Shown piece by piece: positions 1-64,000 of a DNA stretch of 64,000 bases. Both the position numbers and the translations under genes were made by a program. The stretch spans positions 1 through 64,000 of the forward strand of contig WYBR01000040.1 of NCBI GenBank assembly GCA_011525805.1. Direction: 5' to 3'. Position 1 is the stretch's first letter. Every line of letters begins with the position of its first letter. This DNA comes from Vicinamibacteraceae bacterium. Its GTDB lineage: Bacteria; Planctomycetota; Phycisphaerae; Phycisphaerales; UBA5793. The notes under the pieces are model-generated. The model was not told the origin of the DNA, did no database searches, and worked only from the letters and a program-made list of their open reading frames with translations.

Positions 1-32
1 GCCGGCGCCTCAGCCGGCGCGGGAGAGCCACG

Positions 33-1547
33 ATGGCGTATGACCTCGATCGCAGCGACGCCGAGAGATTCTCCCTCCTGATGCGCTCCGGCCACGGGCT
101 GATCGTGATGGAGACGCACGAAGAGCGGCGGGGGGTGCGCCTGGTCATGGAGGCCGCCGCGTCGATCGAGCAGCGCTGCTGGGCCTGGTCGCTGGTGCGC
201 GGCCTCGTGCCGCTCGACCGGCGCGAAGGGCAAATGGCCTCGGGGACGAACGATCCGACCGCGGCGCTGCTTCACCTCATCTCGCTCACGGACCGCTGGG
301 TGGCGATCATGGCCGACCTCCAGCGGCACCTGGATGATCCCAAGGTCATCCGCGCCGCCCGCGAAGCCGCCGAGCAGGCGCACCGCAACGGGAGCACGCT
401 CGTGCTGCTCGGTCCGGCGATGGAACTGCCGGCCGAACTCCAGCGTCTCGCGTTTCCCTTTCCCCTCACCCTTCCCGACACCGCTTTCTTTGAGAAACTC
501 GTCAAGCGCGTCTACCGCGAAGTCCTCGCCGACAACCAGCAGATCGAGCATGAACTCAAGCGCGAAGACTTCACGCGCCTCACCGAATCGCTCATCGGCC
601 TCACCGAGATCGAGGCGGAGCGCATCATCCGCCAGGTCATCCTCGAGGACGGCCGCCTCGATGCGCGCGACGTCGATCGCGTCCGCAACGCGAAGCGGGC
701 CACGATCGCCTCGCACGGGCAACTCGAAGTGCTGCCCGTCGCGGACAATCTCGATTCGCTCGGCGGGCACGATCGGCTCAAGGACTGGCTGCGCAAGCGC
801 CGGGCGGCAATGTCGAGCAAGGGGCGCGAGTTCGGCATCGAGCCGCCGCGCGGCGTGCTGCTCCTCGGCGTGCCGGGCTGCGGCAAGAGCTTCTGCGCGC
901 GCCTCGTCGCCGGCGAGTGGCGAAGGCCGCTGCTGCGCCTGGACGTCGGCGGCCTCTACAACCGCTTCATCGGCAACACCGAGCACAACCTCCGTGAGGC
1001 GCTGCGACAGGCCGACAGCATGGCCCCCTGCGTCCTGTGGATCGACGAGATCGAGAAGGCCTTCGCCAGCGAAGGCGGCGGCGACGCCGACGGCGGCGTC
1101 AGCCAGCGCCTCTTCGGCACCATGCTCACCTGGATGAACGATCGGCGCAGCGACGTCTTCATTATCGCCACCGCCAACCAGGTGCATCGCCTGCCGACCG
1201 AACTGCTGCGCAAGGGCCGCTTCGATGAGATCTTCTTCATCGACCTGCCGCCTCCTGAAGCGAGGCAGCGGATCTTCGAGATTCACCTCTCCAAGCGCGG
1301 CCGGATGCCGCAGGCGTTCGACATTGAAACGCTCGCGGCGCTGACGGAGGGCTTCAGCGGCGCGGAGATCGAGCAACTCATCGTCGATGCGCTCCACGGC
1401 GCGTTCAGCGCCAACGAGCAACTCGCGACGCACCACGTCGTCGAGGCCGTCGGACGGACCAAACCGATGGCGGTGACGATGGCCGAACGCATCGCCTCGA
1501 TGCGCCAGTGGGCGGAATCTCGCTGCACCATGTCGCACGGGGATTGA
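33..1547 (+). CDS. AAA+ family ATPase (Ycf46-like)
   Basis: A 504-residue ATPase whose substrate is unknown. Residues 1-230 are a mostly helical region without a recognised enzyme motif. The C-terminal half is a classic AAA module: Walker A GVPGCGKS at 279-286, Walker B VLWIDEIEK at 334-342, and the arginine-finger stretch LLRKGRFDE followed by the lid. The layout (non-catalytic N-terminal region plus one AAA module) fits Ycf46-like proteins, whose cellular role is poorly defined. The start follows a GGGAGAG-type ribosome site 5 bases upstream. It is transcribed towards coaB, with a short repeat between the two genes. Confidence 0.85.
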   Translation: MAYDLDRSDAERFSLLMRSGHGLIVMETHEERRGVRLVMEAAASIEQRCWAWSLVRGLVPLDRREGQMASGTNDPTAALLHLISLTDRWVAIMADLQRHLDDPKVIRAAREAAEQAHRNGSTLVLLGPAMELPAELQRLAFPFPLTLPDTAFFEKLVKRVYREVLADNQQIEHELKREDFTRLTESLIGLTEIEAERIIRQVILEDGRLDARDVDRVRNAKRATIASHGQLEVLPVADNLDSLGGHDRLKDWLRKRRAAMSSKGREFGIEPPRGVLLLGVPGCGKSFCARLVAGEWRRPLLRLDVGGLYNRFIGNTEHNLREALRQADSMAPCVLWIDEIEKAFASEGGGDADGGVSQRLFGTMLTWMNDRRSDVFIIATANQVHRLPTELLRKGRFDEIFFIDLPPPEARQRIFEIHLSKRGRMPQAFDIETLAALTEGFSGAEIEQLIVDALHGAFSANEQLATHHVVEAVGRTKPMAVTMAERIASMRQWAESRCTMSHGD

Positions 1548-1580
1548 GGGGGGCATCAAGGGGTTGAGGGACCGAGTGGT

Positions 1581-1618
1581 CGTTTAGCCGCGACCCGGAG
1601 GCTCTGCGCAGGGGAGCG
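1581..1618 (+). repeat. Intergenic repeat family A, copy 1
   Basis: A 38-base unit whose core is TTTAGCCGCGACCCG, then AGGCTCTGCGCAGGGGAGCG. Near-identical copies lie at 9462-9499 (+), 50493-50526 (-) and 54891-54926 (+). This copy sits in the gap between the AAA ATPase gene and coaB, which face each other. Confidence 0.8.
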
Positions 1619-1671
1619 AGCCGGCAGAAGTTCGCCGGTCGGATGGAATGTTGCGGAGCCGCAAGCGGCAC

Positions 1672-2328
1672 TCACATCCGCATCACCCGATCGATCAGCC
1701 AGGCGGCGAACATCGGCTTGGAAAGCCGCCCCGGCGAATCCCGCCTTCCGTCCGCGCGCATCAGAAATCCGTCGATCTCATCGGCGTCCATCGTTTCGAG
1801 AGGGTTGGCGACGATGGCGTCGAGTTCTTTGCGCTTCAACTTTTCGCCGGCGGCGTGGGCGAGCGATGCGGCGGGTTCGAGGGCGAAGCCGATCACCTTC
1901 TGCCCGGGCGTGCGGCGAGCCGCGCAGGCGGCGACGAGATCGGGAGTCGCCTCCATCTGGATGGTCAGCCCTTCGGCGTCGCGACGGAGTTTGCCCGCGG
2001 CCGCGGGCTGCTTCGGTCGGTAGTCCGCGACCGCCGCAGCCATGATGAGCACCTGCGCCTGCGCCGGCCAGAGATCGGCGAGCAGCGCTTCGAGATCGGC
2101 GCAGGAACGAAACGGTTCGATGCGCATGCGATCGGGCAGAACGGGCGGCGCGACGGTGTTGGGCCCGAGCGCAAGGATGACATCCAGTCCGACGGCGTGA
2201 GCGGCCCGCGCCAACTCCACGCCCAACCGCCCGGACGAGCGATTGCCGATGAAGCGGACCGCGTCGATCGGCTCGTAGGTGGGCCCCGCGGTGATGAGCA
2301 CGGTGGCGGGCGTGGGCAGGCTGGGCAT
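1672..2328 (-). CDS. coaB: Phosphopantothenate-cysteine ligase, CoaB domain only
   Basis: Second step of coenzyme A synthesis from phosphopantothenate: it joins 4'-phosphopantothenate to cysteine using a nucleotide triphosphate. The 218-residue protein begins with the hallmark CoaB signature TAGPTYEPIDAVRFIGNRSS near residues 13-32 and contains the AAAVADYRP motif. Most bacteria fuse CoaB to the flavin-dependent decarboxylase CoaC (about 400 residues in total). Here only the ligase half is present, so CoaC must be encoded elsewhere if the pathway is complete. It lies downstream of nrdJ on the same strand but is separated from it by a terminator-like hairpin. Confidence 0.85.
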   Translation of the reverse strand: MPSLPTPATVLITAGPTYEPIDAVRFIGNRSSGRLGVELARAAHAVGLDVILALGPNTVAPPVLPDRMRIEPFRSCADLEALLADLWPAQAQVLIMAAAVADYRPKQPAAAGKLRRDAEGLTIQMEATPDLVAACAARRTPGQKVIGFALEPAASLAHAAGEKLKRKELDAIVANPLETMDADEIDGFLMRADGRRDSPGRLSKPMFAAWLIDRVMRM

Positions 2329-2750
2329 GGGAGACTCTATGCCGCCGTCGCTGGGGCCGGGCCGCGCGGCCGGAGTGGACGCGGCGGCGGCGGGCGACTA
2401 CGAATCCCGCTGGTGGAAATGAAAAACCCTGCAGCGGTGGTGGGGGCCACTGCAGGGCGGGTGTCGGGGGGCCGAAGATCCCGGAGGATGGGACGCCCCT
2501 CCAACGGTGAAGAAATCCGGGGATGCGGCGCGAGGCGGTCGGGCCTCGCGGAGATCGACTCCGCCATCGAGGTCGCTCTCCGCGACCGGTTCTGAGTCAC
2601 TCCCTGCTCAGGCCGGCAAACGGTTCGGGGTCCATCCACTCGCCGTCGGACAGTTCTGGCCTCCTTTCAGCCGCATCCCGGTTTCCGGCCGGCGAATCCC
2701 TGGCGCTGCCGCGCCGCATCGCCGGCCGTACGTCGCTGCGCACTGCTCGC
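2329..2750. other. Gap between coaB and nrdJ
   Basis: A 422-base gap. It holds the terminator-like hairpin at 2422-2457 and otherwise no gene I can support. A 100-codon minus-strand open frame crosses it, but its proline/arginine-rich product runs straight through the hairpin and looks like chance. Confidence 0.6.
2422..2457 (-). terminator. Rho-independent terminator downstream of nrdJ
   Basis: Read on the minus strand, the perfect 8-bp stem CCCTGCAG/CTGCAGGG (2457-2450 with 2434-2427) is followed at once by TTTTT (2426-2422). It is about 290 bases after the nrdJ stop and about 95 bases before the coaB start, so it would isolate coaB from nrdJ transcription. Confidence 0.75.
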
Positions 2751-5700
2751 TCAACTGCATCCCATGCTGTTGCCGCAGTTCATGCACTTGTAACAGGTTC
2801 CGTTGCGCACCGTCAGCGCGCCGCACACGTCGCACACCGGCGCGTCGCCCATCAGCTCGCCCATCGCCCGGTCGAGAACGGTCCGCGACCGCGTGCGCGT
2901 CTCGGTCATGGTGATGGAGGTGTGCTCCCGATCGACGACGGCGCCGAGGCGAGGCTCCTCGCCGTTGCGGGCCGGCTCCCCGTGGCGCGGGCCGTGCGCG
3001 GGGGATGGAGGCGCCTCGCGCACGACGACCTCGGCGACTGGCCGCGGCGCCGGAGCGATGTCATCCCCGCCGCGCTGCGGCGCCGCCTGGCTGCGATAGC
3101 CGGAGATGAACTGGATGCCCATCCAGCGGAAGATGTAATCGACGAGGCTCTTGGCGAAGGGGATGTCGGCATTGGTCGTCATCCCCGCCGGCTCGAAGCG
3201 CTGGTGGGTGAACTTCCCCACGAGGCTCTCGAGCGGCACGCCATACTGCAGCGCCACGCTGATCGCCGTGCCCAGCGAGTCCATCAGCCCGCCGATCGTC
3301 GAGCCTTCCTTGCTCATGGTGAGGAAGAGTTCGCCGGGCATGCCGTCGTCGTAGAGGCCGACGGTGAGATACCCCTCGTGCCCGGCCACGTTGAACTTGT
3401 GCGTCAGGCTGCGTCGCGTGTCGGCGAGGCGCCGGCGCAGCGGCCGCTCGACGATGCGCTCGACGATCTTCTCGACGGTGCGCACACTGTCCCCGTCAGG
3501 GGCCGCAGCAATCGCCGCGACTGCGGAAACGTCTTGGGCAACCTCTTTTTTTGCGGATTCGAGGTCCATTTCATCCTCCTCGCCATCATCCATCGCCTCG
3601 ACGGCGGCGTCGCTCTTGGTGTTCAGCGGCTGGCTGAGTTTGCACCCGTCGCGGTACAGGGCGTTGGCCTTGAGGCCCAGTTCCCAACTCAGCCGGTAGC
3701 ACGCGGCGATGTCCTCTGCCGTCGCGTCCTTAGGCAGGTTGATCGTCTTGCTGATCGCGCCGGAAATGAAGGGCTGGCTCGCGGCCATCATCCGGATGTG
3801 CCCCTGCGGCGCGATGAATCGCGTGCCCTTCTTTCCGCAGGGGTTGGCGCAGTCGAAGACGGGCAGGTGCACATCCTTGAGGTGCGGCGCCCCCTCGACC
3901 GTCTGCGTGCCGCAGATCGTCTCGTTGAGCGATTCGATCTGCGCGGCGCTCAGTCCAATCTCGCGCAGGAGGCTGAAGGAGGAGTTGCCGCGGGCCTTCT
4001 CGACGTCCACGCCGAGTTGCCGCAGCAAGTCTTCGCGGATCGACCAGGCGCTGAAGGCAAAGCCGATCTCAAAGACCGAGCCGAGTTGGGCTTCAACGGC
4101 GTCGAGATCGTCCTCGGTGAAGCCCTTCCTGCCGAGGAACTCCTTAAACGTGCCGCCCTCAGACCCCGGCATCGGAACATTCAGGCTCAGCGACCCCATC
4201 ACGTAGCGGATGATGTCGCGCACCTGCTGCTCGCGGTAGCCCAGGGTCTCGAGGGCGGGTCGGAGCGAGTTGTTGGCGATCTTGAAGTAGCCCCCGCCGG
4301 CGAGTTTCTTGAACTTTACCAGTGCGAAGTCCGGCTCGACGCCGGTCGTGTCGCAGTCCATGAGCAGGCCGATCGTCCCCGTCGGGGCGATGACCGTCAC
4401 CTGCGCGTTGCGATAGCCGTGCTTCTCGCCGAGGTGCAGCGCCTCGTCCCACGCCCGCATGGCGCGGGCGAGCAGGTTGCCGGCGCTGGCGAAGCGGTCG
4501 CCGGCTCGCCGCGTCGCGCTGTGGTCGATGGGCACGGGCGCGATGCGCAGGCTCTCGTACTGCCCGCTGCCGCGGCCGACGCCGTGCGCCGCCCGGCGGT
4601 GATTGCGCATGACGCGGAGCATCGGCTCGCGGTTCTTCGCGAAGCCGGGGAACGGGCCGAGTTGACCCGCCATCTCCGCGCTCACCGCGTACGAGCGGCC
4701 GGTGAGGACCGCCGTCAGGCAGCCGCACAGGGCCCGCGCCTCTTCGCTGTCATAAGGAATGCCCGCCTGCATGAGCATGGCGCCGATGTTGGCAAAGCCC
4801 AATCCCAGCGTGCGGAAGTCGTAACTGAGCCGCGCGATCTCCTCGCTCGGGAACGCGGCCATGAGGACGCTGATCTCCAGCACGATCGTCCAGAGTCGGA
4901 TGGCGTGCTCATAACCTTCGACGTCGAAAGTTGCGCTCTTCGCGTCGTAGAAGCGCAGGAGGTTGATCGATGCGAGGTTGCACGCCGTGTTATCGAGGAA
5001 CATGTATTCGGAGCACGGGTTGCTTGCGTTGATGCGCCCGCTGTTCGGACAAGTGTGCCAGGCGTTGATCGTCGAGTCAAACTGCACGCCGGGGTCGGCA
5101 CAGCGCCAGGCTGCGTAGCAGATCTCATCCCACAACTTCTGCGACTCGATCGAGTGATGCACATCGCCCGTCGTGCGCTGATAGAGGTTCCACGGCTCGC
5201 CCTTGTCCAGCGCATCGAAGAATGCATCGGGGATGCGCACCGAGTTGTTGCTATTCTGCCCGCTGACGGTGTAGTACGCCTCGCCGTTGAAGTCGTAATC
5301 GAGTTTCAGGCCCAGGTCCGCGGCGATCTGCTGCTGGTCCTTGGGCAGCGTCTTGAGCCCTTCGACCATCGCGGCGACCTTGAGTTCCTCGCGCACCTTC
5401 CAGTTGACGAAGGCCTCGATGTCGGGGTGGTCGAGGTCGAGGCAGACCATCTTGGCGGCGCGGCGGGTGGTGCCGCCGCTCTTGATCGCCGCCGCGGCGC
5501 GGTCGCCGATCTTGAGCCAGGACATGAGTCCGCTGCTCGTACCGCCGCCGCTGAGGGGCTCGCCCTCGCCGCGCAGGCTGGAGAAGTTGGTGCCCGTGCC
5601 CGAGCCGTACTTGAACAGCCGCGCCTCGCGCACCCACAGGTCCATGATCCCGCCGGAGTTGACGAGGTCATCGCTCACGCTCTGAATAAAGCACGCGTGC

Positions 5701-6338
5701 GGCTGAGGGTGGGTGTAGGCGTCGTCGGCGAGTTTCACTTCGCCGGTGTTGGGATCGACGATGAAGTGCCCCTGCGCCGGGCCGGTGATGCCGTAGGCCC
5801 AGTTCAGGCCGGTGTTGAACCACTGCGGGCTGTTGGGCGCGGCCATCTGGTGGAGCATCATGTGGCAGAGTTCGTCGTAGAACGCCTGGGCGTCCTCGGC
5901 CGTGTCGAAGTAGCCGTGCGTCTCCCCCCAGTGCCGCCAGCACCCGGCGAGGCGGTGAATGACCTGCCGCGCAGACTTCTCGGGGCCGGTCGTCTGCTCT
6001 GACGAGCCGCGCCCGTGAGGAAGCGGGTTGCTTGCGCTCGACGAGCCGCGCCCGTGAGGAAGCGGGTTGCCTCGCTCATCCTCCGCCGCGCCTCCGAAAG
6101 AACCCGCTCCCTCACGGTCGCGGCTCGTATCCGCATCCTGCGGCACGCCCGCCTTGCGGAAGTACTTGCTCACCATGATGTCGGTCGCCAGTTGCGACCA
6201 CGACTCGGGAACCTCGGCGTCCTTCATCTCGAAGACGACGGACCCGTCGGAGTTGCTGATGCGCGAAGTCCTCTTGGACCACTTGACGGTCGAGAAGACG
6301 TCGGTGCCTGCTTTGGTGAATCGTCGGTTGATCTTCAT
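2751..6338 (-). CDS. nrdJ: Adenosylcobalamin-dependent (class II) ribonucleotide reductase
   Basis: Reduces ribonucleotides to deoxyribonucleotides using adenosylcobalamin to make the thiyl radical, so it works with or without oxygen. About 1195 residues. Visible marks are the early redox cysteine in PHACFIQSVSDD, the active-site NPCSEY with its Cys and Glu, and a C-terminal cysteine-rich tail (CDVCG ... CYKCMNCG) typical of the long NrdJ form. I start at MKINRRFTKAG (6338), preceded by GGAAGG; the frame stays open further upstream but has no better start. Oddity: between about residues 71 and 125 there is an insert with the peptide NPLPHGRGSS twice, encoded by repeats at 6001-6128. No cobalamin riboswitch is evident in the 105-base upstream gap. 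Confidence 0.95.
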   Translation of the reverse strand: MKINRRFTKAGTDVFSTVKWSKRTSRISNSDGSVVFEMKDAEVPESWSQLATDIMVSKYFRKAGVPQDADTSRDREGAGSFGGAAEDERGNPLPHGRGSSSASNPLPHGRGSSEQTTGPEKSARQVIHRLAGCWRHWGETHGYFDTAEDAQAFYDELCHMMLHQMAAPNSPQWFNTGLNWAYGITGPAQGHFIVDPNTGEVKLADDAYTHPQPHACFIQSVSDDLVNSGGIMDLWVREARLFKYGSGTGTNFSSLRGEGEPLSGGGTSSGLMSWLKIGDRAAAAIKSGGTTRRAAKMVCLDLDHPDIEAFVNWKVREELKVAAMVEGLKTLPKDQQQIAADLGLKLDYDFNGEAYYTVSGQNSNNSVRIPDAFFDALDKGEPWNLYQRTTGDVHHSIESQKLWDEICYAAWRCADPGVQFDSTINAWHTCPNSGRINASNPCSEYMFLDNTACNLASINLLRFYDAKSATFDVEGYEHAIRLWTIVLEISVLMAAFPSEEIARLSYDFRTLGLGFANIGAMLMQAGIPYDSEEARALCGCLTAVLTGRSYAVSAEMAGQLGPFPGFAKNREPMLRVMRNHRRAAHGVGRGSGQYESLRIAPVPIDHSATRRAGDRFASAGNLLARAMRAWDEALHLGEKHGYRNAQVTVIAPTGTIGLLMDCDTTGVEPDFALVKFKKLAGGGYFKIANNSLRPALETLGYREQQVRDIIRYVMGSLSLNVPMPGSEGGTFKEFLGRKGFTEDDLDAVEAQLGSVFEIGFAFSAWSIREDLLRQLGVDVEKARGNSSFSLLREIGLSAAQIESLNETICGTQTVEGAPHLKDVHLPVFDCANPCGKKGTRFIAPQGHIRMMAASQPFISGAISKTINLPKDATAEDIAACYRLSWELGLKANALYRDGCKLSQPLNTKSDAAVEAMDDGEEDEMDLESAKKEVAQDVSAVAAIAAAPDGDSVRTVEKIVERIVERPLRRRLADTRRSLTHKFNVAGHEGYLTVGLYDDGMPGELFLTMSKEGSTIGGLMDSLGTAISVALQYGVPLESLVGKFTHQRFEPAGMTTNADIPFAKSLVDYIFRWMGIQFISGYRSQAAPQRGGDDIAPAPRPVAEVVVREAPPSPAHGPRHGEPARNGEEPRLGAVVDREHTSITMTETRTRSRTVLDRAMGELMGDAPVCDVCGALTVRNGTCYKCMNCGNSMGCS
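6001..6031. repeat. Repeat family B, direct copy 1 (inside nrdJ)
   Basis: A 31-base unit starting GACGAGCCGCGCCCGTGAGG, repeated exactly at 6040-6070. Read on the coding strand it gives NPLPHGRGSS in frame. Confidence 0.85.
6040..6070. repeat. Repeat family B, direct copy 2 (inside nrdJ)
   Basis: Identical to 6001-6031, 39 bases further on. The 39-base period keeps the nrdJ frame. Confidence 0.85.
6101..6128. repeat. Repeat family B, inverted copy (inside nrdJ)
   Basis: The reverse complement matches the direct copies over 28 bases with two mismatches, so the three units could fold as a large hairpin. On the coding strand it contributes the peptide SRDREGAGS. Confidence 0.8.
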
Positions 6339-6443
6339 GGGGCCTTCCGTGCTGCCTGCGTGCGGACAAACGTCGGTTGACAATGGACTTTTATTTGGAT
6401 TCCTTGTTCGTGACCATGCCAATCACTGGGATCCTTAGTAGGC

Positions 6444-7289
6444 TCAACGTGCAGACCTGTAATTAGGTCGCGTGAGCAAGAATACATGAGGAATGGGGGA
6501 ATCACGAAAGTCGGATTCAAAAACAGAATCGACAACGCCCTTTGCAGGATTGGTGATTCTCAATCTGACGCTTCGCTCTAGTGTCTTTCGAAAGGGAACC
6601 GCTGGCGCGATTCGGGTTCGCTCTCGATCGAAAAACGTCCCTCGCCTTGCTGTTGCGTAGATAGCATCATCGATGTGGGCGGCAGTATCGAAGTCTCGGA
6701 ATCTGAACGGAACAACTTGCAGCAGCAAGAAGCTCTGATCAGTCACGTCAGCCAATCGTCGGATGGCGGCCGTTCTGCTTACGCGAAATGTCTTACAGAT
6801 CGAGTGAAGGGATGCCATCATATTGTTCGGATCGAACTGCGATCGCACGGGTTCCATTGGCATGAGAAGCTCGGCTGCAATCAGACTCGCAAGTCGCTCT
6901 TCCACTTTGGTTTCGCTACGACTGGTTGACAAGCCGCGGAATAATCGTCCCGCAATGGGTTCAAGAAGTTCCTCTTGCAGCACCCAGTGGCCAAGTTCAT
7001 GTGCGAGCGTGAACCTCTCTCTTGTCCTGTTGAGAGTTGATCGAAGTACAATGCATGCAGCACCAGATGCGTCACGCTCGATCATCCCTTCAAATGCGCA
7101 GTCATTGCGATGCTCAATGGAAATGCCTTTAGCCTTCGCCATTGCAAGCAAATTAGTCGCTCCGGCAGCCTCCGTGCGTACACACGCGTGCTTTCGTACG
7201 GCTCGAGCGCACGCGTCGAGCTCATCGTTCGCGTTCTGAGATTGAACGAATCGCTCTGCGAGAGATTGCATCGGGTGTGGTAGAGTCAT
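6444..7289 (-). CDS. ImmA/IrrE-family metallo-endopeptidase
   Basis: A 281-residue protein of the family that cleaves XRE-type repressors (ImmA of ICEBs1, IrrE of Deinococcus). The zinc site is explicit: HELGH at residues 97-101 in FTLAHELGHW, with a downstream glutamate-rich helix (EERLASLIAAELLMP) supplying the likely third ligand. Residues 190-281 form an extension of unknown role. Its ATG overlaps the stop of the XRE gene by 4 bases, so the pair is co-translated; the obvious model is that it relieves repression by cutting its partner (inference). Base composition is lower than that of its neighbours: 6541-6600 has 28 G/C of 60. Confidence 0.85.
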   Translation of the reverse strand: MTLPHPMQSLAERFVQSQNANDELDACARAVRKHACVRTEAAGATNLLAMAKAKGISIEHRNDCAFEGMIERDASGAACIVLRSTLNRTRERFTLAHELGHWVLQEELLEPIAGRLFRGLSTSRSETKVEERLASLIAAELLMPMEPVRSQFDPNNMMASLHSICKTFRVSRTAAIRRLADVTDQSFLLLQVVPFRFRDFDTAAHIDDAIYATARRGTFFDRERTRIAPAVPFRKTLERSVRLRITNPAKGVVDSVFESDFRDSPIPHVFLLTRPNYRSAR

Positions 7290-7792
7290 GGATGTTCGAA
7301 GTATCCGCTCTTTAGAAGCCGATGGTACACGTGGCCCATGTCAGTGATGGTTCGTGGCAGCCCTGTCCTTGCCGCGATTGCCATGGTGCTGCCGGGTCTC
7401 TGGGATCGCGCGAGCCCCATGACATGCTCAAGAAAGGGCTGACGGTGGCTCCATGGGAACTTGTCGTCACTGAGGATGAACTCCCAAGCGAGCTTTCGAA
7501 GTGAAAGGCGTTGCTCGTCCGAGTTGGCGGGATGAACGAGAGAGGGTCCGCTCAAGAGCCAATCCGCGCCAAGGCCGAAGAAGGTCATGAACTGGTGCAG
7601 GATGATGGAGTTCTTCTGAAAGCCGTATGTCCCTTCCTCGATAGCCGTTCGCAGCTTGGTCGGCTCGATACCAGTTCTGGCGCACACCTCACCGAACCCC
7701 ACACCAGCATCTTGAAGAAGTGCATTGACTTTCGCACGAAAGTCCTCATTCCACGAACTGAGCTCACTGCCGTTGCCTTCATCAAACGTCAT
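7286..7792 (-). CDS. XRE-family helix-turn-helix regulator, partner of ImmA/IrrE protein
   Basis: A 168-residue protein with a divergent HTH in its first 80 residues (FGEVCARTGIEPTKLRTAIE, then a second helical stretch ending FFGLGADWLLSGP, a common ending of XRE domains in phage-like repressors). The C-terminal half has no known motif and could carry the peptidase cleavage site. I start at MTFDEGNGSE because GGCGGAGG lies 10-11 bases upstream; the open frame extends further but without a ribosome site. It overlaps the peptidase gene by ATGA. Role by context: repressor of a small mobile or stress-responsive cassette. Confidence 0.7.
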   Translation of the reverse strand: MTFDEGNGSELSSWNEDFRAKVNALLQDAGVGFGEVCARTGIEPTKLRTAIEEGTYGFQKNSIILHQFMTFFGLGADWLLSGPSLVHPANSDEQRLSLRKLAWEFILSDDKFPWSHRQPFLEHVMGLARSQRPGSTMAIAARTGLPRTITDMGHVYHRLLKSGYFEHP

Positions 7793-8172
7793 GATTACGA
7801 TCAACCTCCGCCACAACACCTGAAGAGGAATTGTGGCAAAAGATGGACTTGGCGCGCCGTGGCAAGGCATCGTCGCTCGACGATCGCGATACCCTCGCGC
7901 CGCTCTGAACATCGGGCCACCGTAGCACCGAATTGAATGTCATCACCCACGCCCTGCATGAGATTCTCCTTCTCTTTCAGTCTTGAGGAATGTGAGTCAC
8001 TCGATTGCTCTGCTTGCGTCATCAAGTTCCAGGTGTGTTGCTGTTTGCCGTGCTTTCGATCTCCATTGACTACGGGACGTGAACCTTGACTCACCCATTC
8101 ACTAGTCATGTGGGAAGATAACTTCGTAGTAGCGCCGATGTGCATTCTACACCATCGTCGATTCTTTGCCGC
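7793..8172. other. Gap between XRE gene and small basic protein gene
   Basis: A 380-base AT-richer gap. The only candidate inside is the short minus-strand frame at 7801-7959. I could not find a convincing -35/-10 pair for the XRE gene. Confidence 0.5.
7801..7959 (-). CDS. Possible 52-residue small protein upstream of XRE gene
   Basis: ATG at 7959 is preceded by GAGAAGGAGAATCTC, a strong ribosome site at good spacing, and the frame runs 52 codons, ending 8 bases before the XRE start. The product begins MQGVGDDIQFGATVARC and ends in RCCGGG. I recognise no family. The last codons are simply the XRE ribosome site read in frame, so it could be a chance frame or a short leader controlling the downstream genes by translational coupling. 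Confidence 0.25.
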   Translation of the reverse strand: MQGVGDDIQFGATVARCSERREGIAIVERRCLATARQVHLLPQFLFRCCGGG

Positions 8173-8316
8173 CTACTTCGTGCGACAGTTCGATCGCGTC
8201 TGCGAGAGGGCGGATCCGGCCGCCGACTTGGCTGCAGCTGTTGACTTCGGGTTCCTGAGAGCCCTCGACGCTCTCGATGCGACACGACACGATGTTTGCT
8301 TGCGGTTCCTTGACAT
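8173..8316 (-). CDS. Small basic conserved protein, 47 residues
   Basis: ATG at 8316 follows AAGGAG 6-7 bases upstream and the frame ends at TAG. The product is rich in Arg, Ser, Ala and Lys; its core reads VASRASRALRNPKS then KSAAGSALSQT. From memory this matches a widespread family of 45-60-residue hypothetical proteins with the pattern VASKASKxL...KSAAGSALSQ, often near mobile or regulatory genes; function unknown, nucleic-acid binding plausible from charge. It is the first gene on the minus strand ahead of the XRE/ImmA pair. Confidence 0.65.
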   Translation of the reverse strand: MSRNRKQTSCRVASRASRALRNPKSTAAAKSAAGSALSQTRSNCRTK

Positions 8317-8393
8317 GTCTTACTCCTTGTCAATGCGTGTTAGACTGGGCTAGCGGAACGCGGCTCGATTGATGTGGTTGCTGAGTTGCCGCA

Positions 8394-8966
8394 CTAGTCG
8401 ACTTTCGGCAGCGTCAGCCCGCCCTGGTCCTGGTACTTGCCGCTCTTGTCGGCGTAACTGCGTTCGCAGACTTCATCGGCCTTGAGGAAGATCATCTGGG
8501 CGATGCCTTCGTTGGCGTAGACCTTGGCGGGCAGGGGGGTGGTGTTGGAAATTTCCAGCGTCACCTTGCCGCGCCACTCGGGCTCGAGGGGCGTGACGTT
8601 GACGATCAGGCCGCAGCGGGCGTAGGTGCTCTTGCCCACGCAGATGACGAGGATGTCGCGCGGGATGCTGAACCACTCGACCGTCTCGGCGAGGCAGAAG
8701 GAGTTGGGCGGGATGATGATGTGGTCCCGGCCCGTCTGCTTCGTGTCGACCGTGACGAAGAAGTCATCGGTGAAGCGCTTGGGATCGACGATCGCCTGGC
8801 CGCCGTGGGGCGTGACGTTGGTGAAGATCTTGAAGACGGCGCCGACGCGGACGTCGTAGCCGTAGGAGGAGACGCCGTAGGAGACGGTTCCGGGGCGTTT
8901 GATGTTGTCCTCGAAAGGGCGGATCTCGATGAGTCGGCGGATCTGTGCGTCTGAGAGTACGGGCAT
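8394..8966 (-). CDS. dcd: dCTP deaminase
   Basis: Converts dCTP to dUTP (or directly to dUMP in bifunctional forms) on the route to dTTP; a trimeric cytosolic enzyme. 190 residues, the normal length. Diagnostic segments are [14 protein letters not shown] near the N-terminus, the nucleotide-binding [10 protein letters not shown], and TPLEPEW carrying the catalytic glutamate, then GIAQMIFL. The start at MPVLSDAQI is chosen because GAGG lies 6 bases upstream; longer starts add unrelated residues. Whether it also has dUTPase activity cannot be read from the sequence. Together with nrdJ it places two nucleotide-supply genes within 3 kb. Confidence 0.93.
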
Positions 8967-9660
8967 GTTCGCCTCGGGTTTTCTTTCAGGGGGCGTGACA
9001 TCGCGGCCGCGGAGTGCGGCCTGGGTGGACCGGCTCCGCCGGGCGGTGCGACGCCATCCTGACGTTAGGTAAATGTCAGCCATCCGTCAACGTCGGGGGA
9101 GATCGGGCGAGCCAGTCCCACCGGCTCGCGGGTTCCCTCGCCGTCCGCAACGGCCATCGGATAGGATACCGCTAGATGTAGTGGCTTCAACACCCTGACC
9201 ATCAAAATGTCGTATTTTTCTCAGATTTTTTTCCCAGCGAGAGGAACCGGCGACCTAACCGCCCATCTGACAGTCGGTTGCGCGCTCGTGGGTCGATCGG
9301 CCGTCGGGCGGTCCGATGCGGACGTATTGTGGATAGATTGGCGGCTGGTGTCATTTGCGCTACGAGAATGGGGGAGCGGGTACGACATATGGGGGTGGTC
9401 GCGCCGAGGGCGGGCGTGGATGCACCGACGCATCAGAGCGTCGAGGGGCCGCGGGATGGGACGTTTAGCCGCGACCCGCAGGCTCTGCGCAGGGGAGCGC
9501 GGCGCGTGCGGCGCGGCGAACCGCCTGCGCACCGCCGTCCGCATCGCCTCGACCCCTTTTCACTTGCGGCTTTGGCCGCATTCGACCCGGCGGGTGCGCT
9601 TCGCAATGATTGCCCGGCCCGCCGATCCCGTCGGGCGGGCGGAGCAATCGAAAGGGACTC
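8967..9660. other. Divergent gap between dcd and pdhB
   Basis: A 694-base region between divergent genes. It contains repeat A copy 2 (9462-9499) and must hold promoters for both genes, but no box pair is clear enough to call. Open frames across it look like chance. Confidence 0.5.
9462..9499 (+). repeat. Intergenic repeat family A, copy 2
   Basis: Same unit as 1581-1618. Here the flanking bases extend it to an outer pair GCCGCG/CGCGGC, so the unit can fold as an imperfect hairpin. Confidence 0.8.
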
Positions 9661-10629
9661 ATGGCGAACCTGTTTCTGATCCAGGCCATCACCGAGGCGT
9701 TGCGCCAGGAGATGGAGGCGGATGCCGATGTCATTCTCCTCGGCGAAGACATCGGAGTGAACGGCGGCGTCTTTCGCGCCACCGACGGGCTTTTCAAGGA
9801 GTTCGGCCCGACGCGCGTGGTCGATACGCCCCTGGCGGAGTCGGGCATCATCGGCACCGCGATCGGTCTGGCGATGGCGGGGCTCAAACCCGTGCCGGAA
9901 ATCCAGTTCGAAGGATTCCTCGGCCCGGCCTACGACCAGATCGTCTCCCACGCCGCGAGGTTCCGCACGCGCACCCGCGGCCGCTTCACGGTCCCGTTGA
10001 CGATCCGCGTGCCGGTGGGCGGGGGCATTCACGCGCCCGAACTGCACAGCGACTCGCCGGAGGCGGTCTACGTCCACACGCCGGGGATCAAGGTCGTGAT
10101 GCCTTCAAGCGCTTACGACGCCAAGGGGCTTCTCATCGCGGCGATCCGCGATCCCGACCCTGTCATCTTCTTCGAGCCCAAGCGCATCTACCGGGCGTTC
10201 CGCGAGGAAGTGCCCGACGAGCCGTATACGGTGCCGATCGGCGAGGCGAAGGTGATTGAAGAAGGCTCGGACGTGACGGTGATCTCGTGGGGGGCGTCGG
10301 TGGTGCAGTGCATCAACGCGCTCGACGCGGTTGAGGCGTCGGTGGAACTGATCGACCTGCGCACGCTCTATCCTCTTGACGTGGAGGCGATCCGGAGTTC
10401 AGTGAGCAAGACGGGGCGGTGCGTGGTCGTGCACGAGGCGCCGCGGACGGCGGGGCTGGGCGCGGAGATCGCCACGCTGGTGCAGGAGTACTGCTTTGAG
10501 TATCTCGAGGCGCCGGTGCAGCGCGTTACGGGGTTCGACACGGTGATGCCGTACTACAAACTCGAACTGGAGTACCTGCCCGATGCGCCGCGTATCGTCG
10601 AAGCGATCGAGCAGATCCTGGCCTACTGA
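9661..10629 (+). CDS. pdhB: 2-oxoacid (pyruvate) dehydrogenase E1 component, beta subunit
   Basis: Beta half of the heterotetrameric thiamine-diphosphate E1 that decarboxylates pyruvate (or a branched-chain 2-oxoacid) and loads the acetyl group on E2. 322 residues, standard length. Typical segments are LGEDIGVNGGVFRATDGL near the N-terminus, RVPVGGGIHAPELHS, and the C-terminal transketolase part (LIDLRTLYPLD). AAAGGGAC lies just before the ATG. The E2 gene follows after 51 bases. The alpha subunit is not upstream, which is unusual because alpha and beta are normally adjacent; it must lie elsewhere. Confidence 0.9.
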   Translation: MANLFLIQAITEALRQEMEADADVILLGEDIGVNGGVFRATDGLFKEFGPTRVVDTPLAESGIIGTAIGLAMAGLKPVPEIQFEGFLGPAYDQIVSHAARFRTRTRGRFTVPLTIRVPVGGGIHAPELHSDSPEAVYVHTPGIKVVMPSSAYDAKGLLIAAIRDPDPVIFFEPKRIYRAFREEVPDEPYTVPIGEAKVIEEGSDVTVISWGASVVQCINALDAVEASVELIDLRTLYPLDVEAIRSSVSKTGRCVVVHEAPRTAGLGAEIATLVQEYCFEYLEAPVQRVTGFDTVMPYYKLELEYLPDAPRIVEAIEQILAY

Positions 10630-10680
10630 TTCGTCGGCACCGCCGCGAGGCGGCCGCTGACGCGAGAGAGCGAGAGGCGC

Positions 10681-12054
10681 ATGAGCGAGACGGTTGACTT
10701 CATCCTGCCCGACCTCGGCGAAGGTGTTCACGAAGCGGAGATCATCTCCTGGAAGGTGAACGTCGGCGACAAGGTCGAAGAGATGCAGGTGCTGGCGGAG
10801 ATGGAGACGGACAAGGCGCTGGTCGAAGTGCCCAGCCCCTTTGCCGGCAAGGTCGTCGCGCTGCACGGCGAGGTCGGGCAGATTGCGCACGTTGGAGAGC
10901 CGATCGTCACTTTCACCGGCGCGACGCAGAGCGGGCGGGCGGTCAAAGGCTCGGCGGGGGCGGCGGCTCAGAAGAGAGAGGATGCGCATGCCGCGAAGCC
11001 GCAGGCGGCGTCGGCTGCGAAGGTGTCGCCGCCGACTCGGACAGCCGCGGAAGAGGATCGTGAGGATGCGGGCACCGTCGTCGGCTCGATGGAAGGGCTG
11101 CCGACGCTCGGCGGAGGCGGGAAGGTCATGGCGACGCCGGCGGTCCGTCGCCTGGCGCGCGAGATGGGCATCGACATCAACACGCTCACCGGCACGGGCC
11201 GCGGCGGGCGCGTGACGGCGTCAGACGTCGAGCGCGCGGGCAAGAGTCCTGCGGCCGCTCCGGCGGGCAAGAGCGTTCGCGAATCCGCGAGCGGCACGGC
11301 GCTGCGCGCCGTCAGCCAGCCGATCTCGTATCCGCCCGTGCAGGTCGACGCCTCGGGCACGGCGCAGACGATCCCCTTCACCGGCATCCGCCGCAAGATC
11401 GCCGAGGCGCTCGATCGTTCGATCAAGACGGCGGTGCACTTCGTGGTGATGGACACGGCCGACGTGACGGCGCTTGATCGCGTGCGCCGCCAGCAGGCGC
11501 ACGCCTCGGGCGAGAAGGTGAGTTTCCTGCCCTTCATCATCCAGGCGATGTGCCGGGCGCTCAAGCAGTTCCCGCAACTGAACGCGGTCGTCGATGATGA
11601 GAAGAAGGAGATCTACGTCAAGGGCGTGATCAACATGGGCGTGGCGGTGGACACGGACCACGGGCTGATGGTGCCGGTGGTGCCCGGGGCCGATCGCCTC
11701 GGCATCCTGCCGCTGGGCCGCGCCATCGACGAACTGGCGCAGAAGTGCAAGACCCGCACCATCGGCCTCGATCAACTCAAGGGTGGAACGATCACGATCA
11801 GCAACGTGGGCAGTTACGGCGGAGCATTCGCCACGCCGATCATCAACTACCCGGAGGTGGCGATCCTCGCGGCCGGCCGGGCCCGCGAGTCGGTCATGGC
11901 CCGCAACGGCGGGATCTTCGTGGGCCGGGAGATGCCGCTGAGCCTCTCGTGCGATCACCGGGTGGTCGATGGCGCGTACGGGGCGAGGATGCTCAACGCC
12001 GTGGTGCAGTTCCTCGAGAATCCGGAGATTCTGCTCGAACCGGCGGGGCGGTGA
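10681..12054 (+). CDS. Dihydrolipoamide acyltransferase, E2 component
   Basis: Core of the 2-oxoacid dehydrogenase complex. 457 residues with the domains in order: one lipoyl domain (residues 1-80) with the lipoyl-lysine K45 in METDKALVEV; an Ala/Pro/Lys linker; the E3/E1-binding domain around 149-184 (ATPAVRRLAREMGI); another linker; the catalytic acyltransferase domain with SCDHRVVDG, where H426 and D430 are the active-site pair. Substrate could be pyruvate or branched-chain acids; the pairing with E1-beta alone does not decide it. The start follows GAGAGAGCGAGAGG. Co-directional with pdhB, surely one operon. Confidence 0.92.
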   Translation: MSETVDFILPDLGEGVHEAEIISWKVNVGDKVEEMQVLAEMETDKALVEVPSPFAGKVVALHGEVGQIAHVGEPIVTFTGATQSGRAVKGSAGAAAQKREDAHAAKPQAASAAKVSPPTRTAAEEDREDAGTVVGSMEGLPTLGGGGKVMATPAVRRLAREMGIDINTLTGTGRGGRVTASDVERAGKSPAAAPAGKSVRESASGTALRAVSQPISYPPVQVDASGTAQTIPFTGIRRKIAEALDRSIKTAVHFVVMDTADVTALDRVRRQQAHASGEKVSFLPFIIQAMCRALKQFPQLNAVVDDEKKEIYVKGVINMGVAVDTDHGLMVPVVPGADRLGILPLGRAIDELAQKCKTRTIGLDQLKGGTITISNVGSYGGAFATPIINYPEVAILAAGRARESVMARNGGIFVGREMPLSLSCDHRVVDGAYGARMLNAVVQFLENPEILLEPAGR

Positions 12055-12064
12055 ACGTCCGGCG

Positions 12065-12436
12065 TCAGTGTTGCTTCGTCTCGCACAGGTACAGCGCGTT
12101 GCCGTCCGGGTCTCCGAAGAAGGCGAGGCGGACGGGATCGTCGTTCACGATCGGGCCGTGGAACCTCACGCCGCGCGACTTGAGCGTCGCGACGACCTCG
12201 TCGAGCGGCTCATTGACTTCGAAACCGATGGAGATGGAGCCGCGCGCGCCGGGCGGGGGCGTGTGCGGGTTGCCGTGGTGGGGGTGGAGTCCGATGGCGA
12301 AGCCGCCGCCCGCGTCGACCTCCGCCCACTCGTTGCCGACGCGGCGCACGAGCCTCAGGCCGAGCAACTCGGTGTAGAAGCGCACGGCCCGATCCATGTC
12401 GGAGACGTAGACGGTTGCAATTCCGGTGCGAAGCAT
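12065..12436 (-). CDS. VOC-family (glyoxalase/bleomycin-resistance fold) protein
   Basis: A 123-residue single-domain protein with the vicinal-oxygen-chelate pattern: TVYVSDMDRAVRFYTELLGL at the start, an internal HPHHGN loop, and the closing FFGDPDGNALYLCE with the conserved metal-ligand glutamate. Members bind a divalent metal and act as isomerases, dioxygenases or resistance proteins; the substrate cannot be assigned. The ATG at 12436 follows GGGAGG. It faces the E2 gene, whose stop is only 10 bases away. Confidence 0.8.
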   Translation of the reverse strand: MLRTGIATVYVSDMDRAVRFYTELLGLRLVRRVGNEWAEVDAGGGFAIGLHPHHGNPHTPPPGARGSISIGFEVNEPLDEVVATLKSRGVRFHGPIVNDDPVRLAFFGDPDGNALYLCETKQH

Positions 12437-12521
12437 CGCGGTCCTCCCTCGTCGGGCGGCGATCGACGCCGACGGTCCATTGTATTGGGGAGAACGCGGG
12501 CGCGGGCCCGCGACCGGGCGT

Positions 12522-13525
12522 CTAGATTGCCTTGCCGCTGAAGGCGACAAGAGCGCGCATGTAGTTGACGCGTTCGAACGCCTCGGGGTTGGGGCAATTC
12601 TCGCGCGAGAGGCTTCCCTTCATCTGCTGGACGCTGGAGTAGTCCTTGGCGATGAGCCACTCGCGCAGGCCGCGTTCGAGGTGCGTGAAGTGCTCCGGGC
12701 CGTGGCGGTACAGGGCGGAAGCGAGCATCGCGGCGTCGGCGCCGACGAGCAGGAGTTTGACGAGGTCTTCAACGCGGTGAATGCCGCTCGTGGCGGCGAG
12801 GTAGGCGCCGAGGCGGCCGCGAAGCATGGCGATCCACGTCATGCTCAGCCGCGACTCCCACGACTCGCTCAGCGCGAGGTTCGGGAAGAAGTCAAGCGTT
12901 TCGAGATCGATGTCAGGCTGGATGTAGCGGTTGAAGATCGTCAGGCCGTCGGCGCCGACGTCCACGAGGCGACGCGCGAAGTGGCCGAAGGAGGTGAAGT
13001 ACGGGCCGACCTTGACGGCCAGGGGAAGGCGAACGGCCTTGCGCACGGCGGCGACGAGATCGAGATAGCGCCGCTCGACCTCCTCGCCGCTGTGGCGAGG
13101 ATCGCTCGGGACGAAGTAGACGTTGAGTTCCAGGGCGTCCACGCCGGCGTCCTCAATGAGTTTGGCGAAGTGGATCCATCCGCCGACGGTCATGCCGTTG
13201 AGGCTGCCGATGAGCGGCATGCGCACCGTCTGCCGCGCCAGGCGCAGGCGGCGGAGGTACTCCGTCGGACCGACGTTGTAGTCCTCGAGTTCGGGAAAGT
13301 AGGAGAGGGACTCGGCATAGGACTCCGTGCCGTATTCGTACAGCCCGAAGACCTGCTGCTGCTGGTACTCGATCTGCTCCTCGAAGAGGGAGGGGAAGAC
13401 GGCTGCTGCGGCGCCGGCGTCCTCGAGGCGGCCGAGGAATTCCGCGTCCTGGTTGAGCGGGCAGGCCGCCGCCACCAGCGGATTGCGGAGCGTCAGGCCG
13501 AGATAGCGCGTGCTCAGGTCCACGT

Positions 13526-13529
<4 letters not shown>
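12522..13529 (-). CDS. Dihydroorotate dehydrogenase-like FMN protein
   Basis: A 335-residue TIM-barrel protein of the class 1 dihydroorotate dehydrogenase superfamily, starting MNVDLSTRYLGLTLRNPLV with the expected FMN-site segments (LELNVYFVPSD, LAVKVGPYFTSFG, and the phosphate-binding GADAAMLASAL). Such proteins are often annotated as dihydroorotate dehydrogenase-like and found directly after pyruvate:ferredoxin oxidoreductase, as here: its ATG overlaps the stop of that gene by 4 bases. The coupling suggests a redox role tied to ferredoxin or pyruvate rather than pyrimidine synthesis (inference). No iron-sulfur motif is seen in it. Confidence 0.8.
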
Positions 13530-17101
<3,572 letters not shown>

Positions 17102-17341
17102 GGAGGGATCCTGTGGCGGCGCCGACTTGTCGCTCAGCGTCGGATCAGTCGGCCGCTCAATCAAGATGGTTGCCTCCATAGCGGTTTCGATCATGCCACT
17201 TATCCCGAAACGGGGTGCTTTCCCCGTCCCGTACGCAGGCCGCCACACCCCCTTCCCGCGTCCGCGAAACGACTACACTGCCCCGGGCGGCCGGGTTCCG
17301 AAGCGAGCGCCGCCGGTGATACCCGGGCGAGGAGCAGGCGA

Positions 17342-18199
17342 ATGGCGGCGGTCCAGTGGAAGTGGCGAGTCCTGCGGGCAGGGGCGTTCCGCCTCGACGG
17401 GGGAACCATGTTCGGGATCATCCCGCGAGTCCTCTGGCAGAGGCTCGCTCTGCCCGACGATCTCAACCGCATCCGCCTCCAGACCAACTGCCTTCTCCTC
17501 GACGACGGGCAGCGCAAGGTGCTCATCGAAACTGGATACGGCAACAAGTTTGACGCGAAGAACCGCGGAATCTTCGCCCTTGAAGACCGGTGGATCGGCC
17601 AGGCGCTCGAGGAGGCCGGCGTGGATCGCGGCGACATCGACGCCGTGGTCGTCACGCACCTGCACTTCGATCACGCCGGCGGCCTGACGTTTGCGCCCGC
17701 TCCGGGCGCAGACCTGCAACCGACCCTCCCCAACGCGAAGGTCTACGTGCAGAAGACCGAGTGGGAGGATGCGCTGGCCAACAAGTCGACGATGACGCGG
17801 ACGTACCTTCGCGAGAATCTTGAGCCGGTCGCTGATCGAGTCGTGCTCCTCGAGGGCGCGTGCGAAGCGCTGGCGGGGATCCGGGTGATGCCCACGCCGG
17901 GGCACACGTGGGGTCAGCAGGGGATCATCTTCGAGGATGCCGAGGGAACGGTGATTTTCCCCGGCGACGTCATGCCCACCGCGAGCCACGTCGGGGCGGC
18001 GTACAACATGGCGTACGATGTCCTGCCCTACGAAAACGTCTTTACCAAGCGCCGCCTGCTGGAGCAGTGCGCGGCGAAGGGCTGGCGGCTCGTTATCGAC
18101 CACGAACCGGGCGAGGCGGTGCGGCGCGTGATACCCAGCGCCGAGCGGCGCGGCCAGTTTGATCTCAACGCGATCCAAGCCGGTGCGGGCAACACCTGA
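17342..18199 (+). CDS. MBL-fold metallohydrolase
   Basis: A 285-residue metallo-beta-lactamase-fold hydrolase. The metal site is explicit: HLHFDH at residues 106-111, followed by the later histidine in TPGHTWGQQG, the bridging aspartate in FPGDVMP, and the final histidine in IDHEPG. The overall layout resembles quorum-quenching lactonases and related hydrolases, but the substrate cannot be assigned. Start ATG 17342 has GAGGAG upstream. It diverges from nifJ across a 240-base gap; the frame remains open far upstream, opposite nifJ, which is only a shadow. Confidence 0.82.
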   Translation: MAAVQWKWRVLRAGAFRLDGGTMFGIIPRVLWQRLALPDDLNRIRLQTNCLLLDDGQRKVLIETGYGNKFDAKNRGIFALEDRWIGQALEEAGVDRGDIDAVVVTHLHFDHAGGLTFAPAPGADLQPTLPNAKVYVQKTEWEDALANKSTMTRTYLRENLEPVADRVVLLEGACEALAGIRVMPTPGHTWGQQGIIFEDAEGTVIFPGDVMPTASHVGAAYNMAYDVLPYENVFTKRRLLEQCAAKGWRLVIDHEPGEAVRRVIPSAERRGQFDLNAIQAGAGNT

Positions 18200-18312
18200 A
18201 TCGGGCCGGCGTCCCCAAGCCCTGGCCCGTCGAAGCGTTGCGGAAACCGGCTCCCGCCTATCCTCGTTTCCTGCGGCCGAGTGTCGGCGGCGTCTGAATC
18301 GGGCGAGCCACG

Positions 18313-19647
18313 ATGAAACTGAAGTGGTCCAGAGCCATTGCCTACTTGACGCGCGGGCTGGTCAGCGTGCTGGCGCTGGTCGTGGGGGTTTCGGTCTTCA
18401 ACCTGCTCGTCCGGACGCGCCCTCCCGTGACGCGCGACGAGGAGGGGACAACGGATCGGGTGGTTGAAGTCGTCATAGCGCAGCGCGTCTCGACGGCGCG
18501 ACTGTGGGAGGGGTTCGGCGTCGCCGAGGCGCGCCACCTGGCCGAGGTCGCCGCCGAGGTCAGCGCCGTCGTCCGGCGGCGGCCCGCCGAGATCGAACCA
18601 GGCCGGGCCGTCACGCGCGGTCAGGTGCTCGTTGAACTCGACGACCACGACTTTGTGCAGGAGCATCTCATCGCGCGGCAGAACATGGCGCGCTTCGAAG
18701 CCCAACTCAAAGTCCTGGACGCCGAGGAGCGCAACTGGACCGACCAGTTGACCCTGGCGCGCGAGGAGTCGGATGTGGCCCGACTGGAACTGGAGAAGGC
18801 GGTCGAAGCCCTCGACCGGGGTGCCGGAAGCCCCATCGAAGTCGATCGCCGCCGCCGCGAGCACAGCGCGGCGCTGCGCACCCTCCGGACGATCGAGGAA
18901 GCGGTGGAGAAGGTTCCGGCCCGCCGCGCGGATCTCGAAGCGTCGCTGCACCTCGAGCAGGGGCGCGCCGCGATTGCCGAGCGCAACGTGCAGCGCTGCG
19001 TCGTTACAAGCCCGCTCGACGGCGTGCTTCAGGATGTGCGCCTGCAGGAGGGCGAGCGCGTGGCGCCCGGCGCCGTCGTCGCACGCATCGTCAACCTGAG
19101 CCTGATCCGCGTGCCTCTCCGACTGCCGCAGTCGGCCCAGGCCTCCGTGCGTCCGGGCGACGCGGTCGAACTCCGCTCGGAGACGATCGGCTGGTGTTGG
19201 ACCGGGCTGGTCGAGAGCCTTGCGCCCGAGGCGGACGCCTCGACGCGCACGCTGACCGCGTTCGTTGAAGTGTCACAAGATCCGCAGGGGGAGTCGCTGC
19301 TGCTCCCGGGGCGGTTTCTTCGCGCCGTGGTCTCGGCGTCGCCGGTGGAGCGGCTCGTCGTGCCTCGCTCGGCGATGATCGATGACCGGGTGATGGTGGA
19401 GGAGGGGGGGATCGTCGCGCCGCGGCTCGTCGTGGCGGAGTACCACGTCAGGCGCCTGTGGCCGGAGATGCACCCCACCGAGCAGGAGTGGATCGTGCTG
19501 GGAGAGGCGTCGAACCTGCGCGCGGGCGATCGCGTGATTCTCTCGAATCCCGAGGAACTCCGCGCTGGCGAGCATGTGGTCTCCGCCGTGAACGAGGGTG
19601 GTTCGATCCCGGGCCGCGCGGCCGGCGGTCGGGTCGGCGGACCCTGA
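18313..19647 (+). CDS. RND/HlyD-type periplasmic adaptor subunit
   Basis: A 444-residue membrane-fusion protein linking an inner-membrane RND pump to the outer membrane. One N-terminal membrane anchor (residues about 12-35), then the lipoyl-like half motif, a coiled-coil hairpin rich in Glu/Leu/Arg (about 120-230) and the second lipoyl half (VVTSPLDGVLQDV), followed by the beta-barrel region. The pump gene starts 13 bases after its stop, so the two form an operon. No outer-membrane channel gene follows. Confidence 0.85.
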   Translation: MKLKWSRAIAYLTRGLVSVLALVVGVSVFNLLVRTRPPVTRDEEGTTDRVVEVVIAQRVSTARLWEGFGVAEARHLAEVAAEVSAVVRRRPAEIEPGRAVTRGQVLVELDDHDFVQEHLIARQNMARFEAQLKVLDAEERNWTDQLTLAREESDVARLELEKAVEALDRGAGSPIEVDRRRREHSAALRTLRTIEEAVEKVPARRADLEASLHLEQGRAAIAERNVQRCVVTSPLDGVLQDVRLQEGERVAPGAVVARIVNLSLIRVPLRLPQSAQASVRPGDAVELRSETIGWCWTGLVESLAPEADASTRTLTAFVEVSQDPQGESLLLPGRFLRAVVSASPVERLVVPRSAMIDDRVMVEEGGIVAPRLVVAEYHVRRLWPEMHPTEQEWIVLGEASNLRAGDRVILSNPEELRAGEHVVSAVNEGGSIPGRAAGGRVGGP

Positions 19648-19660
19648 GGCAGCGGCACCC

Positions 19661-22600
19661 ATGACCCACCCCGACCTCCAGGGCCTGCCCGATCGACTCA
19701 CCCTCACGACCTTTGGCGTGCGGCAGCCGGTCCCCGCCAATCTCCTTTACATCGCGATCATGATCCTCGGCCTGCTCTACGGGACGACGCTGCGGCGCGA
19801 GTTCTTTCCCGAGGTGCGGCCGAACCTTGCCTCCATCACCGCCGTCTATCCCGGCGCCAGTCCGCAGGAGATCGAGGAAGGCCTGGTCCTGAAGATCGAG
19901 GACAAGGTCGCCGAACTCGACGAGGTCGTCGAGATCCGCAGCACGATCGTGGAGGGGATCGGCACCGTCGTGGTCGAGTTTCGCCGCGACATTGACGACG
20001 TCGACGAGGCGGTGCGCACCGTCGAATCGGCGCTCAACACCCTCACCGACCTCCCCGAGGAGGCCGAGCGCATCCGCACGACCAAATTCGATCCGAAACT
20101 CCAGGTGATCCAGATTGGCCTGACCGGCGAGGCGCCCGAGGCCGAACTGAAGCGCGCCATCCGCGAGATCAAGGACGATCTCCGCTCGCTGCCGGGCATG
20201 GGCAACATCGTCCTCGGCGGCATCCGCGCCGACGAGATCAGCGTCAAAGTCCGCCCCGAGGCGCTGCTCAAGTACGGCCTGAGCCTGCCGGACGTCTCCG
20301 ACCGCGTGCGAGAATGGATGAAGGAAGTGCCCGGCGGAACGGTGCGCACCGACTCGCAGAACATCCGCGTGCGCACGCTGGGGATCGCGGAGCGGGCCCG
20401 AGCGATCCGCGACATCGTCGTGAAGGGCGATGCGGCCGGCTCGCTCGTTCGCCTCGGGGAGATTGCGACGATCGCCGAGGAGTTCGAGGACGTTGAGATC
20501 CGCACCCGCCTCAACGGCAAACCGGTGGCGACGCTGACGGCGTTCAACGTCGGGGAGGGCGATGCCGTTGAGGTGGCGGAGATGGTCCGGGCGTACGTTG
20601 CCGGCCGCCGAGGCGAGCCGATGGCCGACCTTCGCCTCGCGGACCGCTGGAACGCGTCGATGAACGCGATGAGCCGGCGCGGCTACGAGGCGCAGTTGGC
20701 CGAGCACGATCGCCGCGCCGCGGCGGGCGGCGCCCCCGGCGCGCCCCCCGCCCCGCCGGCGCCCGCTCGCAGCGCGCGGATGCAGGCCTGGGAACTCGGC
20801 GCGGCGCGAACCACGCCGCTTCCCGGCGAACTCGTGCTCTTCAGCGACCTCGCCCGCTTCATCGAGGGCCGCCTCGACCTGCTCACGCGCAACGCCAAGT
20901 GGGGGGCGATGCTCGTCTTTCTCTCTCTGCTCGTGTTCCTCAATCTGCGCGTCGCGCTGTGGGTCATGCTCGGGCTGATTCTCGCCGTCCTCGGCACGCT
21001 GGCGTTCATGGCCGCGATCGGCGTAACGCTCAACCTCCTGACGATGTTCGGGCTGATCATTGTGCTCGGCCTGCTCACGGACGACGCGATCGTCGTGGCC
21101 GAGAACATCACGGCGCGATTTGAGAAGGGCGAGCCGGCGCTTGTCGCGGCGGTGCGCGGCACGGGCGAAGTCGCCTGGCCCGTCGTCGCCACCGTGACCA
21201 CCACGATCGCCGCCTTCCTGCCCTTGGCCATGATCGAAGGGCAGATCGGCGACTTCCTCGGCGCCCTGCCCATCGTCGTCGCCTGCGCCCTGAGCGTCTC
21301 GCTGCTCGAGGCGATCATCATCCTCCCCGCGCACATGGGCCACAGCCTGGCGCGGGTGCAGCAGCGGCCCAGGCCCTGGCTCGGCGCCCGCCTCCTGCGC
21401 GCCTTCGAGGCCAAGCGCAACGCCTTCCTCTTCGAGCGGGTCGTCCCTGCTTTCGGCGCTGTCCTCGACTGGTCGATCACCCACCGCTACATCACCGTCA
21501 GTTCATCCATCGCGGTCTGGATCATCTCGATCGGGATGGTCGTCGGCGGCCGCGTGGACTTCACCTTCTTCGAAGGCACCGACAGCGAGACCTTCGTGGT
21601 AGACCTGGCGATGCCCGTGGGCACGTCGATCGAGAAGACCGACGCGGTCGTGCGGCGCATCGAGGCGGCCTGCGCCGCGCAGCCGGAGGCCAGGATCGTC
21701 ACCGTCCTCGCGGGCCAGCGCGTGGACCTCAACGACTACAGCCCGCTTTCGCCGCAAACCCACGTCGCGCAGTTGTTCGTCGAGTTGACTCCGGTGGAGC
21801 AGCGGGAGCGCACGAGCCAACAGATCATCACCGCGGTTCGGCGCGAGGTGGGGCAGGTGGCTGGCGTGGATTCATTGCGGTACCAGGAGGTGCAGGGCGG
21901 CCCGGGCGGCCCGTCGATCAACCTCGTCGCCACCGGGCAGGACGAGCGGAAGATTCGATCGGCCGTCGAGGAGATCAAGTCGGCGCTGGCCGGGTTTGCC
22001 GGCGTGGTGGACATCAGCGACGACGCCGACAGCGGTCAGCGCGAACTGCAGATCCGTCTGCGCGACGGGAGCGCGACGCTCGGGCTGACTCCCGAGTTCA
22101 CCGCCCGGCAGGTGCGCGGGTATCTCTTCGGCCTCGAGCCGCACACGTTCTCGATCAACGAGGAGGATGTGGATGTTCGCGTGATGCTCGACGACGCCGC
22201 GCGCCGCAGTCTCGCCGAACTTGAGCGGCAGTACGTCTTCACTCCCGACGGCCGGGCCGTGCCGCTCGTCGAGGTCGCCGAACTGGACGAAGGATCGAGT
22301 TATGCGACAATCCGCCGGCTCGATCGCCGCCGCGCCGTCACCGTCCTCGCCGACGTCGAGCCCGCGGTGAACAACCCTGAGCGCGTGGTCGCGGCGATGA
22401 TGCCGGTCCTCGCCGGGATCGAGGCGCGCTACCCCGGCGTGAAGATCGAAGCGCGGGGGCGGCAACTCGAAACGAACCGGTCGCTGGCGGGGATCAAGTA
22501 CGGCTTCCTGCTCGCGTGCGTGATGATCTACGTCATCCTCGCGTGGCTCTTCGGCAGTTACTTCCAGCCCCTGGCGGTCATGCTCGCCATTCCGTTCTCG

Positions 22601-23050
22601 ATGATCGGCATGATCTGGGGCCACTGGCTGCTGGGCTTCAAGATGATGATCCTCTCGCTCATCGGTTTCGTCGCGCTGACGGGCATCGTCGTGAACGACT
22701 CGCTCATCTACATCGAGTTCTACAACGAACTGAAGCGCGGGGGTATGGAGACGCGCGAAGCGCTGATCGAGGCGGGGCGGCGGCGCCTGCGGCCGATCTT
22801 CCTCACCACCATGACGACGGTGCTGGGCCTCTCGCCGCTCATGCTCGAGCAGTCCTTCCAGGCGCGGTTCCTCATTCCCATGGCCATCACGATCAGTTGC
22901 GGCCTGATCAGCGCGACGGCCGTGGTGCTCATGGTCTTGCCGAGCATCATGCTCGTGGGGCACGACGTTGCCGGAGTCGTCCGGTGGCTGTGGTTCGGCG
23001 GGCGAATCCCGATCGAAACCCTATCGGCGGGGTCGTCGAAGGCGGCGTGA
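19661..23050 (+). CDS. RND-superfamily efflux transporter permease
   Basis: A 1129-residue proton-driven pump of the AcrB/hydrophobe-amphiphile type. The first membrane helix starts near residue 25, a large periplasmic loop follows, then helices 2-6 (from about 410) with the proton-relay pair in GLLTDDAIVVAENI, a second periplasmic loop (about 630-930) and helices 8-12 at the end (SLIGFVALTGIVVNDSLIY). The start MTHPDLQGL comes right after the adaptor stop. An alanine/proline-rich stretch (residues about 345-375) lies just before helix 2, unusual for AcrB. Substrate unknown. Confidence 0.9.
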   Translation: MTHPDLQGLPDRLTLTTFGVRQPVPANLLYIAIMILGLLYGTTLRREFFPEVRPNLASITAVYPGASPQEIEEGLVLKIEDKVAELDEVVEIRSTIVEGIGTVVVEFRRDIDDVDEAVRTVESALNTLTDLPEEAERIRTTKFDPKLQVIQIGLTGEAPEAELKRAIREIKDDLRSLPGMGNIVLGGIRADEISVKVRPEALLKYGLSLPDVSDRVREWMKEVPGGTVRTDSQNIRVRTLGIAERARAIRDIVVKGDAAGSLVRLGEIATIAEEFEDVEIRTRLNGKPVATLTAFNVGEGDAVEVAEMVRAYVAGRRGEPMADLRLADRWNASMNAMSRRGYEAQLAEHDRRAAAGGAPGAPPAPPAPARSARMQAWELGAARTTPLPGELVLFSDLARFIEGRLDLLTRNAKWGAMLVFLSLLVFLNLRVALWVMLGLILAVLGTLAFMAAIGVTLNLLTMFGLIIVLGLLTDDAIVVAENITARFEKGEPALVAAVRGTGEVAWPVVATVTTTIAAFLPLAMIEGQIGDFLGALPIVVACALSVSLLEAIIILPAHMGHSLARVQQRPRPWLGARLLRAFEAKRNAFLFERVVPAFGAVLDWSITHRYITVSSSIAVWIISIGMVVGGRVDFTFFEGTDSETFVVDLAMPVGTSIEKTDAVVRRIEAACAAQPEARIVTVLAGQRVDLNDYSPLSPQTHVAQLFVELTPVEQRERTSQQIITAVRREVGQVAGVDSLRYQEVQGGPGGPSINLVATGQDERKIRSAVEEIKSALAGFAGVVDISDDADSGQRELQIRLRDGSATLGLTPEFTARQVRGYLFGLEPHTFSINEEDVDVRVMLDDAARRSLAELERQYVFTPDGRAVPLVEVAELDEGSSYATIRRLDRRRAVTVLADVEPAVNNPERVVAAMMPVLAGIEARYPGVKIEARGRQLETNRSLAGIKYGFLLACVMIYVILAWLFGSYFQPLAVMLAIPFSMIGMIWGHWLLGFKMMILSLIGFVALTGIVVNDSLIYIEFYNELKRGGMETREALIEAGRRRLRPIFLTTMTTVLGLSPLMLEQSFQARFLIPMAITISCGLISATAVVLMVLPSIMLVGHDVAGVVRWLWFGGRIPIETLSAGSSKAA

Positions 23051-23164
23051 GCCGCCCGAGGGGGCCTTCCGTCCAGAAAAAGTGAGAGAAATGCAATTTT
23101 TTCACGCCGAAGACTGGCGAAGCCGCTTCAGCCCTGTATATTCATGGTTGCTGAGAAAGGTAAG

Positions 23165-23188
23165 GGTCCACCCCCCGCGAGGTGGACC
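23165..23188 (-). terminator. Hairpin after tRNA-Leu
   Basis: Perfect 8-bp stem GGTCCACC/GGTGGACC with an 8-base loop, starting about 33 bases past the tRNA end on the minus strand and followed there by CTTACCTTT. The T-tract is poor, so the terminator call is tentative; it may instead serve the convergent RND operon. Confidence 0.4.
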
Positions 23189-23220
23189 GGGACGGACTGA
23201 CCCGGCCAGTGTCAGTCAAA

Positions 23221-23307
23221 TGGGCTCGGTGGGATTCGAACCCACACTCCCCGCAATGGGGACGCGGATTTTAAGTCCGCTGCGTCTGCCGATTCCGCCA
23301 CAAGCCC
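23221..23307 (-). tRNA. tRNA-Leu, anticodon TAA
   Basis: An 87-base class II tRNA. Acceptor arm GGGCTTG pairs with CGAGCCC, the D arm includes GGCGGAATCGGCAGACGC, the anticodon loop is CTTAAAA, the long variable arm has GTCCCC/GGGGAG, and the T loop is TTCGAAT. CCA is not encoded. It lies alone between the RND operon and the LEPR-XLL gene. Confidence 0.97.
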
Positions 23308-23848
23308 AGTCGCTCCGGCATTGTACCGTCCGCCTGCCCGCAAACCCGCACCACCCTTGCCACGAATGGGGAACCGTTTCGGCATGTTCGGCGTATTGAG
23401 TGTTACCGCTCGGACGACTGCTCTCTCCGGAGAGTGGTTCCGCGCCCCGCAACGGGAACGCGGCCAGGCCGAGCCCTCGCCGACCCAGCCACGCGGCGAG
23501 ATGAGTGCGACACGCCGGACGAGCGAACTTCGCGCCCCTCGCCTCCGACACGCCGCGCCCGCCACTTGCGACGCAGATCGCATTCGGCTACTGTACGACC
23601 GCTGCCGCGGCGCCGGACCGCGCGAGGCGGCAACGAAGGGCAAGGACCTTGAACTCCCTCTGGGCGAGAATCTTGAACGCAACGGTGCGCCGCGCGGCGC
23701 GCCCGCGGGGAGTCTGCCACCAACCCACCCACCTCCGCCTTCGGACGCCGTTCGAAGGGGAACCCAGATCGTCGATCCGCCTCGGGTTGCAATGACCCGG
23801 ACCGGAGCGGTTCGCGTATCGCATGGCTCTTGAAGAAGGAATGGCGAG
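23308..23848. other. Gap between tRNA-Leu and LEPR-XLL gene
   Basis: A 541-base gap. On the minus strand TACAAT (23325-23320) could be the -10 of tRNA-Leu, 13 bases before its 5' end, without a good -35. On the plus strand it must hold the promoter of the giant gene, but I cannot point to it. Open frames here look like chance. Confidence 0.4.
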
Positions 23849-26800
23849 ATGAAACAGCGCAAGACCCGTCGCCCGTTCGCACGCCCCACCCGTCGTGCCT
23901 CCGCCGCCGCCGCGGCGCCGGTGTTCCAGCCCCTTGAGCCGCGCAAGTTGCTCACGACGCTCTACGCGAATCCCGATCCCGACCTGGCGCAGACGGACAT
24001 CTTCGCCGGCTGGGTCGCCATGCCCGCGTGGTACGCGGGACAGACGCTTGACGCGTCTTCGGTCGAGGATCGCTCGGTCCGCCTCGTCATCCGCCTGATT
24101 GACAGCAACCCGTTCTCGACGGCGAGCGTGACGATTCTCGACCTCGCGGGGCACCCGCTCTTCCCCTGGATCGGGCAGGTCGATGATGGCGGCGGCCTGA
24201 CGACGGACATCACCGTCTCGACCGGGCCCGGAGACGATGGCTTCTGGGGTTCGGACGACGATCCGGAAGCCGATGTTTTCGGCCTCGACGGCGGGTACAA
24301 CCCCGGCTGGCGCGTGGCGACCGATTCGAACGGGGCGTTCATTCCCGGCGTGTGGATTGCCGACAACCTCTTCCACCCGGTTCGCCAGTTGGACTGGCTT
24401 GAAGACGAAGACCCGCCGGTCTGGGACATCGAGAATTTCCCCGAAGAGTTCACCCTCGTCATTCCGGAAACCGGCTACTGGCACCCGGGCAATGACGGCG
24501 AGTATGAGACCGACGATGACGTTCGAGTGCCGCTGGTCTTCGGCGTTCCCGGGGCGGGTACGGACGACCGCCGGCTCGGTACGGCCGACGATGCGTGGGT
24601 GAATCTGGTCGCCCCGAATGCGTTCGAAGCGCCCGACACAGAGGACTTTGAGCCTCACCTCGTGGATCGCGCCGCTCCCGGGGCGCTCGCGGACGACGGC
24701 ATCGCCGACTTCAACAACGGCATCGGCCGCATCATCCTGCGCAACACCTCGATCACAACCCGCCTGGTCTTTTACCTCGTCGACGACTTCGAGGACATGA
24801 CGCAGATCACCGCTCCCTTCTCGGAGCCTGACTCCGATCGCATCGGCGTGGCGATGAACTCGGACGGATCCGTCTACCAGGCGCCGGGCCAGGGTTCGAT
24901 CATGATCGGCAACCCGACCAACGCCGACTGGTCGGTGGCCAACTCCCAGTCTCCGGGCTTCCTGCCGCCCGGCTTCCAGACGTATGACCGGTCGAGCGAG
25001 GGCATCATCTTCGAGGATCCATCGCTCAACGAGACGATGGGCCGCATCTTCGTCGACGGGGCGATCTTCGGCCTCAGCCGATTCCCGGGCGCGCTCGAGG
25101 GCGTTCACGCCGGGTTCTTCGGCGGCAAACTGATCGTGGACGGCGACCTCGACGGCATGGTCATCGTCGGTCACGCCGGCTACATCGAAGTGGACGGCAC
25201 GCCGACTGACACCCGCGCCGGCGTAACGGTCGGCCGCGTGTTCGGCTCCTTCGTGACCGGCGGAAACAACTCGACGTTCGTGCTGGTGCAGGGCGACTTT
25301 GCGCCGGATTCGATCGTGGACAAGCCCTTCCTCCGCTCCGACAAGGTCGTCCTCGAGTACGAGCGCGACATTCATCTCGGAGTCGAAGAAGATTACGAGG
25401 CCGCCTTCGCCGCGGGCAATCAGACCTACATCCTCGACGCCGAGGGCGAGACGCCGGTCTATCTGCTCAACGACACGTTTGGAACGGCCCAGTACATCGG
25501 CCGAGAGACCGCCTACACGGTGGTGGCGGGCGTCCTGGGTGCGCGGCCGACGGACGACGAGCACGAGCGGGGAACCGGCGGCGACTACTACGACTACTAC
25601 TCGATCGCGGTCGAGCGCGGCCGCACGCTGCGCGTCCAGATGCCGCTCATCACCCTCGTGACGATCCAGGACGCGGAAGGCAACATCCTCGCGTCGCGGG
25701 GCACGGACGGGACCATCGGCGACATTTTCTTCACTCCGAACCAGTCGGGTGTGGTGTACATCGTCATCGAGAACACCCAGAACTACGTCAACCAGGGCTA
25801 TGGCATGACGGTGTCCAATGGCGCCGCCGCCACCCTCGGCGAAGTTCGCTCCATGGCGAGCCTGACCTACCGCTTCATTGACGGCAGCGCGATCACGACG
25901 CAGGTCGGCAGCATCGGATCAATCCGCGTCGGGCAGGACCGCGGTCCGGACAGCGACGGCGGCGCGCCCTTCATCGGAAGCGTGCTCATTCAGTCCGGCC
26001 GACACATCTGGAACATCACGTCCGGCGGGTTCATCGGCGGGACGGTCAACGATCAGAACCAGCGGATCGGCGCCGGCATGCTCATCACAGCCCAGGGCGA
26101 CATCGCGGAGATTCTCGCCGGCTATGGCCGCGACCTGGTGCAGGGCGGGGGCGAAGGCTACCACGGCGGGTCATTCGGCGCCGTCGCGATTCGCGCCGCC
26201 GGCGACATCGGGGTACTTCGTGCCAAGGCCCGCGGCGACGTTCTCACCGAACTTGAGCGCATCTACGGCGACTTCGGCGGCATTCTCAACGAGGCCGGCC
26301 AGGACGTCTTCTTCACCGACATTCAGGCCGGCGGCTCCATCGGCGTCATCAGCGCCGAGAACCGCATCCTCGAAGACCCGGATCCGAGCCGCGGTGTGCG
26401 TATCGCCGTCGGAGCGGGCGAGTACGTCGACCTCCTCGAGGCCGGCGCCATGCCCGTCGCCAACTACGACCTCGAGGCCGCGGTCGGCGACGCGGGCGTG
26501 ACGGGCGGGCAGGCGATCATCAACACCGGCCTGGGCGGCAACGTGCGGTTCTTCCGCGCGCCTTACATCTGGGGCAACGGCGTCGATGACAACACGCTTC
26601 TCGTGCTCTCCGGCCAGTCGCTGACCCTCATCGACGACTCCGGCGCCATCTTCACCGTGCGCGTCACCGGCGCGGGCTCCATCGCGGCCGTCCGCACCCA
26701 CGCGGTGCAGAGTTCCGTGGGCGTGGCGACGGCGCGGATCACCGCCAACCTCGGCAATGCCGGACGCCTCATCATCACGAACAACTCGGGCAACGTCGAG

Positions 26801-29800
26801 ATCGGCGACGTGATCGTCTCCGGTGCGCCCAACGGCCGCGTCACGTTCGACGGCACCGGCCGCACCGACGTTTATCTCGTTCGCGCCTTCGGCGGCATCA
26901 ACGTCATCGAGAACCGCACCATCGGCGACATCGTCGCCATCGACACCGACGGCGTGAACCAGGTCCGGCTGAGCGGCAACCTCGGCCGCACCTTCACCTC
27001 GACCGGCGTCGGCCCGAGGCTCCTGCTCGGTCCCGCGTACGGGATCGTCCTCGGATCCGAGTCGGCGGTGGGCGAGACGCTTCAATATGACTCGGGGACT
27101 CTGGGCAGCGGCGGCGATCCGTACCTCGCCGGAGCCCCCTTCAACCAGTGGCTCAACGGCCTGGCTGTTCGCACGGCGGGGGGGTTTGCCAACCTGGCCC
27201 TCGTCCGCGTCGAAGGCACGATCGTCGACGTCTACTCCGAATTGAACATCACTCGCATCACCGCCAATTCGGACAACAGCACGCCCTTCGGCGACTTCCA
27301 CGGCATCGAAGGGACGGTCTTCACGCCCGGCTTCCTCAGCCGCATCGATCTCGGCGACGGCCTCGTCGATTCGCTCTCCGGCCCGTTCATCGACGGGCTG
27401 ATCGCGGTCGGCGAGACGCTCAGCCGCGTCGAAATCCGCGGCGAGGGGCACAACATCCTCGGCACGATCCTCGCCCGCGGCACCACGACGGGGCTGGGAA
27501 TCTCCCGCATAAACGTCAACCAGGGCGCGGAGATCATCGGCGCCCACATCTCGACGAACCACCTCGACAGTTTCTTCCTCAGTCCGAACCCGGATTCGGG
27601 CGACACGGGCAGCAGCCCGATCTCCGACATCACGCGCATCACGGTCAACGGCGGCAGCGTGATCAACAGCACCATCGCCGGGTTCAACGTCAACCAGGTC
27701 AACATCAAGAACGGCCTGTGGGACTCGAACCGCCTCCGCGCGGACAGCAACCTCAACATCGTCCGGGCCGACGAGTTCATCTTCCGCTACGCGGCGGAGG
27801 ACGGCGTGAACCTCATCACCGTCGCCCGGAACTTCAACCGGCTCGAGACCCAGGGGCGTCGCGGCGACATGACCGACCTGACGGTGGACGTCATCGGCGA
27901 CATGAACAACCTCCGAGCCAACTCGCTCGTCCGCGTGAGCATCGACGTCGACGAGACGCTGCGCACGGTGGACGCCCGCGACCGCATGGTCTCCTCGCTC
28001 TTCCGCGCCGGCACGGTGTCGAACTTCAACGCGATGAACGACATCACGCGCGTCTCCTTCACCGCGGCGGGGCCGGTCAACACCTTCCGCTCCCGCAACG
28101 GTTCGATCACGCGCCTTGACTTCACGATCGACGGACCGGACGGCCGGCTCAACACGCTCGACGCCCGCACTTCGATCACCGGTGACATCCGCGTCTCCGG
28201 CGAGATCAAGAAGATCCAGACGCGCGAAGGCGACATCATCGGGACGATCGAGACCTTCTCGGGAGACGGCATCATCCGCCGCCTCCAGTCCGGCCGCGAC
28301 CTCATCCTCGACCTCGACGCCGACAACGACGTCGACCAGATCACCGTCGGCCGCAACTTCAGCGGCCTGGACGACGAGGCCCTCAAGTTCCGCGGCAACT
28401 TCCGCAACCTGGACGTCCGCAACGGCACGTTCGACGGCCGCATTATCGTCGAAGGCTCGATTACGGGCAACTTCACCCTCGGCGCCTTCGCCGCCGGCAG
28501 CGAAATCGTCTCGCGCGGCAGCATCACGGGCATCGACATCGACAGCGACGTCGACGGGCGGATCCTCAGTTACACCGAGGGCATCCGTCGCCTCGACATT
28601 GAGGGCAACTTCTCCGGCAGCATCGCCGCGCGCAATGGCACGATCGACAATCTTACGATCTCCGGCAACGTCGCCGGCACGATCCACGCCGACGAGGGCA
28701 TCCGCGCGCTGACCATCCGGACCGCGGCGGGCCTGGGCGGCGGCAGCGGCAACCTCACCGGCGCCATCACCACCGACGTCAACATCGACCGCCTCGACAT
28801 CGCCGGCAACGTGGACGGCGGGCGCATCATGGCCCTCATCGACCTGCGCAGCGTCCTCGTGCGCGGCAGCGTCAACAACGCCATCATCGGCGCGGGCGAG
28901 GATGTGACCCGCCTTGACGTTGACGGCAGCGTCGACACCTCCTTCATCATCGCCGGCCTCGATTCGCTCGGCGACGACAACGCGCTGGGCGGCCAGGCGA
29001 CCAACGCCGACACCTTCTCGAGCGGAGACGTCGTCGCGGTCAACATCCGCGGCGGAGTCAACAACGCCGTCATCGCCGCGGGCGTGCGCTCCGGCTCGGA
29101 CGGCTACGCCACGCCGGACGCCACGACGGACCTCGCGCCCGGCCTGAGCAACGTGAGCAACGTGCGCGTCGATGGCGCGGCTTCGGGAACGAACCGCATC
29201 ATCGCCGACACGACGATCGGAACGATCTTCGTGGACGGCACTCAGCGAACCATTGGCGCCCCCGGCGCCAACATGGTTCTCGTCGAACTCGATCCCGCTC
29301 CGCTGAACAACGGCGGGACCACCTTCACCGAGGCCGCGGCCGTCGTCTTCACCGACTCCGACGGCGACCAGATCACCCTCTCGATGCGCGGACCGGGCGA
29401 GGGCATGTACCTGCTCTCCGGCGGAGGCAGCGGCAACCTCAGCGGCCTGGTCTTCAACGGCACCGCCTCCAACACCAACGTGGACATCAAGGTCACCGCC
29501 GCGACCGGCAACGGCCGCGTCGATCTCGACAACGTCCACATCCAGTTCGCCGACGACGCCGACCTCGGCAACCTGACCGTCGAGGGCAACATCGACGGCT
29601 CCGATGCGATCACCATCGACGGCACCGTCAACACGATCACGCTGCGAACGGTGAACACGAGCGGCACGATCGCCGTCGGCGGGGAGGCGCGCCGCGTGGT
29701 GGTAGACGGCGTCACCGCCGGCTCGTTCCTCATCACCCGATTCACGACGCTTGACGTGCTCACCGGCGGCTTCGGCGGGTCGATCTTCAGCGAAGTCGTC

Positions 29801-32443
29801 GGAACCGTCAACGTCCGCAACGGCGTGCTCAGCGGCGTCATCTGGGGACGCGACTCGATCGGCACGATCAACAACAACTCGACCGGCGCCGTCATGGACC
29901 GCGCTTCAATCTCCACGCGAGGCGCGATCCAGGCGATCAACGCCGCCACCGTCCGCAACGTCACCCTCATTTCCGCGGGCGACGTGATCTTCAATGTGAA
30001 TCTCTCCGGCGACCTGATCGAGTCGGAGATTCACGCGGGACTCTCGCTCGGATCCGACGGCCGCTACGGCGGGACCGGGTCTGCGGCCGACCTCCTCACG
30101 GGCGGCACCATCGAAAGCGCCCGCATCCAGGGCTCGTTCGTCCGCAGCGCCATGACGGCGGGCGTGACGCGCGGCAAGGATCAGTTCTACGGCACGGCGG
30201 ACGACCTCGGTTCGCAGGGCTTCGGCATCCTCCGCCGCGTCGAGATCATGGGCTCGGTCATCGGCTCCAACTTCAACAGCCAGAGTTACGGGTTCAGCGG
30301 CAGCAGCCTTGTCGATTCTGTTCGCGTCGGCGGGCAGGACTTCACCCAGCAGGGCAACGTCCGCCGCACCCAGGTGAACGCCACTCCGCTGCCGCTCTTC
30401 GTCGAGCGGTTGCACACGCGGCTCGAGGCCGAGACCTTCTACATCGATATCTTCTTCAATGAAGACGTCGATGTCTCCACGATTCTGCTTGACCCGAACA
30501 ATCCGCAGGCGGAGTCGGCGATCTCCTTCGAGAATCCCATCGATCCGAACGGCGTGATTCCCACGCCCAATGATTCGTACGACATCCTCTACGACCGCGC
30601 CGAGCGCCGCGCGACCGTCCGCTTCACCCGCGCCTTCTCGCGCGAGAACCCGGGCATCTACACGCTCGTGATCGACGGCGAGGCGATCCGCTCGGTGACG
30701 AACATCGGCCTCGACGCCAATCGAGACGGCGTGGTCGGCGACGACTACATGCAGAACTTCATCATCGGCGACGCGGGCGACCGCACCGAGGCGGGAACCT
30801 GGGATCCCGACAACGACCCCAACACCAACAACAATGTGGACTTTGCAGGAGCGACCCGGCTCGACCTGCTCATGGACGATCTGGTGAACGGCGCCGGCAC
30901 CAAGAACCACCGCGTCAGTTTCATCGGCCAGATCGGCGATCACCCCGACACCGAGTCGTTCTTCTTCCCGCAGAAGTTCGACATGGATGTCTTCGTGATC
31001 TCGCTGGCCGCGGGCGATGTCTTCCAGGCCTCGCTCACGCCCTTCCTCCCCGGCTCGCCTTTCGTCGGGTCGCTCACGCTCCGCGACGACACCGGACAGA
31101 TCGTCGTCAACGAGACCACGCTCAACGCGGGCTTCGTCGAGACCAACGGCGGAGTCTACTACCTGACCATCGGCGGCACGGCGATCACCGGCACGGCGCC
31201 TCCGGGCACCGCCGACATTATCGACATCTCCAACAATACGGGCATGTTCACCCTGCCCATCCCCGTCCTGCCCATCAATCCCAACGACGTCGCCAACGAC
31301 ATCGGCAACTACGAACTGAACCTGCTGATCTTCAACGACGGCAACACCGGCTTCAGCATCGCCGACGAGACTGAACTCCTCGACGGGCAGCCGTTGACCT
31401 TCGAGGGCTTCCTCGGCTTCGACAACAACGGCATCGTCTCAGAGCCGCTCTCCGACGCCGACGTCTTCGACATCAGCCGCGTCCGCCTCGCGGACAACAC
31501 GCTGCTGACGCAACTCGAGGAGGGCATGACGGTCACCGTCACCCTCCGCCTCTCGCAGGTGGGCGGCAACCTGGGCAGCCGCTACGAAGTCGGCCTGTTC
31601 CAGACGACGGAGACGATCGGCATCAGCGACGGGCTGCTCATGGGCGCGCCCGGGTACGACTTCGCGCCCGGCGCCGGCGGCACCGCCTCCGACCAGACCT
31701 TCTCCTTCCAGATCCCCGAGGCCGGTACCTACGCCATCATGGTCCAGGGCAGCCTGATGTCCAACTACGAGTTGATCATAACGGTCGACACCGGAACGCA
31801 AGGCGACCGCCTCGACGCCCCCTACGTGCAGAACATTCTGATCGAACTCGATGGCGGCTTCGCCCACTGGTTCGGCGTCGAGGGCTCAACGCTCGACGAG
31901 TTCAACGTCGAGATCCTCGGCTTCGGCGGCTTCGAGGCCCAGATCATCTCCACCATCATCGACGAGGTCACGCAGGACTTCGAGGATGCGGGCATCACCG
32001 TCGAGGTCAGCACCAACCCCGCTGACTTCGTCGGCGAGGACTTCACGACCGTCTTCCTCACGTCGTCGCTCGCGGCTCCTGGCCTGCTCGGCATCGCGCA
32101 GACGCTCGATCCGCAGAACCAGAGCAAGAACGACGAGGCGATCGTCTTCGTGCAGGGCTTCGCGGGCTTCTTCGCTCCGGGGCAGGTCACGGACCTGGCC
32201 CTCGCGCTCGCCCACACCATCAGCCACGAAGTCGGCCACACCCTCGGCCTGCGGCACGTCCGCTCGCCCGGCCTCGGCCCGTTCGCCATGATGGATGGCG
32301 CCGCCGATCCGTACTACGACTACGCATGGCTCGGCGACCTCAACGATCCCTACGGGTCGGCCTACCGCCTCGGCGATGGGTGGTTCTTCGGCATCGAGAA
32401 CGAACGCCATCTCCTCAACCTGATCTTCGACACCGAGGCCTGA
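23849..32443 (+). CDS. Giant LEPR-XLL surface/secreted protein with C-terminal matrixin-like protease site
   Basis: 2864 residues. The basic N-terminus carries FQPLEPRKLL (LEPRKLL at 29-35), the LEPR-XLL motif known from planctomycete giant proteins and thought to be an export or sorting signal; no ordinary hydrophobic signal peptide precedes it. A first PPC-like beta domain is near 575-660. Residues about 680-2180 are a long run of short Gly/Asn/Asp-rich beta strands (NVRGSVNN-type repeats) suggesting a parallel beta-helix. An Ig-like stretch follows (about 2180-2320), then two more PPC-like domains. HEVGHTLGLRH at 2793-2803 is the HExxHxxGxxH zinc site of matrixins, with the Met-turn likely at AMMDG. 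AAGGA precedes the ATG. A terminator follows. Target unknown. Confidence 0.85.
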   Translation: MKQRKTRRPFARPTRRASAAAAAPVFQPLEPRKLLTTLYANPDPDLAQTDIFAGWVAMPAWYAGQTLDASSVEDRSVRLVIRLIDSNPFSTASVTILDLAGHPLFPWIGQVDDGGGLTTDITVSTGPGDDGFWGSDDDPEADVFGLDGGYNPGWRVATDSNGAFIPGVWIADNLFHPVRQLDWLEDEDPPVWDIENFPEEFTLVIPETGYWHPGNDGEYETDDDVRVPLVFGVPGAGTDDRRLGTADDAWVNLVAPNAFEAPDTEDFEPHLVDRAAPGALADDGIADFNNGIGRIILRNTSITTRLVFYLVDDFEDMTQITAPFSEPDSDRIGVAMNSDGSVYQAPGQGSIMIGNPTNADWSVANSQSPGFLPPGFQTYDRSSEGIIFEDPSLNETMGRIFVDGAIFGLSRFPGALEGVHAGFFGGKLIVDGDLDGMVIVGHAGYIEVDGTPTDTRAGVTVGRVFGSFVTGGNNSTFVLVQGDFAPDSIVDKPFLRSDKVVLEYERDIHLGVEEDYEAAFAAGNQTYILDAEGETPVYLLNDTFGTAQYIGRETAYTVVAGVLGARPTDDEHERGTGGDYYDYYSIAVERGRTLRVQMPLITLVTIQDAEGNILASRGTDGTIGDIFFTPNQSGVVYIVIENTQNYVNQGYGMTVSNGAAATLGEVRSMASLTYRFIDGSAITTQVGSIGSIRVGQDRGPDSDGGAPFIGSVLIQSGRHIWNITSGGFIGGTVNDQNQRIGAGMLITAQGDIAEILAGYGRDLVQGGGEGYHGGSFGAVAIRAAGDIGVLRAKARGDVLTELERIYGDFGGILNEAGQDVFFTDIQAGGSIGVISAENRILEDPDPSRGVRIAVGAGEYVDLLEAGAMPVANYDLEAAVGDAGVTGGQAIINTGLGGNVRFFRAPYIWGNGVDDNTLLVLSGQSLTLIDDSGAIFTVRVTGAGSIAAVRTHAVQSSVGVATARITANLGNAGRLIITNNSGNVEIGDVIVSGAPNGRVTFDGTGRTDVYLVRAFGGINVIENRTIGDIVAIDTDGVNQVRLSGNLGRTFTSTGVGPRLLLGPAYGIVLGSESAVGETLQYDSGTLGSGGDPYLAGAPFNQWLNGLAVRTAGGFANLALVRVEGTIVDVYSELNITRITANSDNSTPFGDFHGIEGTVFTPGFLSRIDLGDGLVDSLSGPFIDGLIAVGETLSRVEIRGEGHNILGTILARGTTTGLGISRINVNQGAEIIGAHISTNHLDSFFLSPNPDSGDTGSSPISDITRITVNGGSVINSTIAGFNVNQVNIKNGLWDSNRLRADSNLNIVRADEFIFRYAAEDGVNLITVARNFNRLETQGRRGDMTDLTVDVIGDMNNLRANSLVRVSIDVDETLRTVDARDRMVSSLFRAGTVSNFNAMNDITRVSFTAAGPVNTFRSRNGSITRLDFTIDGPDGRLNTLDARTSITGDIRVSGEIKKIQTREGDIIGTIETFSGDGIIRRLQSGRDLILDLDADNDVDQITVGRNFSGLDDEALKFRGNFRNLDVRNGTFDGRIIVEGSITGNFTLGAFAAGSEIVSRGSITGIDIDSDVDGRILSYTEGIRRLDIEGNFSGSIAARNGTIDNLTISGNVAGTIHADEGIRALTIRTAAGLGGGSGNLTGAITTDVNIDRLDIAGNVDGGRIMALIDLRSVLVRGSVNNAIIGAGEDVTRLDVDGSVDTSFIIAGLDSLGDDNALGGQATNADTFSSGDVVAVNIRGGVNNAVIAAGVRSGSDGYATPDATTDLAPGLSNVSNVRVDGAASGTNRIIADTTIGTIFVDGTQRTIGAPGANMVLVELDPAPLNNGGTTFTEAAAVVFTDSDGDQITLSMRGPGEGMYLLSGGGSGNLSGLVFNGTASNTNVDIKVTAATGNGRVDLDNVHIQFADDADLGNLTVEGNIDGSDAITIDGTVNTITLRTVNTSGTIAVGGEARRVVVDGVTAGSFLITRFTTLDVLTGGFGGSIFSEVVGTVNVRNGVLSGVIWGRDSIGTINNNSTGAVMDRASISTRGAIQAINAATVRNVTLISAGDVIFNVNLSGDLIESEIHAGLSLGSDGRYGGTGSAADLLTGGTIESARIQGSFVRSAMTAGVTRGKDQFYGTADDLGSQGFGILRRVEIMGSVIGSNFNSQSYGFSGSSLVDSVRVGGQDFTQQGNVRRTQVNATPLPLFVERLHTRLEAETFYIDIFFNEDVDVSTILLDPNNPQAESAISFENPIDPNGVIPTPNDSYDILYDRAERRATVRFTRAFSRENPGIYTLVIDGEAIRSVTNIGLDANRDGVVGDDYMQNFIIGDAGDRTEAGTWDPDNDPNTNNNVDFAGATRLDLLMDDLVNGAGTKNHRVSFIGQIGDHPDTESFFFPQKFDMDVFVISLAAGDVFQASLTPFLPGSPFVGSLTLRDDTGQIVVNETTLNAGFVETNGGVYYLTIGGTAITGTAPPGTADIIDISNNTGMFTLPIPVLPINPNDVANDIGNYELNLLIFNDGNTGFSIADETELLDGQPLTFEGFLGFDNNGIVSEPLSDADVFDISRVRLADNTLLTQLEEGMTVTVTLRLSQVGGNLGSRYEVGLFQTTETIGISDGLLMGAPGYDFAPGAGGTASDQTFSFQIPEAGTYAIMVQGSLMSNYELIITVDTGTQGDRLDAPYVQNILIELDGGFAHWFGVEGSTLDEFNVEILGFGGFEAQIISTIIDEVTQDFEDAGITVEVSTNPADFVGEDFTTVFLTSSLAAPGLLGIAQTLDPQNQSKNDEAIVFVQGFAGFFAPGQVTDLALALAHTISHEVGHTLGLRHVRSPGLGPFAMMDGAADPYYDYAWLGDLNDPYGSAYRLGDGWFFGIENERHLLNLIFDTEA

Positions 32444-32484
32444 GGCGCCCGGCGTCGCGAGACCGAAGTTCGCGCATCCCCACG

Positions 32485-32517
32485 ACAGGCCGGCCCGGCA
32501 ACGGGTCGGCCTGTTTC
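32485..32517 (+). terminator. Terminator of the LEPR-XLL gene
   Basis: Stem of about 12 bp (ACAGGCCG/CGGCCTGT plus GCCC/GGGT, one G-T pair) with a short loop, then TTT. It lies 42 bases after the stop codon. Confidence 0.65.
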
Positions 32518-32571
32518 ATGTCTGCCGGGCTGACGGGCGACTCGCAGGCGCCGCGCCTCGCGCCGATTCGC

Positions 32572-32853
32572 CTATGCCTCGATCGCGTCGGCGAAGCCAG
32601 CGAAGTCGAAGTCCTTCTCGGTGACTCCCCCCGCGTCGTGCGTGCTGAGCGTGAGCGTGACGCGGTTCCACCGGATGAGGATATCGGGATGGTGATGCAC
32701 CCGCTCGGCCCGCTGCGCCACCTGGTTCACGAATGCCATCGCCTGGGCAAAGTCCTTGAACTGGAACGTTCGGCTGATGCCGTCGCCCATGACGGACCAC
32801 TCCGGCGTCGCCTTGATCCGCTCCGCGATTTCCGCGGGCGAGAGTCTGGTCAT
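32572..32853 (-). CDS. phhB: Pterin-4a-carbinolamine dehydratase
   Basis: Dehydrates 4a-hydroxytetrahydropterin, recycling the cofactor of aromatic amino-acid hydroxylases; homologues also act in other pterin pathways. 93 residues, the family's usual length. The PCD signature is clear: RVHHHPDILIRWNRVTLTLS with the active-site histidines, then the later STHDAGGVTEKD. Start MTRLSPAEI; no hydroxylase gene is nearby. It diverges from the GluQ-RS gene over about 50 bases. The symbol follows the family; the role could be a more general pterin recycling one. Confidence 0.9.
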   Translation of the reverse strand: MTRLSPAEIAERIKATPEWSVMGDGISRTFQFKDFAQAMAFVNQVAQRAERVHHHPDILIRWNRVTLTLSTHDAGGVTEKDFDFAGFADAIEA

Positions 32854-32906
32854 GGGGCTGCTCCTATCGTCGCGGGGCCTTCATCATCTTGGATGCGAAT
32901 CACGAC

Positions 32907-33845
32907 ATGTCAAGCCGCGTCACGCGCCTCGCTCCCTCGCCGACCGGCGCCCTGCATCTGGGCAATCTGCGCACGTTTCTCATCAACTGGGCGCTGGCTC
33001 GCCGCGGCGGATGGCGGATCATCATGCGCATCGAAGACCTCGACAGCCCGCGCGTCAAGCCCGGCGCCGCCGACGAACTCCTTGACACCCTCCGATGGGT
33101 CGACCTCGACTGGGACGGCCCGGTCCTCGTGCAAAGTCAGGAGATGGAGCCTTGCCGCGAGGCCATGCGCTCGCTCGCCGGTCGCGGGCTGGTCTACCCC
33201 TGCGAACTCTCGCGCACCGAGATTGAGGCGGCCGCGTCGGCGCCGCACGGGCGCGAAGGTGAACTTCGCTTTCCTTCCTCGCTGCGACCGGCGGCGCGCC
33301 CCGGAGGATTCGCCGACGATCGGACGAATTGGCGCTTCGTCGTGCCTGATCGCATCGTCGAGTTCGAGGACGGGTTCGCGGGGCGGATCGCGCGCCGCCC
33401 CGCGATCGAGTGCGGCGACTTCGTCGTCTGGACGAAGCGCGGCCAGGCGGCGTACCAACTCGCCGTCGTCGTCGACGATGCCCGGCAGGGCGTGACGGAC
33501 GTCATTCGCGGCGATGACCTGGTTGACTCCGCGGCGCGGCAGATCCTCCTGATCGAGGCGCTGCAACTCAGCCCGCAGCCGCGGTACGTGCACGTGCCGC
33601 TGGTCGTCGGTCCGGACGGCCGCCGCCTCGCCAAGCGCCACGGCGACACACGGGTGGCCCAGTACCGCGCCCTCGGCGCCGCGCCCGAGCGCCTCATCGG
33701 GCTGATGGGATTCTGGTCGGGCGTGATTCCGCGCCGCGCTTTGCTTTCCATCTCCGAGTTCCGCGACGCCTTCGACCTGGCTACCCTTCCACGCGGCCCG
33801 ATTACGTTCACAAGCGAGGATGACCAGTGGCTGAGGCAGCGATGA
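32907..33845 (+). CDS. gluQ: Glutamyl-Q tRNA(Asp) synthetase
   Basis: A truncated glutamyl-tRNA synthetase catalytic core that attaches glutamate to queuosine 34 of tRNA-Asp. About 312 residues with no anticodon-binding domain, as expected. Class I signatures: GALHLGN (HIGH-type, residues 14-20) and RLAKRHGDT (KMSKS-type). GluQ-RS usually has a zinc-binding cysteine cluster after the first third; here only YPCELSRTE remains, so zinc is probably lost. Start chosen at MSSRVTRLAPSP; a TTG 18 bases upstream is in frame, and neither has a clear ribosome site. Its stop overlaps the next gene's ATG by 4 bases. Confidence 0.88.
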   Translation: MSSRVTRLAPSPTGALHLGNLRTFLINWALARRGGWRIIMRIEDLDSPRVKPGAADELLDTLRWVDLDWDGPVLVQSQEMEPCREAMRSLAGRGLVYPCELSRTEIEAAASAPHGREGELRFPSSLRPAARPGGFADDRTNWRFVVPDRIVEFEDGFAGRIARRPAIECGDFVVWTKRGQAAYQLAVVVDDARQGVTDVIRGDDLVDSAARQILLIEALQLSPQPRYVHVPLVVGPDGRRLAKRHGDTRVAQYRALGAAPERLIGLMGFWSGVIPRRALLSISEFRDAFDLATLPRGPITFTSEDDQWLRQR

Positions 33846-34360
33846 GAGCTCACTACCTGCTCGTGTACCTGTTCGCCGCGGCGGCGCTGATGCTTGCCGG
33901 CTGCGACAAGGACACCTCGGGAACGTATCCCGTCAAGATCGCCGGCGAGTGGTTCACCCTCGAAACCGCGATCTCGCAGGCCGAGCAGGCGCGTGGCCTG
34001 GGCGGCCGCGAGTCGATCGCCGCCGACGGCGGGATGATCTTTGTCTTCGACCGCGACGAAGAGCGTAATTTCTGGATGCTCGACTGCCTCGTGGACATCG
34101 ACATCCTCTACCTCGACTGGCAGGGGTTCATCGTTTCCGCCCACACCATGAAGGCGCAGCCTGCCCGCCGGCCGGACGAATCGGAGACGGCGTATCACGA
34201 GCGCCTGCGGGCGGACTCGTATCCGAGCCGGGGCCGGTGCCGCTACGTCATCGAGTTGCGGGCGGGTCGGATCGCGGAACTCGGCCTGCGCAAGGGGCAG
34301 AAGATCGACCTGGACCTTGAGCGGCTCAAGGCGCTGGCCCGAAGCGCCGATGATCGCTGA
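33842..34360 (+). CDS. DUF192-family lipoprotein
   Basis: A 172-residue exported protein. Residues 1-21 are a lipoprotein signal ending in the lipobox LAGC (Cys21). The rest fits DUF192: QARGLGGRESIAADGGMIFV, the aromatic FWMLDCLVDIDILYLD and the later PSRGRCRYVIEL. Function of the family is unknown; a small beta-rich extracytoplasmic fold. ATG overlaps the gluQ stop, so the two are translated together, probably without functional link. It resembles the usual 120-150-residue members apart from the signal. Confidence 0.8.
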   Translation: MRAHYLLVYLFAAAALMLAGCDKDTSGTYPVKIAGEWFTLETAISQAEQARGLGGRESIAADGGMIFVFDRDEERNFWMLDCLVDIDILYLDWQGFIVSAHTMKAQPARRPDESETAYHERLRADSYPSRGRCRYVIELRAGRIAELGLRKGQKIDLDLERLKALARSADDR

Positions 34361-34411
34361 GGGCGTGGCCCATCTGGCGGACCCCGGCTGCGCCAGCCGC
34401 GCGGTCCGATC

Positions 34412-35701
34412 ATGGCGATCCATCACCTCCATCTCGTGGGCTTCGACGCCGATGCCGACCTCCTCGCGCGGTGGTGTGCGGCGCTGCCCGCGTGCTGGCC
34501 GGGCGAGTCGCGCCTGGCCGTCGAGGCGTTGAGCGTCGACCAGGCCGTCGCCGCGCTGGACGGCCGGCGAGTCGACGCGTGTCTCTACTTCGTTTCTTCG
34601 CCGACGCTTTCCGCCGCCGCATACCAGTTGCTCGACGCCCTCGACGAGCAGCGCCTCCCGACGATCATCCTTACGCGCGACCGGCGGTTCCTCAGCGCCC
34701 ACGTCTCACCCGAGCAGGCCCTCGTCTGCGACCTCACCGAGCCGATCGAGCGTGTCGCCCTCCGCCTTGAAACGCTGCTCCAGCGGCAGCGGACGGTGGA
34801 GCGCTGCGTCGAGGAACTTCGCGTCGCGCGGCGATGCCAGACCGGCCTGCAGAGCGAAGTCTCGCGCATCCACGACGAGATGCAACTCGCCTCGATGATC
34901 CAGCGCGAGTTCCTTCCCCGCTCGCTGCCCGCGCTCGATGATGTGCGCTTCGGCGTGTTCTACCGCCCCGCCGGATACGTGAGCGGCGACATGTACGACA
35001 TCCGCCGCCTCGATGAGCACACCATCGGCTTTTTCCTCGCCGACGCGGTCGGGCACGGCGTGCCCGCGGCGCTGCTCACGATGGTCATCTCGCGCTGCCT
35101 CACGCTCAAGGTGGTCGGCGAAGTCGATTACCGAATCGTCCCGCCCGGCGAGGTGCTCGGGCGACTCAACGAAGAAATGCTCCGCCTTCAGAGCGCCGGC
35201 GGGCGATTCGCCACGGCCGTCTACGGCGTCATTGACACCCGCACCCACAAGGTCACCATCGCCGGTGCCGGACATCCGCCGCCGCGCCTCATTCAGGAAG
35301 ACGGTGAGTCGCTCGGGCTCGAAACCGACGGCGGGCTCCTCGGCGTCTTCCCGGACGCCGCCTTCAGCGAGATCTCCTTCACCCTCCGCGCCGGCGAGCG
35401 ACTCGTTCTCTTCACCGACGGCTTCGAGACGGCCTTCCCCGACGAATCGACCGCGCGCCGGCAGCGCCGCCTGCCCACCGATCGCTATCTCGACTGCCTC
35501 TCTCGCATCTGCGGCGCCCACGCGATGGTCGACGAGAGCATCGCGCAACTCGGCGTCCTCGTGGATGACCAGTCCGGCTCGCTGCACCAGATCGACGATC
35601 TCACCGCGATCATCGTCCAGTCCGACGCCCCGGCGGGCTGCGTCAGCGTCGCCGCCCCCGCCTCCGTCCGCACTGGCCGCAGCGCCGACCTCGCGGCATA
35701 A
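34412..35701 (+). CDS. SpoIIE-type PP2C serine phosphatase with receiver-like N-terminus
   Basis: A 429-residue regulator. Residues 1-115 look like a degenerate response-regulator receiver, lacking an evident phospho-acceptor aspartate in the usual place. A coiled-coil linker (about 120-160) leads to a PP2C-like phosphatase: MIQREFLPRSLP, the metal site SGDMYD, FFLADAVGHGVPAALLT, GAGHPPP and LFTDGFETAF. Such enzymes (RsbU type) dephosphorylate anti-sigma-antagonists, but no RsbV/RsbW-like gene is nearby. Ribosome site weak. It follows the DUF192 gene by 51 bases, so may be in the same transcript. Confidence 0.87.
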   Translation: MAIHHLHLVGFDADADLLARWCAALPACWPGESRLAVEALSVDQAVAALDGRRVDACLYFVSSPTLSAAAYQLLDALDEQRLPTIILTRDRRFLSAHVSPEQALVCDLTEPIERVALRLETLLQRQRTVERCVEELRVARRCQTGLQSEVSRIHDEMQLASMIQREFLPRSLPALDDVRFGVFYRPAGYVSGDMYDIRRLDEHTIGFFLADAVGHGVPAALLTMVISRCLTLKVVGEVDYRIVPPGEVLGRLNEEMLRLQSAGGRFATAVYGVIDTRTHKVTIAGAGHPPPRLIQEDGESLGLETDGGLLGVFPDAAFSEISFTLRAGERLVLFTDGFETAFPDESTARRQRRLPTDRYLDCLSRICGAHAMVDESIAQLGVLVDDQSGSLHQIDDLTAIIVQSDAPAGCVSVAAPASVRTGRSADLAA

Positions 35702-35877
35702 GGTCGTGTCGCTCGGACTCCTCTGCCGCGTGTGAACTCTGCCGCTCCCGCCCCCTCTGGCCGCATTCGCCGTTGGCCATGCCGGTCTTCTCTTGCACTT
35801 CGCCCCGCCGTCCTGTACACTTGCGTCATGGCGGCGAAAACCATCGCGGGGACGAAGGCAGTCGCGAAGGAGTGCAT

Positions 35878-36153
35878 ATGACCGGACCGACCGCACGAGG
35901 CACGATCGTCGCCGACACGCCCGTCGAACTTGCCGCCCCCTGGTGGACGCGGCGCAAGGTTCTGATCACCTGCGTCACCACCAGCGACCCCGGCGGCGTC
36001 GTCTACGTCGGCGGACCGAGTGTGAGCGCCGACGACGGCTACCCCCTCCGCGCCCGCGACCGACTCCGCCTCGACCTCGCCCCCGACGCCGCACTCTTCG
36101 CGGTCGTGTCCACCGGCACCGCCGACGTGCGCGTTCTGGAGACGAGCGAATGA
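35878..36153 (+). CDS. Small protein of unknown function, 91 residues
   Basis: ATG at 35878 follows AAGGAGTGCAT, a strong ribosome site. The product is soluble and beta-rich: VVYVGGPSVSADDGYPLRAR then DRLRLDLAPDAALFAVVSTG and a final VRVLETSE. The Gly/Asp turns and pattern remind me of short phage or virion-associated proteins, but I cannot name a family. The neighbouring genes do not help. The segment after its stop leads into the accessory block at 36.2 kb. Confidence 0.6.
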   Translation: MTGPTARGTIVADTPVELAAPWWTRRKVLITCVTTSDPGGVVYVGGPSVSADDGYPLRARDRLRLDLAPDAALFAVVSTGTADVRVLETSE

Positions 36154-36194
36154 TGGGGCTGAGTACGGATTTCGGAGTGGGGAATCAGCGTCCT

Positions 36195-36236
36195 ACCTCG
36201 AATTACTGGAAGCCGGTGACGGTCACGCCCGTGGGA
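36195..36236 (-). pseudogene. Degenerate copy of the 3' end of tsf
   Basis: 42 bases match the real tsf 3' end (40223-40264) at 36 positions, in the same orientation. Read on the minus strand they give GVTVTGFQ, a stop, then FEVG, against GVTVTGFQRFEVGR in EF-Ts. The similarity fades beyond about 36240. Confidence 0.75.
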
Positions 36237-36299
36237 GTGCTCACACTTGCGGGCCAATCCGTGGGAGCATGGAATAAACTGGGGCAGTCGCTCGCCAGT

Positions 36300-36785
36300 T
36301 CACCTTCGCCTCCGATACTCGACTCGAAGCAGCCAGAGCAGGCCCCAGGTCATCAAGCCGTTTCGCACGAGACCAAGTGGCGACTTGTCGCCGCCGAGGA
36401 TTGCGTTGCGAACAGCGCCGAAACAGCCGCAGGAAGGCGCCGAAGGGTCGAGCCACAGGCGAACAAGCACGAAAGAGAACACAATCAGCGCGACCAGTGA
36501 AATCCAAAGGGCAACTCGACGACCGACATCAAGCAGCAGGCTCCATCCAAGGGCAGATTCGAGAATGGCCAGCAGGACAGCGAGTACGATAGCGAAGGAC
36601 ATCGAACTGCCCAGCACGTACTGAATGGCGACTGATGTAAACGTAAAGTCCCACGTCTTCCCGGCCGCAGCGGCGAGAAATACGGCGCCCAACGTGAGCA
36701 TGACGCCGCGGGCGGCGAAGCCCTGTCTGCGAACATCGTGCGCGATCGCACCGGTACGCTCGGAGAAGTCAGAGCTCCGCAACAC
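36300..36785 (-). CDS. MauE/DoxX-like membrane protein
   Basis: About 161 residues with four hydrophobic helices (MLTLGAVFLAAAAGKTWDF; a second with FAIVLAVLLAILESALGW; a third VALWISLVALIVFSFVLV; a last one near the C-terminus). Between helices 3 and 4 lies PSCGCFGAV, the CxC pair typical of MauE-type proteins, which are implicated in disulfide formation for methylamine dehydrogenase. I prefer GTG 36785 because GGGAG lies 8 bases upstream; ATG 36701 is the next candidate. The GTG start overlaps the preceding gene's end by 17 bases. It sits two genes from a cysteine-rich exported peptide. Confidence 0.6.
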   Translation of the reverse strand: MLRSSDFSERTGAIAHDVRRQGFAARGVMLTLGAVFLAAAAGKTWDFTFTSVAIQYVLGSSMSFAIVLAVLLAILESALGWSLLLDVGRRVALWISLVALIVFSFVLVRLWLDPSAPSCGCFGAVRNAILGGDKSPLGLVRNGLMTWGLLWLLRVEYRRRR

Positions 36786-37647
36786 TTGAAGCGCTCCCGG
36801 CAGGGCGATTGGACACAAAGAGGTGCTCCACAATCCACCGCGAATCAACAGCGTCCCAGAAGAGCACAATGATCAGGGGGCTGCGCTCCCGATTCGCAAA
36901 CTCCCCGACGAGTCCGACCGTGGCGATCTCCACCTTGCCGAAGCGCGCAATGATGTCCTGTCGACTGTGCCGGAATCGCCACCAAGGGCGACCCATCTTG
37001 ATGGTGCCGCTCTGCCACATCTCGACACCAACAATCGAGTCGGATCCGCGCGGCGGCGCGTCGCCGGGCCATGTCGCTTCATCATCGGGATCGCGTCCGA
37101 GGGTGCTGAACTGAATCACCGCGCCGTCCACTCCCTCGGCGATGGCGATCAGGCGGTTTGTCCCATTGGCGTGGCGCCGGCTTTCGATCCAGAGTGTGTC
37201 GAAGATATCCGTCGTATCCGAATCTGGCGGAAGGTCGGCTCCGAAGTACCATTGCCAGGCGAGCGCGGGCCCGTCAGGACGATTGGCCAATTCTTCAAGC
37301 GCCTGCAGTTCCGCACCGTACGACTCTCGCCATGCGCGGTACGCCGTTGGCGAGTCGGAGGAAAAGGACCAATACAGAAACTCCGACACCGTGTCGAGCA
37401 ATTCCGTTGATTTCCGCGGGTCCGCCGAGGACTCAACCCAGGCGCGGGAGAGTGTGGACCTGATGACATCGGACGGACCGAGCGGCGACATCCCAACGCG
37501 CTCGAACGCCTTCGCGGAGGCTCGCCGTTCCGCCGCGAGGGCATCGGCACGATCCAACCACCTCATGCGGCCGACCACAATCAACGGAATGAGGACCGCG
37601 CACGCCGACAGAACCAGCACATAGACCTGAATTCGTGTATGGCGCAT
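36769..37647 (-). CDS. Membrane-anchored protein of unknown function
   Basis: 292 residues with one hydrophobic N-terminal helix (about 8-27: VYVLVLSACAVLIPLIVVG), then a soluble part presumably outside the membrane. The middle is helical and rich in Trp, Ala and Arg (YWSFSSDSPTAYRAWRESYG). The C-terminal half looks beta-rich and ends in a segment that describes a folded unit (IVLFWDAVDSRWIVEHLFVS). I recognise no family. It lies between the cysteine-rich peptide gene and the MauE-like gene on the same strand, overlapping the latter by 17 bases, so the three probably act together. Confidence 0.6.
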   Translation of the reverse strand: MRHTRIQVYVLVLSACAVLIPLIVVGRMRWLDRADALAAERRASAKAFERVGMSPLGPSDVIRSTLSRAWVESSADPRKSTELLDTVSEFLYWSFSSDSPTAYRAWRESYGAELQALEELANRPDGPALAWQWYFGADLPPDSDTTDIFDTLWIESRRHANGTNRLIAIAEGVDGAVIQFSTLGRDPDDEATWPGDAPPRGSDSIVGVEMWQSGTIKMGRPWWRFRHSRQDIIARFGKVEIATVGLVGEFANRERSPLIIVLFWDAVDSRWIVEHLFVSNRPAGSASSVAEL

Positions 37648-37739
37648 GACACCTCACGGCGGCGGAAGGAGAGGCGACGAACTTCAGCAGCCCCTCGCTG
37701 ATGTTGACCCATGTCGGAGATTCTGGCCGCAGGCATGGT

Positions 37740-38009
37740 CTAGTCACCAACTCCATCGGGGCACGGCCCTCCATTAATCGCAATGCAACCGTCGACAGAA
37801 CAGTAGCATCCAAGCACGCCGTTGAAGGTGCAACAGCAGCCAATAGGCTTCGTGACCGGGCAGGTGCGCGGTGGAAACAAGGAGCAGTAGCCGTCGCAAG
37901 TGACGCCCTCCGACGGATTGAGTCGCGCCCAGGCCGACACGGCGATCGCTGACAGCATCGCACAGGCCGCCATTCCGGTACACACGGAGTCTGAAAGGGT
38001 TCGCTTCAT
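37740..38009 (-). CDS. Exported cysteine-rich peptide
   Basis: 89 residues. ATG 38009 follows AAGGA 8 bases upstream. An N-terminal signal peptide (basic MKRT, then a hydrophobic run ending SAWA) is followed by a mature part of about 60 residues with ten cysteines, including GCCC and GCYC, and Gly/Pro-rich turns: a small disulfide-packed protein. I recognise no family. It is the first of three minus-strand genes, ahead of the anchored unknown protein and the MauE-like protein. An even cysteine count beside a candidate disulfide-handling membrane protein suggests substrate and maturation factor (inference). Confidence 0.6.
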   Translation of the reverse strand: MKRTLSDSVCTGMAACAMLSAIAVSAWARLNPSEGVTCDGYCSLFPPRTCPVTKPIGCCCTFNGVLGCYCSVDGCIAINGGPCPDGVGD

Positions 38010-38057
38010 GTTAGGCATCCTTCGAGCGAGAGTCAAGGTGGAGTCGACGTACGACGC

Positions 38058-38087
38058 TTGACAGCGTCCCCCCCCCCCCCGTACGAT
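38058..38087 (+). promoter_or_regulatory. Sigma-70-type promoter of the prepilin gene with poly-C spacer
   Basis: A perfect -35 TTGACA (38058-38063) and a -10 TACGAT (38082-38087) are separated by 18 bases, 13 of which are an unbroken C tract (38068-38080). The prepilin ATG lies 65 bases past the -10. Slippage in the tract would change the spacer length, a known on/off switch design in other bacteria (for example Neisseria porA). Confidence 0.65.
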
Positions 38088-38332
38088 GTCAAGTCCAGTT
38101 GTCGAAAAGTTGATTGGACCACTTTGCCTGGGTGGCCGAGGATTAGGGCTGATGCCAAGGCGCATGCGGCAACCTCAAGCGTTCACGATGATCGAACTGC
38201 TCGTCGTGATTTCGATCATCTGGCTTCTCGTTTCGATCCTGCTGCCCTCGCTTGCGGCGGCGCGCCACTCTACACGCTACGTTCAGGCGGCGAGCGTGAT
38301 GCGACAGATGTACATGTCTGTGGCATTGTACG

Positions 38333-38362
38333 TGAGGTGGCCCACGAATGGCGGACACAGGG
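38333..38362 (+). repeat. IS left inverted repeat
   Basis: 30 bases beginning TGAGGTGGCCCACGAATGG and ending ACAGGG; exact reverse complement of 39573-39602. Confidence 0.93.
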
Positions 38363-38401
38363 AGTCGTCGGCATAATGGTCGACAGAAAGGACTCCCTGC
38401 C

Positions 38402-38683
38402 ATGGCCAATCCTCGTTACTCCGAACAGTTCAAGCGTGAGGCGGTGCGTCTCGTGACCGAAGAGGGCTACTCGGCCAAGAAGGCCGGCGAGGCCGTCGGC
38501 GTCTGTCACACCACGATCCGGGCCTGGGTCGATCGCTGGGGCGATGAGTCGCCCCGGCGCACGAAGTTCGCCTCCGAGCGGGATGAACTCGAGCATCTGC
38601 GGTCAGAGAATCGACGCCTGCGCCTGGAACGCGACATCCTAAAAAAAGCGACCGCTTTCTTCGCGAAGGAGCAGACCTCGTGA
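38402..38683 (+). CDS. IS3-family transposase OrfA
   Basis: 93 residues. N-terminal helix-turn-helix (YSEQFKREAVRLVTEEGYSA then VGVCHTTIRAWVDRW) that binds the element's ends, followed by a leucine-zipper-like coil (ELEHLRSENRRLRLERDILKK). ATG 38402 follows AAGGA. Near its end the sequence CTAAAAAAAGCG (A7 at 38641-38647) is a -1 frameshift site; slippage there would fuse it to OrfB, which lies in the -1 frame. Its own stop overlaps the OrfB start codon by 4 bases (GTGA). Confidence 0.9.
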   Translation: MANPRYSEQFKREAVRLVTEEGYSAKKAGEAVGVCHTTIRAWVDRWGDESPRRTKFASERDELEHLRSENRRLRLERDILKKATAFFAKEQTS

Positions 38684-39564
38684 GACGCTACCAGTTCATC
38701 GATCAACACCGCGAGCGGTATCCGCTGGCGACTCTGACGCAGACGCTTGAGGTCTCGCGCAGCGGCTTTTACGAGTGGCGGGAGCGGCCGGTTTCCGACC
38801 GGGCCCGGCGTCGCGAGGGTCTGGCCCAACGGGTGCAGGACGTGTTCGCTGAGCACGATGGCATCTACGGCAGCCGGAAGATCGCCAGGGAACTCATCGA
38901 ACGCCAGGTGCAGGTCTGCCGCAACACCGTGGCGGCGCTGATGCGCACGAGGAACCTGCACTCCAAGGCGCAGCGGCGAAGATCGTTCACGGTGACGACG
39001 GATTCGAATCACCTCGAGCCGATCGCGCCCAATGTGCTCGATCGTGACTTTACGGCGACGGGACCGAACGAGAAGTGGGTGGCGGACATCACCTACGTGG
39101 CCACGGACGAGGGCTGGGCGTACCTGGCGGCGGTGATGGACCTGTACTCGCGGCGGATCGTCGGCTGGGCGGTCAGCGATTCCTTGGAAACCTCCCTGGT
39201 GCTCGAGGCGCTCGATCGCGCGATCGAAACCCGGCGGCCGGCGCGTGGCGCCTTGACGCATCACTCCGATCGCGGCTGCCAGTACGCCAGTTCCGACCAT
39301 CGCGCCCGGCTGGCGGAGCAGGGCATCACCTGCAGCATGAGTCGCCGCGGCGACTGCTGGGACAACGCGTGCATGGAGCGGTTCATGAACTCGTACAAGA
39401 ACGAATGGGCGAATCACCGCCGCTATGAGACCGTGAAGGAGGTCCATCACAGCACATTCGAGTACATCGAGATCTTCTACAATCGGAAGCGTCGCCACCA
39501 GACGCTTGGCTATCTCTCCCCGATCGCGTTCGAAGAGAAACATCGCTCAATGAACGCCGCCTGA
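38680..39564 (+). CDS. IS3-family transposase OrfB (DDE integrase catalytic part)
   Basis: 294 residues as written from GTG 38680; in IS3 elements the working transposase is the OrfAB frameshift product. The integrase core shows the DDE residues: first D in WVADITYVA, second D in HHSDRGCQYAS, and E in DNACMERF, with the usual closing YNRKRRHQTLGYLSP. No stop or frameshift interrupts it, so it should be functional. An HTH_21-like region (HDGIYGSRK, in which E precedes the H) lies near residue 60. Confidence 0.92.
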   Translation: MRRYQFIDQHRERYPLATLTQTLEVSRSGFYEWRERPVSDRARRREGLAQRVQDVFAEHDGIYGSRKIARELIERQVQVCRNTVAALMRTRNLHSKAQRRRSFTVTTDSNHLEPIAPNVLDRDFTATGPNEKWVADITYVATDEGWAYLAAVMDLYSRRIVGWAVSDSLETSLVLEALDRAIETRRPARGALTHHSDRGCQYASSDHRARLAEQGITCSMSRRGDCWDNACMERFMNSYKNEWANHRRYETVKEVHHSTFEYIEIFYNRKRRHQTLGYLSPIAFEEKHRSMNAA

Positions 39565-39572
39565 AACCTCGA

Positions 39573-39602
39573 CCCTGTGTCCGCCATTCGTGGGCCACCT
39601 CA
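39573..39602 (+). repeat. IS right inverted repeat
   Basis: 30 bases beginning CCCTGTGTCCGCC and ending CCACCTCA; exact reverse complement of the left end. Confidence 0.93.
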
Positions 39603-40212
39603 ACGGAAGCGACTCACATGGCGCGTTTCCCTACTTTGCGACTCCTCGAGACCCTTTCGGTCCCGTGGTCGTCAACGGAGTCGACCTGCGCCGGGCGCAA
39701 GGACGCTACTACGCGCCTCAGGCTTCCTACTGGCCGTCGCTTTTGCGTCGGTACATCTCAGGTCGTCCGCAGCTTCCCCAACGCGATGCGATGATTCCGG
39801 TCGGCGAGCGATTCGGCCTTTCGCCGGATCGAAACGATGAGGTGCTTTTCACCAGGTTTGAACTCTCCTACACCGTGTTCTCAGCGCCGGAGGAGTGGTA
39901 CGCCGACGAGACTCCGCGGATTCGTTCTTACTACCGGGGAACGAACTGGGACGAGATAAGGTGCCCTTCCCAGAAAGGTCTCCTCGTCGATGTCCATTGG
40001 CTCTCAAGGGAAGTCCTGCGAACTGGGATCCCGACGCTCTCGTTCACGATGGCCGATGGGGCGACCGACCGGATGCGATGGGAAGACATGAAAGACGACC
40101 TGGTGTACCGTCGCGGAGCCGTGACCAACATGCCGGTGATGAACACCCGCTATGGCCTTCATGGGCGTGACCGATAGCCACACTCAACCCAAGCGATTGT
40201 CCGCGCATTCGC

Positions 40213-41025
40213 CTACCGCCCGACCTCGAAGCGCTGGAAGCCGGTGACGGTGACGCCCTTGGGCAGCACGTCCTTCACGCTCTGCTTGCCTTCCGGGTCC
40301 TTCACGTACTTCTGGTTGAGAAGCGTGACTTCCTGGAGGAACTTGCGGATCTTGCCCTCGACCATTTTCTCGGCGATCTCGGGCGGCTTGCCGGACTCGA
40401 TCGCTTCAGCCTTGGCCAATTCGCGGTGCTTGTTGACGAGGTCGGCGGGGATGTCCTTGTCGGAGACGCCCTGCGGCGTGGGGACGTGGCTGACGATGTG
40501 CATGCAGATCCCCTTGGCCGTTTCCGCATCGACTTCGCCGGAGAAGGTGATGACCGCGGCCTTCTGGTTGTCGAAGTGGAGGTAGGCGCCAACGCACGGG
40601 GCCTCGAGTTTCAGGCCGCGCTTGAAGACCGTGTTCTCGCCCGTCGTGATGCGGATGTTGTCCACGAGCGACGTGATGCGGTCATTGGCCTTGACTTCAC
40701 CGGCGGCGCTCTTGAGCGCGATGGCGGCGATTTCGTTGGCGGCCTTCTCGACCATCTCGTTGCGCGCGGTGAAGTCCGTCTCGACGTTGACCTCGACGAT
40801 GGCGACGGCCTTGCGATCGGGGCTGGTGGCGACGGCGAGTCGTCCCTGGGCCATGGCCCGGCCGGCGCGCCCGTCCATCTTGCCCTTGAGTTTGGCGCGG
40901 AGCCACTCGACGGCTTTCTCCATGTCGCCGCCGTTCTCAGTCAGGGCCTCCTTGCAGTCCATCATCCCGAGGCCGGTCCGCTGGCGCAGGGCCATCACGT
41001 CTTTGGCGCTGATCGTTGCTGACAT
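40213..41025 (-). CDS. tsf: Translation elongation factor Ts
   Basis: Guanine-nucleotide exchange factor for EF-Tu. 270 residues. The N-terminal UBA-like domain has VMALRQRTGLGMMDCKEALT, the standard signature, followed by the core with EVNVETDFTARN. The C-terminus ends GVTVTGFQRFEVGR, whose coding sequence is duplicated in decayed form at 36195-36236. It follows rpsB on the same strand after 146 bases, the usual rpsB-tsf order. The gene is intact. Confidence 0.95.
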   Translation of the reverse strand: MSATISAKDVMALRQRTGLGMMDCKEALTENGGDMEKAVEWLRAKLKGKMDGRAGRAMAQGRLAVATSPDRKAVAIVEVNVETDFTARNEMVEKAANEIAAIALKSAAGEVKANDRITSLVDNIRITTGENTVFKRGLKLEAPCVGAYLHFDNQKAAVITFSGEVDAETAKGICMHIVSHVPTPQGVSDKDIPADLVNKHRELAKAEAIESGKPPEIAEKMVEGKIRKFLQEVTLLNQKYVKDPEGKQSVKDVLPKGVTVTGFQRFEVGR

Positions 41026-41171
41026 TCCATCATCCCTTCTGGTGCTTGCGGGTCGGGCGGGTCGCCGGGTGAGTCGATCGGCGGCTCAGCGCCCGGGTTT
41101 TTCTGAGATTGCTCAGCCCTCGCGGTGCGGGAGCGAGCGAGTGGAGCGAACGCGGTCGAACTCCGGCCCGA

Positions 41172-42053
41172 TCAGTTCGACCCCTGATTGGGTCCGACGG
41201 GCGCCGCGGCTTCGGCGCCGGGCTCGGCCTGTTCCTCGGGTCCGGCGGCGACGGGCTCGTCCTTGAGGAACATGGCGCGTCGGCTGCGGCGCGGGGTGGC
41301 GGCGGCGCCCTCGGCCGGCGCGCTGCGCGTCTCGTCCTCCGCCTGCTGGGCGACGACGCGCTGGTTCTTGCCCTCGACCACCGCGGCGCACAACTCGCGG
41401 ATGATGACGTCAATGGATCGCATCGAGTCGTCGTTGCCGGGAATGGGAATGTCGGCGAGGTCGGGATCGCCGTCGGTGTCGATGAGGCAGATTGTGGGGA
41501 TGCCGAGTTTCTTCGCCTCCATGATGGCGTTCATCTCGCGCTTGACGTCGATGACGACCATGGCGCCGGGCAACTTGCCCATGTTGCGGATGCCTTCGAG
41601 GTTGCGGAGGATCTTCTTGCGCTCGCGGCGCAACTGGCTCTCCATTTTTTTGGAGTAGTTGACGATCTCGCCGCTTTCCTCGATTCGTTCGAGTTCTTCG
41701 AGGCGCTTGAGGCGCGAGCGGATGGTGCGAAAGTTGGTGAGCGTGCCGCCGAGCCAGCGTTCGATGACCCAGTGCATCTTGACGTCGCCGACGCGCTCGC
41801 GGATGACGTCGCGCGCCTGGCGTTTGGTGCCGACGAAGCAGACGTCCTTGCCGGAGGCGACGGTCTTGGCGATGTACTTCTTGGCGAGCAGGAGGCCCTT
41901 GACGGTCTCCTTGATATCGATGATGTGGATGTTGTTGCGCTTGCCGTAGATGTACGGCTGCATGCGCGGGTTCCAGTTGGAACTGCGCTGGCCGAAGTGG
42001 ATGCCCGCTTCGATGAGGTCGCTCACGAGCGACTTGGAGGTGGTCTGGGCCAT
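41172..42053 (-). CDS. rpsB: 30S ribosomal protein S2
   Basis: 293 residues, longer than the common 240 because of a C-terminal extension rich in Ala, Glu and Pro (after about residue 235), often seen in this phylum's ribosomal proteins (recollection). Core signatures: LIEAGIHFGQRSSNWNPRM, FVGTKRQARD, WLGGTLTNF and ADIPIPGNDDSMRSID. The ATG at 42053 follows AAAGGAG. Upstream is a long leader from the promoter at 42302-42330; an S2-responsive control element is possible but not shown. Confidence 0.95.
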   Translation of the reverse strand: MAQTTSKSLVSDLIEAGIHFGQRSSNWNPRMQPYIYGKRNNIHIIDIKETVKGLLLAKKYIAKTVASGKDVCFVGTKRQARDVIRERVGDVKMHWVIERWLGGTLTNFRTIRSRLKRLEELERIEESGEIVNYSKKMESQLRRERKKILRNLEGIRNMGKLPGAMVVIDVKREMNAIMEAKKLGIPTICLIDTDGDPDLADIPIPGNDDSMRSIDVIIRELCAAVVEGKNQRVVAQQAEDETRSAPAEGAAATPRRSRRAMFLKDEPVAAGPEEQAEPGAEAAAPVGPNQGSN

Positions 42054-42410
42054 GATTCCGATGCTCCTTTCGAGCACAGCGACACCGGCGGGGGAGCAGT
42101 CAGCGCCGCGGCCCGATCCATCCGGGCGACGCAGCGAATCCCCCGCGACAAGGGCGCTTGCGGGTGGACAAATGCGGTCTGATTCTGCGAGAGAATGAAG
42201 ACCCGTACGTTTCAAGGCTCCGGCGCTGACGCGGCGGCCGCGGACCGAACACGTCCCACACCGCGCGGGAGCCCCTGATCGCTGACCTCGATCAAGATGA
42301 AACTCTAGCCCTTCCGGGCGAGCGGTTCAATCGCTCGGGCGGGCCGGTCAGGGCGTTTGGATGGCGTCGCGGGGCGGGAAACCGCACAAAAACGCCCTCA
42401 TCGCCCCCGA
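42054..42410 (-). other. rpsB leader and promoter region
   Basis: A 357-base gap that contains the rpsB promoter and about 240 bases of GC-rich untranslated leader. I see no reading frame worth calling and no leader structure I can name. Confidence 0.5.
42302..42330 (-). promoter_or_regulatory. Sigma-70-type promoter for rpsB-tsf
   Basis: On the minus strand TTGAAC (42330-42325), a 17-base spacer, and TAGAGT (42307-42302). Spacing is ideal. It would start transcription near 42294 and give a leader of about 240 bases. Confidence 0.65.
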
Positions 42411-43226
42411 TCACTCCTCCAGGCGGCGGCGGTGCAGAATCGGCATGAGGTCGAAATAGGGCCGGATGATCTCCGACTCGGAGCGGGCGAACTCGACGTA
42501 GGAGCCGTCGAAGAAGACCCGCCCTTCGTGAAGCATGACCACTCTCGGCTCGAGGCGGTGGAGCAGGTCCTTGTCGTGGGTGATGATGACCGTGGTGCGC
42601 GGGATGCGGCGACCCGTCGGCCGCTGGTGTGTGTCGTAGATGAGGCGGTGAATCTGCGCGGCGTGGGTCGGGTCCAGGCCGGTGGTCGGCTCGTCGTAGA
42701 ACATGAGGATCGGGTCCATCGAAAGCGCCCGGGCGACGGCGACGCGCTTGGCCATGCCCCCGGAGAGTTCATCCCGGTCCTTGTTCAGGAGCGAGTCAAT
42801 GTCTTTAAAGCCGACCGATTTGAGCGATTCGACGGCGATCGGCCGGATCTGTCCGTCCGTCAGTCCCTTCACTTCTCGAAACCACAGCGCGATGTTCTCG
42901 AAGACCGAGCCGGAGAAGAGGGCGTTGCGCTGGAAGACCACCGCCCAGTGCGTCCGGAGGCGGTCCATGTCGTCTTCGGAGAGGTCGGCGATGTCAACGA
43001 GGGCGTGGTCGGGCCGCTCGTGATCGGCGATGAGAACGCGGCCCTGATCCGGGAGCAACTGGCGCAGGATGTGCTTGAGCAGGACGGTCTTGCCGCAGCC
43101 CGATCCACCGACGATGGCCGTGAGATCGCCGCGGTTGATTTGGAGCGTGACGCCGGTGAGAACCGCGTGCTCGTTGAAAGACTTGTGCACGTCTTCGACG
43201 AGGATTTCCGTCGCGGCGGGCGGCAT
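42411..43226 (-). CDS. ABC transporter ATP-binding protein (MlaF-like)
   Basis: 271 residues. Walker A GGSGCGKT at 40-47, Q-loop in VVFQRNALF, signature LSGGM, Walker B ILMFYDEP followed by the TTGLDP D-loop, and the switch histidine in IITHDKD. The sequence style (FSGSVFENIALW) matches the MlaF/Ttg2A group that moves lipids between membranes. The partner permease (MlaE) and substrate-binding protein (MlaD) are not beside it, so it is an orphan here. It lies between rpsB and the chloride channel gene, all on the minus strand. Confidence 0.85.
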   Translation of the reverse strand: MPPAATEILVEDVHKSFNEHAVLTGVTLQINRGDLTAIVGGSGCGKTVLLKHILRQLLPDQGRVLIADHERPDHALVDIADLSEDDMDRLRTHWAVVFQRNALFSGSVFENIALWFREVKGLTDGQIRPIAVESLKSVGFKDIDSLLNKDRDELSGGMAKRVAVARALSMDPILMFYDEPTTGLDPTHAAQIHRLIYDTHQRPTGRRIPRTTVIITHDKDLLHRLEPRVVMLHEGRVFFDGSYVEFARSESEIIRPYFDLMPILHRRRLEE

Positions 43227-43271
43227 GGCCGGGGATCATACCGGCGCCGATTCGACGGCTCCCGAAGCGCC

Positions 43272-45125
43272 TCAGGCGGACTCCAGCGCCTGCTGGTAGC
43301 GGCGAATGACGTTGGCGCGCGTGATCAACCCGAGCGGCCGACCCTGGGACTGGGACATCATGCACAGCCCGGCCACGTCGGACCCTGCGAACTTCTCCAT
43401 TACGGTGTCGAGCGTTTCCTCCGGATCGACCGTGGGCAGGTCGGTGCGAAGGAGTTCGGCGACGAGCAGCAGCGGGATCGCCTCGCGATCGACCAGCGCC
43501 GTGCGGAGGTCCTCGCCGGTGACCATGCCGAGGTAGCGTCCGTGTTCATCGACCACGACGAAGTCCGGCGCGGTGCGCGGCATGTGCATCGAGATCAGTT
43601 TCGAGAGAGGATCGGAGGCGTAGATGGGCTCATCGGGCAGGGGCGTGAGCGGGACGGCGCGCGCCTGCACGCGCCGCATGACCGTCATGTCGCGCCCGCC
43701 GCCGACGAGCACGCCCGACTGGCGCAGTTTCATCGTATAGATGGAGTCGCCCATCCACAGATGGGATCCGATGGCGGCGATGATGGAGGCGAGCATCGCG
43801 GGCAGCAGGACGCGCGGCTCGCGCGTCAGTTCGTAGAGCAGCAGGATGCCGGTGAAGGGGGCAAAGGTCGTGCCGGCGATGACCGCCGCCATGCCGACGA
43901 GCGCGTAGGAGGCCGGCGTCGCCCCCTGCGGCAGGAGTGAGAGGCGCTCCAGGAGCAGTCCGAAGGCCGCCCCGGAGGTCGCGCCGACGTAGAGCGAAGG
44001 CGCAAAAACCCCGCCGGAACCGCCGGAGCCGAGCGTCAGGCACGTGGCGCCGGCCTTGAAGAGCGTCAGCAGCACGAGCACGGAGACCAGCAGCGGCGTC
44101 CCATCGCCGCGGAGTTCGACCTCGGCTGCCTGGCCGAGGGCCTCGGCCGGCGCCGCCGCGAAGGTGCCCGGCTCAATGAGACGGACGATCGTCTGGTAGC
44201 CGTTGCCGAAGAAAGGCGGGACCTTCTGCTCGGTCCCGTAGCCACGCATGAGCAGCACCCAGGCGATCCCCGCCAGCCCCAGCAGGCCCGCGCCGAATGC
44301 CGGGAGGATGATGCGGCTGATTCGCACCCGGTCGAACCGCTCCTCCGTCCAGTGCAGCAGGCGCGTGAAGCCAACACTGACGAGGACGCAGACGAATCCG
44401 AGCAGGATGTAACTGGGCAGTTCGAACGCGGAGAACTCGTAGCCCTGCAGGCCGACGGCGAAGATGGCGTCGTTCTTGTGCAGGAGCACCTGGGTCATGG
44501 CGGTTGAGAAGACGCTGGCGATGACGATGGGGGCGAGGATGCGCAGCGAGAAGTCGCGCAGCATGACTTCGAGGACGAAGAAGACGCCGGCGATCGGGGC
44601 GTTGAACACCGAGGCGATGCCCGCCGCCGCGCCGCAACCCACCAGGGTGCTGAGTTCGACGCGGTTCGTCCTCGCGGCCTGCCCGAAGACCGAGCCGGAG
44701 GTGGCGCCGATCTGGACGATCGGTCCCTCGACGCCGCCCGAGCCCCCCGAGCCGACCGTGGCGATGGAGGCGACGATCTTGACCGCACCGACGCGCCAGG
44801 GAATCCGGCCGCCACGTCGCGCGATCGCGTCGATGACCTGCGGCACGCCGTGCCCGCGAGCATCCTGCGCCAGAAAGTGCACGAGCAGGCCGGTGAGAAG
44901 CGCCCCGACCATCGGCAACACGGGCAGGAGATAGATCGGCCAGGCCGCCTGCGCGCCGCGGCTGCCCTCTTCCGTCAGGTGCAGCGCCTTGGCAAAGGCG
45001 ACCGCGCCGCACGCCGTCACCGTCCCGATGATCGCCCCGTAGATGATGAGGATCCAGTCGCGTCCGAGGCCGAGGTCCGCCTGGCGGATGCGGCTGCTCG
45101 CCATTCTCAGGAGTGAAGCGACCAT
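43272..45125 (-). CDS. ClC-family chloride channel/transporter with C-terminal CBS domains
   Basis: 617 residues. About ten to twelve membrane helices carry the ClC selectivity motifs: GSGGSGGVEGP with the gating glutamate kept, GGVFAPSLYVGA and the later GTTFAPFTGI. The external glutamate means it may be a chloride/proton exchanger rather than a channel. Residues about 480-615 form two CBS domains (TAPDFVVVDEHGRYLGMV and a second ending RPLGLITRANVI) that sense nucleotides in relatives. The start could also be the ATG 7 codons later. It is followed by the ABC ATPase gene. Confidence 0.9.
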   Translation of the reverse strand: MVASLLRMASSRIRQADLGLGRDWILIIYGAIIGTVTACGAVAFAKALHLTEEGSRGAQAAWPIYLLPVLPMVGALLTGLLVHFLAQDARGHGVPQVIDAIARRGGRIPWRVGAVKIVASIATVGSGGSGGVEGPIVQIGATSGSVFGQAARTNRVELSTLVGCGAAAGIASVFNAPIAGVFFVLEVMLRDFSLRILAPIVIASVFSTAMTQVLLHKNDAIFAVGLQGYEFSAFELPSYILLGFVCVLVSVGFTRLLHWTEERFDRVRISRIILPAFGAGLLGLAGIAWVLLMRGYGTEQKVPPFFGNGYQTIVRLIEPGTFAAAPAEALGQAAEVELRGDGTPLLVSVLVLLTLFKAGATCLTLGSGGSGGVFAPSLYVGATSGAAFGLLLERLSLLPQGATPASYALVGMAAVIAGTTFAPFTGILLLYELTREPRVLLPAMLASIIAAIGSHLWMGDSIYTMKLRQSGVLVGGGRDMTVMRRVQARAVPLTPLPDEPIYASDPLSKLISMHMPRTAPDFVVVDEHGRYLGMVTGEDLRTALVDREAIPLLLVAELLRTDLPTVDPEETLDTVMEKFAGSDVAGLCMMSQSQGRPLGLITRANVIRRYQQALESA

Positions 45126-45205
45126 GGGCAGGGTGTGCGTCGGGTGGGCAGGCGTGTCCGCGGCAGCGGGGGACGCTCCCGGGACGCGCGGGGCCGTGAA
45201 CGAAT

Positions 45206-45230
45206 CAAGCCCCGGAGGCTCCGGGGCTTG
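45206..45230 (-). terminator. Perfect hairpin after tRNA-Gly
   Basis: 11-bp perfect stem (CAAGCCCCGGA/TCCGGGGCTTG) with a 3-base loop, 6 bases past the tRNA end on the minus strand. The bases after it are not T-rich, so it may act as a processing signal or a weak terminator. Confidence 0.5.
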
Positions 45231-45236
45231 TGAAAG

Positions 45237-45308
45237 AGCGGGTGATGAGATTCGAACTCACGACATTCACGTTGGCAACGTGACGCTCTACCACTGAGCT
45301 ACACCCGC
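45237..45308 (-). tRNA. tRNA-Gly, anticodon GCC
   Basis: 72 bases. Acceptor GCGGGTG pairs with CACCCGC, D arm GCTC/GAGC, anticodon stem CACGT with loop TTGCCAA, T arm GTGAG/CTCAT with TTCGAAT. CCA is not encoded. Confidence 0.97.
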
Positions 45309-45362
45309 GCGGTGTGCGGATTCTACCGCCTCATCGGGTTTTGACAAGTGGCCCTTGACCCT

Positions 45363-46178
45363 TCAACGGGCTCCCGGCAGGCGCGGGAGGCGATTGAGTT
45401 CCTTCAGCGCCGCCTGCGTGCGCCGCAGCAGATCCGACTCCCTTTCGGCGTCGCCGAATCGTCCGATGCGGAGCAGGGCGCGTCTCGGGCCGGCCGCATC
45501 CTGCCGATCGCCGATGACGACCAGCCTCCCCGCCGCGCCGTCGAGCATCTTCAGATCGAAGATGGTCGCGTACCGCCAGCGGTCCACGCCCGCGACGGCG
45601 TAGTCGACGTCGCGCCGCGTCTTGCCCGCCCGCCCGACGGCGGCTTCGAGATCGACCCAGCGACCGGAGAGATCGAGTGTGGTCCAGTCCGCGGCGGGAG
45701 GCGCCGACGTCGCCTGCGTGTCCGCCCTGACGCTCAGGCTGGCCGCCAGGAGTTCGGCGAGCCTCGCTTCTTCGGACGGGTTGCCGAAGCGGCCGTATCG
45801 GACCTCCACCGCCACCTCGGCGGGCGATTCGGGCAGGTGCCTGACGATCAGAATCCGGCCCGTGGGCTCACCCTCCCGGAGCAGATCTCCATGGAGTACT
45901 GGCGGAATCGAGACGATAGGACGGAAGTCCAGCCCTTCCCGGTCCAAGGTTGTAAGTGTCGGTGGCAAAAGGTCTTGTGTCGCAAGGGCCGCCTTGTGCC
46001 CGGCCGGTTCGGCGGGGGGGGCCTGGTAGTAGTCGCGCTGCGCGGCGGCGCAGCCCCAAACAGACATCAAACAGATTCCCGCGAGAAGTCCCGCCGGGAC
46101 GCCAAGCCCTCCCCCGGAATGCCGATTAGAATCACGGATACCCCGCGACCGGCTGCAAGGGGAAGGTGGGACGGTCAT
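45363..46178 (-). CDS. Probable lipoprotein of unknown function
   Basis: About 271 residues. A hydrophobic segment ending LMSVWGC looks like a lipobox (MSVWGC), but the region before it is long and polar, so the true start may be a few codons further in than the ATG used here; no ribosome site is visible at either. After residue 50 the protein is soluble with two similar-looking halves: VRYGRFGNPSEEARLAELL and RIGRFGDAERESDLLRRTQ, an internal repeat of a GRFGxxxRESxLL type. No family recognised. It diverges from phoH. Confidence 0.55.
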   Translation of the reverse strand: MTVPPSPCSRSRGIRDSNRHSGGGLGVPAGLLAGICLMSVWGCAAAQRDYYQAPPAEPAGHKAALATQDLLPPTLTTLDREGLDFRPIVSIPPVLHGDLLREGEPTGRILIVRHLPESPAEVAVEVRYGRFGNPSEEARLAELLAASLSVRADTQATSAPPAADWTTLDLSGRWVDLEAAVGRAGKTRRDVDYAVAGVDRWRYATIFDLKMLDGAAGRLVVIGDRQDAAGPRRALLRIGRFGDAERESDLLRRTQAALKELNRLPRLPGAR

Positions 46179-46194
46179 CGCGCTTGCGGGCGCG

Positions 46195-47274
46195 ATGAAC
46201 GGAGTCGGACTATTGCTTGAACACACGCTCAAGATTCCTCCCGGTGTCGATCGGACCACGCTGCTTGGCTCGGCGGACAGGAACCTGAAGATGATCCGCG
46301 AAGCGCTGGGAGTCTCCATCTCGGCGCAGAACGGCCGGATCGTGCTTCGGGGCGATGATGCCGCCGTGAACAAGGCCGCGGCCGTCCTCGAACACCTCGC
46401 CCGACTGGCGCACAGCCGCCAGTCATTATCGCGTGAACAGGTGCTCGAAGCCATCGTCGCCGCGCCGGAAGCGCCGCGCGTGGATGAGACGCTCGTGGGC
46501 GACGACCTGCCCGCGTGGGAGGGGCTCATCAACGTCTATGCGTCCGGTCGTCCCGTGCGCCCCAAGACGATGAACCAGGACCTCTACCTCGAAGCCATCC
46601 GCACCTGCGATCTCGTCTTCGGCATCGGACCGGCGGGCACGGGCAAGACGTACCTCGCCGTCGCCGCCGCCGTCCACATGCTCAAGATCGGGCGCGTCAA
46701 GCGCCTCGTCCTGGCGCGCCCAGCCGTTGAGGCAGGCGAGCGTCTCGGCTTTCTTCCCGGCGATCTCCAGCAGAAGGTCAATCCCTATCTCCGCCCGCTG
46801 TTTGATGCGCTCGGCGACATGCTCGACTACCAGTCGCTTCAGCGCTTCATCGCCAACGACGTGGTCGAGATCATCCCGCTGGCGTTCATGCGCGGCCGGA
46901 CGCTCAACGACGCCGCGATCATCCTGGACGAGGCGCAGAACGCGACGATCTCGCAGATGATGATGTTCCTGACGCGCACGGGCCGGCGCAGCAAGTGCAT
47001 CGTCACCGGCGACCCGAGCCAGGTGGACCTCGACGATCCAACGCAGTCGGGGTTGATCGACGCGGTGCGACGCCTCCAGCGGATCCGCGGCGTGGGGACG
47101 GTGGCGCTGGGGCGCGAGGACATTGTCCGGCATCGGCTGGTGCAGGAGATCGTCGAGGCGTACGGGTCGCGCGCCGTGGAGGAGTCGGCTGCATCCGAGC
47201 GCCGTGCGACCCGCAGCGCCCGCCGCTCGCCGTCGCCGTCGCCGGAGCGCGGAGGGAGCGAGGCGCCGGCATGA
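46195..47274 (+). CDS. phoH: PhoH-family ATPase
   Basis: 359 residues. An N-terminal KH-like part (about 1-95: GSADRNLKMIREALGV) suggests RNA binding. The PhoH ATPase domain follows, with Walker A GPAGTGKT at 145-152, Walker B AAIILDEAQNA and the conserved NDAAII...TGDPSQVDL segment. PhoH acts in RNA metabolism or ribosome-linked stress in relatives. Its stop overlaps the next gene's ATG by 4 bases. Bacteria often have phoH, pgpH and ybeY in a row; ybeY is not seen here. A basic Ser/Arg-rich tail closes the protein. Confidence 0.9.
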   Translation: MNGVGLLLEHTLKIPPGVDRTTLLGSADRNLKMIREALGVSISAQNGRIVLRGDDAAVNKAAAVLEHLARLAHSRQSLSREQVLEAIVAAPEAPRVDETLVGDDLPAWEGLINVYASGRPVRPKTMNQDLYLEAIRTCDLVFGIGPAGTGKTYLAVAAAVHMLKIGRVKRLVLARPAVEAGERLGFLPGDLQQKVNPYLRPLFDALGDMLDYQSLQRFIANDVVEIIPLAFMRGRTLNDAAIILDEAQNATISQMMMFLTRTGRRSKCIVTGDPSQVDLDDPTQSGLIDAVRRLQRIRGVGTVALGREDIVRHRLVQEIVEAYGSRAVEESAASERRATRSARRSPSPSPERGGSEAPA

Positions 47275-49610
47275 CCCGATCCACCTCGATGCGAAACGCC
47301 AAGCGGCCTGGGCGCGGCGCCGGGATCGGCCGGCGCGACGAGTTCCGCCGCACGAGGCCGCCGGCCGACCGGCGCCCCTTCGCGGCCTGGCGCGACCGGC
47401 CGGAGATCCTTCTGGCGCTCGCCGTCGCGGTGCTTTACGTTCTGGGCGCTTCGACGTTTATCATCTGGTCGCGCGGCCAGGCGATGGTGGCCGAGAACCA
47501 GATCATGCGCGACACCTTCGCCGCGCGCGTCTACTTCGAGGTCTTCGACGAAAGCGGGACGCGGGCCCGGCGCGAACTGGCGATGCAGCAGGCGCCTCGG
47601 GTCTACGTCGAGATTGAGAAGACCACCTCGCCGCTGCGCCAGGCGATTCTCGGCCTGCCCAAGGCGGTCGCCGGCCGCGCCACGCCCGCCGAGGTCAACG
47701 AGACGCTCGTGCGCGCGTTCAACCTCACCCCCGAGACCCTCGCCGCCCTGCACGCGTTCACCGACGCGCAGGGTGAGCCGACCGCCGAGTGGACGGCGCT
47801 CGTGGAGCAGTTCTTCGCCCGCGGCCTCTACCGCCGCCCCATCATCGACTCCGATCGCTGGCAACTCGAGCCCGTGCTGACTCCCGCCCCGATTCGCCTG
47901 CGCCTGGCGGACGGCACGACGCGCACCGTGAACGTGGCCGACCTCGTCGACGCCGAGGGCGACTGGCCCGAAGCCCTACTCGCCGAGGTCGCGGGCGGCT
48001 TTCCCCGCCCCATTCAGCCGGCGATCGTCCATCGACTGCGGCTCGAACGTCGCCCGATGTTCCAGTTCGACGAGGCGGCGACGCAGCAGTCGGCGCAGAC
48101 GGCGGCCCAGGCCGTGGCGGACCAGGTCATCCCGCACAAGCAGGGAGCGGTGCTCTACACCCGCGGCAATCGGCTCACCGCCGAGCAGGTGCAACTCGTT
48201 CACGCCGAGTACGACGCCTACCGCAAGGCCCTTCGCCCGCCGGCGCGATGGACGGGCCGGATCGGCGTCGCCGGACTCGTGTCCCTCCTCGCCGGGGCGC
48301 TGGCGGCCTACCTGTCGATCTTCCATGCGCCGGCCCTGTCGAGGCCGCGGCACCTGCTCACCCTTTCGCTCATGAGCGTCGGCGCGCTGATGCTCTCGGC
48401 CCTGGCGACGCGCGCGATGCCGCAGGCGCTCATTCTCGCCATCATCGCACCAACGCTGCTGCTGACCGTGATCGTCCACGTCGCCTACGGGCGGAGCATG
48501 GCCGTGGGTGTCAGCGCCTTTCACGCCCTGCTCATCTGTCTCGCGCTCGACCTGCGCATCAGCGCGCTGATCCTGCTCGTCGTCGGATCCTGCGCGATCG
48601 TCGCCACGCTGCTCGACATCCGCGACCGCCACACGCTCGTGCGCGCCGGGGTGATGACGGGGGCGGTGGTCGGCGTGGGCGCGATCCTGCGCTCGATCTG
48701 GACGCTGCCGATGGTCGAGCCTTCACCCTACTGGCAGGCAGCGCTGCACGACGGGCTCTTCGGCGCCTCCGCGGGCATCCTCGTCGGCGTGTTCGCGCTG
48801 GGCGTTCTCTCAACCGTCGAGCGCCTCTTCGATGTCACCACCGGGCTGACGCTCGTTGAGTTGCGCGATCCCAAGCACCCGCTGCTTCGCGAACTGCACC
48901 AGCGCGCGCCGGGCACGTGGAACCACTCCTGGCAGGTCGCCACGATCGCCGAGACCGCGGCCGAGGCGATCGGCGCCAATTCGCTGCTCACCTACGTCGG
49001 CGCCCTCTACCACGACATCGGCAAGATGAACAAGCCGCAGTACTTCGTGGAAAACCAGGCGGACGGGCTCAACCGCCATGAGAAACTCAGCCCAGCCATG
49101 AGCCTGCTGCTCATCGTCGGGCACGTGAAGGACGGCCTGGAGATGGCCCGCGAGTGGGGGCTGCCCAAGCCGCTGCACCACTTCATCGAGGCCCACCACG
49201 GCACCACGCTCGTCGAGTACTTCTACCAGGTGGCCAAGGAGCGCGCCGAGGCCGGCCGCACCAACGAAGACGTCAACGAAGTCACCTACCGCTACCCCGG
49301 ACCCAGGCCGCGCAGCCGCGAAGTCGCCATCATCATGCTCGCCGACGCGGCCGAGTCTTCCTCGCGCACCCTCGCCGACTTTTCCCCGACGCGCATCGAG
49401 CAACTCGTGCGCAACCTCGGGCAGAAGCGCCTCCTCGACCACCAGTTCGACGAGTGCAACCTCACGCTGCGCGAGTTGACGATGATCGAAGACTCGATCA
49501 TCAAGTCGCTCTGCGCCATCCGCCACGCCCGCATCGTGTATCCCGCCGAGCGGGAGCGCGAGGCGCCGGAGCGCGAGACGCCGACCCCGCCCGCGGCGCA
49601 GACGGCTTGA
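47271..49610 (+). CDS. PgpH/YqfF-type membrane HD phosphodiesterase
   Basis: 779 residues, likely a cyclic-di-AMP phosphodiesterase by family. A membrane helix near residue 45, a large extracytoplasmic 7TM-HD-type sensor domain (about 70-325), then about seven helices (330-540), then the cytoplasmic HD domain. The metal site is explicit: HSW in NHSWQVATIAE, HD at about 581 in GALYHDIGK, and the later HHG in FIEAHHGTTLVEYF. It overlaps phoH by ATGA. Whether this lineage makes c-di-AMP cannot be read here. Confidence 0.9.
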   Translation: MTRSTSMRNAKRPGRGAGIGRRDEFRRTRPPADRRPFAAWRDRPEILLALAVAVLYVLGASTFIIWSRGQAMVAENQIMRDTFAARVYFEVFDESGTRARRELAMQQAPRVYVEIEKTTSPLRQAILGLPKAVAGRATPAEVNETLVRAFNLTPETLAALHAFTDAQGEPTAEWTALVEQFFARGLYRRPIIDSDRWQLEPVLTPAPIRLRLADGTTRTVNVADLVDAEGDWPEALLAEVAGGFPRPIQPAIVHRLRLERRPMFQFDEAATQQSAQTAAQAVADQVIPHKQGAVLYTRGNRLTAEQVQLVHAEYDAYRKALRPPARWTGRIGVAGLVSLLAGALAAYLSIFHAPALSRPRHLLTLSLMSVGALMLSALATRAMPQALILAIIAPTLLLTVIVHVAYGRSMAVGVSAFHALLICLALDLRISALILLVVGSCAIVATLLDIRDRHTLVRAGVMTGAVVGVGAILRSIWTLPMVEPSPYWQAALHDGLFGASAGILVGVFALGVLSTVERLFDVTTGLTLVELRDPKHPLLRELHQRAPGTWNHSWQVATIAETAAEAIGANSLLTYVGALYHDIGKMNKPQYFVENQADGLNRHEKLSPAMSLLLIVGHVKDGLEMAREWGLPKPLHHFIEAHHGTTLVEYFYQVAKERAEAGRTNEDVNEVTYRYPGPRPRSREVAIIMLADAAESSSRTLADFSPTRIEQLVRNLGQKRLLDHQFDECNLTLRELTMIEDSIIKSLCAIRHARIVYPAEREREAPERETPTPPAAQTA

Positions 49611-49664
49611 GGCGAAGACGCAAGCGACCTCGGAGCGCGAGGAAGTCTGTAAGGCGCGGGAGCG

Positions 49665-50468
49665 CTACACGCGCTGGGTTCGCGCGTGGCGGACGGCGCT
49701 GCGGAACATCGCCAGGCCAAGCGGCGTGCTCGCGAGGATCGACTCGTCAAGCCGCGTCCAGCGCGGGTGTTGCGTCCACGTCGTGAAGCGCTCGGGATGG
49801 GGCATGAGGCCGAAGACCAGGCCGCTCGCGTCGCAGATTCCCGCGATGCGGTTCATCGAGCCGTTGACGTTGTGTCCTTGCGCGTAGCGCAGGGCGATGA
49901 GATGCTCGTGTTCGAGCATGGCGAGCGTGTCGGCGTCGGCGACGAAGCGCCCCTCGCCGTGCGCGATGGGCAGGACCATCTCGCCGCAAACGCCTTCGAG
50001 GTGCTGCGTCCAGATGCACGGGCACTGCGCCTCGATCTCGACGCTCAGCCAGCGGTCGATGAAGCGGCCGCTGGCGTTGTCGAGCAGCGTCACGCTCTGC
50101 GCCGGCGGGCGATCGGCGGGCCACGCCTCGCCGCGCGCCGGGCCAGGCAGCAGCCCCATCTTGACCAGCGCCTGGAAGCCGTTGCACGGCGCGAAGATCG
50201 GCACGCCGCGCTCGATGCACCGCCGCAGCGCCGGATAGAGCCGCTCGCGCATGAGCAGCGCCTGAATCTTGCCCGCGGCCACGTCGTCGCCGTAACTGAA
50301 GCCCCCCGGCAGGCCGAGCAGATCGAAGCCGTCGAGCAGTTCCGGCCGCTCCATCAGGACGTTGAGGTGGATCGACTCTGTGGCCGCGCCGGCGCTCTCA
50401 AAGGCGTGCGCCAGTTCGCGGTCGCAGTTCGTCCCGGCGGTGCGGATGATGAGCGTTCGCGGTTTCAT
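49665..50468 (-). CDS. purQ: Phosphoribosylformylglycinamidine synthase subunit PurQ
   Basis: Glutaminase subunit of the fourth step of purine synthesis, delivering ammonia to PurL. 267 residues. Class I amidotransferase triad: nucleophile C95 in IFAPCNGFQ, and HPER near residue 237 in MPHPERF. GGFSYGDD matches PurQ. The start MKPRTLIIRTAG fits the family. It faces the pgpH gene. Repeat A copy 3 lies just upstream of its start. purL and purS are not beside it. Confidence 0.92.
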   Translation of the reverse strand: MKPRTLIIRTAGTNCDRELAHAFESAGAATESIHLNVLMERPELLDGFDLLGLPGGFSYGDDVAAGKIQALLMRERLYPALRRCIERGVPIFAPCNGFQALVKMGLLPGPARGEAWPADRPPAQSVTLLDNASGRFIDRWLSVEIEAQCPCIWTQHLEGVCGEMVLPIAHGEGRFVADADTLAMLEHEHLIALRYAQGHNVNGSMNRIAGICDASGLVFGLMPHPERFTTWTQHPRWTRLDESILASTPLGLAMFRSAVRHARTQRV

Positions 50469-50492
50469 GCTGTGTGTGGCAGTGGCCCCTCG

Positions 50493-50526
50493 CGCTCCCC
50501 TGCGCAGAGCCTCCGGGTCGCGGCTA
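50493..50526 (-). repeat. Intergenic repeat family A, copy 3
   Basis: Inverted copy of the 1581-1618 unit, between nuoG end and purQ start, ending at TAG/CTA where the other copies continue AAACG. Confidence 0.8.
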
Positions 50527-50578
50527 GAAGGTGCCTAATCCCTTAGTGCCCAGTGCCTGGTGCCTAGTGCCTCCCCAA

Positions 50579-52330
50579 TCACAATTCAACGAGTTCCATA
50601 TCCGACTCGATGAACGACCCTGCCGCGGGCGACTGGACTTCGCGCACGAATTCCATCAGTCCGAGCGATTCGGCCATTCCGCGCCGCACCGCCGCGGCGT
50701 CGAAGCGTGGTGAGCCGTGGCCGTTGCCTGACGCCGTCCGCCTCGCGAGCAGGTCGGTGAAGATCTGCCCTTCGCTGCGGCTGCCTTCGACCGGCGCAAC
50801 CGCCTGCTCAAAGGTCTGGAGCAGCCCGAGGTGATTCTCGAACGTGCCCGACTTCTCCGCCCACGTCGCACCCGGCAGCAGCACGTTCGCCTTGCCCGTC
50901 AGTTCGTTGGGCAGCGTGTCGATAAGGACAATGAACTTGCGGCTCAGCGCCTTGGTCAGGTCCTTGGTGACCCACTCACTCGGATAGTTGCCCGTCAGGA
51001 TGACGATCTCGGCATCCTTGATCGCGGCGAGCCACTGGGCGAATTCGAGGAGCGGTTCTGATGCGCGCCGACTCGTTCCCGCTGCGAGCCGCTGCGTCCC
51101 CGCAGCCGGGTCACCCTCGAACGCCCCAACCCCTCCGATTGCCGAAAGCACGCGGCGCACGCCGCGCGCGTTGGGGGCTTTCTCCGCGCGAATCGTGAAC
51201 GCATTCCGGTCTGTCGGGCAGGCGCCGGGCGGAAAGGTCTTGTCCTCGCCGCTCACCGGTACCGGTCCGACGCCGAGAATCACCTTCGTCCCCTCGCCGC
51301 TCGCCGCGCGCACCCATCTGCCCATCAGGTACGCTTCTTCGCACGAGAGCATGGGGCTGACGAGCGCCGCCACCTTCGATTCGGCGCTGCGCGCTGCGGC
51401 GAGTCGCTCGTCGATCTCGTCATAGGCGGCACTGAAACTCGTTCCCACCTGCTCGCCGTACTGCAATCGGCGCGGCTCGGCGAGCCGTTCGTCGCTGTGG
51501 ATGAACTTCCAGCCATAGCGCACCTCGTCGCTGATCCACCACTTGTTGACGGCGAGGTTGCGCCGCGGCTTGACGCGGTAGATGCGCCCCTGGTTGTGCT
51601 CGATGGAGATGTTGTCGCCCGAGGCGGTCAGGCCGTCGATGCTCGGCGTCTTCGTGAGCAGCCAGACGCGCTGGGCGAAGAGGAAGTCCTTGTCGAGCAG
51701 GGCCCCGACGGGGCAGATGTCCGCCACGTTTCCGGACAGTTCATTGTCCAGAGCCTTGCCCGGGAAAAGGTCGATCTGCTCGCCCGAGCCGCGGCCGACG
51801 ACGCACAACTCCGCCGTCCCCGTCACCTCGCGCGTGAAGCGCACGCACCGGCTGCACATGATGCAGCGGTCGCTGTAGAGGTAGATGTGCGGCCCGACGT
51901 CCTTCTTGGGCTGCTTGATCTTCTCTTCCTCGAAGCGCGACTCGCCCCGGCCGTACTCGTAGGAGTAGTCCTGGAGATAGCACTCGCCCGCCTGGTCGCA
52001 GATCGGGCAGTCCAGCGGGTGGTTGATCAGGAGGTACTCCATCACCGCCTTCTGGTTGGCGACGGCCTTGGGGCTGTCGGTGCGGACGACCTGCCCGTCG
52101 CCGCAGGGGGTCTGGCAGGTCGGCAGAAGGCGGGGGATGGGTTCGAGTTCGCCGCTGCGGGGGTTGGGGGCCCAGACCTCGGCGAGGCAGATGCGGCACG
52201 ACGCCACGACGCTCAGGCCTTCATGCCAGCAGTAGTGGGGGATTTCAAGGCCGTTGGCGAGCGCTACTTCGAGAATCGAAGGTGAGCCGCTGAACTCGCA
52301 GGATTTACCGTTGATCGTGATCCGCGCCAT
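50579..52330 (-). CDS. nuoG: NADH-quinone oxidoreductase subunit G-like protein
   Basis: 583 residues. Cluster motifs in order: [2Fe-2S] CWHEGLSVVASCRIC with CQTPCGDG; the His-ligated cluster HPLDCPICDQAGEC; and a cluster CIMCSRCVRF with a later Cys in DICPVGALL. A degraded molybdopterin-oxidoreductase fold follows (residues about 235-520). It is alone: no other nuo genes are within view. Oddity: around residues 408-417 the peptide AAGTQRLAAGTSRRA is encoded by repeat C in frame. Start ATG 52330 lacks a strong ribosome site. It could serve complex I or another NADH/ferredoxin-linked enzyme. Confidence 0.85.
   Translation of the reverse strand: MARITINGKSCEFSGSPSILEVALANGLEIPHYCWHEGLSVVASCRICLAEVWAPNPRSGELEPIPRLLPTCQTPCGDGQVVRTDSPKAVANQKAVMEYLLINHPLDCPICDQAGECYLQDYSYEYGRGESRFEEEKIKQPKKDVGPHIYLYSDRCIMCSRCVRFTREVTGTAELCVVGRGSGEQIDLFPGKALDNELSGNVADICPVGALLDKDFLFAQRVWLLTKTPSIDGLTASGDNISIEHNQGRIYRVKPRRNLAVNKWWISDEVRYGWKFIHSDERLAEPRRLQYGEQVGTSFSAAYDEIDERLAAARSAESKVAALVSPMLSCEEAYLMGRWVRAASGEGTKVILGVGPVPVSGEDKTFPPGACPTDRNAFTIRAEKAPNARGVRRVLSAIGGVGAFEGDPAAGTQRLAAGTSRRASEPLLEFAQWLAAIKDAEIVILTGNYPSEWVTKDLTKALSRKFIVLIDTLPNELTGKANVLLPGATWAEKSGTFENHLGLLQTFEQAVAPVEGSRSEGQIFTDLLARRTASGNGHGSPRFDAAAVRRGMAESLGLMEFVREVQSPAAGSFIESDMELVEL
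51081..51113. repeat. Repeat family C, copy inside nuoG
   Basis: GCGAGCCGCTGCGTCCCCGC and flanks closely match the intergenic copies at 52353 and 52433 (about 22 of 26 positions), but here the repeat is read through in frame. Confidence 0.65.
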
Positions 52331-52352
52331 GGCGGGGAATCGTAGCACGGTC

Positions 52353-52384
52353 GCGAGCCGCCGCGTCCCCGCGGCGCGTTCTCG
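52353..52384. repeat. Repeat family C, copy 1 upstream of nuoG
   Basis: GCGAGCCGCCGCGTCCCCGC then GGCGCG, repeated 80 bases later. It lies in the 5' leader of nuoG. Confidence 0.75.
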
Positions 52385-52422
52385 CGATTGCCCGTCGCAC
52401 GCGATCGCGCGTCGAGGACGAC

Positions 52423-52441
52423 GCGGCTCGCTACGAGCCGC
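52423..52441. repeat. Perfect palindrome in the nuoG/prepilin gap
   Basis: GCGGCTCG CTA CGAGCCGC: 8-bp arms with a 3-base loop, overlapping the start of repeat C copy 2. Confidence 0.75.
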
Positions 52442-52464
52442 CGCGTCCCCGCGGCGCGATTTCG
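52433..52464. repeat. Repeat family C, copy 2 upstream of nuoG
   Basis: Identical to the 52353 copy over about 27 bases, beginning CGAGCCGCCGCGTCCCCGC. Confidence 0.75.
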
Positions 52465-52483
52465 CACGACGTGCAACGGCGAT

Positions 52484-53291
52484 TCAGAACCGGTACGTTC
52501 CGTCATCCCAGGAGCGGCGCTCGATCATGCTGTCATCCTGGATGAGTTCGGCGTGGCTGTCGGTGAAGAGGACGTTGGAGCCCGTCTTGTGGCGGTTCTT
52601 GGAGAGGCGGCGGCCGTTGTCGTAGTGCTCGATGGGCGAGTCGATGTGGAACCCGCGCCAGATGTCGTACCACGCCGCCACGCCGCGGTCGCCGTACGCC
52701 TGCCACGCGCCGCTGTAGTTGTTCTGGTAGAACGCGGCGGAGGCGTCATCGGTGAACTCCGAGAGGTAAATCGTCTGGGAGGGGAAGACGAACTCGGAAT
52801 ACGGAGTCGCGGCCGCGAGATCGTCGCGCGTGCGGCGCCGATCAAACTTGATCCCGTTGTTCACGTACTGGATGAAGTGCTCCTTGCGCGGATGCGAGGG
52901 GCATTTGTAGACGGACCAGTGCTGGAACTTGTCGCCCTGACCACCGCGCTGCATGCGGATGTAGTAGTCGCTCGGCGTCTTGTCGAGGTAAGGACGGAAG
53001 GCGAACGCCCACGGGATGTTCGAGGGCGTGGCGTGCTGCCAGTTTGACCAGCGACGGTCGTAGTAGTGTCCTTCACGCGGCACGAAAGTGCTGTTGTCCT
53101 TCGCGTAGAAGTGAAGCGCGTAGCCGATCTGCTTCATGTTCGACAGGCATGCCGCCCGCCTCGCCCCATCCCGCGCCTGCGAGAGCGCCGGAAGGAGAAG
53201 TCCGATCAGCAGCGCGATGATTGAGATCACCACCAGCAGTTCAATGAGAGTGAATCCTCCCCCCCCCCCGTCGATTCGTGAAGTGCGGCAT
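52484..53291 (-). pseudogene. Prepilin-type protein gene with 11-G frameshift (possibly switchable)
   Basis: Pilin-like protein with [19 protein letters not shown] at its start, the leader cleavage/methylation motif, then a typical extracellular planctomycete pseudopilin domain ending [15 protein letters not shown] 53291 follows AAGGGAG at ideal spacing, but an 11-G tract (53259-53269) between the leader start and the GFTLIE motif puts them in different frames. With 10 G the product would be MPHFTNRR, four glycines, then FTLIE, 268 residues. So it is a true frameshift, a phase-variable state, or a sequencing error. Paralogue of the IS-split gene at 38152. Confidence 0.8.
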
Positions 53292-53491
53292 GTGGGCTCC
53301 CTTGTGGCGGTCTGAGGCGACCGGGCAGAATCCGGGACCGGAAGCGTGACGGCCTTCGGCCCCCCATAATGTACCCTAATCCCCCCTCTCGTGCGACGGG
53401 TTTCCGTTTTTTGTTCGCATTTTTTCCCCCGCCCTGCCCCTTTTCCGGGTCAGTCGCTTCCCGCCTCCCCGTTCCCTACCCTCACCCCGCT

Positions 53492-54895
53492 ATGGGTGAG
53501 CAGGGTGGAAAGCGGGCGGCGAAGTTCCAGGGCCCCAAGGGCACGCGCGACTTCTACCCCGCCGACATGGTCCGCCGGCGCTACATCGAGCAGGCCTGGC
53601 GGACCGTTTCCATCCGCCACGGCTTCGAGGAGATCGAGGGGCCGACCTTTGAGGCCGCCGACCTCTACGCCGTCAAGAGCGGCGAGGCGATCCTCGGCGA
53701 ACTCTTCCAGGCCTTCAGCGGCAAAAGCCCCGAGGAGGTCGAGCAGGTCCGGGCCACCGGCCGGGCGCCCTACGCCCTGCGGCCCGAGTTCACGCCGACG
53801 CTGGCGCGCATGTACGCGGACCGCGCCGCGTCGCTGCCGAGGCCGACGAAGTGGTTCGCCATTCCGATTCACTACCGGGCCGAGCGGCCGCAGCGCGGCC
53901 GGCTGCGCGAGTTCCTTCAGTGGAATGCGGATGTGATCGGCGACGAATCGCCGCAGGCGGATGCGGAAGTCATCGCCGTCGCCGTGGGGCTGTTTACGGA
54001 ACTCGGTCTGAGCGGGCGGCATATCACCGTCCGCCTGAGCAACCGCGACCTCGTTTCCGAACTGCTCCTCGAGAACGGAGTGGGCGAGGGGAACGTCGGC
54101 CGGGCGCTGACGCTCCTCGACCGGCGCGACCGCATGGCGGCGGAAGAGTTCACCCGGGCGTGCGGCGAGATCGGGCTGAATGCCGCGGCACTCGCAGAAC
54201 GCCTCGGCTCCATTCAGAGCGAAATGAACAGCGCCCTTGCGGCGATGGAGAACGGCGAGGCGATGCCCGCGATCGCCCGGCGTTCACCCGGCATTGAACA
54301 GTTGAAGGGCCTGCTCGCCGCGCTCGACGCGCAGGGCATTCTCAAGTGGTGCGAGTTCGACTTCTCGATCGTGCGCGGCCTGGCGTACTACACGGGGACC
54401 GTCTTCGAGATTACCGCCGCCGGAGAGCGGGCGGTTGCGGGCGGCGGGCGCTATGACCGGCTGATCGAGAGTTTCGGCGGGCCGCCGACGCCAGCCGTCG
54501 GTTTCGGCATGGGCGATGTCGTTCTCTCGCTGGTCCTCGAAGAGCACGGCCTGATGCCGGAGGGAGAGCGGCTGGCGGAGTGTCTCGGGACGCGGCCGGA
54601 TGCGTTCGTCGTTTCGGCAGGGGATGAGTCGTGCGATGCGGCGGTGGCGCCTCTGGTGGCGGAGTTGCGCCGCGCGGGCCTGCACGCGCGGCGATCGTAC
54701 AAGGCGACGAAGAAGATCGACAAACTCCTCAAGGACGCCGCAGCGTGCTGGGCGCGCTTTGCGGTGATTCTCGACGAGTCGTGGAGCGCCGGCCGCGTGC
54801 AGGTGAAAGACCTCACGGACGGCACGCAGCACACCATCCCGCGCGCGCAACTCGCGCCGTGGATCGCGCAGCGCCGAGCAGGACTGGCTGTTTAG
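53492..54895 (+). CDS. hisS: Histidyl-tRNA synthetase
   Basis: 467 residues, class II. N-terminal KGTRDFYP (near residues 16-23), motif 2 YRAERPQRGRLREFLQWNAD, the histidine-binding RGLAYYTGTVFE, and motif 3 AVGFGMGD. A HisRS-type anticodon domain closes it (RRSYKATKKIDKLLKDA). The start MGEQGGKRAAK was chosen to keep only the conserved part; no strong ribosome site. The stop codon TAG and the preceding GTT are supplied by repeat A copy 4. It is divergent from the prepilin gene. Confidence 0.93.
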   Translation: MGEQGGKRAAKFQGPKGTRDFYPADMVRRRYIEQAWRTVSIRHGFEEIEGPTFEAADLYAVKSGEAILGELFQAFSGKSPEEVEQVRATGRAPYALRPEFTPTLARMYADRAASLPRPTKWFAIPIHYRAERPQRGRLREFLQWNADVIGDESPQADAEVIAVAVGLFTELGLSGRHITVRLSNRDLVSELLLENGVGEGNVGRALTLLDRRDRMAAEEFTRACGEIGLNAAALAERLGSIQSEMNSALAAMENGEAMPAIARRSPGIEQLKGLLAALDAQGILKWCEFDFSIVRGLAYYTGTVFEITAAGERAVAGGGRYDRLIESFGGPPTPAVGFGMGDVVLSLVLEEHGLMPEGERLAECLGTRPDAFVVSAGDESCDAAVAPLVAELRRAGLHARRSYKATKKIDKLLKDAAACWARFAVILDESWSAGRVQVKDLTDGTQHTIPRAQLAPWIAQRRAGLAV

Positions 54896-54926
54896 CCGCG
54901 ACCCGAAGGCTCGGCGCAGGGGAGCG
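54891..54926 (+). repeat. Intergenic repeat family A, copy 4
   Basis: TTTAGCCGCGACCCGAAGG with flanks to GGGGAGCG; the TTTAG at its start completes the last codon and stop of hisS. It lies between hisS and sucD, which face each other. Confidence 0.8.
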
Positions 54927-54949
54927 CGGCGTGTGCCGGGCTGGCACCC

Positions 54950-55894
54950 TCAGTTCAACCCCAGCGCCCGCGACATGGCCTCGCCCATGCCCGCGGGGCT
55001 GGCGGCGACGGTAACGCCGTCAGCCTTGAGGGACTTGATCTTGGCGGCGGCGGTGTCGTCGGCGCCGCCGATGATGGCGCCGGCGTGTCCCATGCGCTTG
55101 CCCTTGGGGGCCGTCTGTCCGGCGATGAAGGCGGCGACGGGCTTGTTCATGTGCCGCCTGATCCACTTGCCCGCCTCCGTCTCGTCGCTGCCGCCGATCT
55201 CGCCGATCATGAGCACGCCGTCCGTGTCGGGATCGTCATTGAACATCTCGAGGAGTTCGATAAAGTTGAGTCCCTTGACGGGGTCGCCGCCGATGCCCAC
55301 GCAGGTGCTCTGCCCGATGCCGCGGCTGGAGCACTGCCACACCGCTTCGTAGGTGAGCGTGCCGGAGCGCGAGATGATGCCGACGGCTTTGCGCGTCGAG
55401 GCGTCATCGCGGTGCATGTGGATGTAGCCGGGCATGATGCCGATCTTGCATCCGCTGGCGAACTTCGCGCCGGCCCCTTCGCCGGAAATACGCTTGCCGG
55501 GGGTGATGACGCCCGGACAGTTGGGGCCGATGAGCGCCGAGTCAGGATACTCGCGCAGCAGGGCCTTCGTGCGGATCATGTCGGCGGTCGGGATGCCTTC
55601 GGTGATGCAGCAGATGACTCGAATGCCCGCTGCGGCGGCTTCGATAACCGCGTCGCCGGCGAAAGGAGGAGGGACGAAGATCATGGTGGCGCTCGCGCCG
55701 GTCTTCTCGACCGCCTGGGCGACGGTGTCGAAGATGGGCAGGCCGTTGGGGTCTTTCGTGCCGCCCTTTCCGGGCGTGACGCCGCCGACCATCTTTGTGC
55801 CGTAGGCGAGGCAGCCCTTGGTGTGAAAAGCTCCGGCTGAACCGGTGATGCCCTGGCAGATGACTTTGGTGTCGCCGGTGACGAGGATGCTCAT
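54950..55894 (-). CDS. sucD: Succinate-CoA ligase, alpha subunit
   Basis: Makes succinate and ATP/GTP from succinyl-CoA in the citric acid cycle with SucC. 314 residues, about 25 longer than E. coli SucD. Marks: CoA-binding [13 protein letters not shown] at the start and GHAGAIIGG with the phospho-histidine H270. The extra residues are two inserts, after GVITPG and after PGYIH (MHRDDASTR), both in loops near the nucleotide side. Start [10 protein letters not shown] preferred over longer frames. sucC is not adjacent. Confidence 0.92.
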
Positions 55895-56108
55895 GTTTGC
55901 GGTCCGCTGTTTTCGTGCTCTGGTCGGCCGCCGCAGCGAGCGGGGTCGGTGCGATTGACAAGCGATGAGGATATCGCCTGCGAAAGAAGTGTCCAATGCG
56001 GCCAGCGACGTGGGTGTAGCCCTTCCTTCTCGGGAGCGACGAACGGCCGGGGACGACGCCATAGACTTGGCTTTCCGCTTCGCCCACTCGATCACCGGAG
56101 CTGCTCAC

Positions 56109-56942
56109 ATGGCACACCCGCACCGCTTCGCCGCACGGCTGATGTTCTTCACCGTCCTCTTCATGGCGGCAGGCGCCGCACAGGCCGAGGTCAGAACGCG
56201 GACGATCGACTACAACGCCGGAGACGTCGAACTTCAGGGCTACTTCGCGTGGGATGATGCGATGGAGGGCAAGCGCCCGTGCGTGCTCATCATCCACGCC
56301 TGGTGGGGCCTGGGCGAAGACGAGAAGGCGCGGGCGCGTCAACTGGCGGAGATGGGCTACGCCGCGTTCGCGCTGGACATGTACGGCACGGGCCGGCACA
56401 CGAACGACCCCGCCGAAGCCGGCGAGTGGGCCGCTCCGTTCTACCAGGACCGCGCCCTGGCGCGCTCGCGGGCGTCCATCGGGCTGATCCCGCTCTGGGC
56501 ACAGCCGGAGGCCGATCGGACGCGGACCGCGGCGATCGGCTACTGCTTCGGCGGCACGGTTGCCCTCGAACTGGCCTGGACCGGCAACGACGTGCGCGGC
56601 GTCGTGAGTTTCCACGGCAATCCACTGCCGGCGCTGGAAGGCGACGCCGATCGGACCCGTTCGCGGCTGCTGATCTGTCACGGCGCGGCGGACACGCTCG
56701 TGCCCGATGAGACGATCGAAGCCTTCACGAAGTCGCTCGAGGGGTCAATCGTGGACTGGCAGTTGATCGTCTACAGCGGCGCCAAGCACAGTTTCACCAC
56801 CCGCAGCGCCGACGCAGTCGGCATTCCCGGCGTGGGGTACCAGGCCGACGCTGACCGACGTTCCTGGGGCCACATGCAGCTCTTCTTCGAGGAGATCTTC
56901 ACGTCAGCGCCGGCGGCGGAAAGCCCCGCCCCCGAGCGCTAG
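56109..56942 (+). CDS. Dienelactone hydrolase-family protein, exported
   Basis: 277 residues. A signal peptide covers residues 1-26 (RLMFFTVLFMAAGAAQA). The alpha/beta-hydrolase core has the DLH cysteine nucleophile C146 in GYCFGG, the acid in CHGAADTLVPDE and the histidine in YSGAKHSF. It is likely periplasmic and acts on an ester or lactone; substrate unknown. Unlike typical cytosolic DLHs it is exported. It is divergent from sucD. Confidence 0.85.
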   Translation: MAHPHRFAARLMFFTVLFMAAGAAQAEVRTRTIDYNAGDVELQGYFAWDDAMEGKRPCVLIIHAWWGLGEDEKARARQLAEMGYAAFALDMYGTGRHTNDPAEAGEWAAPFYQDRALARSRASIGLIPLWAQPEADRTRTAAIGYCFGGTVALELAWTGNDVRGVVSFHGNPLPALEGDADRTRSRLLICHGAADTLVPDETIEAFTKSLEGSIVDWQLIVYSGAKHSFTTRSADAVGIPGVGYQADADRRSWGHMQLFFEEIFTSAPAAESPAPER

Positions 56943-56993
56943 CCTTCTTGGCCCGCACGGACGCGAGCGCCTCGGCGGGAGAAGGAACGGCAC

Positions 56994-57446
56994 ATGGCGA
57001 TGAACCTCGCGCAGCGCACCAGCGATACCTCCACCGGCAGTCGTTACGGATCCGAAGCCGTCACGAACAGCATTCGCGTGCGCGTCGTGCCCGCGTTCAT
57101 CGAGGCTCACTCTTCGCCCGTCGATCGAAAGTTCGCCTTCGCCTACCGCATCCGGATCACAAACGAGGGCAGCCGGCGGGTGCGCCTCGCCTCGCGCCGC
57201 TGGCTCATCATCGACGGCTACGGACGGCGCGAAGAGGTGGAGGGCAACGGCGTGATCGGCCAGAACCCCGTGCTCGATCCCGGCGAGACTTTCGAATACG
57301 CGAGCCACTGCGTGCTCAGGTGCGAGTGGGGGACGATGGAGGGCGCCTACCGCTTCGTGCCCGAAGGCGCCGAGGCGTTCGACGCCGAGATCGCGCGATT
57401 CTACCTCGTCGCGCAGCCGCCGACCGAGTCCGCTTTCAACGCGTAG
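56994..57446 (+). CDS. apaG: ApaG-domain protein
   Basis: 150 residues of the ApaG beta-sandwich family, first tied to cobalt/magnesium resistance and also found in F-box proteins; biochemical role unclear. Core pattern: FAYRIRITNEGSRRVRLASR, then RWLIIDGYGRREEVEGNGVI and the closing GTMEGAYRFV. About 25 extra residues precede the usual start (MAMNLAQRTSDTS...). AAGGAACGGC lies before the ATG. Confidence 0.9.
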   Translation: MAMNLAQRTSDTSTGSRYGSEAVTNSIRVRVVPAFIEAHSSPVDRKFAFAYRIRITNEGSRRVRLASRRWLIIDGYGRREEVEGNGVIGQNPVLDPGETFEYASHCVLRCEWGTMEGAYRFVPEGAEAFDAEIARFYLVAQPPTESAFNA

Positions 57447-57552
57447 TTCAGTTCCAACTCAAGCGCAGCGACCGCGACGGCGAGCGTGGAGCGACGCTTC
57501 GGCCGCATCAGGTCATCGGTCGCCGGATGCGGCGCGTTCTAGACTAGCGGCC

Positions 57553-58542
57553 ATGTCCGCGCCACCGGAACACCGCTTCACGTTCATGCTCGACGGCGTC
57601 GGCGACCCGCGCGCGGCGCGCGATCTGACGGGGGACCTTCACGAGAGACTCGGCCTGGTCGCCCGCGCCGATCCGGCGGGAATGTGGCTCGAAATCCAGA
57701 GCGAATCGCCGATCGACGAGGCGCTTTCCGATCGGGTCGCGGATGTGGCGCGGCGGCATGGCCTGGAGCCGCGCGACCGGCTGAGCAGTTCATTCGTCAG
57801 CGGCATCACGGGCGAGCAGTTGCGAGCCCGCCTCGCGTACGAGTGGACGAGCCGATGGGCGACGGGGCTGGTTTTTCTTCTGCCCGCCCTCGCCTTGCAC
57901 TACCTCACGCCCACGCTGGCGCAGGGCGGGCGGATCATCCCCGGCATGATCGAGGCGGCGCTGGTCGTCTGGTCGCTCATCGCCGCGGCGTGGCCGATTG
58001 TGTGGCAGGGGCTGCTCGCGGCGCGGCATCGGCGCTTCACGCCCGACCTCTTCACGTTCACCGCGCTTCTCGTTTCCCTGAGCGTGGGCCTCGGGCAGGT
58101 GGTCACCTCCACCGAGAACGTGCTGCACGTGACATCGTACCTCATCATTGCCGCGACGACGCAGCGGATGATCCTCTGGCGGCGCGCAGGGCGCTTGCAG
58201 GGCTGCGCCCACCTCATGCCGCCGTCGGCCCCGGTTCTGGCGATTGTCCTGTGCGCGGGACTCATCACGGCGTGCCTGGACTTTCGCGGCGGCATGGCGA
58301 TGCTCCTCGCCATGCCGGCGATGATCTCGCTTCTCTCGATCAACCGGCTCGCGCATCCATTCGGCGCGATGATCCCACCCATGCTGATGTGCGCCCTGCT
58401 CGGGCTTTCCCCGCTGCTTCTGGATGAAAGCCGGCTGGCCGGCCGCGTCGAGGCGGCGTTCGCTTTCAACGCGTTGCTCACGCTCGCGTACGGCGCGGCG
58501 CTGGGCACGGGTCGCACGGCCCGCGGCGCCGCGACCCTATGA
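57553..58542 (+). CDS. Membrane protein resembling a P1B-type ATPase membrane domain
   Basis: 329 residues. Residues 1-75 could be an HMA-like ferredoxin fold, but there is no CxxC. About six helices follow, and one stretch (AAAWPIVWQGLLAARHRRFT then DLFTFTALLVSLSVGLGQVV) closely recalls the A-B-C-D helices of metal P-type ATPases. No phosphorylation motif (DKTGT) or ATP domain is present, so it cannot pump as such. ATG overlaps (ATGA) lead to two more membrane proteins. Function unknown; metal sensing or a reduced relative (inference). Confidence 0.6.
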   Translation: MSAPPEHRFTFMLDGVGDPRAARDLTGDLHERLGLVARADPAGMWLEIQSESPIDEALSDRVADVARRHGLEPRDRLSSSFVSGITGEQLRARLAYEWTSRWATGLVFLLPALALHYLTPTLAQGGRIIPGMIEAALVVWSLIAAAWPIVWQGLLAARHRRFTPDLFTFTALLVSLSVGLGQVVTSTENVLHVTSYLIIAATTQRMILWRRAGRLQGCAHLMPPSAPVLAIVLCAGLITACLDFRGGMAMLLAMPAMISLLSINRLAHPFGAMIPPMLMCALLGLSPLLLDESRLAGRVEAAFAFNALLTLAYGAALGTGRTARGAATL

Positions 58543-59012
58543 TCGTGGCGGTGGACACTGCCTCTCAATCAACGATCCGCGACGATTCGCCGCCTCCGCC
58601 CGTTTCGCCTGAGCACGCGGCGCGGCGAACCTCGACCGTCATGATGACCATCGGGCTGACGCAACTGCTTCCCTTTGGCCTCTCCGTCGTGGGCGCCGCG
58701 GGCCCAGCGGCCGAGCGGTTCGCCGAGCAGCGCGGCTGGCTCGCGGCCGTCGCGGTCGGGGGCGCGGCGTATGTGCTCGCGGCGCTGCCAGTGCGCCTCG
58801 GATGGAGGCCGGCGATGTGGCTCGCCCTCGCGGCGTGTGCGGGGCAGGCGGGAGTCTTCATTCTCCTCTCGCTGCTGGCGATCGTCGCGGCCTTTAGCGC
58901 GGGCAGTCCCGGCTCAATGACGATGGGGGTGCTGCTCTTCGGCTCGATCGCGTCGCTGCACCTCTTCATCGCGCGATGGCTCTGGCCGCTGGTGCGGGGC
59001 AAAGCCGCATGA
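58539..59012 (+). CDS. Small membrane protein of unknown function, 157 residues
   Basis: Four hydrophobic helices (TVMMTIGLTQLLPFGLSVVG; AVAVGGAAYVLAALPV; WLALAACAGQAGVFILLSLL; GVLLFGSIASLHLFIARWLW). No family recognised. Its ATG overlaps the previous gene's stop by 4 bases and its own stop overlaps the next gene likewise, so the three are translated together. Confidence 0.6.
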   Translation: MIVAVDTASQSTIRDDSPPPPVSPEHAARRTSTVMMTIGLTQLLPFGLSVVGAAGPAAERFAEQRGWLAAVAVGGAAYVLAALPVRLGWRPAMWLALAACAGQAGVFILLSLLAIVAAFSAGSPGSMTMGVLLFGSIASLHLFIARWLWPLVRGKAA

Positions 59013-59716
59013 CCGCCCGCGACGTGCACATCACCCGCCTCGACGCCCTCGCCCAGGCGCCGGAGCCGCCGCCTGATCCCACGACCGACCGGCGGTCGTA
59101 CTCGCGGGGGATCGGCTTTCTGATGCAAGGTCTCGGCGCCACGCTCTTCATAATCACGACCTGCGCGTGCTGCGGCGTCGCGTTCTTCGAGGGCGGAGCC
59201 ATGCACCGCGGCGCGATCGACGTGCAGGCGCAGGCGCCTGGCGGCGCGGTCCGCGCGCAGATCATTCTCGTCGCCAGCGTCATCGGCTCGCTGGCGCTCG
59301 TCGCCTTTGGTCTCGGGCAGCAGTCGGACCGCGGCCGTCTGCCGTCGTGGGGGACGGCGATCGCGGCGACGCTCATGGCTGCGGGCTATTTCATCGTTCC
59401 GCTGCTGGACTTCGGCCCGCAGAGCCGGCCGGCGCTGGTCGTCGCGATCAGCATGACGCTGGCCGTGGTCTTTGCGCTCTCGGCCGTGGCGGCGTGGCTG
59501 GCGGTCTTTCAGGTGATGCAGCATCCGCCGCTGAGCGCCGCGCCGCCGACGGTTCCCGCCGACGCCTTTCCCGACCCCCTCGCCCAGCCGCGCGCGAGGC
59601 ACGACTCGCCCGCCGAGGCCGACCTCGCCCGACGCCGCAAGGGCCTCGAAGAGGAACTGCGCCATCTCGACGACATCGAGCGCCAGGTTCGACGCGAGAA
59701 TCGACGATCGGAATAG
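59009..59716 (+). CDS. Membrane protein with coiled-coil tail, 235 residues
   Basis: Four helices (FLMQGLGATLFIITTCACCG; AQIILVASVIGSLALVAFGL; AAGYFIVPLLD; SMTLAVVFALSAVAAWLAV) then a proline-rich tail and a charged helix (LARRRKGLEEELRHLDDIER) likely cytoplasmic. No family recognised. Third of the coupled set. It may bind the other two by the tail. Confidence 0.6.
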   Translation: MTARDVHITRLDALAQAPEPPPDPTTDRRSYSRGIGFLMQGLGATLFIITTCACCGVAFFEGGAMHRGAIDVQAQAPGGAVRAQIILVASVIGSLALVAFGLGQQSDRGRLPSWGTAIAATLMAAGYFIVPLLDFGPQSRPALVVAISMTLAVVFALSAVAAWLAVFQVMQHPPLSAAPPTVPADAFPDPLAQPRARHDSPAEADLARRRKGLEEELRHLDDIERQVRRENRRSE

Positions 59717-59762
59717 GCAACGCCGCTGTGCATCGCCGATATCATCCAGCGAGGAGTTTGCC

Positions 59763-60977
59763 ATGATGCACAAGCGAATGGCGCGATCAGTCGCCGCATC
59801 GCTGGCGGCAATCGCGTTCGCCGCCGCGACCGCCGCCTCGGTGCTGGGCGGCCGATCCGAGGCGATCGACGACAAGCACTACAAACTCGCGAGACAGACC
59901 ATCGAGAAGGCTGTCGCCTACCTGCGTTCGCAGCAGGATGAGGCGACCGGGGGCTGGAGCATTCCGGAAGAAGGCAAGCCGCACCTGCCCGGCGTCACGG
60001 CGCTGGTTCTCAACGGCCTGCTGATGGAGCCGACGATCGATGACTCTGATCCAGCGGTCCGCCGCGGCCTGGACTACCTGCTCTCGAAACGCCAGAGCGA
60101 CGGGGGCATCTACGACTCCATCCTGCCCAACTACAACACCGCGCTGGCGCTCAGCGCCCTGAGCCGCAGCACGCGGTCCGACGTCATCGCCGCCGTCAAG
60201 CCCGCGCAGGACTTCCTGCGCTCCCTGCAATGGGACGGCCAGACCGACCCCGACGGCCGTGTGATCGACAAGTCGCACCCGTGGTACGGCGGGGCGGGGT
60301 ACGGCGGCTCCAGTCGGCCCGACAACTCCAACCTCAACCTCATGCTCCAAGGCCTGCACGACAGCGGCCTGGACTGCAACGACCCCGCCTTTCAGCGCGC
60401 CGTCGCCTTCCTGCAGCGCACGCAGATGCTCGACGCCGTCAACGACATGCCCTATGCCGAAGGATCCCGGCAGGGGGGGTTCATTTACGCCACCAGCCCG
60501 AGCAAGGACGCAATCGGCCAGGGCGAGTCGAAAGCCGGCGTGGTCGAGGAGACGCTTGACGACGGCTCGGTCGTCTCGCGTCTGCGCTGCTACGGCTCGA
60601 TGACCTACGCGGGGTTCAAGAGTTACATCTACGCGAACCTCGACCGGGACGACCAGCGCGTCGTGGCGGCCCACGACTGGCTGCGCCGGCACTACACCCT
60701 TGACGAGAACCCCGGCATGGGGATGCAGGGGTACTACTACTACCTCGTCACCATGAGCCGCGCCCTCGACGCCTGGGGCAGCACGACCATCACGCCCCTC
60801 AACCGCGACGGCACGCCGGCCGAGCCGCGGGACTGGGCGAACGACCTCATCGCGAAGATCGCGTCGCTCCAGCGCCCCGACGGCAGTTTCGTCAACGAAT
60901 CCGACCGGTGGATGGAGGGAGACCCAGTCCTCGTGACCGCCTACGCGCTGCTCGCCCTTCAGCACGCCATAGACTGA
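59763..60977 (+). CDS. Exported prenyltransferase/squalene-oxidase repeat protein
   Basis: 404 residues. A signal peptide (about 1-30) is followed by an alpha/alpha-barrel of the terpene-cyclase repeat type (ATGGWSIPE, RQSDGGIYDS, RPDGSFVNE each match the repeat's GGxW/F pattern). A catalytic DxDD is not visible, so it is probably a structural or binding member rather than a cyclase; it is common in planctomycetes (recollection). GAGGAG lies before the ATG. Confidence 0.85.
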   Translation: MMHKRMARSVAASLAAIAFAAATAASVLGGRSEAIDDKHYKLARQTIEKAVAYLRSQQDEATGGWSIPEEGKPHLPGVTALVLNGLLMEPTIDDSDPAVRRGLDYLLSKRQSDGGIYDSILPNYNTALALSALSRSTRSDVIAAVKPAQDFLRSLQWDGQTDPDGRVIDKSHPWYGGAGYGGSSRPDNSNLNLMLQGLHDSGLDCNDPAFQRAVAFLQRTQMLDAVNDMPYAEGSRQGGFIYATSPSKDAIGQGESKAGVVEETLDDGSVVSRLRCYGSMTYAGFKSYIYANLDRDDQRVVAAHDWLRRHYTLDENPGMGMQGYYYYLVTMSRALDAWGSTTITPLNRDGTPAEPRDWANDLIAKIASLQRPDGSFVNESDRWMEGDPVLVTAYALLALQHAID

Positions 60978-60980
60978 CGG

Positions 60981-61388
60981 ATGCGAACGGGTGAAACCAC
61001 GATCCGCGTGCGGTACAGCGAATGCGATCCGATGAACGTGGCGCACCACAGCGCCTACGCCGTCTGGTTTGAGATGGGGCGCACGGAACTGCTTCGCGGC
61101 GACGGCGTCTCCTACGCCGACCTTGAGCGAGCAGGCGTGCGCCTCGCCGTGGTCGAATTGAACGTGAAGTACCGCCGGCCGGCGCTTTACGATGACCTGC
61201 TGCGCCTCGAGACGCGCCTCGTGGAGGCGAGTTTCGTGAAGATCCGGCATGAGTATGACCTGTGGCGCGGGCGCGAAAAACTGGCCGTCGCAAACACCAC
61301 CCTCGCCTGCCTCACCCCCGAGGGTCGGGCCATTGAACTCCCGCCTGTTCTTCGGGCGCACGCGGAGGGCCAGGCTCGCCCGGCCTGA
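60981..61388 (+). CDS. YbgC-type acyl-CoA thioesterase
   Basis: 135 residues with the hot-dog fold signature RVRYSECDPMNVAHHSAY, where D16 is the catalytic acid, followed by VKYRRPALYDD and VKIRHEYDLW. The usual substrate is an acyl-CoA or acyl-ACP. It starts 3 bases after the preceding gene's stop. Confidence 0.9.
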   Translation: MRTGETTIRVRYSECDPMNVAHHSAYAVWFEMGRTELLRGDGVSYADLERAGVRLAVVELNVKYRRPALYDDLLRLETRLVEASFVKIRHEYDLWRGREKLAVANTTLACLTPEGRAIELPPVLRAHAEGQARPA

Positions 61389-61487
61389 CGTCCGGCCGGC
61401 CCGCCGCGGAAGGGGCGTTGCCCTTTTCGCAGTGGTCCCGAGCGCCCGCAGGGGACACAATATGTCGTTCCTTCCGGGAGGCTGCAC

Positions 61488-62021
61488 ATGCCAGAGTCGG
61501 TCGCTTCGCTCAAGGTGCTCGTCGGGCTGGATGACTCCGATTCGGCTCGCGCGGCCGTCGCGCACGTGCTGCGGGTCTTCGCGGCGGCCCAGAAGCCTCA
61601 ACTCCACCTCCTGCACGTGTTGGTGCAGAAGATCCCGCCGCACCTCGAGTTCATCGATCCCTCGATGATCTGGGACGGGGCGGGGCTGCCCTCGGCGCTG
61701 GCGACGGAGACGGCCGAGCAGATCGCGCAGGAGAAGGAAACCGCGCACAAGCGCGTCGTCGAACTCTTCGAGCAACTCGGGGGCGGCGCCTGGCCGCAGG
61801 ATCGACTCACCATCACGGTGCTTGAGGGCGGCTACACCCGCGCCGCGATCGCTGAGATTCTCACCTACCACGCCCGCGAGATCGACGCCGACATCGTGGT
61901 CGTCGGCCGCACGCACCATGGGGCGCTGCACGATGCGTTCATCCGCTCCACGGGCGAGCGGCTCGTCCACGCGTGCAAGGGCACGGCCGCCTGGGTCGTC
62001 GGCGCCGCGGCCGGGAAGTGA
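61488..62021 (+). CDS. Universal stress protein (UspA family)
   Basis: 177 residues, one Usp domain: VLVGLDDSDSARAAV at the start, and the ATP-binding G-2X-G-9X-G(S/T) pattern in VVVGRTHHGALHDAF with STGE after it. The middle loop is longer than usual. GGGAGG is 6 bases before the ATG. Role in stress signalling is general. Confidence 0.88.
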   Translation: MPESVASLKVLVGLDDSDSARAAVAHVLRVFAAAQKPQLHLLHVLVQKIPPHLEFIDPSMIWDGAGLPSALATETAEQIAQEKETAHKRVVELFEQLGGGAWPQDRLTITVLEGGYTRAAIAEILTYHAREIDADIVVVGRTHHGALHDAFIRSTGERLVHACKGTAAWVVGAAAGK

Positions 62022-62100
62022 CCGGCGTCCATCCCCGTCGGCGCCACGGTCCAGAAGAGAGCGTGTGAGACCGGGCGAAGCCCGCAAGGCCAAACCGGCC

Positions 62101-62400
62101 TCACTCCGACCGGATGTACACCGTGCGCCGCGAACGCACGCTTGATCCGCCGCCGCCGAGCAGGCCGAGGTCGATGAGCACGGCGACGACGATCACAATG
62201 ATCCACCCGCCGCTGATGGCGTGGCCCGTCTCCGTCGCCGCCCAGGCATACGCCAGCGTCGTCACCGGCATGAAGAAGAAGCCCAGCAGCGGCCAGAGCG
62301 TGGTCCGGTAGGCGTGGCCGATGTAGTCGGAGAAGATCACCACAAGGATGATCGCCAGCCGCGGCATGAACAGCGCCAGCAGTCCGACGAGACAGGGCAT
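62101..62400 (-). CDS. Small conserved membrane protein, 99 residues
   Basis: Three helices (PCLVGLLALFMPRLAIILVV; TTLWPLLGFFFMPVTTLAYA; GGWIIVIVVAVLIDLGLLGG) and a basic tail. From memory the LWPLLGFFFMPxTTLAYA pattern marks a widespread, uncharacterised family. It faces the MFS gene's upstream region. Confidence 0.65.
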   Translation of the reverse strand: MPCLVGLLALFMPRLAIILVVIFSDYIGHAYRTTLWPLLGFFFMPVTTLAYAWAATETGHAISGGWIIVIVVAVLIDLGLLGGGGSSVRSRRTVYIRSE

Positions 62401-62594
62401 GACATACGCTACGGCGGGATTTCGCCTGCGGCAAGCGGGTTGATCGTCGGTACCAGGCCGTAGCGCCGGCGAGGACGAATGGAGCGAACGCAACGCATTG
62501 AGTTTCGATGCGTGTCTCATCCTCGCTTGCGCTTCGGCCTGGTTCGCGAATCCTCCTCGCTTGCGCTCCGATCTCGCGCCTACTGTCGGCGCTC

Positions 62595-63938
62595 ATGCTC
62601 CGGTCTTTCCTGCCATCCTCTGCCCGGCCACTGGTGCGGCGCAATTACCGGTATGAACTCGCGGCGGTGGCGACGTGGCCGATCGCGGTGGCGATGATCG
62701 AAGGCTCGGTCACGGGTATTCTCGCCAAGAAGGCCTTCGAGGGCACGCCGGACTGGATCATCGCCACACTTGCGGCCGCGCCGGCGTTTTGCAACATGTC
62801 GAGCCTCGTCTGGGCGCGGCTGGCCGACGGAAAGCGCACGCTGCGCAACCTCCTGGCCCTGCAACTGGGGGTAATCGCGCTGGTCGCGTTCATCGCGATT
62901 CTGCCGCGCTCGACGGCGGGGCTTTATCTCTTCACAGCGGCGGCGGTGCTGGCGCGGCTGCTCATGACGGGCGTGATCACGCTGCGGGCGGTGCTGTGGC
63001 GCGCCAACTATGCCCGGCATGAGCGGAGCATGATCACCGGCCGGCTGATCATCGTCCAGACCATTCTCGTCTCGACCTCGACGCTCCTGCTCGGCCGCCT
63101 GATGGACTGGAATCGCGACAGTTTCCACTACGTTTACGCCGCAGCCGTGTGCTTCGGCCTCGCCGGCGTGTGGTTCTTCTCGCGCCTGCGCCTGCGGCAC
63201 CCGTTTCTCATTCGTCCCTCGATCGCGCCGTGCGATCAGCCGCAGGGCTGGTCGCTCGCGGGGCTGATGGCCGAGTGGAGCGCGACGCTGGGCGAGATGG
63301 TGCAGGTCATGCGCACCGACGCGGCGTACCGCGGCTTCATGATCTGCATGTTCATCCTCGGCATCTCCAACCTCGCCATGGACGGGCCGCTGGTCAAGGT
63401 CGTCGATGAGCAGTTCGGCCTCAACTACCTGCACGCGATCCTCCTGCTGCACTCGCTCCCGCTGGCTCTCATGCCCGTGTCGATCCCGGTTTGGTCGCGC
63501 CTCATGCGGCGATCGCACATCATCCGCTTTCGCGCGATCCACGGCTGGACGTTCGTCGGGGCGCAGTTCTGCGTCTTTGCGGCGGTCATGACCGACTCGA
63601 TCGCGCTGCTGACCGTCGGGCTGGCGCTGCGCGGCCTGGGGTTCGGGGGCGGTGAACTGGCGTGGAACCTCGGGCACAACGACTTCGCCACGAGCGAGCG
63701 CGCCAGCCTCTACATGACGATCCACGTCACGCTCACGGGCATTCGCGGGCTGATCGGCGGCTACGTCGGCATGTGGCTCTACGCCGGCTTTCCCACACCC
63801 GGCGGCGTCGTGCCGCTGCTCGGGGAATACTGTTTCCTCTTCTGGGCCATCGTCTGCACGGCGGGGGCGCTGGGGTTCGTTTACCTCAACTTCCGCCTTG
63901 CCGGCCTGACGGCGCGCGAACCGGGAGGCGACCGCTGA
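62595..63938 (+). CDS. MFS-type transporter
   Basis: 447 residues with about twelve helices. The loop after helix 2 reads RLADGKRTLRN, an MFS motif A-like signature. The start MLRSFLPSSARPLVRR is chosen to match the expected short cytoplasmic tail. The substrate is unknown. Its stop overlaps the next start (TGATG). Confidence 0.75.
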   Translation: MLRSFLPSSARPLVRRNYRYELAAVATWPIAVAMIEGSVTGILAKKAFEGTPDWIIATLAAAPAFCNMSSLVWARLADGKRTLRNLLALQLGVIALVAFIAILPRSTAGLYLFTAAAVLARLLMTGVITLRAVLWRANYARHERSMITGRLIIVQTILVSTSTLLLGRLMDWNRDSFHYVYAAAVCFGLAGVWFFSRLRLRHPFLIRPSIAPCDQPQGWSLAGLMAEWSATLGEMVQVMRTDAAYRGFMICMFILGISNLAMDGPLVKVVDEQFGLNYLHAILLLHSLPLALMPVSIPVWSRLMRRSHIIRFRAIHGWTFVGAQFCVFAAVMTDSIALLTVGLALRGLGFGGGELAWNLGHNDFATSERASLYMTIHVTLTGIRGLIGGYVGMWLYAGFPTPGGVVPLLGEYCFLFWAIVCTAGALGFVYLNFRLAGLTAREPGGDR

Positions 63939-64000
63939 TGCGACACATCCTCGGCCAGGACGGGGCGATTGACACGCTGCAGGCGGCGCTGCGGGCCGGG
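63938..64000 (+). CDS. Start of a HolB-like DNA polymerase III delta' subunit (partial)
   Basis: Only 21 residues before the window ends: MRHILGQDGAIDTLQAALRAG. The opening matches the clamp-loader delta' subunit (LGQDxAIxxLxxALRxGRLHHA...). ATG overlaps the MFS stop (TGATG). Confidence 0.6.
   Translation, partial: MRHILGQDGAIDTLQAALRAG

Follow-up and report, generated by a model that had tools for sequence, protein, structure and literature searches.

A poly-C tract, apparently shared by two divergent promoters, as a probable phase-variable switch of an exported-protein cassette in Phycisphaerales-type Planctomycetota

A run of 13 C lies between a prepilin gene and a divergent gene for a Cys-rich secreted peptide in the window (the whole stretch of 64,000 nucleotides analysed here), and we read it, with a probability of roughly 0.78, as the shared spacer of two divergent phase-variable promoters that switch jointly and belong to an order-wide set. 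The tract would serve as a spacer common to two overlapping sigma-70-type promoters, and replication slippage, by gaining or losing C:G pairs, would shift both spacers equally, with a presumed effect on sigma-factor binding. Such an equal shift would carry the prepilin gene and the Cys-rich peptide operon, which includes genes for a 292-aa protein and a MauE family protein, up or down together, and this joint switching would be heritable and reversible. A large number of phase-variable poly-C/G promoters would drive an exported-protein cassette in the order, and this tract would belong to one of them. The promoter elements, as read from the sequence, are the following (the divergent -10 is in part a matter of interpretation):

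38058-38063, plus strand: TTGACA, -35 of the prepilin promoter
38063-38068, minus strand: GACGCT, weak candidate -10 of the divergent promoter, spacer 18; TACGCT at its counterpart in locus L339
38068-38080, no strand assigned: C13:G13 tract, the shared spacer
38082-38087, plus strand: TACGAT, -10 of the prepilin promoter, spacer 18
38087-38092, minus strand: TTGACA, divergent -35, with an overlap at the last T of TACGAT

The original prediction had described a TTGACA, 13 C within an 18-base spacer, a TACGAT and a prepilin ATG at 38152, all of which are exact in the sequence, so that a homopolymer of at least 8 bases does lie between -35 and -10 (C13, spacer 18). It had missed the mirrored TTGACA that the right flank (TACGATGTCAA) carries on the other strand (38092-38087, minus strand), the insertion sequence that splits the prepilin gene, and the prepilin leader that holds a second tract. 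Taken together, these elements suggest that two divergent promoters overlap here, with one C:G spacer that seems common to both. Compared with a shared promoter of the Haemophilus influenzae hif type, both -35 elements are present and the minus-strand -10 is weak, GACGCT matching TATAAT at 2 of 6 positions; a base change at 38068 may have lengthened the tract while turning a TACGCT-like -10 into GACGCT.

Runs this long exceed the shuffled expectation by far. Only two C/G runs reach 10 bases (6 matches, against a mean of 0.15 in shuffles), and the same two, C13 at 38068-38080 and another at 53259-53269, are the only tracts of at least 9. When insertion of C13 was simulated at 127,760 window positions on both strands, none gave hexamers scoring 10/12.

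Across 400 genomes of the order, the arrangement TTGACA-poly(C/G)-TANNNT was found about 175 times, against 12 for a backward control. The poly-C form (TTGACA-N0-7-C7-N0-7-TANNNT) accounts for about 50 of these in 40 of the 400 genomes, with 3 in the backward control, and the poly-G form for about 125 in 73 genomes, with 9 in the control. Run lengths extend up to 18, and the median distance from -10 to the start codon is 34 bases. That the pattern is an assembly or sequencing artefact, or a chance homopolymer, is very improbable: most of the genomes do resemble metagenome assemblies and several tracts of the window's genome lie at contig ends (in G000, 7 of 21 C/G runs of at least 9 fall within 900 bases of one), but the window tract lies in the interior of a contig of 207 kb, several tracts occur in G163 and G067, which are assembled as single contigs, and the pattern is enriched over its control.

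The genes downstream of these promoters encode Cys-rich secreted peptides (median 104 aa, with 8.5 Cys after residue 22), prepilins, MauE proteins and members of a family of secreted proteins about 380 aa long. By a heuristic classification, 38% of the genes behind tracts of at least 9 are Cys-rich, 13% are prepilins and 40% are other apparently secreted proteins, compared with 6.6%, 0.5% and 11.5% when the same classifier is applied at random positions. The secreted family of about 380 aa, marked by a GKPDHP motif, was seen repeatedly behind poly-C/G promoters (L312, L315, L321, L322, L332, L398, L401 and others), as were possibly SUMF1-like secreted proteins, judged by eye, at L397, L422 and L309; L397 and L422 have tracts of 9 and 12 and promoters that are 96% identical.

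Tract length also differs between closely similar promoters. Promoter regions that are 95-96% identical over about 340 bp have tracts of 9 and 11 in one pair (G358 and G070) and 9 and 12 in another (G360 and G380), and a further group at 85-89% identity has tracts of 9, 9 and 11; these differences are between genomes of different species at other loci of the set, the window locus having no second copy. Comparable C/G runs precede genes of these kinds in many relatives, so the run in the window is probably a slippage-prone on/off switch. Slippage-driven phase variation in a promoter spacer, as originally proposed, is thus the best reading, favoured by a recurrence far above control, by the secreted or pilin-like nature of the genes behind the tracts and by the length differences between near-identical promoters. 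A companion claim, that a 17-bp spacer would be the strong state here, gains no support. Among long-tract loci, spacers of 16, 17, 18 and 19 occur 26, 5, 14 and 20 times, respectively, such that 17 accounts for 5 of 100 loci. Were 17 simply the best length, its rarity would be unexpected unless most alleles are off; the majority of the alleles that were assembled could be weak ones, or another spacer length could be optimal.

The mirrored form occurs at eight loci, namely the window, G032, two in G205, two in G163, G237 and G372, and in 8 of 8 it separates a prepilin gene from a Cys-rich peptide gene. Complete promoters on each strand were matched by pattern at one G205 site (G205:C13) and at two tandem sites in G163, while at the G032 locus TTGGCA replaces one TTGACA and at G205:C34 the strands of the tract are exchanged. 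Since the -35 of one promoter and the -10 of the other overlap by one base at each end, the spacers are equal on both strands by construction. Divergent prepilin/Cys-rich pairs were found at 21 of 108 tracts of at least 9, as against 0 of 1880 random positions, and at 24 loci when unmirrored loci are counted too. In a sample of 392 genomes from the phylum, the only mirrored pattern found was that of the window; about 30 of these genomes belong to the order, so this negative concerns other Planctomycetota.

Two other accounts of the mirrored sequence have to be considered. The tract might form a phase-variable promoter for the prepilin alone, with the mirrored TTGACA incidental, and both the weak GACGCT on the minus strand and the frequency of one-directional tract promoters elsewhere (TTGACA and TANNNT, the mirrored half being absent in most) would be expected from this; we regard it as unlikely, however, given that eight loci share the mirrored form, always between the same two kinds of gene. 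A lower probability still attaches to the idea that TTGACA...TGTCAA is a regulator's operator, whose spacing or DNA shape, rather than the -35/-10 spacing, is altered by the tract. The repeat is a perfect inverted one and nadA and sabA offer precedents, but most tract promoters lack the mirrored half, so that two promoters suffice to account for the repeat. The mirrored promoters at other loci lend support to the earlier suggestion of an effect on the divergent Cys-rich gene as well, and joint switching from a shared spacer is the reading that we retain.

The genes on either side of the tract in the window are arranged as follows:

36300-36869, minus strand: MauE family membrane protein, cassette gene (PF07291; fused to prepilins elsewhere)
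36769-37647, minus strand: cassette gene for a membrane-anchored protein of 292 aa (structure modelled; 8 further tract loci have homologs)
37740-38009, minus strand: Cys-rich secreted peptide of 89 aa with a signal-like N-terminus
38152-38332, plus strand: 5' part of the prepilin gene, starting at ATG 38152, with an N_methyl motif (Pfam PF07963)
38333-39602, plus strand: IS3-family insertion with 30-bp perfect inverted repeats and target duplication ACG, splitting the prepilin gene
39603-40177, plus strand: 3' part of the prepilin gene, the joined flanks being open for 250 aa

The prepilin scores above the PF07963 cut-off and so carries the N-terminal methylation motif of type IV prepilins and pseudopilins, although no prepilin equivalog model reached its cut-off in the NCBIfam and Pfam profile search. 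The MauE assignment is firm (PF07291 at 60.5 bits, gathering score 27). Neither NCBIfam nor Pfam named a family for the 292-aa or the Cys-rich protein. An AlphaFold model of the former (pLDDT 77) shows a helix at the N-terminus and a domain of the alpha/beta type; a Foldseek search with it returned no match under 0.001, and weak NTF2/cystatin-like structural similarities (best Z 5.4) are too little to name a function. Membership of the 292-aa protein in the GKPDHP family was considered and rejected, as a profile search gave no match.

These four genes make up a recurrent cassette. At 8 other loci a tract promoter is adjoined by a homolog of the 292-aa protein (E 9e-29 to 0.008), with MauE following at several, and the gene order is either colinear with the prepilin last or has the prepilin divergent as in the window. 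At three loci (L405, L413 and L430) MauE and prepilin are fused, both Pfam domains scoring above cut-off. MauE may assist in forming the disulfides of the exported Cys-rich peptide, and the prepilin may be part of the export or display of that peptide.

In two close relatives (KLAP200 and UBA5793) nothing separates tsf from the SpoIIE-type phosphatase gene (34412-35701 in the window), so that the stretch between these genes in the window itself (35.7-40.2 kb, 35700-40210) is lineage-specific. The prepilin has a single close ortholog, in G004 (48%). Conservation of the tract in the genus was discarded: apart from the N_methyl motif, the window DNA finds no counterpart there, and the sole ortholog lacks an upstream tract, a point against our main reading, though this ortholog sits at a contig end beside a transposase fragment. 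The IS3-family element, 1270 bp long, interrupts the prepilin after 60 codons and is single-copy, with a 77% identical copy in G001. With the prepilin split and the divergent -10 weak, the window copy may be decaying, and that switching is still important for this interrupted prepilin is not supported. It is even possible, though we find it doubtful, that the family is real while the tract controls nothing in this strain, a relic left by the insertion in the prepilin and the mutated divergent -10. The perfect ends of the element and GACGCT where TANNNT is expected would fit such a relic, whereas the Cys-rich, 292-aa and MauE frames are intact and the insertion looks recent, since the prepilin frame is open once the element is removed.

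In H. influenzae and Neisseria, coding poly-G/C contingency loci move surface genes in and out of frame, and a similar process appears to act in the window's genus, where tract changes would switch the frames of subtilase and FG-GAP genes; the host phylum here is Planctomycetota, for which no report of phase variation was found in the open-access literature. Of the G000 runs farther from contig ends, several fall within the opening codons of genes for secreted proteins, namely subtilases (PF00082) and FG-GAP proteins, and coding tracts in such genes, 8-15 long, occur also in species G001, G002 and G004. Among 13 loci that could be assessed (3 more, otherwise broken or cut by a contig end, were left out), the tract leaves 4 in frame and puts 9 out of frame, which is near the one third in frame expected from free slippage, and beyond the tract the reading frames stay intact over the whole extent of the locus, some 500 codons for most of them. 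Five G000 coding tracts (L087, L089, L090, L092 and L093) fall in the signal-peptide region, as do those of relatives in G001, G002 and G004, and at L082 (G000:C15:197665-197677) a G13 directly follows ATGCC with no evident gene. The second tract of the window is of the coding type:

53259-53269, minus strand: G11 within the leader of a further prepilin gene, where it takes 10 or 13 G to keep the ATG frame open

With 11 G present, this second prepilin belongs to the loci counted above as out of frame and reads as switched off.

The nearest known parallel to the mirrored promoter comes from H. influenzae, whose divergent genes hifA and hifB are separated by a (TA)n repeat that changes -10/-35 spacing (van Ham 1993, described in PMC2651432). 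According to that description, these too are divergent pilus genes that a repeat between them can switch together, the repeat being (TA)9-11 instead of a C:G homopolymer. The hif genes belong to chaperone-usher fimbriae, are unrelated to the prepilin and Cys-rich peptide genes and come from another phylum, and no hifA pilin with hifB chaperone was found in the window, whose genes encode an N_methyl prepilin, a Cys-rich peptide and MauE. In Neisseria meningitidis opc, porA and fetA, a homopolymer lies between -10 and -35 as it does here (PMC2791445), and a change from 11 to 12 C raises Opc expression (PMC3447861); those promoters are one-directional and drive outer membrane proteins in a different phylum.

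We consider it fairly likely that a whole order of Planctomycetota switches an undescribed export cassette by poly-C/G slippage, often in mirrored divergent promoters, which would constitute a large contingency system outside host-adapted bacteria, the group in which, to our knowledge, contingency loci have mostly been described. In Phycisphaerales-type Planctomycetota, well over 100 poly-C/G promoters precede genes for Cys-rich exported peptides, for prepilins and for further secreted proteins, which suggests bet-hedging against phages, grazers or rivals. The MauE-prepilin fusion, which joins a disulfide-related membrane protein to a pilin-like protein, marks out the cassette for study, and the mirrored promoter would tie two genes to one tract.
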